NCBI RefSeq assembly: GCF_003259695.1
Contig: NZ_PZJH01000001.1
Coordinates: 620,001-684,000, forward strand
DNA length: 64,000 bases
Direction of reading: 5' to 3'
Source of the DNA: Macrococcus epidermidis
GTDB taxonomy: Bacteria > Bacillota > Bacilli > Staphylococcales > Staphylococcaceae
The notes under the pieces: generated by a model
Database searches by the model: none
What the model was told of the DNA's origin: nothing
The model's input: only the letters and a program-made list of their open reading frames with translations
Position numbers and translations under genes: made by a program
Shown: piece after piece, positions 1-64,000 of the stretch
Numbering within the stretch: the first letter of the stretch is position 1
How the letters are laid out: the number at the start of each line of letters is the position of its first letter

Positions 1-623
1 GGCAAGTCATATTGATAAGGCAAATTACTATATTTATCGTTAGAAGGACCTGTGACTTTATGACCTGTTTCATCCAGTGACAGCTCGTGCTCAATATTTT
101 TTTGATTATAGGTACCGTAACTTGCATATAATGTTGATAAAGAGAATGGTTGGTCTACTTTATAACGCAATAACTTAAAGAATCCATCTACTTCAACTTC
201 ATATATATTTACTTTGAATCTACCGCGCTTATTGATTGTTATCGGTAGTGAAATAACTGTCATTTCATTAGGATTTAATTCAGTTTCTATTATTTGTGAG
301 CGATTTTGATTTGCAAAGTAATTTTGTTCCAGCCCAAAGCGAATTTTTAACTTTAGTGATGATTTTGATGTTATAAAAACTTTGTAATTAAAGTCTGAAT
401 CAACGAATGGATAAGTGTGTTGCTGATCATCTTCAATTAAAATAGCGTGTTTTAAAGCGAAACGTCTATCTAAAAAAAATAAGATATAGATTAATACGAT
501 AAAATAAGAAAACAAGAAAAATCTTAAAAATAAACTAAAAATTAATACAAGCATTAGTAATGCATTGGCTGGTGCAAGGTTATATACAGGTTTTAAGTTG
601 ATATCATTTTTATAATGGAACAT
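1..623 (-). CDS. DUF58 family protein, N-terminal part (cut by window edge)
   Basis: The reading frame starts at an ATG (complement of 621-623), overlaps the end of the MoxR gene by 14 bases and runs open off the left edge, giving 207 codons. It begins with about 20 polar residues, then two closely spaced hydrophobic segments (roughly residues 18-50, with phenylalanine-rich stretches), followed by a soluble beta-rich region. This two-helix-plus-extracellular layout and the position directly after a MoxR ATPase are typical of DUF58 proteins, whose biochemical role is poorly known. The diagnostic C-terminal DUF58 motif lies outside the window, so the call rests on layout and partner. The overlap suggests translational coupling with the ATPase. 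Confidence 0.72.
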   Translation of the reverse strand, partial: MFHYKNDINLKPVYNLAPANALLMLVLIFSLFLRFFLFSYFIVLIYILFFLDRRFALKHAILIEDDQQHTYPFVDSDFNYKVFITSKSSLKLKIRFGLEQNYFANQNRSQIIETELNPNEMTVISLPITINKRGRFKVNIYEVEVDGFFKLLRYKVDQPFSLSTLYASYGTYNQKNIEHELSLDETGHKVTGPSNDKYSNLPYQYDL

Positions 624-1509
624 GAATATTTCCTAAACATTCATTTAGACAATCAATCTTTTCATTATGATTTCTAACATGATTGTTAAACTGAATTTTA
701 TGAAGTGCTACATATGGTAGGACTGCCTGTATATCGTCAGGTATGACATATTTTCTGTCATGCAGATAAGCATAGCTTTGTGCCATCTGTCTTATTTGAA
801 TGCCTGCACGGGTACTTAATCCTGTTGTGATATTATGATGATTTCTCGTTTCATTCAATATTTGAACGATATAAGTTGTTAAATCTTCATCGATATGTAT
901 CTTTTCAATTTCTTTTTGATGAGCGATTAATGTTTCTTTATCCAGAACATTTTGTATATTGGTAAATTGTTTCAACAATATATTTTTTTCTGCATCAATA
1001 TCTGGATAAGTTACGTTAATCTTGACGATAAATCTATCTAATTGTGCTTCCGGTAAAGGGTATGTACCTTGATTTGTCTCAATATTATTTTGAGTGCCGA
1101 TGACAAAAAAAGGTTCAGGTAACACGTGTGTAGTGTCATCAATCGTTATAGTATGTTCTTGCATTGCTTCAAGCAAACTACTTTGTGTTTTCGGCGTCGC
1201 ACGGTTAATTTCATCTGCAAGTAATATATTTGTAAATGCTGGGCCATATTTAATTTCAAACTGTTTCGATCCAGGGTGGAAAAACTTTATTCCTGTAATA
1301 TCGCTCGGTAACACATCAGGTGTAAACTGAATACGATTAAATTGTAGACCTAAAGAATGTGCGATTGTATGTGCGAGTTGTGTTTTTCCGACACCTGGTG
1401 GACCTTCCAGTAAAATATGTCCTCTACTGAGCATTGCACAGTAGATAATATTTAAACTTTCTGTATGGCCGATAAATCCTTTTTCCCATTCCTGTATTAT
1501 GGTGTTCAT
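610..1509 (-). CDS. MoxR-family AAA+ ATPase
   Basis: A 299-residue AAA+ ATPase. The Walker A motif GPPGVGKTQ is near residues 37-45, Walker B LLADEINRA near residues 95-103, and a sensor segment FVIGTQNN follows near 135. MoxR proteins are chaperone-like ATPases usually encoded beside DUF58 and VWA or transglutaminase-like proteins and thought to remodel or activate them, and the downstream gene here fits that. A GAGG ribosome site precedes the ATG, and a TATAAT on the minus strand (1552-1547) is a possible -10 box without a clear -35. It diverges from the Asp23-like gene, at a position where staphylococci normally carry rpmB. Confidence 0.9.
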   Translation of the reverse strand: MNTIIQEWEKGFIGHTESLNIIYCAMLSRGHILLEGPPGVGKTQLAHTIAHSLGLQFNRIQFTPDVLPSDITGIKFFHPGSKQFEIKYGPAFTNILLADEINRATPKTQSSLLEAMQEHTITIDDTTHVLPEPFFVIGTQNNIETNQGTYPLPEAQLDRFIVKINVTYPDIDAEKNILLKQFTNIQNVLDKETLIAHQKEIEKIHIDEDLTTYIVQILNETRNHHNITTGLSTRAGIQIRQMAQSYAYLHDRKYVIPDDIQAVLPYVALHKIQFNNHVRNHNEKIDCLNECLGNIHVPL

Positions 1510-1643
1510 CTTATCTACCTCATTTTTTTGAATATTTAGTAAATTAATTATAGCAAAAAGTTAAATTTCTGAGTATAATTTTGTCATTTTGTGTATGATT
1601 TACTATTCATTTATAATAAATTACACAGAATACAATAGAATTC

Positions 1644-1673
1644 TTGTAATTATCATAAATTATTGATTATAAT
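1644..1673 (+). promoter_or_regulatory. Promoter of the Asp23-like/fakA operon
   Basis: TTGTAA (1644-1649) and TATAAT (1668-1673) are separated by 18 bases. They lie 37 bases ahead of the first ATG, which has a strong AAGGAGG ribosome site at 1696-1702. Confidence 0.6.
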
Positions 1674-1709
1674 AATGTGACGAATGTAAAACGATAAGGA
1701 GGATGGATT

Positions 1710-2084
1710 ATGACGTTAGAGATAACAAATGAATTAGGCTCTATTGATATTTCAAGTGATGTCATTGCTACAATTGCAGGTGGTACTGCAGTAGAATGCT
1801 ATGGCATTATTGGAATGGCGAGTAAACATCAGGTAAGAGACGGTATAGCAGATATCGTTGGAAGAGATAATTATTCAAAAGGTGTCATTGTAACGAATAA
1901 TGATGGTGTATTAGATGTTGATATGTATATCATCGTTGCATACGGTACAAAGATTTCTGAAATTGCAAATAACGTTCAATCATCTGTTAAATATACATTA
2001 GAAAAAACATTAAACTTAAAAGTAAATTCAGTAAACATCTATATACAAGGTGTACGTGTTATTAAACTGGACGATGAAGAATAG
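1710..2084 (+). CDS. Asp23/Gls24 family protein (YloU-like)
   Basis: A 124-residue protein of the Asp23/Gls24 (DUF322) family. Family-typical features are the N-terminal segment leading to [19 protein letters not shown], the central [22 protein letters not shown] and the C-terminal [11 protein letters not shown]. In B. subtilis and staphylococci the equivalent gene (yloU) sits directly before the fatty acid kinase gene, as here. Paralogue Asp23 in S. aureus is a membrane-associated envelope protein, but the role of the YloU copy is not established. It is first in an operon with fakA, with a 13-base gap between them. Confidence 0.9.
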
Positions 2085-2097
2085 GGAGGATAATATA

Positions 2098-3738
2098 ATG
2101 AAAACGATTGACGGCAAGCTATTTGCTGAAATGATTATCACAGGAGCAAATAACTTATCTCAAAATGCAGATTATGTAGATTCATTAAATGTCTTCCCGG
2201 TACCAGATGGTGACACAGGAACAAATATGAATTTATCAATTACATCAGGTGCTCAAGAAACTGAAGCACATATTGAATCACATATTGGTAATGTTGGAAT
2301 CGCATTTTCTAAAGGTTTACTTATGGGAGCACGTGGAAACTCAGGTGTAATTCTTTCACAGTTATTCCGTGGCTTCTCAAAATATATTGAACAAGATGAA
2401 GAAATCGATGCGAAAAAATTTGCTAAGGCATTTAAAGCGGGTGTGAAAACTGCTTATAAAGCAGTAATGAAACCTGTTGAAGGTACAATCTTAACAGTTG
2501 CGCGTGAAGCTAGTGAAGGTGCAATGAAAGTTGCTGAAGAAACTGACGATTGCATCGCTGTTATGGAAGAAGTAGTTCGTGCAGGTAATGCATCATTGCA
2601 ACGAACACCTGATTTATTACCAGTGCTTAAAGAAGTTGGCGTTGTAGATAGTGGTGGTCAGGGATTAATGTATGTTTATGAAGGTTTCTTGAGCGTAATG
2701 AAAGGTGAAGCGATTGCTGCACCTGTTACACGTAAAGTGGATGATGATTTTATAAATGATGATCATGACTTTGGTGATGTTGTAAAAACTGAAGACATTG
2801 TTCCTGGATTCTGTACAGAATTTATGGTTCGCTTCAAACCAGGTATGAAACCATTTAATGAAGATGATTTCAGAAACGATATGTCTGAATTCGGTGACTC
2901 ATTACTGGTAATCTCTGATGAAGAAATTGTTAAAACGCATGTCCATTCTGAAACACCTGGTGAAGCGTTAACATATGGTAGTCAGTATGGTGAAATCATT
3001 AAAATTAAGATTGAAAATATGCGAGAACAACACAGAGAAGTATTGCGTAAACGTGGTATTCGTCAGGAAGAAACAGCTAAAGTAGAAAAAGCAATTATTA
3101 CTATTTCTATGGGTGACGGTATCACTGAACTGTTTAAATCAATTGGTGCATCACATGTGATCAGTGGTGGACAAACAATGAACCCATCAACTGAGGATAT
3201 CGTTAAGATTATTGAGAAAAGCGGATGTAAAGAAGCTATCGTTTTACCGAATAATAAGAATATCATCATGGCTGCTGAACAAGCAGCTCAAGTTACAGAT
3301 ATTCCTGTAAAAGTTGTACCGTCAAAAACAATACCACAAGGTTTAACAGCAATGTTATCATATAATTCTGATGCTTCAATTGAAGAAAATGCACAAAATA
3401 TGACAGATGCGCTGTCTAATGTTAAATCTGGTTCAGTAACGTATGCGGTAAGAGATACTTCAATAGATGGTGTGAACATTGAAAAAGGTGCTTTCATGGG
3501 TATCAATGAAAGTAAAATTACGGTATCTGATAAAAATCAACAAAAAGTGTGTATTGAATTATTAAAATCTATGTTAGATGAAGACTCAGAAATTGTTACT
3601 GTTATAAAAGGAGCAGATGCTTCTGACGCGGATGTTCAGGCGATTGAGTCGTTCCTAGAAGAACATTATGAAGATGTTGAAGTGGAAGTTCAGGATGGTA
3701 AACAACCGATTTACAGCTTTATGTTCGCTGTAGAATAA
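2098..3738 (+). CDS. fakA: Fatty acid kinase FakA (DAK/DhaL-type kinase)
   Basis: A 546-residue kinase that phosphorylates exogenous fatty acids bound to FakB proteins, making acyl phosphate for phospholipid synthesis. The N-terminal DhaL-type domain shows the metal/nucleotide loop [11 protein letters not shown] near residues 33-43 and a glycine-rich [12 protein letters not shown] near 78-89; the C-terminal half is the DegV-like region of the family. The ATG at 2098 is preceded by AGGGAGG. An earlier in-frame codon at 2050 would overlap the upstream gene and lacks a ribosome site. The product feeds the PlsX/PlsY route, whose plsX gene lies about 5 kb downstream. Confidence 0.93.
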
Positions 3739-3753
3739 ATCATATTGTAAAAT

Positions 3754-3805
3754 AAAATCCGAGCAGCTTATTTATCCATGCGGATGATTAGTTTGTTCGG
3801 ATTTT
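3754..3805 (+). terminator. Possible terminator after fakA
   Basis: AAAATCCGA (3754-3762) can pair with TCGGATTTT (3797-3805). The interior holds a smaller ATCC/GGAT hairpin. The loop is long, so this is only a moderate candidate. Confidence 0.45.
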
Positions 3806-3860
3806 GTCACAATAAGGAAGCATTGAACATTCATGAATATAAATTAAAGGGGAAATGGAA

Positions 3861-4526
3861 ATGAAATATAGAAGTGTTTTTGATATTATTGGTCCGATAA
3901 TGGTTGGCCCATCTTCATCACATACTGCCGGGGCTGTTCGAATCGGTCTGGTTGCAAGAGATTTATTTGGTGGAACACCTGCTCAAGCTGACATCTATTT
4001 ATATGGTTCATTTATGGAAACATATAAAGGACATGGAACGGATGTTGCATTAGTTGCTGGATTGCTTGGTTTTGATACAGATGACAGTCGTATTCCCGAA
4101 AGTCTTGAACTTGCTAAACAATCCGGTTTAAACGTAACATTTATTGAGCAGGATGAAGAGAAAAGTCATCCGAATACTGCAGTCATCCATATGAAAGATG
4201 GAGATAAAGAATTAACGATAGAAGGTATTTCTATCGGTGGAGGTAAAATTGAAATTGTTGCATTAAACGGTTTCCCGATTACGATTTCAGGTAATTATCC
4301 GGCATTACTTGTTTTCCATCAGGATTCATTTGGTACAATAGCAAATGTGACACAAATACTTGGTGCAAACAAGATAAATGTTGGTCAAATGCAGGTATCT
4401 CGTAAAAACAAAGGTGAAATTGCCTTAATGACATGTGAACTTGATGATTTAATTGACGAAAGAATTATAGAAGAAATTAGACAATGTAATGGCATATCTA
4501 CTGTTACTTTAATGTCTGAAGCTTAA
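3861..4526 (+). CDS. sdaAB: L-serine dehydratase, beta subunit
   Basis: A 221-residue subunit of the iron-sulphur L-serine dehydratase, which converts serine to pyruvate and ammonia. The N-terminus MKYRSVFDIIGP, the motif GPSSSHTAGAVRIG and a C-terminal ACT-like domain (about residues 145-221) identify it. Two in-frame ATGs exist. The one at 3861 lies 8 bases after AAAGGGG, whereas 3855 would be only 2 bases away, and starting at 3861 reproduces the family N-terminus. It is followed after 10 bases by the alpha subunit gene. Confidence 0.94.
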   Translation: MKYRSVFDIIGPIMVGPSSSHTAGAVRIGLVARDLFGGTPAQADIYLYGSFMETYKGHGTDVALVAGLLGFDTDDSRIPESLELAKQSGLNVTFIEQDEEKSHPNTAVIHMKDGDKELTIEGISIGGGKIEIVALNGFPITISGNYPALLVFHQDSFGTIANVTQILGANKINVGQMQVSRKNKGEIALMTCELDDLIDERIIEEIRQCNGISTVTLMSEA

Positions 4527-4536
4527 GGGGGATAAT

Positions 4537-5421
4537 ATGTTTAATAGTGTAGAAGCATTAATAGAACTATGTAAAACTGAAAATATTGCTATATCTGAAG
4601 CGATGATACGTCAAGAAATGGAAGTTTCTCGTGCGACGCGTGAAGAAGTATTTGCTAAGATGGAACGCAATCTCGTAGTAATGGAGCAAGCTGTTGAAAG
4701 AGGATTAAATGGTGTAAAAAGTCCGACAGGTCTAACAGGAATGGATGCTGTAAAATTACGTGAATATATAGCGCGTGGCAATACATTAAGCGGTGAAACA
4801 TTACTGGATGCTGTAAGTAAAGCTGTTGCAACTAATGAAGTCAATGCTGCGATGGGATTAATCTGTGCGACACCAACTGCTGGTAGTGCAGGTGTTGTTC
4901 CGGGTACATTGTTTGCTATGAAGACGAGACTGAATCCGACGCGTGAACAGATGATTGAGTTTTTATTTACTACTGGTGCATTTGGATTTATTGTGGCTAA
5001 TAACGCTTCAATTTCTGGGGCAGCTGGCGGTTGTCAAGCTGAAGTAGGTAGTGCCGCTGCAATGGCAGCCGCTGCGATTGTTGAAATGGCTGGTGGAACA
5101 CCTGAAATGAGTGCGCATGCATTTAGTATCTGTCTGAAAAATATGTTAGGACTTGTTTGTGATCCGGTTGCAGGTCTTGTAGAAGTGCCTTGTGTGAAAC
5201 GAAATGCAGCGGGTGCATCAAATGCTATCGTTTCAGCAGATATGGCATTAGCAGGTGTTGAGAGTAGAATTCCTACAGATGAAGTAATTGAAGCGATGTA
5301 CAAAATTGGACAAACAATGCCAAGTGCATTACGTGAGACTGGTAGAGGTGGTCTTGCAGGCACTAAGACTGGCCAGGAAATGAAGGAAAGAATTTTTGGA
5401 AGCAAAACAACAACTCATTAA
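4537..5421 (+). CDS. sdaAA: L-serine dehydratase, alpha subunit (4Fe-4S)
   Basis: The 294-residue catalytic subunit partnering SdaAB. Conserved stretches are [11 protein letters not shown] near 61, the [14 protein letters not shown] loop near 109, and a cysteine-containing region ([21 protein letters not shown], about residues 199-219) that in the family supplies iron-sulphur ligands. The start follows AAGGGGGAT. Its last 26 bases overlap the beginning of recG, so translation of the two is probably coupled. The sdaAB-sdaAA-recG order is the usual one in this family of bacteria. Confidence 0.94.
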
Positions 5422-7435
5422 AGAACAGTCGATTGCTACATTAAAAGGTGTTGGACCTAAAACACTTGAACATTTAAATACATTAAATATATATGATATG
5501 GAAAGTTTATTATTATATTTACCATATCGTTACAATGATGAAACGATAATTAATATTCATGACGCTATGGATGGTGAAAAGATAACAGTTGCCGGAGAAA
5601 TTTATTCTCAGGCAACTGTTGCACATTTCGGCAGAAAAAAATCTAAAGTATCTTTTCATATCATGGTTGATAATGTTGCAGTACGTGTAGAATATTTTAA
5701 TCAGCTATATATTAAGCCGCAGGTTGTCGTCGGTGAACAAGTAAAGATAACAGGTAAGTGGATGAGAGGTAAACAAATTATTCAAGGTACTGGTTTTAAG
5801 AAATTATCAGATACCAACCAAAATGATGATCTTGTCCCACAATATAGTCTTAAAGGACTGATTAAACGCGCTACTTTTCAGAAAATATTGCATAATGCGT
5901 TATTAACAGCTGATTTGCCACCATTTTTACCTGATTATTTAAAACAAAAATATAAACTTTGGGATTTTAAAGAAGCAGTTGCTGAACTTCATTTCCCAGT
6001 TTCTCATGAGCGTCTTATACAGGCAAAACGAACATTTGCTTTCTGTGAATTATTATTGTTTCAGTTAAAGATGCGTATGCTGCATCTTAAGGAACATCAA
6101 TCAAGCAATAGTGATATTCGCTATAATATAGATGACGTCAAAACATTTATTCAAACGTTGCCATTTGAACTGACTGACGCTCAAAAACAAGTTGTCAATG
6201 AAATATTCCGGGATTTAAAATCACCGATGCGAATGAATCGGTTATTGCAGGGAGATGTTGGTTCAGGAAAGACGGTTGTTGCAGCAATAGCAATGTATGC
6301 ACTTAAAACAAGTGGTTTACAAAGTGCATTAATGGTTCCAACTGAAATTTTAGCAGAGCAACATGCTGAAAGTTTAAGTGAATTATACGGTGAGACGGTT
6401 AATGTTGCGCTATTAACATCATCCATAAAAGGGAAACGTCGAAATATTATTCTTGAACAATTAGCTTTAGGTGAGATAGATGTTTTAGTGGGTACACATG
6501 CACTCATTAGTGATCCGGTAAATTTTCATCATCTTGGCCTCGTTATAACAGATGAACAGCATCGTTTCGGCGTGAATCAAAGAAAGTTATTACGCGAAAA
6601 AGGTGAAAATGCTAACGTATTATTCATGACAGCTACACCTATTCCACGAACTTTAGCAATTTCTGTCTTTGGTCAACTTGATGTATCTACGATTAAACAA
6701 ATGCCTAAAGGTAGAAAACCGATTATTACTGAATGGGCAAAACATGAAGCAATAGACACTGTCTATGAGAAAACAAAAAGGCAGATAGAGATTGGGCATC
6801 AAGTATATGTCATATGCCCACTCATTGAAGCATCTGAGCATCTGGATGTCAAGAATGCTACTGAAATATATATGGCTTATCAAGCTATTTTTGGAAAAGA
6901 CCGTGTAGGTCTCATGCATGGTAAGATGAAAGCCGAAGATAAAGATAGCATTATGCAGCAGTTTGCTAATCATGAAATCGACGTTCTCGTATCAACTACT
7001 GTCGTTGAGGTAGGTGTAAATGTTCCGAACGCTACAATGATGATTATCTATGATGCAGAGCGATTTGGATTATCAACATTACATCAATTAAGAGGTCGTG
7101 TAGGTAGAAGTAGTCATCAAAGTTATTGTATACTAGTAGGTAATCCAGAAACTGAAACGGGTATCGAACGTCTTCAAATAATGACTCAGACGACAGATGG
7201 CTTTATTCTAAGTGAAAAAGATCTGGAAATGCGTGGCCCAGGTGACTTCTTTGGGGTGAAACAAAGTGGTTTGCCAGATTTTAAAGTTGCAAATATTGTA
7301 GAAGACTATAGAATGTTAGAAGTAGCAAGAGATGAAGCAAGTGAAATTATTTTAAGCGGAATGATTGATTCACCTGAATTATCGTTTTTAAAACAACGAT
7401 TAACCGACGAGATACATTCACAAGAAATTGATTAA
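5396..7435 (+). CDS. recG: ATP-dependent DNA helicase RecG
   Basis: A 679-residue superfamily 2 helicase that remodels stalled replication forks and branch-migrates Holliday junctions. The N-terminal wedge/OB domain (about 60-150) precedes helicase motif I GDVGSGKT (near 286), motif II DEQH (near 387), motif [11 protein letters not shown] and the C-terminal QLRGRVGRS (near 566). It starts at a TTG inside sdaAA behind GAAGGAAAG. The length is normal for RecG and no defect is visible. Confidence 0.96.
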
Positions 7436-7445
7436 GGAGCACATG

Positions 7446-8117
7446 ATGGGAAGAATATTACTGAGAGTTATTGGTGTACTATGTATTGTAGCAGCATTGG
7501 TTATGTTTTTCTGGCAGAATATCCGTGAGTATTACACTGAAATTGTAAACGAAAAGATTATTACTGCATATGAAAAAAATGAAGATAAACCTAAAGTAAA
7601 TGAATTGGAAAAATGGATTACGAAGACTGAACCTGATAAATTAAAATTAAAGGCCAATATGTTAGGATACTTAAAGGTACCGGCAGCTAAAATTAATGAA
7701 CCGCTACTTAAAGGACCAGCAACACAAAAGAATTTGAAGAATGGTGTGTCTCTTGTTGAAGAAGGAGAAAAGCTATCTGAACAAAATGTAGCAATCGCTG
7801 GCCATAGAGTGGAAGGTGCAGGGATACGATTCAATTATTTAGATCGCGCCAAAGTAGGAGATACTGTCATTCTGCAGTCACGTGATGGAATTAAAAAGTA
7901 CCGTATCTATAAAATCTTTAACGTAAAACCGACACAGGTTGGTGTATTAGATGAAAAGAAAAACGCACTACAGGAACTTACTTTAATCACGTGTGATAAT
8001 TATGATCCACAGCGTATGCTTTTTAGTGAACGCATGATTTTTAAAGCAAAGTTATATGAAGAGAATGGTGAAAAAGTAAAAGCACCACAAAAATCAAATA
8101 CTAAAAAAGCTGCATAA
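7446..8117 (+). CDS. srtA: Sortase A, class A housekeeping transpeptidase
   Basis: A 223-residue membrane-anchored cysteine transpeptidase that links LPXTG surface proteins to the peptidoglycan precursor. There is one N-terminal transmembrane helix (about 3-22). The catalytic histidine is in VAIAGHR (near 119), the cysteine in LTLITCDNY (near 183), and the arginine in SERMIF (near 195). AAGGAG at 7434-7439 is 6 bases from this ATG; the ATG at 7443 is an alternative. The lysine-rich tail extends about 20 residues past the usual S. aureus SrtA end. The gene sits 10 bases after recG and before the fapR promoter, an unusual place for a housekeeping sortase. Confidence 0.9.
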   Translation: MGRILLRVIGVLCIVAALVMFFWQNIREYYTEIVNEKIITAYEKNEDKPKVNELEKWITKTEPDKLKLKANMLGYLKVPAAKINEPLLKGPATQKNLKNGVSLVEEGEKLSEQNVAIAGHRVEGAGIRFNYLDRAKVGDTVILQSRDGIKKYRIYKIFNVKPTQVGVLDEKKNALQELTLITCDNYDPQRMLFSERMIFKAKLYEENGEKVKAPQKSNTKKAA

Positions 8118-8120
8118 TAG

Positions 8121-8150
8121 AGATCAGACATTCAAGTCTGGTCTTTTTTT
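8121..8150 (+). terminator. Terminator after srtA
   Basis: The perfectly positioned stem AGATCAGAC (8121-8129) / GTCTGGTCT (8136-8144) is followed by a run of seven T. It separates the recG-srtA transcript from the fapR operon. Confidence 0.85.
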
Positions 8151-8160
8151 GTATAAAAAG

Positions 8161-8189
8161 TTGCAGTTAAAATAACAGTTGTGTTATAT
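8161..8189 (+). promoter_or_regulatory. fapR operon promoter
   Basis: TTGCAG (8161-8166), a 17-base spacer, then TTATAT (8184-8189). The predicted start of transcription, around 8196, falls at the edge of the FapR-like operator. Confidence 0.65.
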
Positions 8190-8196
8190 TTACTAG

Positions 8197-8215
8197 TACT
8201 AAGACCAACTACTAA
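8197..8215 (+). promoter_or_regulatory. Probable FapR operator
   Basis: Read on the minus strand, the site is TTAGTAGTTGGTCTTAGTA, with TTAGTA and GTCTTA elements resembling the FapR box as I remember it. It lies just downstream of the -10 box of fapR, where binding would block initiation. FapR is known to repress its own operon and to be released by malonyl-CoA. The match was judged by eye. Confidence 0.6.
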
Positions 8216-8229
8216 AAGGATTTGTATAT

Positions 8230-8802
8230 ATGAAAAAACTAAATAAAAAAGACCGTCAGTCAGAACTCACGAAACGACTTAATGAGGACCCTTTTTTGAC
8301 CGATGAAGACTTGAGTCGTGATCTCAATGTGAGTATCCAGACAATTAGATTAGATCGATTAGAACAAAATATTCCGGAACTACGCGAACGTATTAAAGAT
8401 GTAGCAGTAAAACAACGAGACGAGGTACGTGCATTACCAATAGATGAAATTATTGGTGAAGTCATTGATCTGGAACTTGATAAATCTGCTATCTCTATAC
8501 TTGATATAAAAGACGAACACGTATTTTATAGAAATAAGATTGCACGTGGACATTACTTATTTGCACAAGCTAATTCATTATGTGTAGCTGTGATTAACGA
8601 CGAATTAGCACTTACAGCTAAGAGTGAAATTAATTTTAAGAAACCTGTAAAGCTAGGAGATCGTGTCATTACAAAAGCTACCGTTATCTCGAAAGGAAAT
8701 AAACGTGCTAAAATCGAAGTTGTAAGTACAGTTAAACAGACGACGGTATTTACCGGACAATTTGAAATGTATTATACAGGTGAGGATGAGATAAATGATT
8801 AA
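8230..8802 (+). CDS. fapR: Transcriptional repressor of fatty acid synthesis FapR
   Basis: A 190-residue repressor of fatty acid and phospholipid genes, controlled by malonyl-CoA. The N-terminal helix-turn-helix includes [22 protein letters not shown] (about 22-43), and the C-terminal half is a hot-dog fold effector domain with the sequence [18 protein letters not shown] (about 98-115). AAAAGGA precedes the ATG by 9 bases. The stop overlaps the start of plsX by 8 bases. It heads the fapR-plsX-fabD-fabG-acpP operon and probably represses it through the operator described at its promoter. Confidence 0.95.
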
Positions 8803-9778
8803 AATAGCAGTTGATTTGATGGGTGGAGACGATGCTCCTCAAGTAGTATTGGACGGTATTGAACTTTTCTTAAAAACGTTTAATGATGTTGAGATTCAGG
8901 GATATGGCTTACCAGAATATAATACGATTAAACATGATAATTTTAAATTTATTGCTTGTTCAGAACAAATTACGATGGATGATGAACCGGTGCGATCAGT
9001 ACGTAGAAAGAAAGATGCATCGATGGTACGTGCTGCAGAAGCCGTTAAGTTAAAAACAGCGGATGCATGTGTTTCAGCAGGTAATACTGGTGCATTAATG
9101 TCAGCAGGATTATTTATTGTCGGCCGTATTAAAGGTATAGAGCGTCCAGCCTTAGCGATGACAATGCCGACAATTGATAATAAAGGCTTCATGCTACTTG
9201 ATATGGGAGCAAATGCTGATGCAAAACCTGAACATCTAGTACAATATGCAAAGATGGCGAATATCTATGCGAAAGCAAATCGTAAAATTGCTAACCCGAC
9301 AATTGGATTAGCCAATATTGGTACTGAAGATAAAAAAGGAAATACATTAACGAAAGAAACATTTGCATTATTAAAAGCAGAAACTTCAATAAATTTTATC
9401 GGCAATGTTGAGCCTAAAACGCTATTGAATAGTACGGCAGATATCGTCGTAACAGATGGTTTTACCGGAAATATTATATTAAAAACATTAGAAGGTACAG
9501 CTAACAATATTTTTAAAATGTTAAAACAAACGTTAACAAGCAGTACTAAAAATAAACTCGCAACAGCAATTATAAAGAACGATTTGGCAAAACTAAAAGG
9601 TAAGATGGATTATTCTGAGTATGGAGGAGCTGTATTGTTTGGTGTGAATGGTCTTGTAATAAAAGCGCATGGCTCTAGTGATAAAGTCGCGATTTACAAT
9701 GCACTGCGCCAGGCTCGACTTGCCGTTCAAGAAGATGTTGTATCAACATTAACGAAAGAGGTAGGAACAGATGAGTAA
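8795..9778 (+). CDS. plsX: Phosphate acyltransferase PlsX
   Basis: A 327-residue peripheral membrane enzyme that interconverts acyl-ACP and acyl-phosphate, the acyl donor for PlsY. The N-terminus [15 protein letters not shown] and the internal [14 protein letters not shown] (about 90) and [13 protein letters not shown] (about 218) are family signatures. Its coding region overlaps both neighbours by 8 bases, so the operon is tightly coupled. With FakA encoded upstream, both de novo and scavenged acyl-phosphate routes are represented in this window. Confidence 0.96.
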
Positions 9779-10682
9779 AGTATTGATGTTCCCTGGACAA
9801 GGCTCACAGTACACTGGTATGGCAAATGATATCTATCATGATGCTACAGGTAAGTCGTTATTAAATGACTTAAATGCAGCTCTTGATGAAGATATTATTG
9901 CAATCATGGAGAGTGGAGAAAGATTAGCTGAGACAGAAAATACACAACCTGCAATTGTCATGCATAGTATAGCAGCAATGAAACTTGCGCAGTTAAATGC
10001 TGATTATGTAATAGGACATAGTTTAGGTGAATATGCAGCACTTGTTGCAGCAGAAGTCATTTCACCGATAGATGCTGTACGCATCGTACGTAAACGTGGT
10101 CAATTGATGCAATCTGCATTTCCTCCGGGCGTAGGATCTATGGCAGCAATAATGGGGACTGACCGAGATGTTATTGAAAAAGCATGTCAATTATTATCAA
10201 ATGACAGCGAAAAGCTAGATATTGCAAACTTAAATTGTCCAGGTCAAATCGTCGTTGCAGGTCATAAGACATTGATCGATAAATTAGTTGAATCGAAAGC
10301 TGAACATCAAATTAAGAAGATTATTCCTTTAAATGTTACAGGTCCGTTTCACTCAAGCTTAATGAAAGTTATTGAAAGTGAGTTTAGTGCATTTTTGGAT
10401 ACAATTGATTTTAGTGATGCATCAATTCCAGTTATCCAGAATGTGACAGCATTACCTGTAACGGATAAAGACGAAATCAAAGCAAATTTAGTGAAACAAT
10501 TGTATTCTCCAGTTGAGTTTACCGCTTCTATAGCATATTTGCTGGCTCAAAATGCAGATACATTTATAGAAGTAGGTCCAGGAAAAGTATTATCTGGATT
10601 AGTGCGAAAGATAGATAGAAATGTAATTACGATACAAGTGGATACACTTGAACAAATCAATGAGGTGAAGTCATGGCATTAG
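9771..10682 (+). CDS. fabD: Malonyl-CoA:ACP transacylase FabD
   Basis: A 303-residue enzyme that loads malonyl groups on acyl carrier protein. [10 protein letters not shown] at residues 7-16 and the nucleophile elbow [10 protein letters not shown] near 84-93 (catalytic Ser) are visible; the catalytic His is in GPFHSSLM near 195. The start overlaps plsX and the end overlaps fabG by 10 bases. Confidence 0.96.
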
Positions 10683-11407
10683 CAATCGTAACAGGAAGTT
10701 CAAGAGGAATAGGTGAAGCAACTGCAATTAAACTTGCTGAGGATGGATTCGATGTTCTCGTAAACTATTCAGGGAATCAGGAACGTGCAGAAGCGGTTGT
10801 GGCAAAGATTGAAGCATTAGGACAAAAAGCGATTGCTGTTAAAGCGAATGTCAGTGATGCTGAAGAAGTGAAAGAAATGATACGTATTGCAATTGAAACT
10901 TTTGGTTCGATTGATGTCGTTGTCAATAATGCAGGGATAACACGTGACAATTTAACGATGCGTATGAAAGCCGAAGATTTTGATGATGTTATTGCGACAA
11001 ATTTAAAAGGTGTATTTAACGTTGTGCAATCGGTAACACGACAAATGCTTAAGCAACGATCAGGCGTCATTATTAATATGAGTAGTGTTGTTGGTGCTTT
11101 GGGTAATGCCGGACAAGCGAACTATGTTGCAAGTAAAGCAGGTGTTGAAGGTTTAACGAAAACATTTGCTCGTGAGTTTGCTAGTCGTGGCGTGCGAGTC
11201 AATGCTGTAGCTCCTGGTTTTATTGTAAGTGATATGACAGATAAATTAGGTGCAGATTTAGTAGAAGGTATGAAACAGCAAATTCCACTCGGTACCCTTG
11301 GTGAAGTGAATGATATCGCTGAGGCAGTGAGCTTCCTTGCAAGTAATAAAGCAAAATATATCACGGGTCAGACATTACACGTAAATGGTGGCATGTTTAT
11401 GAACTAA
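10673..11407 (+). CDS. fabG: 3-oxoacyl-[ACP] reductase FabG
   Basis: A 244-residue short-chain dehydrogenase that reduces beta-ketoacyl-ACP with NADPH. The Rossmann glycine motif [10 protein letters not shown] (about 7-16), NNAG (near 86), and the catalytic Ser-Tyr-Lys set ([21 protein letters not shown] region, Tyr near 151, Lys near 155) are all intact. GAGGTGAAG inside the end of fabD serves as its ribosome site. Confidence 0.96.
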
Positions 11408-11447
11408 GGGGTAAAATAATATAGGATATTTTAAGGAGGTGAAACAC

Positions 11448-11681
11448 ATGGAAAACTTCGACAAAGTAAAAGAAATCATCGTTGATCGCTTAGGCGTTGA
11501 TGCGGATAAAGTTACTGAAAATGCTTCATTTAAAGATGATTTAGGTGCTGATTCTTTAGATATCGCTGAATTAGTAATGGAATTAGAAGATCAATTTGGA
11601 ATGGAAATTCCGGATGAAGAAGCTGAAAAAATCAACACAGTTGGTGATGCAGTTAAATACATTGAATCTTTAGAGGCTTAA
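11448..11681 (+). CDS. acpP: Acyl carrier protein
   Basis: A 77-residue acidic carrier. The phosphopantetheine attachment serine is in [13 protein letters not shown] (about residues 31-43, Ser near 37). AAGGAGGTG at 11433-11441 lies 6 bases before the ATG at 11448. The in-frame GTG at 11439 is inside that ribosome site and is not the start. A strong terminator closes the operon. Confidence 0.97.
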
Positions 11682-11688
11682 TCATATC

Positions 11689-11729
11689 AATCCTATAACA
11701 CTAACATTTTAGTGCTATAGGATTTTTTT
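11689..11729 (+). terminator. Terminator of the fapR-acpP operon
   Basis: Stem AATCCTATA-a-CACTAA (11689-11704) pairs with TTAGTG-c-TATAGGATT (11709-11724) around a four-base loop, followed by T7. Confidence 0.9.
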
Positions 11730-11809
11730 AGAAATCTCATATATTGCTTTTTTTATAAATCGTTTTAACGTAAAATATAAAGAGTATTACTTGAAAAAGG
11801 AGGAAAAAA

Positions 11810-12535
11810 ATGAACAAAAGACTAGCAATTATTGAGAAGTTTAAGAAAAAAATTAACATAACGTTTGAATCGCTGGATATTGTACCTCAAGACATCACGA
11901 TTTATACGCAGGCATTTTCACATTCTAGTTTCATCAATGATTTTAAACTAGATAAAGTGAATGATAACGAGCGTTTAGAATTTTTAGGTGATGCGGTGTT
12001 AGAATTGATGGTCTCACAATATTTATACAAAGAGCACAGTCATTTACCAGAGGGTAAATTAACGAAGTTACGTGCAGCAATCGTATGTGAACCTTCACTT
12101 GTGACATTTGCGAAACAATTAGGATTTGATCAATTGATCCTTCTTGGTAAAGGAGAAGAAAAAACTGGTGGCAGAACCCGTCCATCTTTAATTGCTGACG
12201 TATTTGAGGCTTTCGTTGGTGCATTATATTTAGATTTAGGGTATGATGCAACGTTAAAGTTTTTCAACCAGTTTATTTTTCCGAATATTACTGAAGACTT
12301 AATTGAAGGCATATTAGATCATAAGACATTTTTACAGGAATATATTCATAAGACGAAAAATGTTCAGGTGACATATCAATTGATTAGTGAAGAAGGTCCG
12401 GCACACTTTAAAACGTTTACTTCGGTTGTCTGCATCGAAGGTGAGCGTTTAGGTATCGGAAGCGGAAGAACGAAGAAAGAATCAGAACAGAAAGCGGCGC
12501 AGGATGCGTTAGCAATTCTGATGGCAGGAGCGTAA
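11810..12535 (+). CDS. rnc: Ribonuclease III
   Basis: A 241-residue double-strand-specific endoribonuclease that processes rRNA precursors and structured transcripts. The catalytic signature NERLEFLGDAVLEL (about 53-66) and the second acidic cluster DVFEAFVGALYLD (about 133-145) are intact; a double-stranded RNA-binding domain occupies about 165-238 and ends with KKESEQKAAQDAL. AAAAGGAGG precedes the ATG. It begins the rnc-smc-ftsY-ylxM-ffh cluster, with smc starting one base after its stop codon. Confidence 0.96.
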   Translation: MNKRLAIIEKFKKKINITFESLDIVPQDITIYTQAFSHSSFINDFKLDKVNDNERLEFLGDAVLELMVSQYLYKEHSHLPEGKLTKLRAAIVCEPSLVTFAKQLGFDQLILLGKGEEKTGGRTRPSLIADVFEAFVGALYLDLGYDATLKFFNQFIFPNITEDLIEGILDHKTFLQEYIHKTKNVQVTYQLISEEGPAHFKTFTSVVCIEGERLGIGSGRTKKESEQKAAQDALAILMAGA

Positions 12536-12536
12536 T

Positions 12537-15500
12537 ATGGTTTATTTGAAACAAGTCTCTGCATATGGCTTTAAATCATTTGCAGATAAGACAACTGCTA
12601 ATTTCGATTCGGGTGTAACAGCAATAGTTGGACCAAACGGTTCAGGAAAAAGTAACATTACTGATGCAATTAAATGGGTGTTAGGTGAACAATCAGCTAA
12701 GAGTTTACGTGGTGCGAAGATGGAAGATGTAATATTCTCGGGTGCACAGGATAGAAAGCCACAAAATTATGCTGAAGTTACACTTACAATGGATAATCAC
12801 AAACGCATGTTAAACATAGATGCTGATATTGTAGAAGTAACGCGTAAATTATATCGTAATGGTGACAGTGAATACTTATTAAATAAACAAAAAAGCCGTT
12901 TAAAAGATGTGACGGAATTATTTTTGGATAGTGGATTAGGACGAGATGCATTCAGCATGATCTCACAAGGGAAAGTCGATCAAGTATTAAACGCAAAACC
13001 AGAAGAACGCAGACAATTAATTGAAGAAGCGGCTGGTGTATTAAAGTATAAAAAACGCAAAAAAGAAACAGAATCCAAACTCGAAGATACGAATAATAAT
13101 TTATTGCGTGTGCATGATATCATCTACGACCTAAAAGATAGAGTGGAACCTTTAAAGATTGAAGCCAGTATCGCTGAAGAATACTTAGCACTTTCTGAAG
13201 AAATGAAAGATGCAGATATACAAGTGACAATTGCTGATATTGAAACGACGCGACAAGACTTTACGAAATATGAAGATGAAATCAATGAATTTAATGGTTT
13301 GATTCAGTTTAAAAAAGAAAAAAGTGAGCGTATTAATGAAAGGTTATCACATCATAAATCACAAAGAAAAGCACTTCAGGAAAGCATTCATACTTTGAAT
13401 CAATCACTTCTCTCAACGACTGAACAAATTGAACGATATATCGGTCAGGTAAACGTTCTAAAAGAACGTTTAACCAACCAGAATGAATCTTCAGCGAAAC
13501 GAAACGAACGTTTAAAAAAATATAATGAACAGTTAACAAATGAATTAGCACGAAAAGAAGAAATTGAGACGAAGATTCAAACTTTATCGGTGAATAAGAA
13601 AGCGTTAGATCGTCAATTAAAAGCGCAACAAAAGGAATTAACAGAACTAGATTTAGATAACGAAACGTTGATTGATGAAACACGTGATAGCTATTATGAA
13701 AAGTTAAGCGAGCAAACTGCACTGTCGAATGAAATAAAACTTATTGAAAAAGAAGTCGAGCAATTTAATCAGAAACAATCGAAACAACAAACTGTCAATA
13801 ATAATGTAGAACAAGACTTTGAAGCAATTCAGCAAACAATAGGACATTTGAACAATACAATTACATCCAAGACAAATGACCTTGATAAATTGCGAGAAGA
13901 ATATAAACAGGCTCTTTCTAATATAGAATCCAGGAAAGCAGAATATAATACCGTGCGCGAAAAATATTCACAAGCACGCCGTTATATTGAAGATTTAGAG
14001 CGTAAAAGAGAACGTTTAACGTTAATGCAGGAAGAGTATCAAGGCTATTATCAAGGCGTACGTATATTGTTGAAGCATAAAGATCAATTAAATGGTATCC
14101 ACACTACTGTATTAGATGTCATTGAAATAGATGCACAATATAATGATGCGTTAGATAGTGCACTTAGTGCTAGCTTACAACATATTATCGTAGATGATGA
14201 ACAGGCGGGACGTACAGCAATTCAATTTTTACGCGATAAAAAGTATGGCAGAGCAACATTTTTACCGCTCTCAGTGATTAAACCGAGATCAATCACACAC
14301 GAAGTCCGTCAAATCGTAAACAATATGCCAGGTTTTATTAATACTCTGAATGAACTGATTCACACAGAGCAAACATATCAATCAATTATTGATAATGTAT
14401 CAGGAAATGTACTTGTTTGTGATACTTTGAAGCATGCTAATGAAATCGCCAGAGCCATCGGGTTTAAATATCGTATCGTAACATTAGATGGGGATATTGT
14501 TAATCCAGGCGGATCAATGTCTGGAGGAAGTAAAAATAAACCGACGCAAGCTTTAACAGCACGAAATGATTTACAAGTGATAACAAATCAACTTGCAGAA
14601 TTTAGAGCATCTACAGAGCAACTTAAAAAGCAGGTTGATACTTTATCAGAAATGATAACAACTGAAGAAATGAAAGTGAACCAGTTGCGTATTGATGGCG
14701 AAACATTGCGTGATGATGTGCATCAACTGAAATTGTCATTAGAAGAAGCTACTGCAAAAGAACGCCGACTAAAAGTGATGCATGAAGAAGTGGAATCATT
14801 AATGAAAGAGTCTGAATACATTGCTTCTAGACAACGGCTTATTAAAGTGCATCGCGAAACGATAAATGCAATCGAATTAGAACTGGTTAATTTAAATGCA
14901 CGTATTCAAAATTTTAATAATAATGCGAGCGACAAGAAGTCGATTGAAAAAAAATTAAATGATAATATTAATGATTTGAAAAATGAACTTGCAGTATTAA
15001 CAACAAAGATTACGCATCAAACTGATATATTAAATGAACGTATAGCTCAAATCAAAGATGTACAAGCTGAAATAGATGCGCTTCATCTGGATGCAAATCA
15101 AATAAATGTAGCAGCTGTTGAGCAGGAGATTATTGCTAAAGAAGAAACATTAAGAACATTATCTGAAGAAAAATTAGCAATTGAGTCGCGTATGCAAACT
15201 GAAGATGAAAATTTATCTGAACTTGCATCATCCATTGATAATATGGATAAAGAATATAATGAATTATTGCGTCAGATTAGTGGTATTGAGAATGGAGTAG
15301 GTGAATTAAAAGGAAAGCATTCCAGATTAAATGTTCTACTGGACAACCTGATTAATCATTTACTTGAGCAATATCAGATGACATTTGAATCAGCAAAAGA
15401 TTATGTTTGGGAAACACTTGGTGTAGAGGATGTCTTCCAGACAGATTTAGAACATCTACGTAAGCGTGTACGTTTAACGAAGATTTCTATCGAAGAACTA

Positions 15501-16124
15501 GGTAATGTTAATTTAAATGCGATAGAGCAATATAAGGCAGTCGGTGAACGTTATGAATTTTTAACAAACCAGGAAGCGGACTTATTAGAAGCGAAAGCAA
15601 ATTTAGAATCAATTATTCATGAAATGGATGAGACAGTTTCTGTTCGTTTTATGGAGACGTTTGAAACTGTATCTCGTGCCTTTGAACGTATATTCAAACA
15701 GTTGTTTGGTGGAGGTACGGGATTATTACAACTTACAAGTGAAGATGTACTCACTGCGGGTATTGACATATTTGTTGAGCCGCCAGGGAAACGTCGTCAA
15801 AATTTAAGTCTTTTATCAGGTGGGGAACGAGCGCTGACTGCGATTGTATTATTATTCTCAATTTTACAGGCAAGAAGCGCGCCATTTGTTATACTAGATG
15901 AAGTAGAAGCGGCACTTGATGAAGCAAATGTTAATCGATTTGCTGATTTTCTGAATACTTTAACACAAGATACGCAGTTTATCGTAATTACGCATCGAAA
16001 AGGTACGATGGAAAAAAGTGATCGTTTATATGGTGTTACGATGCAAAACTCTGGAATAACACAACTTGTTAGCGTGAATTTAAAAGATTTAGATGATAAA
16101 AAACTAAAGGAGCTGACTAAATAA
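12537..16124 (+). CDS. smc: Chromosome partition protein Smc
   Basis: A 1195-residue SMC ATPase that compacts and helps segregate chromosomes with ScpA and ScpB. Walker A GPNGSGKSN is near residues 32-40, the signature LSGGERAL near 1092 and Walker B FVILDEVEAALDEAN near 1120. Two long coiled coils (about 170-500 and 670-1000) flank the hinge around 510-660. The length is close to the usual 1185-1190. It is translationally coupled to rnc before it and ftsY after it (TAATG overlap). Confidence 0.97.
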   Translation: MVYLKQVSAYGFKSFADKTTANFDSGVTAIVGPNGSGKSNITDAIKWVLGEQSAKSLRGAKMEDVIFSGAQDRKPQNYAEVTLTMDNHKRMLNIDADIVEVTRKLYRNGDSEYLLNKQKSRLKDVTELFLDSGLGRDAFSMISQGKVDQVLNAKPEERRQLIEEAAGVLKYKKRKKETESKLEDTNNNLLRVHDIIYDLKDRVEPLKIEASIAEEYLALSEEMKDADIQVTIADIETTRQDFTKYEDEINEFNGLIQFKKEKSERINERLSHHKSQRKALQESIHTLNQSLLSTTEQIERYIGQVNVLKERLTNQNESSAKRNERLKKYNEQLTNELARKEEIETKIQTLSVNKKALDRQLKAQQKELTELDLDNETLIDETRDSYYEKLSEQTALSNEIKLIEKEVEQFNQKQSKQQTVNNNVEQDFEAIQQTIGHLNNTITSKTNDLDKLREEYKQALSNIESRKAEYNTVREKYSQARRYIEDLERKRERLTLMQEEYQGYYQGVRILLKHKDQLNGIHTTVLDVIEIDAQYNDALDSALSASLQHIIVDDEQAGRTAIQFLRDKKYGRATFLPLSVIKPRSITHEVRQIVNNMPGFINTLNELIHTEQTYQSIIDNVSGNVLVCDTLKHANEIARAIGFKYRIVTLDGDIVNPGGSMSGGSKNKPTQALTARNDLQVITNQLAEFRASTEQLKKQVDTLSEMITTEEMKVNQLRIDGETLRDDVHQLKLSLEEATAKERRLKVMHEEVESLMKESEYIASRQRLIKVHRETINAIELELVNLNARIQNFNNNASDKKSIEKKLNDNINDLKNELAVLTTKITHQTDILNERIAQIKDVQAEIDALHLDANQINVAAVEQEIIAKEETLRTLSEEKLAIESRMQTEDENLSELASSIDNMDKEYNELLRQISGIENGVGELKGKHSRLNVLLDNLINHLLEQYQMTFESAKDYVWETLGVEDVFQTDLEHLRKRVRLTKISIEELGNVNLNAIEQYKAVGERYEFLTNQEADLLEAKANLESIIHEMDETVSVRFMETFETVSRAFERIFKQLFGGGTGLLQLTSEDVLTAGIDIFVEPPGKRRQNLSLLSGGERALTAIVLLFSILQARSAPFVILDEVEAALDEANVNRFADFLNTLTQDTQFIVITHRKGTMEKSDRLYGVTMQNSGITQLVSVNLKDLDDKKLKELTK

Positions 16125-17389
16125 TGAGTTTTTTTAAGAAACTTAAAGATAGATTCGTCGCAAAAGAGGAACCGAAAAATTTACAAGATGACCTGCAACC
16201 ATTAGATGATATTGGAACGCAGGATATCGATCCCCAAAGCGAGAGTCAAACGAAAACGTACGATCATAAACCGGTAGATGTATTTGAACAGCCACAGCAA
16301 GAAACAAAGTCAGCACCTAAGAAACAATCTACTGGTTGGGAATTTGACTTTGAAGATGATGATTTAATCTCTATAGAAGAGTTCGAAGAATGGGAATCAC
16401 AACAACTTGGTGCGAAATTCCGAGAAGGTTTAGAGAAATCTCGTGAAAACTTCCAGAATAAATTAAATGATTTATTAGCGATGTATCGTACTGTAGATGA
16501 AGATTTCTTCGAGGCATTGGAAGAAATGTTAATTCAGGCGGACGTTGGATTTAATACAGTGATGGAACTTGTAGAATCATTACGTATGGAAGCAAAACGC
16601 CAGAATATCACTGAAACTGCAGATTTACGTGAAGTTATTGTTGAAAAAATTGTAGAAATTTACGAGCAGGAAGACGATGAACTTCAAAAGATGAATATTC
16701 AGGAAGGCGAGTTAACTGTTATTTTAATGGTTGGGGTAAACGGTGTTGGTAAAACGACAACAATCGGTAAGCTCGCGCACCGCTATAAAGCGCAAGGTAA
16801 GCAAGTAATGCTTGCAGCAGGAGACACTTTCCGTGCCGGTGCCATTGAACAATTACAAGTATGGGGAGACCGTGTTGGTGTCGAAGTCATTAAACAGAAA
16901 GAAGGATCAGATCCAGCAGCTGTTATGTATGATGCTGTAAATGCTGCGAAGAACCGCGGTGCAGACATTTTAATTTGTGATACGGCAGGTCGTTTGCAAA
17001 ATAAAGCGAACTTAATGACAGAGCTTGAAAAAGTAAAGAAAGTATTATCAAAAGCAGTACCAGGTGCACCACATGAAGTATTATTAGCACTTGATGCGAC
17101 GACCGGACAAAATGCTTTAGTTCAAGCGAAAGCTTTTAAAGAAGTAACAGATGTGTCAGGTATCGTATTGACTAAATTAGATGGTACTGCAAAAGGTGGT
17201 ATCGTACTTGCTATACGTAATGAATTACACATTCCTGTTAAGTTTGTCGGATTAGGAGAAAAGCTGGATGACCTGCAACCTTTTGATGCAGAAAGTTATG
17301 TATACGGATTATTTGCTGATATGATTGAACAATCTACAGATGAAGAAAACAAAGCAGCAGAAGTTTTAAAGGATGCTCGAGATGAGTAG
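16124..17389 (+). CDS. ftsY: Signal recognition particle receptor FtsY
   Basis: A 421-residue SRP GTPase that docks SRP-ribosome complexes at the membrane. The first 120 residues form an acidic, low-complexity A domain. The NG domain follows, with [13 protein letters not shown] near 204-216, DTAGR near 286 and [10 protein letters not shown] near 349. With ffh two genes downstream, both protein components of co-translational targeting are encoded here. Confidence 0.97.
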
Positions 17390-17723
17390 TGATTTAGTTA
17401 AAACGATGCGCATGAATTATTTGTTTGATTTTTATCAGTCATTATTAACAGATAAACAGCGTAATTATTTGGAGCGTTATTACTTACTGGATGAATCACT
17501 TTCTGAAATTGCAGAAACTTTTAATGTGTCACGTCAGGCTGTTTATGATAATATTAGACGTACTGACGAATTATTAGAAGATTATGAGACGCGTCTAGGC
17601 TTATATGAAAAATTTGAACAAAGACAACAATTAATTAATAGCATTCATACTGAATTAGCAAAGGCAACAATTAACAAAGATAAGATTAATCAATATATTG
17701 AAGCATTACAGAAAATAGAATGA
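17382..17723 (+). CDS. ylxM: YlxM-like HTH protein, SRP-associated
   Basis: A 113-residue protein with a sigma-70 region 4-like helix-turn-helix ([20 protein letters not shown], about residues 40-59). The family is conserved between ftsY and ffh in Firmicutes and has been reported to interact with SRP in streptococci. AAAGGA precedes the ATG at 17382; an upstream in-frame TTG at 17373 gives three extra residues but poorer spacing. It overlaps ftsY by 8 bases and ends 13 bases before ffh. Confidence 0.92.
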
Positions 17724-17736
17724 GGGGGGTCATTGT

Positions 17737-19089
17737 ATGGCTTTTGAAGGATTATCAGATCGACTCCAGGCTACAATGCAGAAAATTAAAGGAAAAGGTA
17801 AAGTTACTGAAGCGGATATAAAAGTGATGATGCGTGAAGTACGTTTAGCATTGCTTGAGGCAGACGTTAACTTTAAAGTTGTAAAGCAGTTCGTTGCAAC
17901 TGTTTCTGAACGTGCGTTAGGTTCAGATGTTATGAGTTCTTTAACACCTGGACAACAAGTCATTAAGATTGTACAGGATGAATTAACAACATTGATGGGT
18001 GGAGAAAACACTCAGATTAATATGAGTAAGAAACCACCGACAGTAGTTATGATGGTCGGTTTGCAGGGGGCAGGTAAAACGACAACTGCAGGGAAACTTG
18101 CACTATTAATGAGAAAGAAATATAATAAAAAACCTTTACTTGTTGCCTGTGATATTTATAGACCAGCAGCAATCCAGCAGTTACAAACAGTAGGTAAGCA
18201 AATCGATATACCTGTATTTACTTTAGGTGATCAAGTATCTCCTGCTGAAATTACAGAACGCGCATTACAACATGCAAAAGAGGAACATCTTGATTTTGTG
18301 ATTATTGATACTGCAGGTCGACTGCATATTGATGAAAAGCTGATGCAGGAACTTGTAGATGTTAAAGAAGTAGCGAAACCTGATGAAATAATGCTCGTTG
18401 TAGATTCTATGACCGGTCAGGATGCAGTAAATGTTGCTGAAAGTTTTGATGGGCAATTAGATGTTACGGGTGTTACCTTAACTAAACTTGATGGAGATAC
18501 ACGTGGTGGTGCGGCGCTTTCTATTAGAAGTGTTACACAAAAACCTATTAAGTTTGTTGGTATGAGTGAGAAGATGGACGGCTTAGAACCTTTCCATCCT
18601 GAACGTATGGCATCACGTATTTTAGGTATGGGTGATGTATTAAGCTTAATCGAAAAGGCTCAATCTCAGGTTGATGAATCGAAAGCAAAAGAATTAGAAC
18701 AAAAGATGCGTACGTCATCATTTACTTTTGATGATTTTCTCGATCAGCTGGAGCAAGTGAAAGCACTTGGACCTTTAGATGATCTGCTTAAAATGATACC
18801 AGGTGCAAATAAGATGAAGCAAGTTAATCAGCTGAATATGAATCCAAAGCAAATCGATCATATTCAGGCGATTATTCGAAGCATGACAAAAGAAGAGCGT
18901 GAAAATCCGGCAATCATCAATGTGAGTCGTAAAAAACGTATCGCTAAAGGCTCAGGACGCAGTTTATCGGAAGTAAACAAACTGATTAAACAATTTGATG
19001 AGATGAAGAAAATGATGAAGCAGTTTAGCGGAATGAAAAAAGGTAAAAAAGGCAAAAATCCATTTGCAGGTATGAATTTACCATTTTAA
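17737..19089 (+). CDS. ffh: Signal recognition particle protein Ffh
   Basis: The 450-residue SRP54 homologue that binds signal sequences and SRP RNA. The N domain (1-95) leads into the GTPase motif GLQGAGKTTTAGK near 107-119, with DTAGR near 189 and TKLDGDTRGG near 248. The methionine-rich M domain spans about 320-430, and the basic tail is rich in lysine and methionine. GAGGGGGG precedes the ATG. Confidence 0.97.
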   Translation: MAFEGLSDRLQATMQKIKGKGKVTEADIKVMMREVRLALLEADVNFKVVKQFVATVSERALGSDVMSSLTPGQQVIKIVQDELTTLMGGENTQINMSKKPPTVVMMVGLQGAGKTTTAGKLALLMRKKYNKKPLLVACDIYRPAAIQQLQTVGKQIDIPVFTLGDQVSPAEITERALQHAKEEHLDFVIIDTAGRLHIDEKLMQELVDVKEVAKPDEIMLVVDSMTGQDAVNVAESFDGQLDVTGVTLTKLDGDTRGGAALSIRSVTQKPIKFVGMSEKMDGLEPFHPERMASRILGMGDVLSLIEKAQSQVDESKAKELEQKMRTSSFTFDDFLDQLEQVKALGPLDDLLKMIPGANKMKQVNQLNMNPKQIDHIQAIIRSMTKEERENPAIINVSRKKRIAKGSGRSLSEVNKLIKQFDEMKKMMKQFSGMKKGKKGKNPFAGMNLPF

Positions 19090-19091
19090 TC

Positions 19092-19129
19092 AAAAAAGGA
19101 ATGAAACGTTATCTGTTTCATTCTTTTTT
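19092..19129 (+). terminator. Terminator after ffh
   Basis: GAATGAAAC (19099-19107) pairs with GTTTCATTC (19115-19123), extended by an A-rich/T-rich base and a T run. It ends the rnc-ffh transcript. Confidence 0.88.
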
Positions 19130-19170
19130 GAATTTAGATAAAAAAATATAATTTTGTAAAGAAAAAATAC

Positions 19171-19199
19171 TTTACAGGTTGGAGGGAGTCTGTTATCAT
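19171..19199 (+). promoter_or_regulatory. rpsP promoter with overlapping inverted repeat
   Basis: TTTACA (19171-19176), a 17-base spacer, then TATCAT (19194-19199). A perfect seven-base inverted repeat, TGTAAAG (19155-19161) / CTTTACA (19170-19176), overlaps the -35 box. Confidence 0.65.
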
Positions 19200-19238
19200 T
19201 AATTCTTGTAGAAAGTTATGAAATGGAGAGATTTAATT

Positions 19239-19514
19239 ATGGCAGTAAAAATTCGTTTAACTCGTATGGGATCAAAAAGAAACCCATTCTATCGTATCGT
19301 AGTAGCAGACGCTCGTGCACCTCGTGACGGACGTATCATCGAAGCAATCGGAACTTATAATCCAGTTGCTAAACCAGAAGCTGAAATTAAAGTTAATGAA
19401 GAGTTAGCTTTAAAATGGTTAGCAGAAGGTGCTAAACCTACTGATACAGTACGTAATATCTTGTCTGGACAAGGTATCATGGAAAAATTCCATAACCAAA
19501 AAATCGCGAAGTAA
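19239..19514 (+). CDS. rpsP: 30S ribosomal protein S16
   Basis: A 91-residue S16 protein beginning [20 protein letters not shown], the typical N-terminus. ATGGAGAG (19223-19230) is its ribosome site, and an in-frame ATG at 19218 lies upstream of that site and is rejected. It is followed after 5 bases by khpA. S16 is a primary assembly protein of the 30S body. Confidence 0.97.
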
Positions 19515-19519
19515 TTCCG

Positions 19520-19747
19520 ATGGAAAAATTATTACAAACGATTATTGAACCACTCGTCGATCATCCGCAAGATATTAAGATTGAAAAAGAAGAACATGCA
19601 ACGAGTATTACCTATCATTTAATTCTACATTCAGATGATGTTGGAAAAGTAATAGGTAAACATGGACGTATTGCGAAAGCGATTCGAACGGTCGTTTCAG
19701 GGTCTAATAACGAGTCAAGTAAGAAAGTGTTTGTAGAAATTGATTAA
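19520..19747 (+). CDS. khpA: KH-domain RNA-binding protein KhpA
   Basis: A 75-residue single KH domain protein with the RNA-contacting loop IGKHGRIAKAIRTVV (about 45-59, GxxG type). In streptococci and other Firmicutes KhpA pairs with KhpB and affects cell division and elongation. The gene (ylqC in B. subtilis) normally follows rpsP, as here. No strong ribosome site lies in the 5-base gap, so it is probably coupled to rpsP translation. A terminator hairpin separates it from rimM. Confidence 0.93.
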   Translation: MEKLLQTIIEPLVDHPQDIKIEKEEHATSITYHLILHSDDVGKVIGKHGRIAKAIRTVVSGSNNESSKKVFVEID

Positions 19748-19774
19748 GAGTGCCATTTTTGGTACTCTTTTTTT
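19747..19774 (+). terminator. Terminator between khpA and rimM
   Basis: AGAGTGCC (19747-19754) pairs with GGTACTCT (19761-19768), with one G-T pair, followed by a T-rich tract. It lies inside the rpsP-to-trmD gene string, so it may attenuate rather than fully end the transcript. Confidence 0.75.
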
Positions 19775-19799
19775 ATGAGGATGAGTGGAGGTATTCTTA

Positions 19800-20300
19800 A
19801 TGAATGTAAATGTTGGAAAGATTGTAAATATGCATGGTGTTAAAGGTGAGGTTAAAATATTATCAGCATCTGATTTTGCTGAAGAACGGTTTCAGCCCGG
19901 TAAAGTATTATTGATTCCTTTTAAAGATGAAACAGTAGAACTTACAATTAAGTCGTATCGTGTGCATAAGAACTTTCATATGGTCGCATTCGTTGGCATT
20001 AATAATATTAATGACGTTGAACAATATAAAGGTCTTGATGTTTATCAGGATGTAGATACTGCATCACTTCCTTTAGAAGAAAATGAATATTATTATAGCG
20101 ATATCATTGGGTGTGAAGTTTTTAATGATGGTGTATCAATCGGTAAAGTGACAGATATTTTTGAAACAGGTGCAAATGATGTTTGGGTAATTCGTGGAGA
20201 AAAAGAACATCTTATTCCATATATTGAAGATGTCGTAAAAGAAATTGATATTGAAAATAAACGTATTACAATAGAAGCGATGGAAGGTCTCTTATCGTGA
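19800..20300 (+). CDS. rimM: Ribosome maturation factor RimM
   Basis: A 166-residue 30S assembly factor that binds S19. The N-terminal region reads [17 protein letters not shown], and the C-terminal PRC-barrel segment contains [11 protein letters not shown] (about 96) and GANDVWVI (about 124). GTGGAGG (19785-19791) is 8 bases before the ATG; the longer frame from the GTG at 19785 would start inside that site. It overlaps trmD by 4 bases. Confidence 0.95.
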
Positions 20301-21022
20301 GAATTGATTATTTAACACTTTTTCCAGAAATGTTTGATATATTAAATCATTCCATTATGAAACGTTCACAGGATAAGGGCATCATTCAATTCAATACTGT
20401 TAACTTTAGAGATTATTCAAACAATAAACATCATCAAGTTGATGATTATCCATATGGTGGAGGGCAAGGGATGGTGTTAAAACCAGAACCAATCTTCAAT
20501 GCGATGGATCATCTTGACAAAACTGATAAGACACGTGTCATATTAATGTGTCCACAAGGAAAACGTTTTGATCAGGCTAAAGCAGAGGAATTAGCACATG
20601 CAGACCATCTTGTATTTATTTGTGGTCATTATGAAGGATATGATGAGCGTATTCGAACAGAACTCGTAACAGATGAAATTTCTTTAGGAGACTTTGTATT
20701 AACAGGTGGAGAATATGCAGCGATAACAATGACAGATGCGATTGTTCGGTTAATACCGGAAGTATTGGGTAATGAAGTATCTCATGAAGATGACTCATTT
20801 TCAAGCGGTCTACTGGAGCATCCTCAATATACAAGACCGGCAGAATTTCAAGGGTTAAAGGTGCCAGACGTATTAATGAGCGGCGATCATAAACGCATTG
20901 CAGAATGGCGTCATAAAGCATCTTTAAAAAGAACGTTTGAACGTCGTCCAGATTTGTTAGAAACTTATCCTTTAACCGAGCAAGATTTAAAAATATTAAA
21001 AGAATTGAAAGATAATAAGTAG
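20297..21022 (+). CDS. trmD: tRNA (guanine-N1)-methyltransferase TrmD
   Basis: A 241-residue SPOUT methyltransferase that makes m1G37 in tRNA and prevents frameshifting. Signatures are [16 protein letters not shown] (about 50-65), [12 protein letters not shown] (about 111-122) and [13 protein letters not shown] (about 132-144), which together form the trefoil-knot SAM site. It starts with GTG, overlapping the rimM stop. Confidence 0.96.
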
Positions 21023-21040
21023 GATAATATAAAAAATATA

Positions 21041-21069
21041 TTGACTTGTATTATGTAACCTAGTATAAT
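21041..21069 (+). promoter_or_regulatory. rplS promoter
   Basis: TTGACT (21041-21046), 17-base spacer, TATAAT (21064-21069): a near-consensus vegetative promoter. It gives a transcript start near 21076 and a 75-base untranslated leader. Confidence 0.82.
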
Positions 21070-21075
21070 TATAAA

Positions 21076-21150
21076 AGTGTGAAAAACACATAAATCACTA
21101 TGATCCGCTGAGCTGAGCCTTAAGAACATAGGTAGAAGGAGAAGAATAAT
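21076..21150 (+). ncRNA. Structured 5' leader of rplS (L19 leader candidate)
   Basis: The leader can fold into a small hairpin GTGT-gaaaa-ACAC (21077-21089) and a second element closed by CTATG (21098-21102) / CATAG (21127-21131) just before the ribosome site GAAGGAG. Firmicutes commonly carry an autoregulatory L19 leader at this position. The assignment is from position and pairing only. Confidence 0.55.
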
Positions 21151-21501
21151 ATGTCAAATAATGTATTAATCGATGCAATTACAAAAGACCAATTGCGTAC
21201 AGACTTACCATCATTCCGTCCTGGTGATACTTTAAAAGTACACGTACGTATCGTTGAGGGATCTCGCGAACGTATCCAGGTTTTCGAAGGTGTTGTCATT
21301 AAACGTCGCGGTGGCGGAATTTCTGAAACTTTCACGGTTCGTAAGATTTCTTACGGTGTTGGTGTTGAGCGTACATTCCCTGTACACACACCTAAAATCG
21401 AGAAAATTGAAGTATTACGTCGTGGTAAAGTACGTCGTGCGAAACTTTATTACTTACGTAGCCTTCGTGGTAAAGCTGCTCGTATTAAAGAAATTCGTTA
21501 A
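21151..21501 (+). CDS. rplS: 50S ribosomal protein L19
   Basis: A 116-residue L19 protein of standard length, located at the 30S-50S interface. Characteristic stretches are [22 protein letters not shown] (residues about 19-40), [17 protein letters not shown] and the C-terminal [16 protein letters not shown]. It is expressed from its own promoter and leader and is followed by two hairpins. Confidence 0.97.
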
Positions 21502-21517
21502 TAGAAGCAATAATTTG

Positions 21518-21545
21518 AGTCACTTCAGAAATGAAGTGGCTTTTA
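21518..21545 (+). terminator. Terminator after rplS
   Basis: AGTCACTTCA (21518-21527) and TGAAGTGGCT (21532-21541) form a ten-base stem with a GAAA loop, followed by TTTTA. Confidence 0.85.
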
Positions 21546-21559
21546 TTATTCAAAAATAA

Positions 21560-21601
21560 ACACCCCTAAAGTTGATTGCTAATGTTCAACTTTAGGGGTG
21601 T
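21560..21601. terminator. Bidirectional terminator between rplS and the minus-strand operon
   Basis: A perfect 16-base inverted repeat ACACCCCTAAAGTTGA (21560-21575) / TCAACTTTAGGGGTGT (21586-21601) lies between the convergent ends of rplS and the DUF2079 gene. T-rich flanks occur on both strands, so it can stop transcription from either side. Confidence 0.85.
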
Positions 21602-21629
21602 ATTTCGTATTTGACTCACGCATTTTTTG

Positions 21630-23708
21630 TTATCTTTTTAATATTAGAATCTCTGGTGTTGATAAATGGTATTCTTTATAACCATGCTTCATATATTGTG
21701 CGATTAACTGTGACTGCGCAGAGCCATCAGTTGATAATGCTCTAGGTACAACGACATATTCAATATTTGTATCTATTTTCTTATCATTATGATAATCAAG
21801 ATCATATAAATATTTGTTTTGAGCAAGTTGCGTCGTATAAAAGCCATAGGCCAATATTTTTTTATTTTGTGGCAGTGATTTTAACGTTTGCTTTTTTTCT
21901 TTAAAATACGTACTTTGTTTAGCATATGCTTTAATACCGTAAGTTGATGGATGCATTAATGTAAAGAATATCGACGCTGACATAATGCATGCACATGTTA
22001 ATAATAATATGATTTTGCGATGACCGTTTGTCATTAAGACAAATTGTTGTTTTTCATGCTGTTCGTTGATTGAATCTCTATTTTTGGCTAATGTATTAAC
22101 TGCAAGTATTGTCATAAACAATAACAATGCTGTACTTCCATAATGGTACTGAAAGCCGAAGTCAGCCTGATACGGGAAATCACTTAATAGATTAATGACC
22201 AGCATTGGAAGCAGGAGAATATAACTGATCCAATGTTTCTGTATTAGTGGTAATAATACATACATTGAAAGCAAAGTAACGATGTATTTGATTTTATTAA
22301 ACGTAAATAGCGCACTAAAGAAATAGGTTGGATTCGTGAATATGTTGATAATTACATCCTTTAGACCCGTTTGACCTGGCAACATAAAGTTTGTGAACCG
22401 CGTTGTCATTGAACCGTCACCAAATGTATTTAAATAGTACATACATATAGCAAAGTATCCTATTGGCACAATGATTTGAGTTAACACTGTAAATAACGTA
22501 CGTTTTGACGACATATCGAATTGTTTTTGAAAAGTAAAATACAATCCAATCGCAATAATATAGATCATAATATCTTCTTTAATCAGTAATGTGAATCCTA
22601 AAATAATAATCAGACGATACGTCCAGCCTTTTAAATTTTCCAGTATAAGCCATAACAAGAGTGGTGTAAGAAAACAGTTCTCATGTAAGCCGTATAAATG
22701 AGAACTTGAAAGTGTTGGTGTAACAATAAATAGTAATAAAAATAATGATTGTATCACTTTGTTGAACTGGAAATGTTTCAGTATAAAGTAAAGTGGAATA
22801 ATGCCGCTCATTGTAACAAGCACCTGTAATAATTCCAGCGTTTCAGGTTTCGGCCAAAGTATATAGAAAGGAAGCATTAAATAAAATATTGGTGAGATAT
22901 GCACATGAAAATGAGACATCCATTGATCTCTTTCGAGCGAAGTCATCGGGCCTCTTCCTTGACGCATACTTTCAAACATTTGTGTAAACAAACCTTTGTC
23001 ATATGTTGCAAAACCCATAACGAGCTCTTTACCAATCATAATTATCGATGTGTAACTTGTAATGAGTATAAGCATAACGATGACAAATATCTTTAAAGCA
23101 GCTTCTATTTTTATTTTATTATTTAGTTTATTTAAAAATTGAGTACGTTGCAAAATTAAAAGTATACCAGCCGTAAAAATTGACAGATACAGTCCGATTA
23201 ACAGACCTTTTTTTAAAGCAAGTTCTTTTTCTGTGATAGCATAGTTGAACTTTTGTAAAGCTTCACCATTTACATCATGTAAAAATATGCCTTTAATCAT
23301 AATAATAATAAATGAAATGCCGATAAATATTGCAAACATGCTTTTTTCAAATAATAGTTTTGTAAATATCATGATACTAATCACTAGAAAACCGACAATG
23401 ATTAAAGGACTCGGTGCTTTTAAACAAACACTTATCATATAAACACTTAAACATATACTTGCTAATTCAAATGGAGAGATAGGTATGAAACGATTCATAA
23501 AATAACATCCAAATGCAAGGGCTAAAACTGAAAGACAAACCATTGAGAACTCATATGGACGTGCCAGATGAAAATATAAATTGTTGGAATCAATAGTAAA
23601 AAGAGTGAAAAGTGCATACATAGTATATGCACTTAAAAAGTAGTAGAACCAATTTGAAATAATGCTCTTTGAAAAATTTTTTGAGTGTTGATTTGCTTCG
23701 TTATTCAC
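21630..23708 (-). CDS. DUF2079 family multispanning membrane protein
   Basis: A 692-residue integral membrane protein with many hydrophobic helices through residues 15-560. The stretch HVHISPIFYLMLPFYILWP followed by LLQVLVTMSGIIPLYFILKHF (about 270-310) is typical of DUF2079, a family related to GT-C sugar transferases that use lipid-linked donors. Its substrate is unknown. It starts at GTG (complement of 23706-23708) behind AAGGAGATG, 13 bases after the preceding YfhO gene, and is last of the five-gene operon. Membership suggests a further glycosylation step on a surface polymer; that is inference. Confidence 0.8.
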   Translation of the reverse strand: MNNEANQHSKNFSKSIISNWFYYFLSAYTMYALFTLFTIDSNNLYFHLARPYEFSMVCLSVLALAFGCYFMNRFIPISPFELASICLSVYMISVCLKAPSPLIIVGFLVISIMIFTKLLFEKSMFAIFIGISFIIIMIKGIFLHDVNGEALQKFNYAITEKELALKKGLLIGLYLSIFTAGILLILQRTQFLNKLNNKIKIEAALKIFVIVMLILITSYTSIIMIGKELVMGFATYDKGLFTQMFESMRQGRGPMTSLERDQWMSHFHVHISPIFYLMLPFYILWPKPETLELLQVLVTMSGIIPLYFILKHFQFNKVIQSLFLLLFIVTPTLSSSHLYGLHENCFLTPLLLWLILENLKGWTYRLIIILGFTLLIKEDIMIYIIAIGLYFTFQKQFDMSSKRTLFTVLTQIIVPIGYFAICMYYLNTFGDGSMTTRFTNFMLPGQTGLKDVIINIFTNPTYFFSALFTFNKIKYIVTLLSMYVLLPLIQKHWISYILLLPMLVINLLSDFPYQADFGFQYHYGSTALLLFMTILAVNTLAKNRDSINEQHEKQQFVLMTNGHRKIILLLTCACIMSASIFFTLMHPSTYGIKAYAKQSTYFKEKKQTLKSLPQNKKILAYGFYTTQLAQNKYLYDLDYHNDKKIDTNIEYVVVPRALSTDGSAQSQLIAQYMKHGYKEYHLSTPEILILKR

Positions 23709-23721
23709 TTATTTCATCTCC

Positions 23722-26394
23722 TTACATCTCAGTTGTTAAATGATGATCAAACTGTTTATCTTCTTCCTTATAAGTAATATTATTTCGTTTATGATGTAAG
23801 AATTTACGGTGATAGACTGCTTTAGCAAACAGAATAGCTAAAATAATAGATATTAATGAGATAAATTGCATCAAGTGAAAATAAGGAGGCGTATAGCGTA
23901 TAATGATTTGCTTTGTTTCTTTTTCAATCGGGACAGCTGTCATTAAATAGTTACCTTCTTGAACTTCACTCGTCTTTCCATCTACTTCTGCATTCATTCC
24001 TTTTAAATAAGGTACTGGAATGACCGCGTAACCACCGTTATGCTTGCCAAGTTTAATAATCATCTTATCTTTATCTTGTGTGAACTGATGATTATTTTTT
24101 TGTTTTGTTGCTTGTGCTAATGTTTTATAATCCTCACCATAGATGCCATTTAGTTTGTAATGATATTCACCAGGTTTAAGTTTTAATTCTAATAAAGCAC
24201 TTGACTTAACTTTCAATGTTATTGTTGGATTAAATCGGCGATAGTCATCATCAAGAGGTTTACGTGATTGATAAATCTCGTTGATCCAGACATAATGAAA
24301 GTCTTTAAATGTTTTTGATTCTATGCTTAAAGTGACATAGAGATCTTTATATTGATCGACGATTTCTTGAGGTAATTGTATTCTCGGACCACCATTTTCC
24401 TGAGTAACAATCAATTTATTACCATCAAATGTTGCATCTTTATAGGTCACTTGAGCTTGGTCTAATAAGTTTTTGGCAGGTAGCATAGTTGCTTTGCCTT
24501 TACTATCAAGGACTACACCATTTAACATCGCATGTTCACGGTCGATAGGCGTGTTTAATGTCTGTGCATTATACACTTTGTTTGTAACGCGAACAAATGG
24601 AAGTTGATTTTCATTGTTATAGACAATATATTGCTTTGTACCATTTGGCTCAGCGTATGTTTTATCTTTTGAGAAACCATAGGGTAACGTACTGCTTTCT
24701 GTATTTCTAATTGTAGTATCGACATTAAATAAACTATAAAGATTTGCACGTTCTCCAAGTCCATAATAGATAGAGTTACTATCTGTTGGCATCGTGATAT
24801 TGAGTTCTTTATCATAAAACTTTAAAATGTCCTGATCAAAGATTGATGAATATAATTTAATGCCATTGAATTTTTGATACATTGGTGTATTATGTGTGCT
24901 CGAGGTTTGCCATTCAATGCGTTCGCCAGGCAACTGGTCTTTCTTAATGTCATTAATCATTTGTTGCTGTGTTTTTGAATTAAAGCTTTCAGAGTTTAAG
25001 AAATCAATATTATGTTCTTTTGCTGGATGTAACGTATCCATCTGCTGCGTCACATAATCATAGACAAAGATTAAATTCATAATAATGATGGTTGCATGTA
25101 ATAATTGATATGTCATCCTATTTTTATTGTATATATAGAAACCTATCATAAGACAGATGATTGGAATAAATAATAACCACATCAATGCTTTTTCATGACC
25201 ATACATTGATACCGGATAGATGATACACACCGGGATAAGTGAAATTAGAAAAGTCTTTAAATCAATGTGTTTTAAATGATTTAAATAATGCGCAATTAAT
25301 ACAGCTGACGTAAATGCGAGTAGATAAATCCAACGGCGCTGGTCGATTGAAAAGCCATTAAAAAAGCTGTCGAATAATGGACTTAATGAACAAATCATAA
25401 AGATTAACGTAATAGTCGCGAACAGACGATACAAATAATATTGATACATTTTAAATGACATTAATGCCAGAACGGTGATAAAGCAAATAACAACGTAATA
25501 GCCATCATAGAATAGATTATAGAAACCTACCATATCAATAAATGGCTTGACCTGAATCGGTGGTAATGTTCTATCATTCATCAAATAACTTGATATTCCT
25601 GTAAATATACCTACAGCCGCTATGCCAAGACCGAGTATTGAGGCTATAGCTAATAATAATAGTTTTTGTATACGCTCAACGACGTCAGTCTCTTTTGGAT
25701 AAATAATGCGATATAGAAAATAGAATAATACAAAAATAAATTCATAATAGCTAAAGTAAAAATTCGAATGTAATGTGAGTGCAATCGCTACAATAAATAA
25801 CCCGATTTTTCTTTCATGAAAGAAACGTTCAATGCCTAAGATAGTTAACGGCAACCATAGCATCACATCACTAAAAAAACTCCACGTAAATGTAAAGAAG
25901 AAATATGCTGTAGACCAGCCATATATAAATGCACCAGCCCAGCTTGAAAGTTGATTTAAATTGAAATAGCGTAAAAGTTTATACGTCGTGAAGATAATAA
26001 ACGTAAGCTTTATGATAGAAATGACGAATTGATTCTTTGCCCAAAATACTGGGTCAGTCGTATCTATTGGCAAGACGATATTACTAAGCCACACGATTGC
26101 GAAATTTAAATATGCAAGTGGGGCAGTTGAATAGTAATAAGCAAGACTTCTAAAAAAGTCACCGCCTATACCAAAATCAATATCATAAAAGAAATGTAAA
26201 TGTGTGAATTTGTCATACAAATACATTTGAAATGGAATCATTTGTGCGATACCATCACCTTTACCCGTAAATAAGGTGCCATCCTTAAATAAACGGAAAA
26301 GGACGAAACTATGAGCAAGGAGTGACAATATACTTGCCACTCCTAAGATTTTTATGTTAGACCAGTTCCTGTTTTTTATTTTTTGAGAAAACAT
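23722..26394 (-). CDS. YfhO family membrane glycosyltransferase, second copy
   Basis: An 890-residue YfhO-family (GT-C-like) membrane protein. Multiple helices cover about 17-440, a large extracytoplasmic region follows to about 840, and one or two helices close the protein (PPYFHLMQFISLISIILAI). Shared motifs with its neighbour include FTGKGDGIAQMIPFQMYLYDKF near the N-terminus and the IYGEDYKTL and RYTPPYF segments near the C-terminus. In B. subtilis YfhO is implicated in transferring GlcNAc from undecaprenyl phosphate to lipoteichoic acid. Its start codon lies 38 bases inside the upstream gene behind AAAGGAAG, an unusually long overlap. Confidence 0.88.
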   Translation of the reverse strand: MFSQKIKNRNWSNIKILGVASILSLLAHSFVLFRLFKDGTLFTGKGDGIAQMIPFQMYLYDKFTHLHFFYDIDFGIGGDFFRSLAYYYSTAPLAYLNFAIVWLSNIVLPIDTTDPVFWAKNQFVISIIKLTFIIFTTYKLLRYFNLNQLSSWAGAFIYGWSTAYFFFTFTWSFFSDVMLWLPLTILGIERFFHERKIGLFIVAIALTLHSNFYFSYYEFIFVLFYFLYRIIYPKETDVVERIQKLLLLAIASILGLGIAAVGIFTGISSYLMNDRTLPPIQVKPFIDMVGFYNLFYDGYYVVICFITVLALMSFKMYQYYLYRLFATITLIFMICSLSPLFDSFFNGFSIDQRRWIYLLAFTSAVLIAHYLNHLKHIDLKTFLISLIPVCIIYPVSMYGHEKALMWLLFIPIICLMIGFYIYNKNRMTYQLLHATIIIMNLIFVYDYVTQQMDTLHPAKEHNIDFLNSESFNSKTQQQMINDIKKDQLPGERIEWQTSSTHNTPMYQKFNGIKLYSSIFDQDILKFYDKELNITMPTDSNSIYYGLGERANLYSLFNVDTTIRNTESSTLPYGFSKDKTYAEPNGTKQYIVYNNENQLPFVRVTNKVYNAQTLNTPIDREHAMLNGVVLDSKGKATMLPAKNLLDQAQVTYKDATFDGNKLIVTQENGGPRIQLPQEIVDQYKDLYVTLSIESKTFKDFHYVWINEIYQSRKPLDDDYRRFNPTITLKVKSSALLELKLKPGEYHYKLNGIYGEDYKTLAQATKQKNNHQFTQDKDKMIIKLGKHNGGYAVIPVPYLKGMNAEVDGKTSEVQEGNYLMTAVPIEKETKQIIIRYTPPYFHLMQFISLISIILAILFAKAVYHRKFLHHKRNNITYKEEDKQFDHHLTTEM

Positions 26395-28990
26395 ATTTTA
26401 TCTTCTTCCTTTCACTACTCGAATTTCTCGTGTACAACACAGAAAGAATAATACCTAAAAGTGATATTGCGACCATCAAATAAAAATATGGTGGCGTATA
26501 ACGAAATTCTACTGTTTTTGTATTTTCATCGACTTTCACAGCGCTCATAATATAGTTTGCTCTTTCGACATTGACTTTTTTACCATCAACATATGCGCGC
26601 ATGCCATCACGATATGTGATAGGTACTGTTAAGTAGCCATCTTTTGATGATTTAAGCTGAACAGTCATTTTATTACCTTTATCAGTAAACGTATAATTGT
26701 TTGACTGATTCACTTTAGATAAAGTTTTATAGTCTTCTCCGTAAATACCATTAATTGTTAATTGATATGTCCCGCCAGTTAGACCGATCAATATCTTTCC
26801 ATTTTTCGGTGATTTAACGCTATACATTAGATCGTCATAATGCGTACGATATTTACTCGTTTGAAACAGTCGATTATTCGCATATCCATTGATATTGATC
26901 TGATGATTTGTGACAGGTGATTGTAACTGTACATGCATATCTACATAAAAATCTTTATACTGTTTTAATAAAGTTTTTGGGATGTCAATTACTAATCCAC
27001 CGCTCGGCGGATTCACTTTTAATGTCTTATTATCAGCAATCCAAGCAGCACCTGAAGGTGTGACTTTCATTTCAGATAATAAATTTTTAGCTGGATTGAT
27101 CTTATAATTCGTTGCTAAACGATCTGATACGATACCATCTATCATTGCATGTTCTCTGTCTATCGGAGTTGTTAAATCTTTGCTGTTTACTACGTTTGAT
27201 GTAATTCGAGCGAATGGAATCATTTTAGTATTTTCATATATTTTATATTTTTCATTATCAGCAATTAACTTAAAGTTTTCAGGGATATCTGTCTGATATG
27301 ATTTTCTTACTAAATATCGAATATTCATAAGAGACTCTAAGTTACTTCTTGAATTAAATGTAGAGTATCGAGATAATGACTCTTCTTTAATATTAATTTT
27401 TAATTGTTTGTAGTAAAAATCGATAAGTGAGCCATCAAAGATACTTGAATATAATGAAACCCCGTTAAAGTTTTGATACATCGGTGTATTATCTTGTTCT
27501 AATACACGCCAGTCGATACGTTCCCCAGGCTTTAATTTTTTCTTTAGTTCATCTACAATTTGTCTTTGCAGTGGAGAGTCATAAACACTAGACTCGATAT
27601 AACTCATCTTTGCACGCTCATCTATACCTGGATTATAGTTATCGAGTTTATTATGTACGCGAACGATATCCCAGTTCAGTATAATCAACATTGCAATCAA
27701 TAAATAGTAAAAAGTCTGTTTGATTGCATCGTCTTTTACAATCAATACAATTAATCCAATCATTGCGATAACAGGTAACAGCCATACCCAGGTTACAGCT
27801 TTATCTATATAATGATGACTCATAAATACAATAACGAATCCCGGAATTAAAGAATATAAGTAATTCTGGATTGAAATCTCTTTAAATTTCATTATATAGA
27901 AACCAATTAAGCCACTCGTAAAGAAAGTTATTAAATAATGCCAGCGTTTTTGAGGTGCACTAAAACCATTAAATACCGAGTCGATAAAAGGTGTGAAGCT
28001 AAGTAACATCAAAGCAATAGACAAAATAGCAAAAAAGCGATAGAAATAATTTTTATAGAATTTAAACGTAAGCAATGCCTGTAAAGTAATAAATAGGACA
28101 ATGACAAGATAATTATCATAAAATATATTTGCATTTTGATCGAAAGGATCGAATAATGGAATTTTTACGTTGTATGGCGCACGTTCATTCTGCAGAAAAC
28201 TCTTTGCCCCGTAAAAAAATGCAAAAGCGCTGACCATTAATCCAAGCACAGCCATGATCACAAAATTAATCCACTGTTTGCCGCGTTTAACTGTATCATA
28301 CTCACTTTTGAAGATATTTCTTAGAATAAAATAGATTAATCCGAATAATACCTGATAATATGCAAAATAGAAGTTGTTGATAAAAATACATGCGGTAGCG
28401 ATGATAAAAATACCTTTTTTCTCATCTTGTATGTAACGCTCGATACCAAGTAATAACAATGGTAAGAAAATAAAAACATCACTAAAGAATGACCAGTATA
28501 ATGTAAACCTAAAGTATATTGCTGATGTTAAGAATAGAAAACCGGACAATAATGCAGGCAGTGGTGTCATTTTTATTTTTCTGAAATAATAGTAACTTGC
28601 TAAGATGCCAGCTGTTGATTTAGCTATCGAAATAAAGAATGCATTTTTAGCCCAGAAAGTAACAGTGTCTATTTGAAAATTAAAAAATAAATCAAAAAAA
28701 CGTACAGCGAGCATATTAATAAAGAAAATAATCGATGTAGAATAGTAATAAGCTAAATCTGTATAATAATCTCCGCCGAGACCAAAGTCTAAATTATAAA
28801 AGAATTCGCCGGAGATGAATTTGTCATAAAGATAAAGTTGCATCGGTAACATTTGTTCCAGTCCATCATTTGGGCCTGTAAAAATAGTCCCGTCTTTAAA
28901 GAATCGGTAGATGTAAAAACTATGACCGAATATAGCTAATAATAAAGCAATTACAGTTAACAATAGTGGTGAGTATTTTTTGTTATTCAT
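26357..28990 (-). CDS. YfhO family membrane glycosyltransferase, first copy
   Basis: An 877-residue paralogue of the following gene with the same plan: helices over about 12-430, a long outside domain, and a final hydrophobic segment PPYFYLMVAISLLGIILSVLY (about 837-857). The N-terminal FTGPNDGLEQMLPMQLYLYDKF and the YYYSTS segment align with the second copy without long gaps, so the pair looks like a tandem duplication that has diverged considerably. Its ATG overlaps the stop of the gtrA gene (ATGA). The likely role is final transfer of a lipid-linked sugar onto a cell-wall polymer at the outer face of the membrane. Confidence 0.88.
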   Translation of the reverse strand: MNNKKYSPLLLTVIALLLAIFGHSFYIYRFFKDGTIFTGPNDGLEQMLPMQLYLYDKFISGEFFYNLDFGLGGDYYTDLAYYYSTSIIFFINMLAVRFFDLFFNFQIDTVTFWAKNAFFISIAKSTAGILASYYYFRKIKMTPLPALLSGFLFLTSAIYFRFTLYWSFFSDVFIFLPLLLLGIERYIQDEKKGIFIIATACIFINNFYFAYYQVLFGLIYFILRNIFKSEYDTVKRGKQWINFVIMAVLGLMVSAFAFFYGAKSFLQNERAPYNVKIPLFDPFDQNANIFYDNYLVIVLFITLQALLTFKFYKNYFYRFFAILSIALMLLSFTPFIDSVFNGFSAPQKRWHYLITFFTSGLIGFYIMKFKEISIQNYLYSLIPGFVIVFMSHHYIDKAVTWVWLLPVIAMIGLIVLIVKDDAIKQTFYYLLIAMLIILNWDIVRVHNKLDNYNPGIDERAKMSYIESSVYDSPLQRQIVDELKKKLKPGERIDWRVLEQDNTPMYQNFNGVSLYSSIFDGSLIDFYYKQLKINIKEESLSRYSTFNSRSNLESLMNIRYLVRKSYQTDIPENFKLIADNEKYKIYENTKMIPFARITSNVVNSKDLTTPIDREHAMIDGIVSDRLATNYKINPAKNLLSEMKVTPSGAAWIADNKTLKVNPPSGGLVIDIPKTLLKQYKDFYVDMHVQLQSPVTNHQININGYANNRLFQTSKYRTHYDDLMYSVKSPKNGKILIGLTGGTYQLTINGIYGEDYKTLSKVNQSNNYTFTDKGNKMTVQLKSSKDGYLTVPITYRDGMRAYVDGKKVNVERANYIMSAVKVDENTKTVEFRYTPPYFYLMVAISLLGIILSVLYTRNSSSERKKIKYVFSKNKKQELV

Positions 28991-29376
28991 TTTTGCTCCT
29001 TCGTTAAAATATAAGTTGTAATGATATATGTTATTGGAATTGTAAAGATCAATGCAGGAAAAGGTGCCCAGACTTTATTGATAGAAAGAATGTCAACGAA
29101 TATGTACAGTAATGCTGTCTGAATCCCCATATTGACAGCCTGTGTTAAAGGAAATGCTATAAATTTTTGCCATGTAGGTTTAACTTTATAGACAAAGTAG
29201 CAGTTAAGGAAAAACGAAATAATAAACGAACAGATAAATCCTGTTAAGTGACTAAATAAATAGTTGGCATGCACTATTTTTAAAAAGAAAAGATATATCA
29301 CATAATAGTTTAAAGTATTGATGATACCTACAATAATGAACTTGATAAATCGGTGATATGATGGATTAATTTTCAT
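28987..29376 (-). CDS. GtrA-like flippase (small membrane protein)
   Basis: A 129-residue protein with four predicted transmembrane helices and the GtrA signature FIKFIIVGIINTLNYYVIY near the N-terminus (about 8-26). GtrA/GtcA proteins are thought to move undecaprenyl-phosphate-linked sugars across the membrane. The longer open frame starts far inside the glycosyltransferase gene. The ATG at complement 29374-29376 has GGTGA just upstream, gives the usual family length, and overlaps the preceding gene by 11 bases. It sits between the sugar-charging enzyme and the YfhO transferases, as a three-step pathway would predict. Confidence 0.9.
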   Translation of the reverse strand: MKINPSYHRFIKFIIVGIINTLNYYVIYLFFLKIVHANYLFSHLTGFICSFIISFFLNCYFVYKVKPTWQKFIAFPLTQAVNMGIQTALLYIFVDILSINKVWAPFPALIFTIPITYIITTYILTKEQK

Positions 29377-30313
29377 CTGATTCACCAGCACTGCGTTTAA
29401 TATTCGTATCCTTAATGATATAATGTGGTCTTTTCTTCGTTTCAAAATAAATTCTGCCGATATACTCTCCAATGATACCTAAACTAAAAAGCTGCAAAGC
29501 ACCTAAAAACAATACAGATGAAATAATCGTGAAATAGCCTGGTTCATCAATGCCGTGTGTCATTATCTGTATTAAAGTCATTAAAATATATAATAAACAT
29601 AGCACCATCGTAATACTTCCTAAATAAAAACAGATTCTAAGTGGCTTATTGTTATAACTGATAATGCCATCAATTGCATAATCGATAAGTTTAAGACTGG
29701 AAAATGATGATTGGCCTGATTCACGCTGAATATTCTTAAATGGTATCGTTTTTTTGTTATAACCAACCCATTCAAAAATACCTTTAGAAAATCGATTATA
29801 TTCTTCTAGAGAAATGATACTGTCAATCACATCACGTGATATTAATCGAAAATCTCCTTCACCATCTGTTAATTTAACGTCAACTGCACTGTTGATTAAT
29901 TTATAAAAAATTTGAGTAGGGATTTTTCTTAAAAGATGCTCTCCGGATCGGTCTCTACGCATAACGACCTGATCATATCCTTCTTGATATGCCGCAATCA
30001 TTTCGGGAATAAATTCTGGAGGATGCTGAAGATCGGCATCTAAAATGATTGCACAGTCACCTGAACAATTTTTAAGACCCGCAAACATTGCTGCTTCCTT
30101 ACCGAAATTTCTTGAAAAAGATATATATTTAAAATTGTGATGCTGTGCTGCGATTTCTTTTAATAACTGTAAAGAACGGTCTTTTGAACCGTCGTTAACA
30201 AGCATTACTTCATAGTGATAATGATGTTTATCCATCGTTTGCTGAATCGTTTCAGCTAGCTTATAAATATTTTTTTCTTCATTGTAGATAGGAATAATCA
30301 AAGATATTAACAT
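29366..30313 (-). CDS. csbB: CsbB-like family 2 glycosyltransferase
   Basis: A 315-residue GT2 enzyme of the CsbB/GtrB type that makes undecaprenyl-phosphate sugars. The catalytic domain shows LISLIIPIYNEEKNI (2-16), VNDGSKDRS (about 40), the metal-binding DADLQHPPEF (about 93-102) and DGEGDFRLISRDV (about 151). Two C-terminal helices (about 228-252 and 263-285) anchor it. GAGGCG precedes the ATG. It leads the minus-strand operon and diverges from rbgA across a 114-base AT-rich gap with several TATAAT-like boxes. I saw no sigma-B type promoter there. Confidence 0.87.
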   Translation of the reverse strand: MLISLIIPIYNEEKNIYKLAETIQQTMDKHHYHYEVMLVNDGSKDRSLQLLKEIAAQHHNFKYISFSRNFGKEAAMFAGLKNCSGDCAIILDADLQHPPEFIPEMIAAYQEGYDQVVMRRDRSGEHLLRKIPTQIFYKLINSAVDVKLTDGEGDFRLISRDVIDSIISLEEYNRFSKGIFEWVGYNKKTIPFKNIQRESGQSSFSSLKLIDYAIDGIISYNNKPLRICFYLGSITMVLCLLYILMTLIQIMTHGIDEPGYFTIISSVLFLGALQLFSLGIIGEYIGRIYFETKKRPHYIIKDTNIKRSAGESDEN

Positions 30314-30427
30314 ATGTACGCCTCTTTTTTAAAATATATCTTCAAAATAGTATATAATATTATAATGACATTATAATAAAGTTCACGTGTTAAATCATTA
30401 AATATATAGTAGGGAGATATAATATAG

Positions 30428-31300
30428 ATGACGATTCAATGGTTTCCTGGTCATATGGCCAAGGCAAGAAGAGAAGTAACCGAACAATTAAAGCTGGTAG
30501 ATGTAGTATTTGAGCTTGTAGATGCACGTATTCCGTATTCATCTCGTAACCCGATGATTGATGAAGTAATAAAAGATAAGCCACGTGTAGTATTACTGAA
30601 TAAGATGGATATGGCAGATCTTAATAAGACGCGTCAATGGATGCATTATTTTGAAGATAAGGGTTTCTATCCTGTGCTAATAGATAGTAAGAACGGTAAA
30701 AATTTATCGCAAGTGACGAAAGCTGCAGAAATTGTAACGAAAGAAAAATTTGATCGTATGAGAGCGAAAGGTTTAAGACCACGTGCAATACGTGCGATGA
30801 TAGTAGGTATCCCCAATGTTGGTAAGTCAACGCTGATTAACCGTTTAGCAAAGAAAACAATCGCTAAGACGGGCAATATGCCGGGTGTTACTAAAAAGCA
30901 GCAATGGATAAAGGTAGGAACTAGTTTAGAATTACTTGATACGCCAGGTATACTCTGGCCGAAGTTTGAAGATCAGTTTGTCGGTAAAAAATTAAGTTTA
31001 ACCGGTGCTATTAAAGATAGTATCGTTCATTTAGATGAGGTCGCGATATATGGGATTGAGTTTTTACAACAACATGATCTCCAAACACTGAATAAACATT
31101 ATAATATCAAGGTTGAAGCGGGTACACCCTATGTTGAAGTATTCGATGCTATCGGAAAGTCTCGTGGAATGAAATTACGTGGTAATGAAATTGATTATGA
31201 AAGTGTTGTTGAATTGATTATTCGTGATATACGTAATGAGAAAATCGGTAAATATACGTTTGATTCACTTGATTTATTAGAGGATAAAGATGAAGAGTAA
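30428..31300 (+). CDS. rbgA: Ribosome biogenesis GTPase RbgA (YlqF)
   Basis: A 290-residue circularly permuted GTPase needed for late 50S assembly. The motifs run in permuted order: G4 NKMD (about 57), then G1 GIPNVGKST (about 127), then G3 DTPG (about 172). The start [16 protein letters not shown] is the family N-terminus. GGGAG lies upstream of the ATG. It overlaps rnhB by 11 bases. In most relatives it directly follows rplS; here 8.9 kb separate them. Confidence 0.96.
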
Positions 31301-32057
31301 TGACTATAATATCGCCCAGTTAAAATCAATGATACAAACAATTCCTGAAAGTGAACTTGATGCTTTCTTTGAAAATGAGACAAGAGCTGGTGCTATAAAA
31401 ATTAAAACACAGCAACACAAAATTTATGAAAAAGGGAAGCAATTAATTAAACAATATAATGAGATGCTTTTATATGAAAATAAATATCCAGGGAAAGTTA
31501 TAGCCGGTATTGATGAAGTAGGGCGTGGACCGTTAGCAGGACCTGTTGTAGCATGTGCTGTTATACTCAATGAGCATCATGCATTTTACGGACTAAATGA
31601 TTCTAAGCAAATGTCAAAATTAAATCGTGCTAAAGTGGAAGCAGAATTACTGGAAAATGTGACTTATGCAATCGGTATTGCGACGGTAGAAGAAATTGAC
31701 GCTATAAATATTTATGAGGCGACAAAAATAGCGATGTTGCGTGCGATAGAAGGATTACCTGTAACACCTGATGTGCTGTTAATTGATGCGATGAAGTTAC
31801 AGACTGGATTAATAGAAGAGTCCATCATAAAAGGTGATAGCACAAGTATTTCAATTGCAGCAGCGAGTGTTATTGCAAAAGAATACCGTGATCGTTTAAT
31901 GGTAGAATTAGCTGAAACCTATCCAGGTTATGATTTTGAAAATAACGCAGGCTATGGTACGAAGAAACATTTGGAAGGTTTAGTGACTTATGGCATAACA
32001 CCAATTCACCGAAAAACATTTGAACCAATTAAATCGATGGTAACACGCAATTTTTGA
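31290..32057 (+). CDS. rnhB: Ribonuclease HII
   Basis: A 255-residue type 2 RNase H that removes ribonucleotides from [19 protein letters not shown] (about 73-88) carries the first catalytic Asp-Glu pair, NDSKQMSK (about 107) follows, and LLIDAMKL (about 169) supplies a further Asp. The extra N-terminal 70 residues are the substrate-binding extension usual in Firmicutes. The start lies inside rbgA. A strong hairpin follows. Confidence 0.96.
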
Positions 32058-32072
32058 TTTAAACGTTACTTA

Positions 32073-32125
32073 AAACGTGTTTTTACTCATTTTTGAAAAA
32101 TTTGAGTGAAAACACGTTTCTTTTT
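32073..32125 (+). terminator. Terminator after rnhB
   Basis: AAACGTGTTTT (32073-32083) and ACTCA pair with TGAGT and AAAACACGTTT (32109-32119), a stem of about 17 pairs followed by C and T5. Confidence 0.88.
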
Positions 32126-32137
32126 AGGTTTATTCAG

Positions 32138-32166
32138 TTTACAATAGCGCTTACATTTTCTATAAT
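32138..32166 (+). promoter_or_regulatory. sucC promoter
   Basis: TTTACA (32138-32143), 17-base spacer, TATAAT (32161-32166). The start of transcription would be near 32173, 37 bases before the ATG. Confidence 0.8.
32142..32155 (+). promoter_or_regulatory. cre-like CcpA site in the sucC promoter
   Basis: CAATAGCGCTTACA matches the classic cre pattern TGAAAGCGCTTTCA at 10 of 14 positions, including an unbroken AGCGCTT core. It lies between the -35 and -10 boxes, where CcpA binding would repress. Carbon repression of the TCA branch is known in related bacteria; the site itself is judged by eye. Confidence 0.5.
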
Positions 32167-32209
32167 TGAAACGTAACATAAATAATTGTGCAATCTAGGA
32201 GGATGGAAG

Positions 32210-33379
32210 ATGAATATCCATGAGTATCAAGGGAAAGAAATTTTTCGCTCGATGGGTGTAGCAGTACCGAACGGTTCAGTTGCATATACACCTGAAGAAG
32301 CAGTTGAAGTAGCAAAAGGTTTAACAGAAGGCGTGTATGTTGTTAAAGCTCAAATTCACGCTGGTGGCCGTGGTAAAGCGGGCGGCGTTAAAATTGCTAA
32401 ATCATTAGATGAAGTAGAAAGCTATGCTAAAGAATTATTAGGCAAAGTTTTAGTTACGCATCAAACTGGCCCTGAAGGTAAAGAAATTAAACGCCTTTTA
32501 ATTGAAGAGGGTTGCGACATTCAAAAAGAATACTACCTAGGTTTTGTATTAGACCGTGCAACAGATTCAGTTGTATTAATGGGATCTGAAGAAGGTGGAA
32601 CTGAAATTGAAGAAGTAGCAGAAGCTACTCCTGAAAAAATCTTCAAAGAAGTCATCGATCCTGTAGTAGGATTAATGCCTTATCAAGCACGTCGTTTAGC
32701 ATTCAACATTAATATTCCTAAAGAATCAGTAAATAAAGCAGTTAAAATTATGATGGGATTATATGATGTATTCATCCAAAAAGATGCATCTATCATTGAA
32801 ATTAACCCATTAGTTACAACAGGTTCTGGCGACGTGCTAGCTTTAGATGCTAAAATTAACTTCGACGCTAATGCTTTATTCCGTCAAAAAGACGTGGTTG
32901 AATTACGTGACTTAGACGAAGAAGATCCAAAAGAAATCGAAGCATCTAAATATGATTTATCATACATTGCTTTAGATGGAAATATTGGCTGTATGGTTAA
33001 CGGTGCGGGTCTTGCGATGGCTACAATGGACACAATTAACCACTTCGGCGGAAATCCTGCGAACTTCTTGGATGTAGGGGGCGGCGCTACGAAAGAAAAA
33101 GTTACTGAAGCTTTCAAAATCATTTTAGGTGATGAAAAAGTTGAAGGTATTTTTGTAAATATCTTTGGTGGTATCATGAAATGTGACATTATCGCTGAAG
33201 GTGTTGTAGCTGCGGCGAAAGAATTAGAGTTAACGATTCCATTAGTTGTACGTTTAGAAGGTACTAACGTTGAACAAGGTAAAGAAATTCTAAACAATTC
33301 TGGATTAGCAATTACTTCAGCTAGCACAATGGCTGAAGGTGCACAAAAAATCGTTGAATTAGTAAAAGAAGCTAAATAG
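32210..33379 (+). CDS. sucC: Succinyl-CoA synthetase, beta subunit
   Basis: The 389-residue ADP-forming beta subunit of the TCA-cycle enzyme making ATP from succinyl-CoA. The N-terminal ATP-grasp region starts [17 protein letters not shown] and contains [18 protein letters not shown] (about 42-59). The C-terminal flavodoxin-like domain includes [11 protein letters not shown] and GGIMKCD. The ATG at 32210 follows TAGGAGGATGG; the longer frame would start upstream of that ribosome site. Confidence 0.97.
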
Positions 33380-33394
33380 GAAGCGGGGATAAAC

Positions 33395-34303
33395 GTGGGA
33401 GTATTTATTGATAAAGACACGAAAGTAATCGTACAAGGTATAACAGGATCAACAGCATTATTTCATACAAAACAAATGATCGAATATGGTACAAAAATCG
33501 TTGCAGGTGTTACACCTGGTAAAGGCGGTATGGAAGTTGAAGGCGTACCAGTATTCAATACAGTAGAAGAGGCAGTTAAAGCAACTGGCGCAACAGTTTC
33601 AGTAATTTATGTACCAGCACCATTTGCTGCTGATGCAATCGTAGAATGTGTAGATGCAGAGTTAGATTTAGCAATTTGTATCACTGAACACATTCCAGTA
33701 TTAGATATGGTTAAAGTTAAACGTTATATGCAAGGCAAGAAAACACGTTTAGTTGGACCTAACTGTCCAGGTGTTATTACAGCTGACGAATGTAAAATTG
33801 GTATCATGCCAGGTTACATCCATAAAAAAGGACATGTTGGTGTTGTAAGTCGTTCTGGAACATTAACATATGAAGCAGTGCATCAATTAACACAATTAGG
33901 TATTGGTCAAACAACAGCAGTAGGTATTGGTGGAGACCCAGTAAACGGTACAAACTTCATCGATGCGTTAGAAGCATTTAATAATGACCCTGAAACATTA
34001 GCTGTTGTTATGATTGGTGAAATCGGTGGAACAGCAGAAGAAGAAGCTGCTGAATGGGTTAAAGCCAATATGACAAAACCAGTTGTAGGATTTATCGGTG
34101 GGCAAACAGCTCCTCCAGGAAAACGTATGGGACATGCTGGTGCAATCATCTCTGGTGGTAAAGGTACGGCTGCAGAGAAGATTAAAGCAATGAATGCTTG
34201 TGGTATTAAAACAGCAGCAACACCATCTGATATCGGTTCAACATTAGTAGAACGCATTAAAGAAGAAGATGGGTTATACGAAAAATGTTTAACAGTTAAA
34301 TAA
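33395..34303 (+). CDS. sucD: Succinyl-CoA synthetase, alpha subunit
   Basis: The 302-residue partner of SucC. The N-terminal CoA-binding fold shows [12 protein letters not shown] (about 14-25) and the active-site histidine lies in [14 protein letters not shown] (about 243-256). Translation starts at GTG behind a weak GCGGGGA site, 15 bases after sucC. Confidence 0.96.
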
Positions 34304-34314
34304 TAAATGTTAGT

Positions 34315-34348
34315 AAGCTGAGACTCAATTAAGGGTCTTGGCTTTTTT
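34315..34348 (+). terminator. Terminator after sucCD
   Basis: AAGCTGAGAC (34315-34324) pairs with GTCTTGGCTT (34335-34344), followed by a T run. The next 226 bases up to dprA are very AT-rich; apart from the ribosome site I see no gene or clear element there. Confidence 0.85.
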
Positions 34349-34574
34349 ATTTAGAGAAATTCAGGAGAAAATGTTTCAATAATATGTACTAAATAAATCA
34401 ATTAGGGATATTACAATATTAGAAAATAAGTGATAATTTTTTACATATATTATGAAATAAAAGAGTAGGAAAATATTTTAATCCTAAAATTTTTATTAAA
34501 TCTCAATAATATTATGAATTAATTTAACAATGAGTTAATATCAAACAATTATTGTAATGTTTGAGGTGATAAAA

Positions 34575-35447
34575 ATGAATTATTCACATGAAGAGCAAAT
34601 CATATTAAGGCTCATCGCATCTGGATTTACGACGCAACAACTTCATAAAATAAAACAGAACTTTAATACATTTGATTTACATTATAAACGTGTCTTTCCG
34701 ATATTAAATAATTTACTTAATCGGGATAATAAATTATATATAAAAATTCTACGATTCAATTCACTTAGTATTGAGGAAATACACCACGCTTTATCATCCC
34801 GTTTTATTACACCTGTATTTTACAATTCTGATCAATATCCATATTTATTAAAACAAGTTCATGATTTTCCCTTTTTGATTTTCTGTAAAGGGGACATTTC
34901 TATTTTATCGCGTAAGTATTTTTTAGCGATTGTCGGTAGTCGTAATAGAACAGATTATTCGTCAGAAGTGATAGATCATTTTATGCCGCAATTAGTGAAA
35001 CATAATATTACAATTGTAAGTGGTTTAGCTAAAGGTGCAGATAGTGATGCACATTTAGCTGCAAATTATCATGGCGGCAAAACCATTGGAGTTCTTGGTT
35101 TTGGTCATGATTTTTATTATCCTGAAGAGGTGACGTTATTACGACGCAATATGGAATGTCATCATCTTGTTATAAGCGAATATTATCCGACAACACAGAT
35201 TGCTAAATTTCAATTTCCTGAACGAAATAGAATTATTAGTGGATTATCTCAAGGTGTTTTAATTACTGAAGCACAATTGAGAAGCGGTAGTTTAATAACG
35301 TGTGACCAGGCAATAGATCAAAATCGAGAAGTGTACTGCTTGCCTGGCAAGATAACTTCAAAACTTTCTCAAGGTTGTAATCAAAAGATTGCTGAAGGTG
35401 CTAAAATAATTGTTCAAGTAGAAGATATTTTAGAAGATTTTATATAG
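34575..35447 (+). CDS. dprA: DNA processing protein DprA (Smf)
   Basis: A 290-residue protein that protects incoming single-stranded DNA and loads RecA during transformation. The extended Rossmann fold appears as LAIVGSRNRTDY (about 117-128), IVSGLAKGADSDAH (about 151-164) and FPERNRIISGLS (about 216-227). GAGGTGAT is 5 bases before this ATG, while the in-frame ATG at 34557 has no ribosome site. Compared with its neighbours the gene is AT-rich. It suggests potential for competence but does not prove it. Confidence 0.94.
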   Translation: MNYSHEEQIILRLIASGFTTQQLHKIKQNFNTFDLHYKRVFPILNNLLNRDNKLYIKILRFNSLSIEEIHHALSSRFITPVFYNSDQYPYLLKQVHDFPFLIFCKGDISILSRKYFLAIVGSRNRTDYSSEVIDHFMPQLVKHNITIVSGLAKGADSDAHLAANYHGGKTIGVLGFGHDFYYPEEVTLLRRNMECHHLVISEYYPTTQIAKFQFPERNRIISGLSQGVLITEAQLRSGSLITCDQAIDQNREVYCLPGKITSKLSQGCNQKIAEGAKIIVQVEDILEDFI

Positions 35448-35500
35448 ATGAGTTTCTTCTATTATAATTATAATTTTTTAGAAATTTTATCATCTATTTT
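35445..35500 (+). terminator. Weak terminator candidate after dprA
   Basis: TAGATGA (35445-35451) pairs with TCATCTA (35490-35496) and an inner TTTCT with AGAAA, followed by TTTTA. The stem is AU-rich. Confidence 0.45.
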
Positions 35501-35542
35501 ATTGATTATATTTTTATTTTAGTATGAATTTAGAAATAAAAT

Positions 35543-35572
35543 TTGACAAGATAGAAATGAAACGTATATTAT
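35543..35572 (+). promoter_or_regulatory. topA promoter
   Basis: A consensus TTGACA (35543-35548) is followed after 16 bases by TATATT (35565-35570), or after 18 by TATTAT. Confidence 0.75.
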
Positions 35573-35620
35573 TTATCATTGAAAAGCAAAACAGTTTTAA
35601 AACAAAAGGGGGATATCAAA

Positions 35621-37687
35621 ATGGCAGAGAATCTCGTCATTGTAGAATCGCCTGCAAAAGCAAAAACCATTGAGAAATATTTAGGAAAAAAATTTAAAGT
35701 TGTTGCATCGATGGGACATGTTAGGGATTTACCTAGAAGTCAAATGGGTGTGGATACTGAAAACAATTTTGAACCAAGATATATCACGATACGCGGTAAG
35801 GGTCCTGTTGTACAGGATTTAAAAAAACATGCGAAAAAAGCGAAGAACGTTTATCTCGCAAGTGACCCGGACCGCGAAGGGGAAGCGATTGCCTGGCATT
35901 TAGCACATATTTTAGATATAGATCAATCAGCAAAATCTCGCGTTGTATTTAATGAGATAACTAAAGATGCTGTTAAAGAAAGCTTTAAAAATCCACGTGA
36001 GATTAAGCATGAATTAGTTGATGCCCAACAGGCGCGACGTGTATTAGACCGTCTCGTTGGTTATAATATCTCGCCTGTATTATGGAAAAAAGTTAAGAAA
36101 GGTCTATCTGCTGGTCGCGTTCAATCTGTTGCATTGAAACTCATCATCGATCGAGAAGAAGAGATTAATGCTTTTAAACCCGAGGAATACTGGACAATTG
36201 ATGGATTATTTTCATTTAAAAATAAAGAATTTAAAGCAAAGTTTTTGCATGAATCAAACAAACCGAAAAAGCTAACGAACGATCAAGATGTTAAAGCGAT
36301 TGTTAGTCAGTTAAAGACGGATATGTTTGAGGTAATGGATGTTACTAAGAAAGAAAAACTGAGAAATCCTGCTTTGCCTTTTACAACGAGTTCTTTGCAA
36401 CAGGAAGCTGCACGTAAACTCAACTTTAAAGCGCGTAAAACGATGATGTTGGCGCAACAATTATACGAAGGGATAGACCTTAAGAAGCAAGGTACTGTAG
36501 GTTTAATAACGTATATGCGTACGGATTCAACACGTATCTCTGATACAGCAAAAACTGAAGCTGCTGGCTACATTGAAGAAAAGTTTGGTAAAGAATATTT
36601 ATCTAAACGAAAAGCGAGCGCTAAAGGCGGTGCACAAGATGCTCACGAAGCAGTACGTCCAACTTCAGCACTTCGAACACCGACTGAAATGAAAGCTTAT
36701 TTATCACGAGACCAGCTTCGACTATATAAATTAATTTGGGAACGATTTATGGCAAGCCAAATGGCGCCAGCTGTTATTGATACTGTAAGCGTCGACCTTG
36801 TTCAGGATAATATTAAATTCCGTGCGAATGGTCAGACGATTAAATTTAAAGGGTTTATGAGTGTATACGTTGAAGGTAATGATGAAGATAAAGAGGAAGA
36901 CGAAAACAGATTACCTGAACTGAATGTCGGCGATAAAGTAAAAGCAGTAAATATTGAAGAAAATCAACATTTTACTCAGCCACCGCCACGGTATACTGAA
37001 GCGCGTCTTGTTAAAACTTTAGAAGAAAAAGGAATCGGTCGACCATCTACATATGCACCGACGATTGATACGATTCAAAAACGTAACTATGTTAAAGTTG
37101 ATCAGAAAAAATTCTATCCGACAGAACTCGGACAAATCGTTCATGAATCTGTAAAAGAATACTTTCCGGAGATTATTGATGTTGATTTTACAGTAAATAT
37201 GGAAACGCTTCTTGATAGAGTTGCGAACGGAGAGATAGAGTGGAAAAAAGTTATTTCAACTTTCTATGGTGACTTTAAGACACATGTTGATCGTGCAGAA
37301 CAAGAAATGGAAAAAATTGAAATCAAGGATGAGCCAGCAGGTGAAGATTGCGAAAAATGTGGTTCACCTATGGTTTATAAAATGGGTAGATACGGAAAAT
37401 TTATGGCATGTTCAAATTTTCCTGATTGTCGTAACACGAAAGCAATTGTCAAGACAATCGGTGTACCATGTCCTAAATGTAACGATGGTGAAGTCGTAGA
37501 ACGTAAATCGAAGAAGAATAGAATCTTTTATGGTTGCAGTAACTTCCCGGAATGTGATTACTTATCATGGGATAAACCGATCGCACGTAAATGTCCGAAA
37601 TGTGATACTCAACTTGTAGAACGTAAAAAAGGCAAGCAAACGCAAGTCGTATGTACAAATTGTGATTACGACGAGAAAGCACAATAA
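35621..37687 (+). CDS. topA: DNA topoisomerase I
   Basis: A 688-residue type IA topoisomerase that relaxes negative supercoils. The Toprim start is [19 protein letters not shown], with [12 protein letters not shown] near 88, [11 protein letters not shown] near 163 and the catalytic tyrosine in [14 protein letters not shown] near 300. Three C-terminal four-cysteine zinc ribbons begin near 578, 617 and 657. AAGGGGG precedes the ATG at 35621; the extra 14 codons of the longer frame lie upstream of that site. Confidence 0.97.
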
Positions 37688-37727
37688 AAAATGTGCACAT
37701 CAAAAATACAGATGTGCACATTTTTTT
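37686..37727 (+). terminator. Terminator after topA
   Basis: AAAAATGTGCACATC and GATGTGCACATTTTT form a stem of about 15 pairs around a nine-base loop, ending in T7. Confidence 0.92.
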
Positions 37728-37841
37728 GTCTTTGTAAATTTTCTATTAAGAATTAGACAAATTTATAATAAATTCAGATAAATCTCTTTTTAAAAATGTG
37801 AAAATATATTACAATCGGGTAGGACTTAGAGGAGGAATAAA

Positions 37842-39143
37842 ATGAAGACAGTAAATATCATTGGTGCAGGTTTAGCAGGTTCTGAGGCTGCATATCAATT
37901 AGCAAAACGAGACGTTAAAGTTAAATTATATGAAATGCGCCCAGTCAAACAGACCCCGGCACATCATACAGATAAATTTGCAGAGTTAGTATGTTCTAAT
38001 TCACTACGAGGCAACGCACTTACAAATGCAGTAGGTGTATTAAAAGAAGAAATGAGACGCCTGGATTCATTAGTAATTAAAGCTGCCGATAATGCTTCAG
38101 TTCCAGCAGGAGGTGCATTAGCTGTTGATCGACATGAATTCAGTGGATATATTACTGACACTTTAAAAAATCATCCGAATATTGAAGTAATCAATGAAGA
38201 AATAACGAGTGTTCCTGCCGGTCCAACCATCATTGCAACCGGTCCTTTAACGACTGAAAACTTGAGTAAAGATATCCAACGCTTAACTGGACAAGAACAT
38301 CTTTATTTTTATGATGCGGCTGCTCCTATCATTGAAAAGGATTCAATTAATATGGAAAAAGTTTATTTAAAGTCACGTTACGACAAAGGTGAAGCTGCTT
38401 ATTTAAATTGTCCGATGACAGAAGAAGAATTTAATAGATTCTATGATGCATTACTTGAAGCAGAAGTTGTTCCATTAAAAGAATTTGAAAAAGAAATTTA
38501 TTTCGAAGGTTGTATGCCATTTGAAGAAATGGCTAAACGCGGTCGAAAAACTTTATTATTTGGACCAATGAAACCTGTTGGGTTAGAAGATCCTAAAACG
38601 GGAAAACGACCATATGCAGTTGTTCAATTACGTCAGGATGATGCTGCTGGAACTTTGTATAATATTGTAGGTTTCCAGACACATCTTAAATGGGGTGCAC
38701 AAAAAGAAATATTAAAGTTAATTCCAGGTTTAGAAAATGTGGAAGTAGTCAGATATGGCGTTATGCATCGTAACACATTTATTAATTCACCGACTAATTT
38801 ACAACAGACATATCAATTCAAAGGAAACGATGATTTATTTTTAGCTGGCCAGATGACTGGCGTTGAAGGATACGTGGAATCAGCAGCGAGTGGATTAGTT
38901 GCAGGTATAAATATGGCTAAGCATATTAGTGGTGCAGCTCCTGTTTTATTTCCTGAAAAAACAGTAATCGGTTCAATGGCATATTACATTACGCATACGA
39001 ACAGTAAAAACTTTCAGCCGATGAATGCCAACTTTGGACTTCTGCCAAGTTTAGATACACGTATAAAAGATAAAAAAGAGCGTTATGAAGCACTTGCTGA
39101 TCGTGCGTTAACTACTTTAGAACATTTTAAAGTAACACTTTAA
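37842..39143 (+). CDS. trmFO: tRNA U54 methyltransferase TrmFO (folate/FAD dependent)
   Basis: A 433-residue flavoprotein that makes m5U54 in tRNA from methylene-tetrahydrofolate. The FAD motif [19 protein letters not shown] is at residues 4-22. Conserved cysteine segments are [10 protein letters not shown] near 49 and [13 protein letters not shown] near 223, and the C-terminal [17 protein letters not shown] is typical. GAGGAGG precedes the ATG. The topA-trmFO-xerC order matches Bacillales. Confidence 0.96.
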
Positions 39144-39212
39144 TTTATTGATAGAAATCATTTCAAAATAAAAATGAATTGTGTTACAATTCAGATAAAT
39201 AGGGGTGAAAGT

Positions 39213-40088
39213 ATGATAAACACTGAAGTTAAAGTATTTCTTAAATATTTAGAACAAGAACGTAACTTTTCAGAGCATACGATTGCTGCCTATGAAAATG
39301 ATTTACAGGATTTTTTAATCTTTTTACAAAAAGAATGTTTAACGATATCAATTTTTGAGTATCGAGATGCGAGAAATTATTTAGTCCACATGTATAACAG
39401 AGGACTTAAAAGAACGACTGTTTCCAGACATATCTCATCATTAAGGTCATTTTATAAATATTTATATCAGGATTCAGAAAAAGTTAATCCTTTTAATCAG
39501 CTCGTTCATCCAAAACAAGAAAAATATTTACCTAAATTTTTTTATGAAGAAGAGATGGCGCAATTATTTGAAGCGATCGACACATCGAAACCTTTATATA
39601 CGCGTGATAAAGTAATTTTGGAATTACTTTATGCCACAGGTATACGGGCGGCAGAATTAACGAATCTTAAACTTACGGATCTTGACCAGCAAATGATGAT
39701 GCTAAAAGTTCGAGGTAAGGGGAACAAAGAAAGAATAGTGCCATATGGTGCATTTGCACAAAGTGCCATTGAAGATTATCTTGTATTGAGAGAAACCCGT
39801 AAAATTGATCATGATTATTTATTGATAAATAACAGAAATGCCCCGTTAACTGAAAGGGGCGTTCGTTATGTCTTAGACCAAATCGTAAAGAGAGCATCTG
39901 GACCGAGTGAAATACATCCACATAAATTGAGACATACATTTGCCACTCATTTATTAAATAACGGTGCAGATTTACGAACGGTACAGGATTTACTCGGTCA
40001 CGTTAACTTATCTACAACTGGAAAGTATACACATGTCACAAAAGAACATCTCAGAAAATCTTATTTAAATGCACATCCTAGAGCTTAA
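39213..40088 (+). CDS. xerC: Tyrosine recombinase XerC
   Basis: A 291-residue recombinase that resolves chromosome dimers at dif with XerD. The N-terminal SAM-like domain covers about 1-90. Catalytic residues are Arg in ATGIRAAEL (near 146), Lys in RGKGNKER (near 170), HKLRHTF (near 237-243), His in LLGHVN (near 262) and Tyr in KYTHV (near 272). GGGGTGAAAG precedes the ATG at 39213. A possible promoter is TTTCAA (39161) with TACAAT (39185). It heads the xerC-hslV-hslU-codY run. Confidence 0.95.
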
Positions 40089-40100
40089 GGAGCTGATATT

Positions 40101-40643
40101 TTGAATAACCAATTACATGCTACAACGATATTTGCAATACGTCATAATAATCAATGTGCTATGAGTGGTGATGGACAAGTCACACTCGGTCAACAAGTTA
40201 TCATGAAACAAACTGCACGCAAAGTGCGAAGATTATTTAATGATGAAGTAGTTGCCGGTTTTGCAGGAAGTGTAGCAGATGCATTTACATTGTTTGAAAA
40301 ATTTGAAATGAAATTACATGAATATAATGGCAATTTATCACGTGCAGCAGTGGAACTTGCTAAAGAATGGCGTGGCGATAAAATGTTACGACAATTGGAA
40401 GCAATGTTAATCGTGATGAATAAAAATGAATTACTAGTTGTTAGTGGGACTGGTGAAGTGATACAACCAGATGACGATATTATCGCAATTGGTTCTGGAG
40501 GCAATTACGCACTTAGCGCAGGACGCGCTTTGAAAAATCATGCTAGTCATTTAAGTGCAAAGGAAATTGCGTTGGCGTCTCTTGAAACTGCTGCAGATAT
40601 TTGTGTGTTTACAAACCATAATATTATCGTTGAAGAATTATAG
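40101..40643 (+). CDS. hslV: ATP-dependent protease subunit HslV (ClpQ)
   Basis: A 180-residue proteasome-like peptidase that forms dodecamers and degrades proteins fed by HslU. The sequence [25 protein letters not shown] places the catalytic threonine about eight residues in, after removal of a short propeptide. The [14 protein letters not shown] segment (near 131) is conserved. It starts at TTG behind AAGGAGC, 12 bases after xerC. Confidence 0.95.
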
Positions 40644-40657
40644 TTGGAGGGTTAAAC

Positions 40658-42040
40658 TTGGATAAAAATAATTTAACACCGAAAGCAATTGTTGCAAGTC
40701 TTGATGAACATATTGTAGGACAAGCTGATGCTAAAAGAAAAGTTGCGATCAGTTTACGCAATCGTTATCGTCGTATGGCTTTAGATGAAACCATGCAAAA
40801 AGAAATTATTCCGAAAAATATTCTTATGATTGGACCTACTGGTGTCGGTAAAACAGAAATTGCACGACGTATGGCGACCCTAGTTGGTGCACCATTTGTC
40901 AAAGTAGAAGCAACAAAGTATACAGAAGTTGGGTATGTAGGTCGTGATGTAGAAAGCATGATTCGTGATTTAACCGAAAACGGTGTACGATTAATTAAAA
41001 ATAGAATGAAAAATGAAGTGCGTACTGAAGCAGAAAAAAATGCAACAGAACGTCTCATAAAATTATTAGCACCAGCAATGAAGAAAAAAGAAAAGCAATC
41101 TTCTAATCCTTTTGAAATGTTGTTTAATCAAACGATACAACAGGAAGAAGAAGTTGAAGATGTACCTGATGAAAATGTAAAACTTAAACGAAAAGATATT
41201 AGAGAAAGACTTTTGGCAGGTCAATTAGAAGATGAGACCGTAAAGATTAAAGTAGAACAGGAAATGAAAGGTTTGGGTATGTTTGGAATGAACGGCATGC
41301 AGGATAACATGCAGGATATGTTCAGTCAGATGATGCCTAAGAAAAAAGTAGAACGTACATTACCTGTATCACGTGCGCGTGAAATTCTTATCGATGAAGA
41401 AGCAACGAAATTGATTGATGAAGAGTCTGTACAAGATGAAGCGATTCAGCTTGTAGAAACGATGGGAATTGTCTTTATCGATGAAATTGATAAAATTGCT
41501 GGTAGTAATCATGGCGCAGATGTTTCCCGTCAAGGTGTGCAACGTGACATTTTACCAATCGTAGAAGGCAGTGTTGTACAGACGAAATATGGTGCTGTTA
41601 ATACTGAACATATTTTATTCATCGGTGCTGGCGCTTTCCATGTAACTAAACCTAGTGACTTGATACCAGAATTACAAGGACGTTTTCCAATTCGTGTTGA
41701 ATTAGAAAAGCTATCTGTAGAGGACTTTATTAAAATATTAAAAGAACCGAAAACATCACTATTAAAACAATATGAAAGTTTAATGCAGACAGAACATGTA
41801 ACAATCAACTTTACAGATGAAGCAATAGAGAAGCTTGCTCAAATTGCATATGATGTCAACCAGGAAACGGATAATATCGGAGCACGTCGTTTGCACACGA
41901 TATTAGAAAAAATGCTTGAAGATTTATCGTATGAAGCGTCTGATATGCCTCATGCAACGGTTGAAATCACTGCGCAATATGTTGAGTCTAAGCTTGGAAC
42001 AATTGCTAAAAATAAAGATTTAAGTGAATTTATATTATAA
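40658..42040 (+). CDS. hslU: HslU (ClpY) AAA+ unfoldase
   Basis: A 460-residue unfoldase partner of HslV. Walker [10 protein letters not shown] is near 59-67, the pore loop region [10 protein letters not shown] near 90, a charged I domain covers about 110-240, Walker B VFIDEIDK is near 272, and the C-terminal NKDLSEFIL tail is the segment that docks into HslV. It starts at TTG behind TTGGAGGG, as does the preceding gene with a TTG. Confidence 0.96.
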
Positions 42041-42104
42041 GAATCCTTAAATGAAAAAGTTAAATATTAAATAAATATAAAATATATTTTAAAGGAGAAT
42101 CATT

Positions 42105-42878
42105 ATGTCATTATTAAAAAGAACGCGTGAAATCAATCAGTTATTACAAGAACATAAAGGTTTAGCAGTTGATTTTAAAGAGATGGCCGATCAATTAGGT
42201 TCGACGATGCAGTCCAATGTATTCATCTTGTCTCGTCGCGGTAAATTATTAGGATTTGGTGTTAATGAACTTTTAAAAAATGAACGTATCATTAAAATGC
42301 TTGAAGAACGCCAATTCCCAAAAGAATACGTTGATTTATTACTAGAAGTTGATGCTACTAAAAGCAATATTACATTAGATAATAAATTAACAGTTTTCCC
42401 ACCTGAAAATGAGGAACTATTTAAAAAGTCAAATACAGTCGTTATACCTATTAAGGGTGGCGGTACACGTTTAGGTACTTTAGTGCTTGGCCGAGTAGAC
42501 AAAGATTATGATGATAACGATCTTGTATTAGGAGAATATGCTGCAACAGTGGTTGGTATGGAAATTTTAAGAGAAAAGCATGCGGATATTGAAAAGATTG
42601 CCCGCGATAAAGCAGCGATCAATATGGCAATCAGTTCACTTTCATATTCAGAAAAAGAAGCAATTGAACATATCTTTGAAGAACTTGGTGCTAATGAAGG
42701 ATTACTTGTTGCATCAAAAGTTGCAGACCGTGTTGGGATAACACGTTCAGTGATTGTTAACGCATTAAGAAAATTAGAATCTGCGGGTGTTATTGAATCT
42801 CGTTCATTAGGAATGAAAGGTACATTTATTAAAATTAAGAAAGAAAAGTTCTTAGAAGAATTAGCAAATGCACATTAA
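42105..42878 (+). CDS. codY: Global nutritional regulator CodY
   Basis: A 257-residue repressor that senses branched-chain amino acids and GTP. The N-terminal GAF-type sensor spans about 1-155 and the winged helix near 203-245 contains [30 protein letters not shown] precedes the ATG after a 64-base gap from hslU. A strong hairpin ends the cluster. As in other Firmicutes it controls amino acid and virulence genes elsewhere in the chromosome; I saw no CodY box here by eye. Confidence 0.97.
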
Positions 42879-42890
42879 AATAAAAAAGGT

Positions 42891-42941
42891 ACACGTTTCA
42901 TCACTATTTTACATTTAAAGTATTGATGAACGTGTTTTTTT
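42891..42941 (+). terminator. Terminator after codY
   Basis: ACACGTTTCATCA (42891-42903) pairs with TGATGAACGTGT (42924-42935) with one bulge, followed by T7. Confidence 0.85.
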
Positions 42942-42958
42942 ATGATATATTTACATAT

Positions 42959-43073
42959 GGCTTGAAAAAAGCCAAATTCACACACTATAGATGAATATTT
43001 TGGATGGTGCAACGTAAGTTGTTTCCAAAGTTGCCTGTAGTGGAGGAATAAAACCAATTAGGAGGAAAATAAA
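42959..43073 (+). ncRNA. rpsB 5' leader with candidate promoter and alternative pairings
   Basis: GGCTT-gaaaa-AAGCC (42959-42973) can form a hairpin, and TTGAAA (42962) with TATAGA (42986) is a possible promoter. Downstream, GCAAC can pair with either of two later segments, GTTGT or GTTGC, before the AGGAGG site. This could form a switch for S2 autoregulation; structure and function are inferred. Confidence 0.4.
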
Positions 43074-43850
43074 ATGGCAGTAATCTCAATGAAACAATTG
43101 TTAGAAGCTGGTGTACACTTTGGTCACCAAACACGTCGCTGGAACCCGAAAATGAAGAAATATATCTTCACAGAAAGAAACGGTATCTACATTATCGACT
43201 TACAAAAAACAGTTAAAAAAGTTGAAGAAGCATACAACTTTATGAAATCTGTTTCTGAAGAAGGTGGTACTGTATTATTCGTAGGTACTAAAAAACAAGC
43301 ACAAGATGCGATCAAAGACGAAGCAATTCGTTCTGGTCAATTCTTTATCAACGAACGTTGGTTAGGTGGAACTTTAACGAACTATAAAACAATTAACAAA
43401 CGTGTTAAACGTATTTCTGAAATTGAAAAAATGGAAGAAGACGGTACATTCGACGTACTTCCTAAAAAAGAAGTTGTTGAACTTAAAAAAGAATATGATC
43501 GTTTAATCAAATTCTTAGGCGGAATTCGTGAAATGAAATCAATGCCTGCAGCATTATTCGTAGTTGACCCTCGTAAAGAGCGTAACGCGATAGCTGAAGC
43601 TAAAAAATTACACATTCCTATCGTTGGTATCGTTGATACAAACTGTGATCCAGACGAAATCGATTATGTTATCCCAGCAAATGATGACGCAATCCGTGCC
43701 GTTAAATTATTAACTGGTAAAATGGCAGATGCTATCTTAGAAGGACGTCAAGGCGTTTCTAATGAAGAAGTAGCTGCTGAACAAAATATCGATTTAACTG
43801 AAACTGCTGAAGAGCCTGCTGCAGAAGCAACAGAAACTACAGAAGCATAA
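43074..43850 (+). CDS. rpsB: 30S ribosomal protein S2
   Basis: A 258-residue S2 protein. [26 protein letters not shown] at the N-terminus and [13 protein letters not shown] (about 91-103) are signatures; the final 30 residues are a variable acidic Glu/Ala/Thr tail. TAGGAGG precedes the ATG. It forms the rpsB-tsf-pyrH-frr string, though a hairpin follows each of rpsB, tsf and frr. Confidence 0.97.
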
Positions 43851-43861
43851 GTTTTAAAATG

Positions 43862-43896
43862 AAGGTGATAAGTGTATAACATTTATCACTTTTTTT
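43862..43896 (+). terminator. Terminator after rpsB
   Basis: GTGATAAGTG (43865-43874) pairs with CATTTATCAC (43880-43889) around TATAA, followed by T8. It would allow separate control of S2 and EF-Ts amounts. Confidence 0.88.
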
Positions 43897-43983
43897 AAGA
43901 ATTAATACTTTACTTTAGCGTTTTTCGCTTGAGTTTAGTATTATTATATTGTAAAAACACAAATTCTTTGGAGGTATTATATA

Positions 43984-44865
43984 ATGGCTATTACAGCACA
44001 ATTAGTTAAACAATTACGTGAAAGAACAGGCGCAGGTATGATGGACTGCAAAAAAGCATTAACTGAAACAAACGGAGATATCGACGCAGCTGTTGATTAC
44101 TTACGTGAAAAAGGTATTGCTAAAGCAGCTAAGAAAGCTGACCGTATCGCAGCAGAAGGTACTACTTTTGTAGCTTCTAAAGGAAACGATGCAGTATTAT
44201 TAGAATTAAACTCTGAGACTGACTTCGTTGCACGTAATGAAGGCTTCCAAGCTTTAGTTAAAGAAATCGCTGATCACATTTTAGCAACAAAACCTGCAGA
44301 TTTAGATGCTTTAATGACTTCTGAAATCGAAGCAGGTAAAACTGTCGATACTAAAATGAACGAAGCAATCTCTACTATCGGTGAAAAATTAACTTTACGT
44401 CGTTTCGTATTAGTATCTAAAACAGATGCAGATACATTCGGTGAATACTTACACATGGGTGGACGTATCGGTGTATTAGCTTTAGTTGAAAACTCAACTG
44501 ACGCTGAAGGTGCTAAAGACGTTGCGATGCATATCGCTGCTTTAAACCCTAAATTCGTATCTCGTGAACAAGTTTCTGCTGAAGAATTAGAACACGAAAA
44601 GAAAGTATTAAAACAACAAGCTTTAAATGAAGGTAAACCTGAAAATATCGTAGAAAAAATGGTTGAAGGTCGTCTACGTAAATATTTAGAAGAAATTTGT
44701 GCAGTTGACCAACCATTCGTTAAGAATCCAGATCAAACAGTTGCTGAATTCTTAAAATCTAAAGGTGGCACTTTAAAATCATTCGTACGTTATGAAGTTG
44801 GAGAAGGTATCGAGAAGCGTCAAGATAACTTTGCTGATGAAGTAATGGGACAAATGGGTAAATAA
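43984..44865 (+). CDS. tsf: Elongation factor Ts
   Basis: A 293-residue guanine nucleotide exchange factor for EF-Tu. The N-terminal UBA-like domain ([14 protein letters not shown], about 13-26) and the EF-Tu contact motif [11 protein letters not shown] (about 75-85) are intact. TGGAGG precedes the ATG. Codons are the preferred set, as expected for an abundant protein. Confidence 0.97.
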
Positions 44866-44873
44866 TATGAATT

Positions 44874-44898
44874 AAAGACACTTCGGTGTCTTTTTTTA
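44874..44898 (+). terminator. Terminator after tsf
   Basis: AAAGACAC-TTCG-GTGTCTTT with a T run: a tetraloop hairpin of eight pairs. Confidence 0.92.
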
Positions 44899-44936
44899 TA
44901 CATATTGAATAAATGTAAGGTTTATTCTGATTTTCT

Positions 44937-44965
44937 TTTCATTCATATTTATTTATTGGTATAAT
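44937..44965 (+). promoter_or_regulatory. pyrH promoter, extended -10 type
   Basis: TTTCAT (44937-44942), 17-base spacer, then TATAAT (44960-44965) preceded by TGG, an extended -10. A second TATAAT at 44981-44986 could be an alternative. Confidence 0.55.
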
Positions 44966-44995
44966 ACTTATAGTTTTGTGTATAATAGAATTTAA

Positions 44996-45042
44996 ATTAA
45001 TGCAGTTTTTTGAGTTAATAAACGATGAAACTGAGCATTAAT
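44996..45042 (+). promoter_or_regulatory. Hairpin in the pyrH leader
   Basis: ATTAATGC plus AGTTT (44996-45008) pair with AAACT and GCATTAAT (45028-45042), with two unpaired bases. The stem ends a few bases before the GAGGGCGGAG ribosome site and has no T run, so it is not a simple terminator. Confidence 0.5.
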
Positions 45043-45068
45043 ATCATTGAGAGGGCGGAGTTAATAAA

Positions 45069-45791
45069 ATGAAAGAATTATCTAAATACAAACGTGTCGT
45101 ATTAAAATTAAGTGGAGAAGCACTTGCTGGAGAAACTGGTTTTGGTATCAATCCTTTCGTTATAAAAAGTATTGCTGAGCAAGTAGCAGAAGTTGCTAAA
45201 ATGGATTGTGAAGTTGCAGTTATCGTTGGCGGAGGTAACATCTGGCGCGGTAAAACAGGTAGTGACTTAGGTATGGACAGAGGTACAGCTGACTACATGG
45301 GTATGCTTGCAACGGTAATGAATTCTTTAGCCCTGCAGGATTCATTAGAACAATTAGACTGTGATACTCGCGTGTTAACATCAATCGAAATGAAACAAGT
45401 TGCTGAGCCGTATATTAGACGTCGTGCGATTCGTCATTTAGAAAAAGGCCGTGTTGTAATATTTGCAGCAGGTATCGGTAATCCTTACTTCTCAACAGAT
45501 ACAACAGCAGCTTTACGTGCAGCTGAAATGGAAGCTGATGTCATTCTTATGGGTAAAAATAATGTAGATGGTGTTTATTCTGCAGATCCTAAAGTAGATC
45601 CGAATGCAGTTAAGTATGAAAGATTAACATATATCCAAATGTTGCAGGAAGGATTACAAGTAATGGATTCTACTGCAAGCTCGTTCTGTATGGATAACGA
45701 TATTCCTTTAGTTGTATTTTCTATTATGGAGGATGGCAATATTAAACGTGCAATTATGGGTGAAGAAATTGGTACGACGATTACGAAATAA
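45069..45791 (+). CDS. pyrH: Uridylate kinase
   Basis: The 240-residue bacterial UMP kinase of the amino acid kinase fold, making UDP for nucleic acid and cell-wall precursors. Signatures are [18 protein letters not shown] (about 10-27), [11 protein letters not shown] (about 52-62) and [17 protein letters not shown] (about 137-153). GGCGGAG precedes the ATG. The neighbouring frr follows after 43 bases. Confidence 0.96.
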
Positions 45792-45834
45792 TTTGGTATA
45801 ATTAAATTATCAATGATATAAAAGGAGATTCATA

Positions 45835-46392
45835 ATGACGACTGAAATAATCAATGACTTAAAGTCTAAAATGGAAAAAAGTATTGAAAGCCTAGTTCGT
45901 GAATTTGCTGGTATTCGTGCAGGACACGCAAATGCGAATTTATTAGAACGCGTATCTGTAAACTACTATGGTGCTGATACTCCTGTTCAACAATTAGCTG
46001 GTATCTCTGTACCAGAACCAAGAATGTTACTTGTAACACCATATGATAAAACTTCAATCGATGATATTTTAAAAGCAATTAATATGGCAAACTTAGGTGT
46101 TAATCCTACTTCAGATGGAAACGTAATCCGTATTACAGTACCTGCATTAACTGAAGAACGTCGTAAAGAATTAGTTAAAGAAGCGAAAAAAGAAGCTGAA
46201 AATGCTAAAGTTGCAATCCGAAATATTCGTCGTGATGCAAATGATGCTTTAAAGAAAGCTGAAAAGAACGGTGAATTAACAGAAGATGATTTGAAATCAT
46301 TTACTGATGATGTGCAAACTGAAACAGATAATCACATTAAAAAGATTGATGCATTAACAGCTGAAAAAGAAAGCAGTATTTTAGAAGTTTAA
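45835..46392 (+). CDS. frr: Ribosome recycling factor
   Basis: A 185-residue tRNA-shaped factor that splits post-termination ribosomes with EF-G. The hallmark [19 protein letters not shown] (about 22-40) and the C-terminal KDKK-like helical region are present. AAAGGAGA precedes the ATG. Confidence 0.96.
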
Positions 46393-46404
46393 TCGTTTAT
46401 ATTT

Positions 46405-46442
46405 AGGCTGAGATAATTGTAACTTTATCTCAGTCTTTTTTT
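46405..46442 (+). terminator. Terminator after frr
   Basis: AGGCTGAGATAA (46405-46416) pairs with TTATCTCAGTCT (46425-46436), followed by T7. Confidence 0.88.
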
Positions 46443-46523
46443 GTCCTTTTTTCTGTATATCCATGTCACTCTGTTAGATTTATGATAGAATATATTAATA
46501 ATGTTTTGAATTTGGAGGACATC

Positions 46524-47297
46524 ATGATTCCTTTCTTTAAAAGAAATAATAAAAAAAGAAATATAGATAAGAATAATAAACAAACACAAGTATCTGCAGA
46601 AGCCGTTCCAACGCATATTGCAATTATTATGGATGGTAACGGAAGATGGGCAAAACAGCGCAATATGCCACGAATTAAAGGGCATTATGAAGGGATGCAG
46701 ACTGTTAAAGCAATAACGAGACACGCAAGTGATATAGGTGTTAATTATTTAACACTCTATGCTTTTTCTACAGAAAACTGGTCACGACCTAAAGATGAAG
46801 TAAATTATCTAATGAAATTACCAGGTGATTTTCTTTCAACATTTTTACCGGAACTGATTGAGAAAAATGTAAAAGTAGAAACAATCGGCTTTATCGATCA
46901 GCTTCCTGACCATACGCGTAAAGCTGTACTTGAAGCAAAAGAAAAAACGAAAAATAATAGTGGTTTAACATTAGTCTTTGCTTTAAACTACGGTGGACGT
47001 AAAGAAATTGTATCTGCAGTACAGTTAATTGCTGAACGATATAAAGATAACCAGATTGATTTAAGTGAAATTAATGAAGATACTTTTGCAGATTATTTAT
47101 TTACAAAAGATATACCTGATCCTGAGTTATTGATAAGAACATCTGGAGAAGAGCGATTAAGTAACTTTTTAATCTGGCAATCCTCATATAGTGAATTTGT
47201 ATTTGAAGACACTTTATGGCCTGATTTCGATGCAGAAGCACTGGATCGTTGTATAGAAGAATACCATAGCCGACATAGACGTTTCGGTGGATTATAA
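46524..47297 (+). CDS. uppS: Undecaprenyl diphosphate synthase
   Basis: A 257-residue cis-prenyltransferase that makes the C55 lipid carrier for peptidoglycan and teichoic acids. HIAIIMDGNGRWAKQR (about 32-47), FSTENWSRP (about 83-91) and RTSGEERLSNFLIWQ (about 205-219) are family motifs. TTGGAGG sits 7 bases before the ATG at 46524; an earlier in-frame ATG lies ahead of this site. The carrier is the one the CsbB-like enzyme would charge. Confidence 0.96.
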   Translation: MIPFFKRNNKKRNIDKNNKQTQVSAEAVPTHIAIIMDGNGRWAKQRNMPRIKGHYEGMQTVKAITRHASDIGVNYLTLYAFSTENWSRPKDEVNYLMKLPGDFLSTFLPELIEKNVKVETIGFIDQLPDHTRKAVLEAKEKTKNNSGLTLVFALNYGGRKEIVSAVQLIAERYKDNQIDLSEINEDTFADYLFTKDIPDPELLIRTSGEERLSNFLIWQSSYSEFVFEDTLWPDFDAEALDRCIEEYHSRHRRFGGL

Positions 47298-47307
47298 GGA
47301 GTAAATA

Positions 47308-48099
47308 ATGAAAACGAGAACAATAACAGCAATCATTGCTATGGCAATTTTCTTACCTGTTGTTATATATGGCCAGTTACCATTACTGATAATGGCATAT
47401 TTATTAGCAATTGTTGCATTAAAAGAAGTATTAAATATGAAAAATATTAAGCTCTATTCATTGCCTGGTATATTTAGTGTAGTAGCTTTATGTTTAATTA
47501 TGTCGCCGCAAAAAAGTGATCTTGTTTCCTTAGATTACCAAGTACCATTCTTGACAATAATGAGTTTAATTATGCTGAGCTATACCGTAATGTCTAAAAA
47601 CCGCTTTAACTTTGTAGATGCTGCGTTTTGTATGCTGGCAGTTGCATATATCGGTATTGGCTTTATGTATTTTTATGAAACACGCGCAGCAGAGAATGGA
47701 TTAGTCTTTATATTATATGCATTATTAGTTGTCTGGGTCACAGATACTGGCGCATATATTTTTGGAAGATTATTTGGTAAACATAAATTATGGCCGGAGA
47801 TTAGTCCAAACAAAACAATTGAAGGTTTTGTCGGCGGTATTGCATGTAGTACGATTATTGCAGTCATCTTCAGCATAAACTATGATATGCCACTTTCTAT
47901 TATGCCATTAATACTCGTAACGTGGTTATTCAGTATGTTCGGCCAGTTAGGTGATTTAGTGGAATCTGCATTAAAGCGACATTTTGATGTGAAAGACTCT
48001 GGAAACTTATTACCGGGTCACGGTGGTATATTAGATCGATTTGATTCATTTATCTTTGTATTACCTTTGATGAATATATTTCTTATTAATTTTCAGTAA
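47308..48099 (+). CDS. cdsA: Phosphatidate cytidylyltransferase CdsA
   Basis: A 263-residue membrane enzyme that forms CDP-diacylglycerol, the precursor of phosphatidylglycerol and hence lipoteichoic acid. Several helices are followed by the CdsA signature near 205-250, including [17 protein letters not shown] and [20 protein letters not shown] precedes the ATG. It is 10 bases after uppS. Confidence 0.96.
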
Positions 48100-48100
48100 T

Positions 48101-48132
48101 AAACACGTAGATATAAATGCTACGTGTTTTTC
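48101..48132 (+). terminator. Terminator after cdsA
   Basis: AAACACGTAG (48101-48110) pairs with CTACGTGTTT (48120-48129) around a nine-base loop, followed by TT and a C/T tract. Confidence 0.8.
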
Positions 48133-48210
48133 TTTTTAAAAGTATAAAGTAGGTGTTCATTTTATTTTATGATAGAATTAAACTAATATATTTTAGAATA
48201 AGGTGAAGTC

Positions 48211-49347
48211 ATGAAACATATAGGAATATTAGGAGCAAGTGGCTCTGTTGGAATGCAAGGGTTAGACATCATTCGTGAGCATTCGGATAGCTTTAAACTC
48301 GTAAGTTTTGCAGTTGGTAAATCAGTAGAAGTTGCACAGAACATTATCGATGAATTTGAACCGGATATTTGCTGTATTCAAAATGAATCTGATTTAAATA
48401 AACTTAATTTAAAAGGGAAACAGATTGAAGTTGTATTTGGAGATGAAGGTTTATTAAAGGTTGCAGGTTATGAAAAAAATGATATATTACTCAATTCTAT
48501 TTTAGGGAGTGTAGGGTTAAAGCCTACATTACACGCCATTGATAACGGCATAGATATTGCCCTCGCTAACAAAGAAACGCTTGTTGTTGCAGGAGAGATT
48601 GTTATGCAGCGTGCTAGAGAAAAGGGTGTAAACATATTACCTGTAGATTCTGAGCATTCAGCAATATTTCAATGTCTAAACGGTGAAAATCATAAAAATA
48701 TTGAAAAACTGATTATTACAGCTAGTGGCGGATCTTTTAGAGATAAGACGCGTGAACAGTTAAAAGATGTAACGCTTGAAGATGCATTAAATCATCCCAA
48801 CTGGTCAATGGGTAAGAAAATAACGATAGATAGTGCGACGATGATGAATAAGGGCTTAGAGGTTATCGAAGCAAAATGGTTATTTGACCTGCCAATCGAG
48901 AAGATTGAAACAATATTACATAAACAAAGTATTATACATTCTATGGTTGAATTTAACGATACAAGTGTTATTGCGCAACTAGGGACACCAGATATGCGTA
49001 TGCCAATTTTGTATGCATTCAGCTATCCAGATCGCAAACCGCGTAATGCCGAACGACTAGATTTAGCACAAGTTGGCACGCTTGATTTCAAAAAAATGGA
49101 TTTAGAACGCTATAAATGTCTAGCACTTGCATATCGTGCAATCGAAGTAGGTGGGACTTTACCTGTTGTGATGAATGCAGTAAATGAAGTAGCAGTTCAA
49201 CTGTTCCTGGATGGAAAAATATCATTTTTAGATATAGAAACAATCATAGAGCGTGAAATGGATGCACATATCGTAACAGAAAATCCAGGTTTAGATACAA
49301 TTTTAGCAGTAGACGCAGACTATAAATCAAGAAATTACGAGGTGTAA
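48211..49347 (+). CDS. dxr: 1-deoxy-D-xylulose 5-phosphate reductoisomerase
   Basis: A 378-residue enzyme of the MEP isoprenoid pathway. The NADPH motif [17 protein letters not shown] is at residues 4-20, DSEHSAIFQ near 150, and [13 protein letters not shown] near 176; the catalytic loop [21 protein letters not shown] is near 195. Staphylococcus species use the mevalonate pathway instead, so a complete dxr is informative about the genus. It is followed by rseP one base later. Confidence 0.95.
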
Positions 49348-49348
49348 T

Positions 49349-50626
49349 ATGGGGATTATTGCTTTTATTATAATATTTGGTTTGCTCGTAACCGTGCATG
49401 AATATGGACATCTACTCTTTGCGAAAAGAGCAGGGATTATGTGTCCGGAATTTGCAATCGGTATGGGACCAAAAATATTTTCTTACAAAAAAGATGAAAC
49501 GTTATATACGATCAGACTTTTGCCGGTAGGTGGCTATGTCATGATGGCAGGAAGCGGAATGGAACAAAATCCGTTAACAGAAGGTATGACAGTCAACATT
49601 AAACGCAATGAAGCTGGTGAAGTAACACATATTTTATTAGATGATCAGCATCAGTTTCAACAGATTGAACAGCTTGAAGTAACTGACTCTGATTTTGAAG
49701 AACGATTATTTATTGAAGGTATCAATCAATACACAAATGAACAAGTGAGATATAGTGTGGCACATGAAGCGTACTTTGTACGTGAAGGAGATTTAATTCA
49801 GATTGCGCCACTAGAACGTCAATTTAAGAATAAGAAACCATGGCCAAAATTCCTGGCACTTTTTGCAGGACCATTGTTTAACTTTATTTTAGCTTTTGTG
49901 TTGTTTTTAGCACTTGCTTTTATGGTAGGGGCACCGACAACGACGATTAGTGGTGTTGCTAAAGAAAGTCCGGCACAGGAAGTGGGACTTAAAAAAGGTG
50001 ATACGATAAAGCAGTTAAATGGTGAAAAAGTAACAAATTTTAATCAAATAAAAAACTTTTTAAATCAAAATGGTGGAAAAACCATTAAGGTAATCGTTGA
50101 TCGTGCTGGTCAGGAAAAGACATTTGACTTAAAGCCGAAGCTGATGAAACAGGAAGTAAGTAAAGGAAAAAGTTTAGAACGATATGTCATTGGGTTTGAA
50201 TCGGAGTTAGGTGGGAGTTTCTTAGATAAATTACTATACGGTATCACGATGACGATTGAAGGTGCTACAAAGATTTTCACCTTACTTGGTATCATGTTTG
50301 CTTCTATATTCAATGGTACGTTCTCATTTGATATGCTGAATGGTCCGGTTGGTATATATAAGAATACTGAAAAAGTTGCTAGTATGGGTTTAGAAAGCTT
50401 GATTTTTTATACTGCAATGCTTTCAGTCAACTTAGGGATTATGAATTTATTACCTATACCAGCGCTTGATGGGGGTAGAATTTTATTTGTGATTTATGAA
50501 GCGATTTTTAGAAAACCCGTCAATAAAAAAGCAGAAATGTATATTGTCGCAGCTGGTGCGATATTCGTATTCTTTGTCATGATCATGGTAACATGGAATG
50601 ACATTTCAAGATATTTCTTAAAATAA
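49349..50626 (+). CDS. rseP: Site-2 intramembrane protease RseP (RasP)
   Basis: A 425-residue zinc metalloprotease that cleaves membrane proteins such as anti-sigma factors and signal peptide remnants. HEYGH (about 17-21) is the zinc motif, a PDZ domain spans about 195-270, and [12 protein letters not shown] (about 369-380) supplies the third zinc ligand. Four transmembrane helices are evident. GAGGTG precedes the ATG. Confidence 0.95.
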
Positions 50627-50630
50627 TGAT

Positions 50631-50656
50631 GATCCGACTTCGGTCGGATTTTTTTA
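50631..50656 (+). terminator. Terminator after rseP
   Basis: GATCCGAC-TTCG-GTCGGATT with T7: a stable tetraloop hairpin. Confidence 0.92.
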
Positions 50657-50784
50657 TGTTTTTGATTCGTGTTATATAAACTTGGTAAATAACAATATTT
50701 ATATTATGTTAACTTATATTTTTGTTTAACAATTAATCAATTTATTATATGATATATATATTATCGAAATTCAAGGAGGCAGCT

Positions 50785-52491
50785 ATGAAACAGAGTAAAA
50801 TGTTCATTCCAACATTAAGAGAAGTACCAAACGATGCTGATTCAAAAAGTCATCAGCTATTACTAAAAGCAGGTATGATAAAGCAAGTAGCGAGTGGGGT
50901 ATATAGTTACTTACCGATTGCTAAGCGTGTACTTAATAAGATTGAAGCAATCGTTCGCGAAGAGATGGAAGCGATTGATGGTGTAGAAATATTAATGCCT
51001 GCATTACAGCCTTCTGAATTATGGTCAGAATCTGGTCGCTGGCAGAGTTATGGTGCAGAACTCATGCGTATGACAGATCGTCATGGTCGTGAATTTGCAC
51101 TCGGACCAACACATGAGGAAATCATAACCTCTTTAGTACGTGATGAATTAAAATCATATAAGAAATTACCAGTTACGTTATTCCAGATTCAAAATAAATT
51201 CCGTGATGAAAAGCGTCCACGTTTCGGATTGTTGCGTGGTCGTGAATTTATTATGAAAGATGCTTATAGTTTCCATGCAACAGAAGCAAGTTTAGATGAA
51301 ACATATCAGGATATGTATGATGCGTATTCAAGAATTTTCTCTCGTGTGAATCTTAAATTCCGTCCGGTTATAGCAGATAGTGGAGCGATTGGTGGTAGTC
51401 ATACACACGAATTTATGGCTTTAGCAGAAATTGGTGAAGATACAATTTGCTATACTGATGAAAGTGACTATGCTGCTAACATTGAAAAAGCTGAAGTGAA
51501 ATATGTACCAAATATAGAACATACAGAAGAAAAAGCGTTGGACAAGGTACATACACCAGGCGTCAAAACAGCACAGCAATTAGCTGACTTATTAGGTAAA
51601 CGCTTAGATGAGATAGTAAAATCTATGATTGTAAAAGTTGATGATCAGTTTATCATGTTCTTAATTCGTGGACATCACGAATTAAATGATGTAAAAGTAA
51701 AATCATATTTTGGTACTGAAACAGTGGAAATGGCTACAGATGAAGAAATTCAGGCGATTTTAGGTGCTTCACCAGGTTCTCTTGGACCAGTTGGTGTAGA
51801 AAAGATTGAGATTTATGCAGATAATAGTGTTCAGGATTTAAATAATTTAGCGGTTGGTGCGAATGAAACGGACTATCACTATGTTAATGCAAACCTTGGA
51901 CGTGACTTTAATGTTAAAGCATTCGATGACTTCAGGTTTATTTTAGAAGGTGAGATGGCTGCTGATGGTAGTGGGCCGATTAAGTTTGCTGAAGGTATTG
52001 AAGTTGGACAAGTATTCAAACTAGGTACGAAATATTCTGAGTCAATGAATGCAACATTCTTAAATGATCAAGGTAGAGCAGAACCGATGATCATGGGTTG
52101 CTATGGTATCGGAGTATCTCGTACATTATCAGCAGTTATTGAGCAGCATCATGATGACAAAGGTATCATCTGGCCAACGTCAATTACACCATTTGAGATT
52201 CATATTATTACTGCAAATGCGAAACAAGACACACAACGTGAACTAGCGGATCAATTATATGATGCCTATAAACGTGACTATGAAGTATTATATGATGATC
52301 GCAATGAGCGTGCAGGTGTTAAGTTTAACGATGCTGATTTAATCGGAGTGCCGGTGCGAATCGTTGTAGGTAAACAAGCAGCTGATGAAATTGTAGAAGT
52401 TAAGAACAGACGTACCGGAGAATCATTTGAAGTACCAGTATCAGAACTTGACGCAAAAATTAAAGCAATCTATGCATCATTTGAACATTAA
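50785..52491 (+). CDS. proS: Prolyl-tRNA synthetase
   Basis: A 568-residue bacterial-type class II synthetase. Class II motif 2 appears as [21 protein letters not shown] (about 136-156) and motif 3 in GCYGIGVSR (about 441). The editing insertion lies between them (about 230-390), and the anticodon-binding domain covers the last 110 residues. CAAGGAGG precedes the ATG at 50785; the longer frame has no ribosome site. No T-box is present in the short leader. Confidence 0.96.
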
Positions 52492-52512
52492 TTTGTTATA
52501 ATAGAAGAAATA

Positions 52513-52540
52513 AGTGTGGGACTTTTGTCTCACGCTTTTC
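52513..52540 (+). terminator. Terminator between proS and polC
   Basis: AGTGTGGGAC (52513-52522) pairs with GTCTCACGCT (52527-52536), with two G-T pairs and a four-T loop, followed by TTTC. Confidence 0.75.
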
Positions 52541-52562
52541 ATTTTTGATAAGGTGGTTACTC

Positions 52563-55500
52563 ATGACGTTAACACACACAGAAAAATTTAATGTATTACT
52601 TACGCAATTGGGTATTACAGACCTATTTGAAGATATTCATAACGGTGAATTGTCACGTATCGATATTTCTAAGGAAGAACGATTATGGCACATGCATTTT
52701 ACATTTGAAACACATTTGCCATTTGTGCTCTATAATTTGTTACAAACGAAACTTCATGAACACTTTTCACATATCGCTAATGTCACTTTTGAAATAAAAG
52801 TGAAAGATGATGCGTATTTAACAGACCGTATTCGTGAGTATATTCCTTATGCAATCGATCAGACTGGGATGAGTCCAAGCTTAAAAGGACAATTGAAACA
52901 AAAGCTGTTTAATTTTTCAGGAGATGTACTTAAGTTTCAGGTTGTTAATGAAATTGAACAGAAGCATTTTGAGAAATCATGTAACGGCAAATTAATGGCA
53001 GCGTTCAAACATGCAGGATTTCAATTATCTCAGATTATCTTTGAAATTAGTGATGAAGATCAACTACGTGAACTTGCTTCTCTTGAGGCACATATACAGG
53101 AAGAAGAAGCACAACAAAGCGTGCTTCTACGCGAAAAGATGGTTGAGCGAGAGAAACAGAAAGCAGAAAGTGTATCTGAAGAGATTACACATTGTTCTAT
53201 TGGTAAAAAGATTCAGGTAGAAACGATTAAACCGATCGAATCAATTATTGAAGAAGAGTTTAAAGTTGCTTTAGAAGGTGTTATCTTTGATATTGAAATT
53301 AAAGCGCTTAAAAGTGGTCGACATATCGTTCAGCTAAAAATCACAGACTATACGGATTCATTAATTTTAAAGATGTTCACGCGTAAAGGTAAAAATGATT
53401 TAGATCATCTATCTTCATTAAAAGTCGGAGATTGGGTTCGTGCCCAGGGACGTATCGAGCAAGATACATTTATTCGTGATCTTGTGATGATGATGAGTGA
53501 TATTGAAAAGATAAATAAAGCATCGAAACAAGATAAGTCAGAAAATAAGCGAGTTGAGTTCCATTTACACACTGCGATGAGTCAAATGGATGGGATTACC
53601 CATATAAGTAGATATGTTGATCAGGCAGCGAAGTGGGGTCATAAAGCAATTGCAATTACAGATCATAATGGATGTCAAGGTTTCCCAGATGCCCACGCAG
53701 CAGCAAGTAAAGCGGGCATTAAAATGATTTACGGGATAGAAGGTATGCTGGTTGATGATGGCGTGGCAATTGCATATAAACCTCAGGATATAGCCTTAAA
53801 GACAGCGACGTATGTTGTGTTTGATGTTGAAACTACAGGTCTTAGTTCACAATACGATAAGATTATTGAACTTGCAGCAGTAAAAGTTAAAGATGGTGAA
53901 ATTGTTGATAAATTTGAACGCTTTAGCAATCCTGGTGAACGTTTGAATGAAACGATTAAAAATTTAACTGGTATCACAGATGATATGTTAGTTGATGCAC
54001 CACCGATAGAAGAAGTATTGAGTGATTTTAGAGATTTTGTTGGTGATGCCATCTATATTGCGCATAATGCAAGCTTTGATATGGGCTTTATCGATACAGG
54101 ATTTGAACGTTTAGGTTATGGTGCGACGACAAATGGTGTTATTGATACGCTGGAATTATCAAGAACAATCAATACTGAGATGGGTAAACACGGTTTAAAT
54201 TTCCTGGCTAAAAAATATGGTGTTGAATTGACCCAACATCACAGAGCGATATATGATGCTGAAACAACAGCACATATTTTTGTGAAGATGTTGAAGCAAA
54301 TAGAACAGCTTGGAGTTACAAATCATAATGAAATCGATGCTAAACTTTCAAATCAAGATGCATATAAACGTGCGCGCCCGATGCATGTCACGTTAATCGT
54401 GCAAAATCAAACAGGTCTTAAAAACTTATTTAAAATTGTCAGTGAATCGATGGTGCATTATTTTTATCGTACACCACGTATTCCAAGATCTTTACTGATG
54501 GAGAATCGTGAAGGGATTCTTGTTGGTAGTGCGTGTGATAATGGTGAAGTATTTACTGCCGTGATGCAAAAAGACCAAGAAGAAGTAGAGCGCATTGCGA
54601 AGTTTTATGACTTTTTAGAAGTACAACCGAAAGCATTATATCAACATTTATTAGAACGCGATTTAATTCGTGATAATGAAACGATGGAAGAAATTTATGA
54701 CCGAATCATTCAAGTTGGTGAAAAATTAGATATACCAGTCATTGCTACAGGGAATGCGCATTATTTACATGAACACGAAAAGCCAGCGCGTGAAATATTA
54801 ATTGCTTCCAACCCAGGTAATCCATTAAATCGACAAACTTTACCTGATGCGCATTTCAGAACAACCGATGAAATGCTGGATGATTTTCATTTTCTCGGTG
54901 AAGAGAAAGCTTTTGAGATTGTTGTAACAAATACGAACAATTTAGCAGATGCTATAGATACTGTTATCCCGATTCGTGATGAATTGTACACGCCAACGAT
55001 AGAAGGCGCGAACGAAGAGATTCGTGAAATGAGCTATAATCGTGCACGTAGTATTTATGGAGATGAATTACCTGAAATCGTTGTCGCTAGACTTGAAAAA
55101 GAACTGGATAGTATTATCGGAAATGGGTTTGCCGTTATCTATTTAATTTCACAAAAACTTGTTAAGAAATCACTGGATGATGGATATCTCGTAGGTAGTC
55201 GAGGCTCTGTAGGATCAAGTTTTGTAGCTACGATGACAGAAATTACGGAAGTTAATCCATTACCACCGCATTATATTTGTCCGAAATGTAAATCGAGTCA
55301 TTTCTTTGAAGATGGTAGTGTAGCAAGTGGATTTGACTTGCCGGATAAAAATTGTCCGGAATGTAACGTTCCATATATTAAAGAAGGACAAGATATTCCG
55401 TTTGAAACTTTCTTAGGATTTAAAGGGGACAAAGTTCCAGATATCGATTTAAACTTCAGTGGAGAATATCAGCCGATCGCGCATAACTATACGAAAGTAC

Positions 55501-56864
55501 TTTTCGGAGAAGATAAAGTATTCCGTGCTGGTACAATAGGTACGGTTGCTGAGAAAACAGCTTTCGGATATGTTAAAGGCTACCTGAATGATTCTGGCAT
55601 TCATAAACGTGGCGCTGAAATTGATCGTTTAGTGAAAGCATGTACGGGTGTTAAACGTACAACCGGGCAACATCCAGGGGGTATTATTGTAGTCCCTGAA
55701 AATATGGATATCTATGACTTTACGCCGATTCAATATCCAGCTGACCAGCAGGATTCAGCATGGCGAACAACACATTTTGATTTCCATTCAATCCATGACA
55801 ATTTATTAAAACTTGATATATTAGGACACGATGATCCAACGATGATTCGTATGTTGCAGGATTTATCTGGCATGGATCCAAAGACGATACCAGTCGATGA
55901 TAAAGAGACGATGAAAATATTTTCTAGTCCTGAGTCATTAGGTGTCTCTGAAGACGATATATTATGTAAGACAGGAACACTTGGTGTACCAGAGTTCGGT
56001 ACAGGGTTTGTAAGACAAATGTTAGAGGATACGAAACCTTCGTCCTTTAGTGAACTCGTACAAATTTCAGGGTTATCACACGGAACTGATGTATGGCTAG
56101 GTAATGCACAGGAACTTATTAAATCGGGCACTTGCGATTTATCAAGTGTAATCGGTTGTCGTGATGATATCATGGTGTATTTAATGTATGCTGGTCTTGA
56201 ACCATCACTTGCCTTTAAAATCATGGAATCCGTTCGTAAAGGTAAAGGACTTACTGAAGAGTTTGAAGCGGCGATGATTGAGAATAATGTACCTGCATGG
56301 TATCTGGATTCATGTAAAAAGATTAAGTACATGTTCCCGAAAGCCCATGCAGCAGCATATGTTTTAATGGCGGTGCGTATTGCTTACTTTAAAGTGCACC
56401 ATCCGTTATTCTATTATGCAAGTTACTTTACAGTTAGAGCTTCTGACTTTGATCTTATTACCATGGTTAAAGATAAACATACGATTAAAGCCACTGTAAA
56501 AGATTACTATGCACGTTATCATGATCTTGGTAAAAAAGAAAGAGATGTACTGACTGTCTTAGAGATTACCAATGAAATGGCACAACGTGGATTTAAGGTG
56601 CAACCAATTTCACTAGAAAAAAGTACAGCCTTTGAATTTATTATTGAAGGTGATACATTAATTCCACCATTTATTGCTGTCCCGGGACTTGGTGAGAACG
56701 TCGCAAAACGTATCGTTGCAGCACGAGATGAAGGACCATTCCTATCAAAAGAAGAATTAAACAAAAAAGCGGGAGTCTCACAAAAGATTATTGATTATCT
56801 AGATGAACTGGGTAGTTTAAATGATATGCCGGATAAAGCACAACTATCGATATTCGATTTATAA
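52563..56864 (+). CDS. polC: DNA polymerase III PolC-type alpha subunit
   Basis: The 1433-residue main replicative polymerase of low-GC Gram-positives. In order: an N-terminal domain, an OB fold (about 235-320), PHP domain starting FHLHTAMSQMDG (about 334), an inserted 3'-5' exonuclease starting FDVETTGLSSQYD (about 420), a four-cysteine zinc element (CPKC and CPEC, about 906-934), and the polymerase palm with PDIDLNFSGEY (about 959). AAGGTGG precedes the ATG at 52563. The length matches staphylococcal PolC and no lesion is visible. Confidence 0.97.
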   Translation: MTLTHTEKFNVLLTQLGITDLFEDIHNGELSRIDISKEERLWHMHFTFETHLPFVLYNLLQTKLHEHFSHIANVTFEIKVKDDAYLTDRIREYIPYAIDQTGMSPSLKGQLKQKLFNFSGDVLKFQVVNEIEQKHFEKSCNGKLMAAFKHAGFQLSQIIFEISDEDQLRELASLEAHIQEEEAQQSVLLREKMVEREKQKAESVSEEITHCSIGKKIQVETIKPIESIIEEEFKVALEGVIFDIEIKALKSGRHIVQLKITDYTDSLILKMFTRKGKNDLDHLSSLKVGDWVRAQGRIEQDTFIRDLVMMMSDIEKINKASKQDKSENKRVEFHLHTAMSQMDGITHISRYVDQAAKWGHKAIAITDHNGCQGFPDAHAAASKAGIKMIYGIEGMLVDDGVAIAYKPQDIALKTATYVVFDVETTGLSSQYDKIIELAAVKVKDGEIVDKFERFSNPGERLNETIKNLTGITDDMLVDAPPIEEVLSDFRDFVGDAIYIAHNASFDMGFIDTGFERLGYGATTNGVIDTLELSRTINTEMGKHGLNFLAKKYGVELTQHHRAIYDAETTAHIFVKMLKQIEQLGVTNHNEIDAKLSNQDAYKRARPMHVTLIVQNQTGLKNLFKIVSESMVHYFYRTPRIPRSLLMENREGILVGSACDNGEVFTAVMQKDQEEVERIAKFYDFLEVQPKALYQHLLERDLIRDNETMEEIYDRIIQVGEKLDIPVIATGNAHYLHEHEKPAREILIASNPGNPLNRQTLPDAHFRTTDEMLDDFHFLGEEKAFEIVVTNTNNLADAIDTVIPIRDELYTPTIEGANEEIREMSYNRARSIYGDELPEIVVARLEKELDSIIGNGFAVIYLISQKLVKKSLDDGYLVGSRGSVGSSFVATMTEITEVNPLPPHYICPKCKSSHFFEDGSVASGFDLPDKNCPECNVPYIKEGQDIPFETFLGFKGDKVPDIDLNFSGEYQPIAHNYTKVLFGEDKVFRAGTIGTVAEKTAFGYVKGYLNDSGIHKRGAEIDRLVKACTGVKRTTGQHPGGIIVVPENMDIYDFTPIQYPADQQDSAWRTTHFDFHSIHDNLLKLDILGHDDPTMIRMLQDLSGMDPKTIPVDDKETMKIFSSPESLGVSEDDILCKTGTLGVPEFGTGFVRQMLEDTKPSSFSELVQISGLSHGTDVWLGNAQELIKSGTCDLSSVIGCRDDIMVYLMYAGLEPSLAFKIMESVRKGKGLTEEFEAAMIENNVPAWYLDSCKKIKYMFPKAHAAAYVLMAVRIAYFKVHHPLFYYASYFTVRASDFDLITMVKDKHTIKATVKDYYARYHDLGKKERDVLTVLEITNEMAQRGFKVQPISLEKSTAFEFIIEGDTLIPPFIAVPGLGENVAKRIVAARDEGPFLSKEELNKKAGVSQKIIDYLDELGSLNDMPDKAQLSIFDL

Positions 56865-56868
56865 TCAT

Positions 56869-56897
56869 TTGAGTTATGCACTAATATGTGCTATCAT
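56869..56897 (+). promoter_or_regulatory. Promoter of the rimP-nusA-infB operon
   Basis: TTGAGT (56869-56874), 17-base spacer, TATCAT (56892-56897), just after the polC stop. The predicted start near 56904 places the following hairpin inside the operon leader. Confidence 0.6.
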
Positions 56898-56926
56898 TAC
56901 ATTGTTAAAGAAAATACTCTACAAGC

Positions 56927-56965
56927 GAAAAGAGTGGGATATCCCGCTCTTTTCTTAAGTTTTGT
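56927..56965 (+). terminator. Leader hairpin ahead of rimP: polC terminator and/or NusA-type attenuator
   Basis: GAAAAGAGTGGGAT (56927-56940) and ATCCCGCTCTTTTC (56941-56954) are a perfect 28-base palindrome. The following tract, TTAAGTTTTG, is a broken U tract. In B. subtilis the ylxS-nusA operon is autoregulated at a NusA-dependent leader terminator; a strong stem with a poor U tract fits that pattern. Confidence 0.65.
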
Positions 56966-56977
56966 GAGGAGGATTAT

Positions 56978-57445
56978 ATGTCAAAGATTACTGAACGCGT
57001 GGAAGAGATTGTTACACCTATCGTTGAATCATTAGGATTTGAGTTGGTAGATGTAGAATATGTTAAAGAAGGCCCTGATTATTATTTGCGTATTGCAATT
57101 GATAAGCCAGGTGGCATCGATATCGCTGACTGTGCACTAGCGAGTGAGCATATTAGCGAAGTGATGGATAAAGAAGATCCAATAACAGAAGCTTACTTTA
57201 TGGATGTTTCTTCACCAGGAGCTGAATGTCCACTTAAGAAAGAAAAAGATTACGAAAATGCTGTAGGTAATAATATCTATGTAAAACTTTATGAACCGAT
57301 TGCCGGAGACAAAGAGTGGATTGGTATATTAGAGCAGTATAATGAAGAATTCATAACGATAAATGCAAAGATAAAGACGCGTACGAAAACGATTGAAATT
57401 GACCGTAAAAAAATAGCAAAAATTCGTCGTGCTGTCGTTTTATAA
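56978..57445 (+). CDS. rimP: Ribosome maturation factor RimP
   Basis: A 155-residue 30S assembly factor (YlxS). The sequence FELVDVEYVKEGPDYYLRIAIDKPGGIDI (quoted only as its two halves in databases; here residues about 21-49) and MDVSSPGAECPLKKEKDY (about 75-92) identify it. GAGGAGG precedes the ATG. It leads the nusA operon, with nusA 13 bases downstream. Confidence 0.95.
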   Translation: MSKITERVEEIVTPIVESLGFELVDVEYVKEGPDYYLRIAIDKPGGIDIADCALASEHISEVMDKEDPITEAYFMDVSSPGAECPLKKEKDYENAVGNNIYVKLYEPIAGDKEWIGILEQYNEEFITINAKIKTRTKTIEIDRKKIAKIRRAVVL

Positions 57446-57458
57446 TTTGGAGGGAAAC

Positions 57459-58523
57459 ATGAATAAAAATAATGAATTATTAAATGCAATTGATTACCTT
57501 GAAAAAGAAAAATCAATTCCAAGAGAAGTTTTAATTGAAACAATAGAAGCTGCGTTAATCACAGCATATAAAAAGAACTATAATTCAGCGAACAACGTCC
57601 GTGTTGAATTAAATATGGATAATGGAGCTTATCGCGTATATTCACGTAAAGATGTTGTTGAAGAAGTGATGAATCCACGTGATGAAGTAAGTTTGGAGAT
57701 GGCTTTAGAGTCTAATCCAGCCTATGAAGTTGGCGATATTTATGAAGAAGATGTAACACCTAAAGATTTCGGTCGCGTCTCAGCACAAGCAGCGAAACAA
57801 GCGGTAATGCAACGATTACGCGACGCTGAACGTGGTATTTTATACAATGAGTTCATCGATAAAGAAGATGATATTATGACTGGTATCATTGACCGCGTTG
57901 ATCATCGTTATGTGTATGTAACTTTAGGTAAAACGGAAGCGGTATTATCTGAAGCTGAACGTAGTCCAAATGAAGAATATCGTCCAACTGAACGCATAAA
58001 AGTTTATGTAAATAAAGTAGAACAAACAACTAAAGGACCTCAAATCTTTGTATCTCGTAGTCATCCAGGTTTATTAAAACGACTATTTGAACAAGAAGTT
58101 CCGGAAATTTTTGATGGCACTGTCATCGTTAAGTCTGTTGCGCGTGAAGCGGGCGACCGTTCTAAGATTAGTGTGTACTCGGAAAATTCTGATATCGATG
58201 CTGTTGGTGCATGTGTAGGTGCAAAAGGTGCACGTGTTGAGGCTGTTGTTGAAGAATTAGGTGGCGAGAAGATTGATATCGTTGAGTGGAGTGGTGATAC
58301 AAAGACATTTGTTAAGAATGCATTAAGTCCATCTCAAGTCGTTGATGTGTTAGTGGATGAAGCGAATCAATCAACTACTGTAATCGTTCCAGATTATCAA
58401 TTATCTCTTGCTATCGGTAAAAAAGGTCAAAATGCGCGTTTAGCTGCAAAACTGACTGGCTGGAAAATCGACATTAAATCTGAGACAGATGCAAAAGAAG
58501 CAGGCATTTATCCAGTAGAATAG
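57459..58523 (+). CDS. nusA: Transcription termination/antitermination factor NusA
   Basis: A 354-residue RNA polymerase-binding factor that promotes pausing and intrinsic termination. An N-terminal domain (1-125) is followed by S1 (about 135-200), KH1 and KH2 (about 205-345, with AVGACVGAKGARVEAV and LAIGKKGQNARLAAKL). It lacks the acidic repeats of enteric NusA, and is slightly shorter than the S. aureus and B. subtilis proteins. TTGGAGGG precedes the ATG at 57459; the longer frame overlaps rimP without a site. Confidence 0.96.
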   Translation: MNKNNELLNAIDYLEKEKSIPREVLIETIEAALITAYKKNYNSANNVRVELNMDNGAYRVYSRKDVVEEVMNPRDEVSLEMALESNPAYEVGDIYEEDVTPKDFGRVSAQAAKQAVMQRLRDAERGILYNEFIDKEDDIMTGIIDRVDHRYVYVTLGKTEAVLSEAERSPNEEYRPTERIKVYVNKVEQTTKGPQIFVSRSHPGLLKRLFEQEVPEIFDGTVIVKSVAREAGDRSKISVYSENSDIDAVGACVGAKGARVEAVVEELGGEKIDIVEWSGDTKTFVKNALSPSQVVDVLVDEANQSTTVIVPDYQLSLAIGKKGQNARLAAKLTGWKIDIKSETDAKEAGIYPVE

Positions 58524-58531
58524 GTGACATT

Positions 58532-58819
58532 ATGAAACAAAAAAAAATACCTATGCGCAAATGTATATTAAGCAATGAAATGAAACCGAAAAAAGAAATG
58601 ATTCGAGTTGTTAAGACGAAAGAAGACGAAATCTTTGTTGATCCGACAGGTAAACAAAATGGTCGTGGAGCATATGTTTCGATGGATTTAGAAGTTGTAG
58701 AAGCTGCACGTAAAAAGAAGAAACTTGAGCAATTCTTTGAGGGCGATACTGACCGTCTCAATCCTATATATGATGAAATTATTCGTTTAATATATCGAGA
58801 AATGATACCGAAACGATGA
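58532..58819 (+). CDS. rnpM: YlxR family RNA-binding protein (RnpM)
   Basis: A 95-residue YlxR protein with the signature KIPMRKCILSNEMKPKKEMIR (about residues 4-24) and GRGAYVS (about 46-52). The B. subtilis homologue has been renamed RnpM because it binds and modulates RNase P. It overlaps the L7Ae-like gene by 4 bases. Confidence 0.93.
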   Translation: MKQKKIPMRKCILSNEMKPKKEMIRVVKTKEDEIFVDPTGKQNGRGAYVSMDLEVVEAARKKKKLEQFFEGDTDRLNPIYDEIIRLIYREMIPKR

Positions 58820-59148
58820 ATAATCAAGATAAATTATTTAATTTACTCGGTCTTGCGATGCGTGCACGTAAACTTGCCACCGGCGAAGAACTTGTCATTA
58901 ATGAAGTGAGAAATAAGAAATGTAAACTTGTAATACTAGCGACTGACGCTGGACCAAATACGACAAAAACTGTTACGAATAAATGTAATTCGTTCAATGT
59001 GCCGCTCGTGCAGCACGGAACGCGTTATGAGTTAGGATATGCGATTGGTAAGGCCGAACGGGTTACAATCGGTATCCTGGATGCTGGATTTGCAAAATCT
59101 ATCCAAACGCTCATTCGTAACATCAATGAGGAGAGAACCTATGATTAA
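58816..59148 (+). CDS. ylxQ: YlxQ-like L7Ae family RNA-binding protein
   Basis: A 110-residue L7Ae/L30e-type protein beginning with [19 protein letters not shown] (about 7-25), followed by [16 protein letters not shown] (about 38-53). L7Ae proteins bind kink-turns; the cellular role of YlxQ is not established. It starts at ATG inside the previous gene and overlaps infB by 8 bases. Confidence 0.92.
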
Positions 59149-61327
59149 AAAGAGAATATATGAATACGCAAAAGAAGTTAAATTAAAAAGCAAAGACATC
59201 ATTGATGAACTGAAAAAAATGAATATCGAAGTAACAAGCCATATGCAGGTGATTGAAGATAAAGAAATTACTGCATTAGATAAAATCTTTAAAAAAGATC
59301 AGGTGAAATCTGAACAGAAGGCCGAAAGCAAACCAGCTGAAAAAGTTGAGCCGAAAAAAGAACAACCGAAACAAGAGAAGAAACCTGCAGCGAAGCCTGC
59401 TGACAAACCAGCTAATAAGCCAGTTCAAAAACCGCGTCATAACAATAACCACCGACCAGGTAGTAATAACAAACCAGGAACAGGCGGTCCAAACCGTAAT
59501 AAAAAAGGTAAAGGTAAAGGCAATCCGAAACCTGCTCCAGTAATTCAGGAGCCTGTAATTAAAGAAACACCTTCAAAGATTACATATGAAGAGGGTATTA
59601 CAGTAGGAGAACTTGCTGAAAAATTAAACAAAGATGCATCTGAAATAGTTAAAAATTTATTTATGGTTGGAATTATGGCGAACATCAACCAAAGTTTAAA
59701 TCAAGATGCGATTGAATTAATCTGTGATGAATATGGTGTTGAAGCTGAACTTGAAGTTGTAGTTGATGCAACAGATTTAGAAACTTATTTCGAAGATGTT
59801 GATGCAAATCCTGAAGATATTATTGAAAGACCTTCAGTAGTAACCATTATGGGTCACGTTGACCACGGTAAAACAACGTTGCTTGACTCTATCCGTAACA
59901 CGCGTGTTACAGCTGGAGAAGCTGGTGGAATCACACAACATATTGGTGCATATCAAATTGAGAACGAAGGTAAGAAGATTACCTTCTTAGATACACCTGG
60001 ACATGCTGCGTTTACAACGATGCGTGCACGTGGTGCCCAAGTTACGGATATTACAATTTTAGTGGTTGCTGCAGATGATGGTGTTATGCCACAAACTGTT
60101 GAAGCGATTAACCATGCTAAAGCTGCTGAAGTGCCAATTATTGTTGCAGTTAATAAGATTGATAAACCGACTGCTAATCCGGACCGTGTAATGCAGGAAT
60201 TAGGTGAACACGGATTATATCCTGAAGATTGGGGTGGTGATACAATCTTCGTACAGTTATCAGCGATTAAAGGTGACGGAATTGATGAATTGTTAGAAAT
60301 GATCTTACTTGTTTCTGAAGTAGCTGAATTAAAAGCAAATCCTAAACGTACTGCAATCGGTACAGTTATCGAAGCAGAGTTAGATAAATCTCGTGGACCA
60401 GCTGCATCATTATTAGTTCAAGATGGTACACTTGAAATTGGTGATTCAATTGTTGTAGGTAACACGTTTGGGCGTGTACGTGCAATGGTTAATGATTTAG
60501 GTAAACGCATTAAATCTGCAGGACCATCTACACCAGTTGAAATTACTGGTCTACAAGATGTACCTTTAGCGGGTGACCGTTTCGTAGTATTCAAAGATGA
60601 AAAACGTGCACGCCGAATCGGTGAAGCACGTCAACAACAAAACATCTTAGCACAACGTCAGGAAAGTCAAAAGGTTTCATTGGATAATTTATTCGAACAA
60701 ATTAAACAAGGTGAAATGAAAGACTTAAACGTAATTATTAAAGGTGATGTTCAAGGTTCAGTAGAAGCTTTAGCAGCGTCATTAATGAAGATTGATGTAG
60801 AAGGCGTTAACGTACGTATTATTCATACAGCCGTTGGTGCGATTAATGAATCAGATGTTACTTTAGCATCAGCATCAAACGGTATCATTATCGGATTCAA
60901 CGTACGTCCGGATGTAAATGCGAAACGTGCAGCTGAAGCTGAAGGCGTAGATATGCGTTTACACAGAATCATCTACAAAGTAATCGAAGAAATCGAACAA
61001 GCGATGATCGGTATGTTAGATCCTGAATATGAAGAGAAAGTGATTGGACAAGCTGAAGTACGTCAAACAATCAACATTTCTAAAGTAGGTACAGTAGCAG
61101 GTTCTTACGTAACAGATGGTAAGATTACACGTGATTCTCAAGTCCGTATCATTCGTGACGGTATCGTAGTGTACGAAGGACAAGTTGATGCGTTGAAACG
61201 TTTCAAAGATGATGTGCGTGAAGTCGCTCAAGGTTACGAATGTGGTATCACAATCGAAAACTTCAACGACGTTAAAGAAGGCGACATCTTCGAAGCGTTT
61301 ATTATGGAAGAGATTAAACGTAAATAA
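59141..61327 (+). CDS. infB: Translation initiation factor IF-2
   Basis: A 728-residue GTPase that brings initiator tRNA to the 30S subunit. The N-terminus ([20 protein letters not shown]) is followed by a Lys/Pro/Asn-rich low-complexity linker (about 55-145), then the G domain with GHVDHGKTT (about 237-245), DTPGHAAF (about 283) and NKIDKP (about 338), and C-terminal domains that bind fMet-tRNA. GAGGAGAG precedes the ATG at 59141. A long upstream frame (59039) is only an extension through ylxQ. Confidence 0.97.
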
Positions 61328-61335
61328 TCAATTTC

Positions 61336-61366
61336 TAGCACTCACAATTATTTGTGAGTGCTTTAT
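61336..61366 (+). terminator. Terminator after infB
   Basis: AGCACTCACAA (61337-61347) and TTGTGAGTGCT (61352-61362) pair perfectly around TTAT, followed by TTATTTG. It cuts the nusA-infB transcript before the inserted NERD gene. Confidence 0.85.
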
Positions 61367-61418
61367 TTGTTTGAGAAAATTTAATTATTTTTATGCATGT
61401 TTTATGAATAATTTGCTA

Positions 61419-61492
61419 CAGAAAATCATTTTCTGCTAGTAAATTTTGTAGAATATTAATTATTGTATTAATTATGAATATTCTTGTATAAC
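61419..61492 (+). promoter_or_regulatory. Upstream region of the NERD gene: inverted repeats and weak promoter
   Basis: CAGAAAA-tca-TTTTCTG (61419-61435) is a perfect seven-pair hairpin without a T run. GAATATT (61451-61457) repeats inverted as AATATTC (61477-61483), inside the 18-base spacer of a weak promoter TTGTAT (61463) / TATAAC (61487). The repeats could be operators; that is inference. Confidence 0.4.
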
Positions 61493-61567
61493 AACACTAT
61501 TAATTATACATTTTAGGCTGTTTGCATGCTCAGTAATTATGTTTTATATTCATTTTGAGGTGATAAT

Positions 61568-62464
61568 TTGTTTATAAAAACAGCAGTGAAACCACCACAA
61601 CTTGAATATTTAGAAGAAGTTCATGGTAGAACACATATGACTGAATCGGATAGACGAAAATATTTCAATTTAAAATTGGGCTATGAAGGTGAAAAGAAAG
61701 TTTATGATTTTCTGAATCAGTTTAAGCAAGGTGTCTGTATTTGGGATGTACGACTGAATATATGCGGAGAGATACAATTTGACTTCTTTGTGATAGTTAA
61801 TGGAATTATTTTTATATTAGAAATTAAAAATTTTTACGGAAACTATACATATAAAGATGGCAATCTGAAAAGTGAAAGTGGTTATGTATGTCGAGATGTA
61901 TTTTCTCAGGCAAGTAATGAACGAGATAAATTTGAAGCGTTTTGTTATGAACAAAATATTCATTATAAAATTGTAAATAAAGTCGTATTTGTTAATGAGA
62001 CTTTCAAGGTGATTAATAATGTAAAAGATATTAAATTTAGTAATATGTCTGATATCGAAAATCTTGCAAGATACATGTGTAGTTTTGAAATTACCGATGA
62101 GGATATTGCGATTGGTGAATTGATTGTTAAGCATCATATTGAGCAATCGAAAAATGAACAGAAGCATTTTTATCCATATGAAAAAATGACACGTGGATTG
62201 AAATGTCCAGAATGTCACAGATTTCTGAAAGTGAATCGCAATGCGAAGAAAAAAGTTAAATGTACATGCGGCCATGTAATGGATAAATCTAAAGCTATAA
62301 TTGAAGCGTTTAGAAAAATCGAAATGCTGAAAAGGGATAGTGTAAGTGTTAGTGAAGTTGGTGAGTGGATTGATTGTAATCCGTCAGGCATCCGAAAAAT
62401 ATTAGGGGAAAATTTTATTAAGATAGGTACACATAAGAACAGGAAGTATAAAACTATTATATAA
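61568..62464 (+). CDS. NERD-domain protein with zinc ribbon and C-terminal HTH
   Basis: A 298-residue protein not normally found in this operon. Residues about 38-150 match the nuclease-related domain: GYEGEKKVYDFL (38-49), then the nuclease-like acidic pair QFDFF (Asp72) and FILEIKNFYG (Glu85, Lys87). A four-cysteine ribbon follows (Cys213, Cys216, Cys232, Cys234), and residues 250-298 look like a winged helix (SVSVSEVGEWIDCNPSGIRKIL). NERD proteins are predicted DNases of the PD-(D/E)XK type, mostly uncharacterised. It starts at TTG behind GAGGTGAT, is flanked by the infB terminator and the 61-bp repeats, and probably transcribed alone. The function is unknown. Confidence 0.82.
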   Translation: MFIKTAVKPPQLEYLEEVHGRTHMTESDRRKYFNLKLGYEGEKKVYDFLNQFKQGVCIWDVRLNICGEIQFDFFVIVNGIIFILEIKNFYGNYTYKDGNLKSESGYVCRDVFSQASNERDKFEAFCYEQNIHYKIVNKVVFVNETFKVINNVKDIKFSNMSDIENLARYMCSFEITDEDIAIGELIVKHHIEQSKNEQKHFYPYEKMTRGLKCPECHRFLKVNRNAKKKVKCTCGHVMDKSKAIIEAFRKIEMLKRDSVSVSEVGEWIDCNPSGIRKILGENFIKIGTHKNRKYKTII

Positions 62465-62470
62465 TAAGTC

Positions 62471-62760
62471 AGATGCTAGCGATAAACACGTAATATCGCT
62501 AGCAAGTTGCAATTTTTTGTTGAAATAGTGAAGATGCTAGCGATAAACACGTAATATCGCTAGCAAGTTGCAATTTTTTGTTGAAATAGTGTAGATGCTA
62601 GCGACAAACCAGCGTTATCGCTAGCACCTAGCAAAATAATGTAGAAATAGTGAAGATGCTAGCGACAAACCAGCGTTATCGCTAGCACCTAGCAAAATAA
62701 TGTAGAAATAGTATAGATGCTAGCGACAAACCAGCAATATCGCTAACAACTCAAAGCCCG
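62471..62760 (+). repeat. Five tandem 61-bp repeats, each with an inverted repeat
   Basis: Units start at 62471, 62532, 62593, 62654 and 62715, an exact 61-base period. Each opens with AGATGCTAGCGA and contains GCTAGCGATA...TATCGCTAGC or a close variant, able to form a ten-pair hairpin with a nine-base loop. Units 1 and 2 are identical except the last base; units 3 and 4 differ from each other only in the last two bases and form a second type; unit 5 starts as the second type and decays after its first half. The period is not a multiple of three and there are stops, so it is not coding. The array begins 6 bases after the NERD stop codon. Confidence 0.95.
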
Positions 62761-62770
62761 ACCCCTTCAA

Positions 62771-62799
62771 TTGACATCACCACGGTACCGACGTATAAT
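62771..62799 (+). promoter_or_regulatory. Consensus promoter of rbfA
   Basis: TTGACA (62771-62776), 17-base spacer, TATAAT (62794-62799): a perfect vegetative promoter. Around it (62753-62793) the DNA is markedly more GC-rich than the surrounding intergenic DNA. Confidence 0.88.
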
Positions 62800-62836
62800 T
62801 GACACTATTCAATAGTTATAGATGAGGTGAAGATAT

Positions 62837-63181
62837 ATGAGTTTAAGAAGTGAACGTGTTGGTCAACAAATGAAAAAAGAAATCAGTGAGATCATCAACC
62901 AGAAAATAAAAAATCCTAATGTTGGATTCGTTACAGTTACTGAAGTAGAGGTTACTGGTGACTTATCACTTGCTACTGTATATGTTACAGTACTTGGTGA
63001 AAATCATGATCGCAAAAAATCTCTAGAAGCTTTAGAAAAATCTAAAGGTTTCATTAAATCAGAGATTGCACAACGTATGGACTTAAGAATCGTACCTGAA
63101 TTAAAATTTCATTACGATGAGTCAATCGATTACGGTAACAAGATTGAGCGTATGATTGCAGAATTAAACAAAGATAAATAA
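62837..63181 (+). CDS. rbfA: Ribosome-binding factor A
   Basis: A 114-residue cold-shock and 30S maturation factor. [23 protein letters not shown] at the N-terminus (about 2-24) and [21 protein letters not shown] (about 80-100) are typical. GAGGTGA precedes the ATG. In most Firmicutes it is co-transcribed directly after infB; here 1.5 kb intervene and it has its own promoter and terminator. Confidence 0.96.
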
Positions 63182-63191
63182 AATTTATTAG

Positions 63192-63224
63192 AACAACGTG
63201 ATAATTGTATCGCGTTGTTTTTTT
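63192..63224 (+). terminator. Terminator after rbfA
   Basis: AACAACGTGATA (63192-63203) pairs with TATCGCGTTGTT (63208-63219) around ATTG, followed by T7. Confidence 0.9.
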
Positions 63225-63501
63225 ATTTGAATTAGTTAATTATATAAAAATAGTATTAAAATTCCAAAAGGTAGACATTACTAAATAAAATGTCCATTTT
63301 TAATATAGGTTGTTTTCGTTATACTTAAATTTATTAAAATAAGATGCAAGTTCCTAAATAGTTAAATAATTTAATTATTTGTGAAAAAATTTTTAACAAT
63401 TTATTTACAGAAAAAATAAATAGTTAAATTAATAAGTAGTAATAAATTATTATATTTAAGTAATTTGTATCTTATTTAATATTTTAAAATGAGGTGATTG
63501 A
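63225..63501 (+). other. AT-rich region upstream of the icaA-like gene
   Basis: No gene of credible length is visible on either strand. TAAATAGTTAAAT occurs twice (63355-63367 and 63417-63429), 62 bases apart, and GAGGTGATTG at the end is the ribosome site of the next gene. In staphylococci icaR is encoded divergently at this position; it is absent here. Confidence 0.6.
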
Positions 63502-64000
63502 GTGGAATTAATTTTCAAAATATTCGGTGATTTTGTGTTGTTTTATCCAATTGTTATGTCTATATTTTGGATAATCGGTACAATTTTGTATTTTTTTATC
63601 ATTGAAATTAAATTGAAAAAACAAGTGATGAAAGATAATCTTCCGGGAATCACCTTTATTATACCTTGCTATAACGAAGAGGATACTGTTGAAGATACGA
63701 TAAGAAGTGTTCTTAAAATGTCTTATCCCAACAAAGAAATTATAGCAGTAAATGACGGGAGCAGTGATAATACTGCACAAGTGCTTTCAGATTTAGAACA
63801 AAAATTAGATTTTAAATTTTTGAATATCGTCAATAATAAAGGTAAAGCACATGCGTTGAATAGAGCCGCAGAGATAACAACGAATGATTACATCATTTGT
63901 ATAGATGCAGATACAATCATCGAAGATATAGCACCTTACTATATGATAGAAAGATTTAAAAATAATCCTACGTTAGCAGCTGTAACAGGTAATCCTAGAA
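63502..64000 (+). CDS. icaA: IcaA-like poly-N-acetylglucosamine synthase, N-terminal part (cut by window edge)
   Basis: Open from a GTG at 63502 behind GAGGTGATTG to the window end, 166 codons. One N-terminal helix (about 12-34, FYPIVMSIFWIIGTILYFFI) is followed by the GT2 catalytic domain: ITFIIPCYNEEDTVEDT (about 50-66), VNDGSSDNTA (about 84-93), NKGKAHALNRA (about 112) and CIDADTIIEDIAPYYMIERF (about 133-152). These stretches align closely with remembered S. aureus IcaA. The enzyme polymerises UDP-GlcNAc into the biofilm polysaccharide PNAG. Whether icaD, B and C follow cannot be seen. Confidence 0.85.
   Translation, partial: MELIFKIFGDFVLFYPIVMSIFWIIGTILYFFIIEIKLKKQVMKDNLPGITFIIPCYNEEDTVEDTIRSVLKMSYPNKEIIAVNDGSSDNTAQVLSDLEQKLDFKFLNIVNNKGKAHALNRAAEITTNDYIICIDADTIIEDIAPYYMIERFKNNPTLAAVTGNPR

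What the first reader, a model, noticed from the sequence alone, without database searches (positions are those of the whole stretch)
62471..62760. Exact 61-bp tandem array of hairpin units between a NERD-protein gene and rbfA
Five copies keep an exact 61-base period, fall into two sequence types (two copies, then three) and conserve the GCTAGCGA/TCGCTAGC palindrome arms while the loop and linker change between types. In units 3-5 one arm has a changed base (GCTAGCGACA) against a constant partner, so strict RNA pairing is not the only possible constraint; a protein site on DNA is equally possible. The array abuts a predicted nuclease with a winged helix, so the repeats may be its binding or target site, or a recombination/centromere-like locus. 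Alternatively they may be neutral slippage-expanded DNA.
Basis: partly seen in the sequence, partly recalled or inferred. Interest (0 to 1): 0.75.

Follow-up and report, generated by a model that had tools for sequence, protein, structure and literature searches.

The report
Nuclease genes paired with hairpin arrays
The five repeats are one example of a widespread, apparently undescribed arrangement in which many related bacterial nuclease genes each sit beside their own private array of palindromes, spaced at whole turns of the DNA double helix, which suggests a family of custom-matched nuclease and DNA-site pairs.

Summary
The array is real: five palindromes at an exact 61-bp step, 62471-62751, starting 6 bp after the stop of a NERD gene. 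The genome is Macrococcoides-like.

The pairing with the NERD gene is general. Of 155 full-length NERD - zinc-ribbon - winged-helix genes from many Bacilli families, 118 have a tandem array directly 3'; many others have one or two hairpins there. Each paralogue has its own palindrome, and mostly only close orthologues share one. Periods fall only at 39-43, 50-53 and 61-63 bp (or multiples): 4, 5 or 6 helical turns. Distant members have 20-21 bp direct repeats, 2 turns.

The window palindrome occurs in all 5 genus genomes that carry this NERD orthologue and in none of the 4 that lack it. It also forms arrays elsewhere, 3' of other genes. Between loci, stems are 98% conserved while linkers drift, yet the 61-bp step holds. 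Pairing errors show no strand bias, so a protein site on double-stranded DNA fits better than an RNA hairpin.

Best reading: the wHTH binds the palindromes, phased on one DNA face, and the PD-(D/E)XK domain acts there, maintaining and spreading arrays much as RAYT transposases do REPs, though unrelated to them. Pairing is shown; binding and cleavage are inferred.

The parts
61568..62464 (+). NERD nuclease - zinc ribbon - winged-helix protein gene, 298 aa, TTG start
   Evidence: Pfam NERD PF08378 E=4.7e-10; AlphaFold2 model pLDDT 92.2, pTM 0.85
61664..62080 (+). PD-(D/E)XK nuclease domain (about residues 33-171); G38, G41, E42, D72, K87 invariant in 26 divergent paralogues
62204..62269 (+). zinc ribbon, invariant C213 C216 C232 C234
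62273..62461 (+). C-terminal winged helix (about residues 236-298), proposed DNA-reading part
   Evidence: VIA-align to PefI 2jt1, Z 6.9, rmsd 2.7 over 63 residues
62471..62751 (+). array of five palindromic units, exact 61-bp period
62475..62503 (+). palindrome unit 1, GCTAGCGATA..TATCGCTAGC
62536..62564 (+). palindrome unit 2
62597..62625 (+). palindrome unit 3, GCTAGCGACA..TATCGCTAGC
62658..62686 (+). palindrome unit 4
62719..62747 (+). palindrome unit 5 (right arm degenerate)
61337..61362 (+). intrinsic terminator of infB, 5' of the inserted module (context)
62771..62799 (+). 12/12 sigma-70 consensus promoter for rbfA, 3' of the array (context); a similar promoter stands at the site without the module in G006

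Best explanation
The gene and array form one module of a large family of nuclease/repeat pairs. Shown by sequence: most NERD - zinc-ribbon - winged-helix genes in the sampled Bacilli have their own repeat array directly 3'; the palindrome goes with the orthologous group; the units sit at whole helical turns; arrays of the same palindrome occur elsewhere in the genome, 3' of other genes, and for the window's palindrome only in genus genomes that have the cognate NERD gene. Inferred, likely: the winged helix binds the palindrome as a dimer, and the 4/5/6-turn phasing lets many copies line up on one face of the DNA. Inferred, less certain: the intact PD-(D/E)XK site nicks or cuts at or beside these sites, and the resulting repair expands, homogenises and occasionally copies the arrays to new places. 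The pair would then behave like a single-copy RAYT transposase with its family of REP sequences, reached independently with a different nuclease. Whether the host gains anything is open.
For: Pairing: 118 of 155 full-length NERD genes have a TRF array within 300 bp 3', 5 of 155 have one 5'; of 25 without one that were read, most have 1-2 hairpins there. In 678 kb of this genome taken without regard to NERD genes, all 11 non-coding arrays of period 36-130 are of this type, 4 beside NERD genes and 7 elsewhere. Specificity: protein pairs at 75% identity or more share the half-site in 75% of cases, pairs under 40% in about 1%; Mantel p=0.001. Presence: the GCTAGCGA palindrome is in 5/5 genus genomes with the orthologue and 0/4 without. 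Phasing: 43 of 43 protein clusters with periods of 36-70 fall in 39-43/50-53/60-63; circular R 0.90 at 10.3-10.5 bp; 11 class changes on the tree. Constraint: stems 98%, loop 66%, linker 58% over 14 loci; at the cis locus G000 versus G003 has stem 95%, linker 34%, step still 61. dsDNA rather than RNA: 71 G.T versus 80 A.C pairing errors, no strand bias. Nuclease: catalytic residues and zinc cysteines invariant among paralogues of 17-72% identity to the window protein. Faster evolution: NERD 72% versus rbfA 96% identity between G000 and G003. Cognate loss: among the NERD genes recovered from G002 none is of the TGGCCGATA type (nearest 57-65%, another palindrome), and its five exact or near-exact TGGCCGATA sites are all single copies.
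Against: No binding or cleavage has been measured, for this protein or, as far as I found, any close relative. No movement of an array between close strains was caught. The arrays keep one orientation relative to the gene 5' of them (all 14 loci with a readable gene, about 6 independent), which a plain dsDNA binding site would not need. Arrays survive beside broken NERD genes (L101, L102), so the protein is not needed at once. Co-evolution of the winged helix with the palindrome is no tighter than that of the nuclease domain (Mantel r 0.35 versus 0.33). Genomes with and without the pair are clade-structured, so 5/5 versus 0/4 is not nine independent observations.
Confidence: 0.5

Rival explanations
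1. Guard or anti-invader nuclease: the array is a chromosomal docking site that holds the NERD nuclease in a harmless, phased assembly; an invader or loss of the array releases or activates it against DNA.
For: Several paralogues per genome with different palindromes and invariant catalytic residues. NERD domains occur in defence proteins; a distant paralogue weakly matches MADS MAD6. Nuclease neighbours in PDB include Can2/Card1 and McrC.
Against: No PADLOC match worth naming for the proteins. Neighbours are mostly housekeeping genes, with few defence-model hits among 69. Not found on plasmids, phages or viral contigs.
Confidence: 0.2
2. Autoregulation or chromosome architecture: the protein binds arrays to silence its own gene or to organise the nucleoid; cleavage is minor.
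For: Helical phasing suits cooperative binding; an array in trans is kept at an orthologous site in several species.
Against: Arrays lie 3' of genes, not at promoters. Many private specificities per genome are not needed for architecture. The catalytic site is invariant.
Confidence: 0.17
3. RNA-level system: the hairpins are 3'-UTR structures bound or cut by the protein, in the manner of repeat RNAs of type III toxin-antitoxins.
For: Arrays directly 3' of genes and in one orientation; stable hairpins on both strands.
Against: No excess of G.T over A.C errors on either strand; period quantised in DNA turns although linkers would be single-stranded in RNA; a winged helix and a PD-(D/E)XK fold point to DNA; no Rfam match at gathering score.
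Confidence: 0.09
4. Neutral slippage-expanded DNA that happens to sit there.
For: Copy number varies between species.
Against: Association with NERD genes in 118/155; stems conserved while linkers are not; exact spacing kept through near-complete linker turnover.
Confidence: 0.02

Closest known systems
RAYT transposases with REP / REPIN sequences (PMC2817692, PMC3116915)
   Same: Single-copy, mutually distinct nuclease genes, each beside its own palindromes and with further copies of them elsewhere in extragenic DNA; presence of gene and repeats correlated; repeats and protein diverge together; gene evolves faster than its neighbours.
   Different: Enzyme is PD-(D/E)XK NERD plus zinc ribbon plus winged helix, not an IS200/IS605-type tyrosine transposase; repeats are tandem arrays at 4, 5 or 6 helical turns, mostly on one side of the gene; a handful of sites per genome, not hundreds.
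Type III toxin-antitoxin systems (ToxIN, AbiQ; from general knowledge)
   Same: Nuclease gene beside a tandem-repeat array; several per genome.
   Different: There the repeats are an RNA 5' of the toxin gene; here they are 3', show no single-strand signature and are spaced in DNA turns.
NERD domain proteins at large (Pfam PF08378; SmdA, PMC9040797)
   Same: The nuclease-related domain itself.
   Different: SmdA is a membrane protein lacking several of the conserved NERD residues; no cognate repeat is described there.
CRISPR arrays (general knowledge)
   Same: Repeat of about 30 bp at a period of about 61 bp.
   Different: Linkers here are near-identical copies within an array, not distinct spacers.

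Membership tests
RAYT/REP | Y1 tyrosine (HUH) transposase domain | tested here: not met
   Pfam scan gives NERD only, no Y1_Tnp; invariant residues are GxxGE..D..(E/D)xK
RAYT/REP | gene flanked on both sides by inverted REPs | tested here: not met
   arrays 3' in 118/155, 5' in 5/155; only the distant group often has both sides
RAYT/REP | gene presence correlates with cognate dispersed palindromes | tested here: met
   clade-structured sample
RAYT/REP | protein and palindrome diverge together | tested here: met
NERD domain (PF08378) | Pfam NERD above gathering score | tested here: met
   40.4 bits versus 22.1
PD-(D/E)XK nuclease superfamily | catalytic E/D/K constellation on the fold | tested here: met
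   E42, D72, K87 invariant; fold neighbours are PD-(D/E)XK nucleases at Z 5.5-7, moderate for the fold alone
PD-(D/E)XK nuclease superfamily | measured DNA or RNA cleavage | not testable with these tools
Type III toxin-antitoxin | tandem-repeat RNA antitoxin 5' of the toxin gene | tested here: not met
   arrays are 3' and show no strand bias in pairing errors
CRISPR | conserved repeats separated by distinct spacers | tested here: not met
   linkers near-identical within each array
known anti-phage systems (PADLOC) | model match to a defence protein | tested here: inconclusive
   only one marginal hit, to MkoA in a distant paralogue

The most novel reading that the evidence does not exclude
A previously undescribed, widespread class of bacterial nuclease/DNA-site pairs in which a PD-(D/E)XK - zinc-ribbon - winged-helix protein reads palindromes set at integral helical turns, builds and spreads its own arrays, and has diversified into many private specificities per genome: a second, independently evolved solution to what RAYT/REP does, and a natural collection of matched DNA-binding specificities.
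Probability: 0.45. Interest if true: 0.9.

Novelty: categorically new. Interest (0 to 1): 0.82.

Why it matters
It turns what look like odd intergenic tandem repeats across Bacilli into one class, each tied to a gene. It provides many natural pairs of protein and cognate palindrome from which a winged-helix recognition code could be read. It makes two questions directly testable: how tandem repeats are created and kept uniform in bacterial genomes, and what NERD domains, widespread and almost unstudied, actually do.

Tried and rejected
Rfam search: no family at gathering score. Paper searches on NERD with repeats, hairpins, Macrococcus and helical spacing gave no description; the library lacks most subscription papers and, by its own statement, bioRxiv. 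S. aureus SIRU/STAR repeats were considered; the NERD profile is in only 3 genomes of genus g3 in the family sample, so no link was drawn. Plasmid, phage and viral collections: no NERD relative; these were single-protein queries, so only fairly close relatives would show. Beyond Bacilli: no hit at E<1e-20 among the sampled other members of the phylum. Showing that the winged helix co-varies with the palindrome better than the nuclease does: not resolved. The first inverted-repeat finder wrapped around short units and gave meaningless arms for many 40-bp units; half-sites were redone with a non-wrapping version; the pairing-error test used only arrays with non-wrapping arms. Alignment A1 was too diverse for the loci finder.

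Full report
Observation. The array is as described: five palindromes at an exact 61-bp step between a NERD gene and rbfA. The window lies in a 2.49-Mb genome (G000). Its nearest named relatives by this gene are Macrococcoides goetzii (NERD 96% identical) and Macrococcoides bohemicum (90%).

The module and its place. The NERD gene plus array sits between the infB terminator (61337-61362) and a full-consensus promoter for rbfA (62771-62799). In the related genome G006 the same spot holds only 128 bp between infB and rbfA, with its own terminator and a similar promoter. So the gene and array are an extra module relative to that arrangement. The five genus genomes that have the orthologue have it next to rbfA. 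A NERD gene also precedes rbfA in another genus, at L157, so the spot is either old or used repeatedly.

The protein. It has 298 residues. AlphaFold2 gives pLDDT 92.2. The N-terminal half resembles PD-(D/E)XK nucleases (Can2 Z 7.0, BstEII 6.9, McrC 6.6, Hjc 5.8) and the C-terminus resembles winged helices (PefI Z 6.9); these Z values are moderate. Across 26 paralogues, whose identity to the window protein is 17-72%, the invariant residues are G38, G41, E42, D72, K87, G210 and four zinc-ribbon cysteines. The nuclease site is thus under strong selection. No solved homologue was found by sequence.

The pairing is general. The genus genomes carry several NERD paralogues each, 4-13 matches per genome. 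Running a repeat finder on their loci showed that most are followed, usually within a few tens of bases of the stop codon, by a tandem array of palindromic units with a different sequence. The same holds in the other genera of the family and in many families of Bacilli. Pooled, 118 of 155 full-length genes have an array within 300 bp 3', while 5 of 155 have one 5'. Of 25 without an array that were read, most have one or two hairpins that fall under the repeat finder's threshold, including an orthologue that shares the palindrome of arrayed relatives (L048). The most distant relatives looked at carry 20-21 bp direct-repeat arrays, often on both sides. These loci were chosen because they hold a NERD gene, so a baseline is needed. 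In 678 kb of this genome taken regardless of NERD genes there are 11 non-coding arrays of period 36-130, and all 11 are of this type.

Spacing. The periods are 39-43, 50-53 and 61-63 bp, and multiples of these; none fall at 44-49 or 54-60. After collapsing the proteins at 45% identity, all 43 clusters with periods 36-70 fall in these windows, with circular R of about 0.90 for a 10.3-10.5 bp repeat. The period class changed about 11 times on the protein tree, each time to another whole number of turns. The windows were set after seeing the data, so the binomial p value there (3e-19) overstates the case; the circular statistic does not depend on them. Spacing by helical turns is expected of proteins on double-stranded DNA. 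It is not expected of RNA hairpins joined by single-stranded linkers.

DNA or RNA. Where arms fail to pair, 71 distinct changes are G.T on the gene's strand and 80 are A.C, which would be G.T on the other strand. RNA or single-stranded DNA hairpins should favour one. It speaks for a protein site.

Specificity. Proteins at 75% identity or more share the half-site in 75% of pairs; below 40% identity they share it in about 1%. The palindrome is therefore a property of the orthologous group. GCTAGCGA hairpins occur in all five genus genomes with this orthologue and in none of the four without it.

Arrays in trans. The GCTAGCGA palindrome forms further arrays in each of those genomes. Examples are G000 C22:198059-198391, between a DJ-1/PfpI-like gene and a transglycosylase-like gene, and several loci in G002 and G003. 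A second palindrome, TGGCCGATA, behaves alike. In G000 the trans arrays lie 3' of a gene on the same strand, and where the next gene runs in the same direction they are nearer the upstream stop than the next start; some follow closely on an intrinsic terminator. Over 14 GCTAGCGA loci the stem is 98% conserved, the loop 66% and the linker 58%. At the cis locus, G000 and G003 share 95% of the stem but 34% of the linker, close to random, and both keep exactly 61 bp. Units inside one array are near-identical. So arrays turn over and are homogenised fast, while stem and step are held.

How it most likely works. Shown: the pairing, the private palindromes, the phasing, the trans copies, the conserved active site. 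Inferred: the winged helix binds the palindrome and the nuclease acts at the array, so that repair expands, evens out and now and then copies it. This is the logic of RAYT transposases and REP sequences (PMC2817692, PMC3116915): single-copy distinct enzymes, cognate palindromes beside the gene and elsewhere, shared divergence, and faster evolution than the neighbours (here NERD 72% against rbfA 96% between G000 and G003). It is not a member of that family, because the enzyme and the repeat layout differ. G002 offers a hint: among its NERD genes recovered here none is of the TGGCCGATA type (the nearest is 57-65% identical with another palindrome), and its five TGGCCGATA sites are all single copies, whereas genomes with that NERD have arrays. 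One genome is not proof, and single copies occur in other genomes too.

What it is not. It is not clearly a defence system by PADLOC, and the neighbours of nine NERD genes are mostly housekeeping genes. It is not an Rfam family nor CRISPR. No paper describing it was found, within a library that lacks most subscription journals.

Limits. The orientation of arrays relative to the gene 5' is constant (all 14 loci with a readable gene, about 6 independent) and is not explained by plain dsDNA binding. Nothing here is biochemical.

Noticed in passing
L245 (G005), just 5' of rbfA: A piece encoding the infB C-terminus precedes rbfA after unrelated sequence, as if an element had integrated at the infB 3' end and duplicated it.
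   Followed up: no
L243 and L244 (G004, G007), 5' of rbfA: Different, longer sequence 5' of rbfA than in G006, so this intergenic region seems prone to insertions in the genus.
   Followed up: no
L214-L216, L232-L236: Distant NERD genes of other Bacilli are flanked on one or both sides by 20-21 bp direct-repeat arrays without clear palindromes; such repeats may be dispersed genome-wide.
   Followed up: partly
L101, L102, L042: Broken NERD genes that still have their array or hairpin 3'.
   Followed up: partly
L016, L017, L028, 5' edge of the arrays: A related but different hairpin (such as GGTTGCGATAAA..TATCGCAACC) stands just before the GCTAGCGA units, perhaps a trace of an older specificity.
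   Followed up: no
L091, NERD gene 3' end (genome G000:C11:367303-367329): The first palindrome overlaps the 3' end and stop codon of the NERD gene, so the repeat begins inside the coding region.
   Followed up: no
neighbours of NERD genes in G000 (alignment A2): Single strong PADLOC matches to mad2, mad3, DolB and PDC-M37B models among 69 neighbours; not located to particular genes.
   Followed up: no
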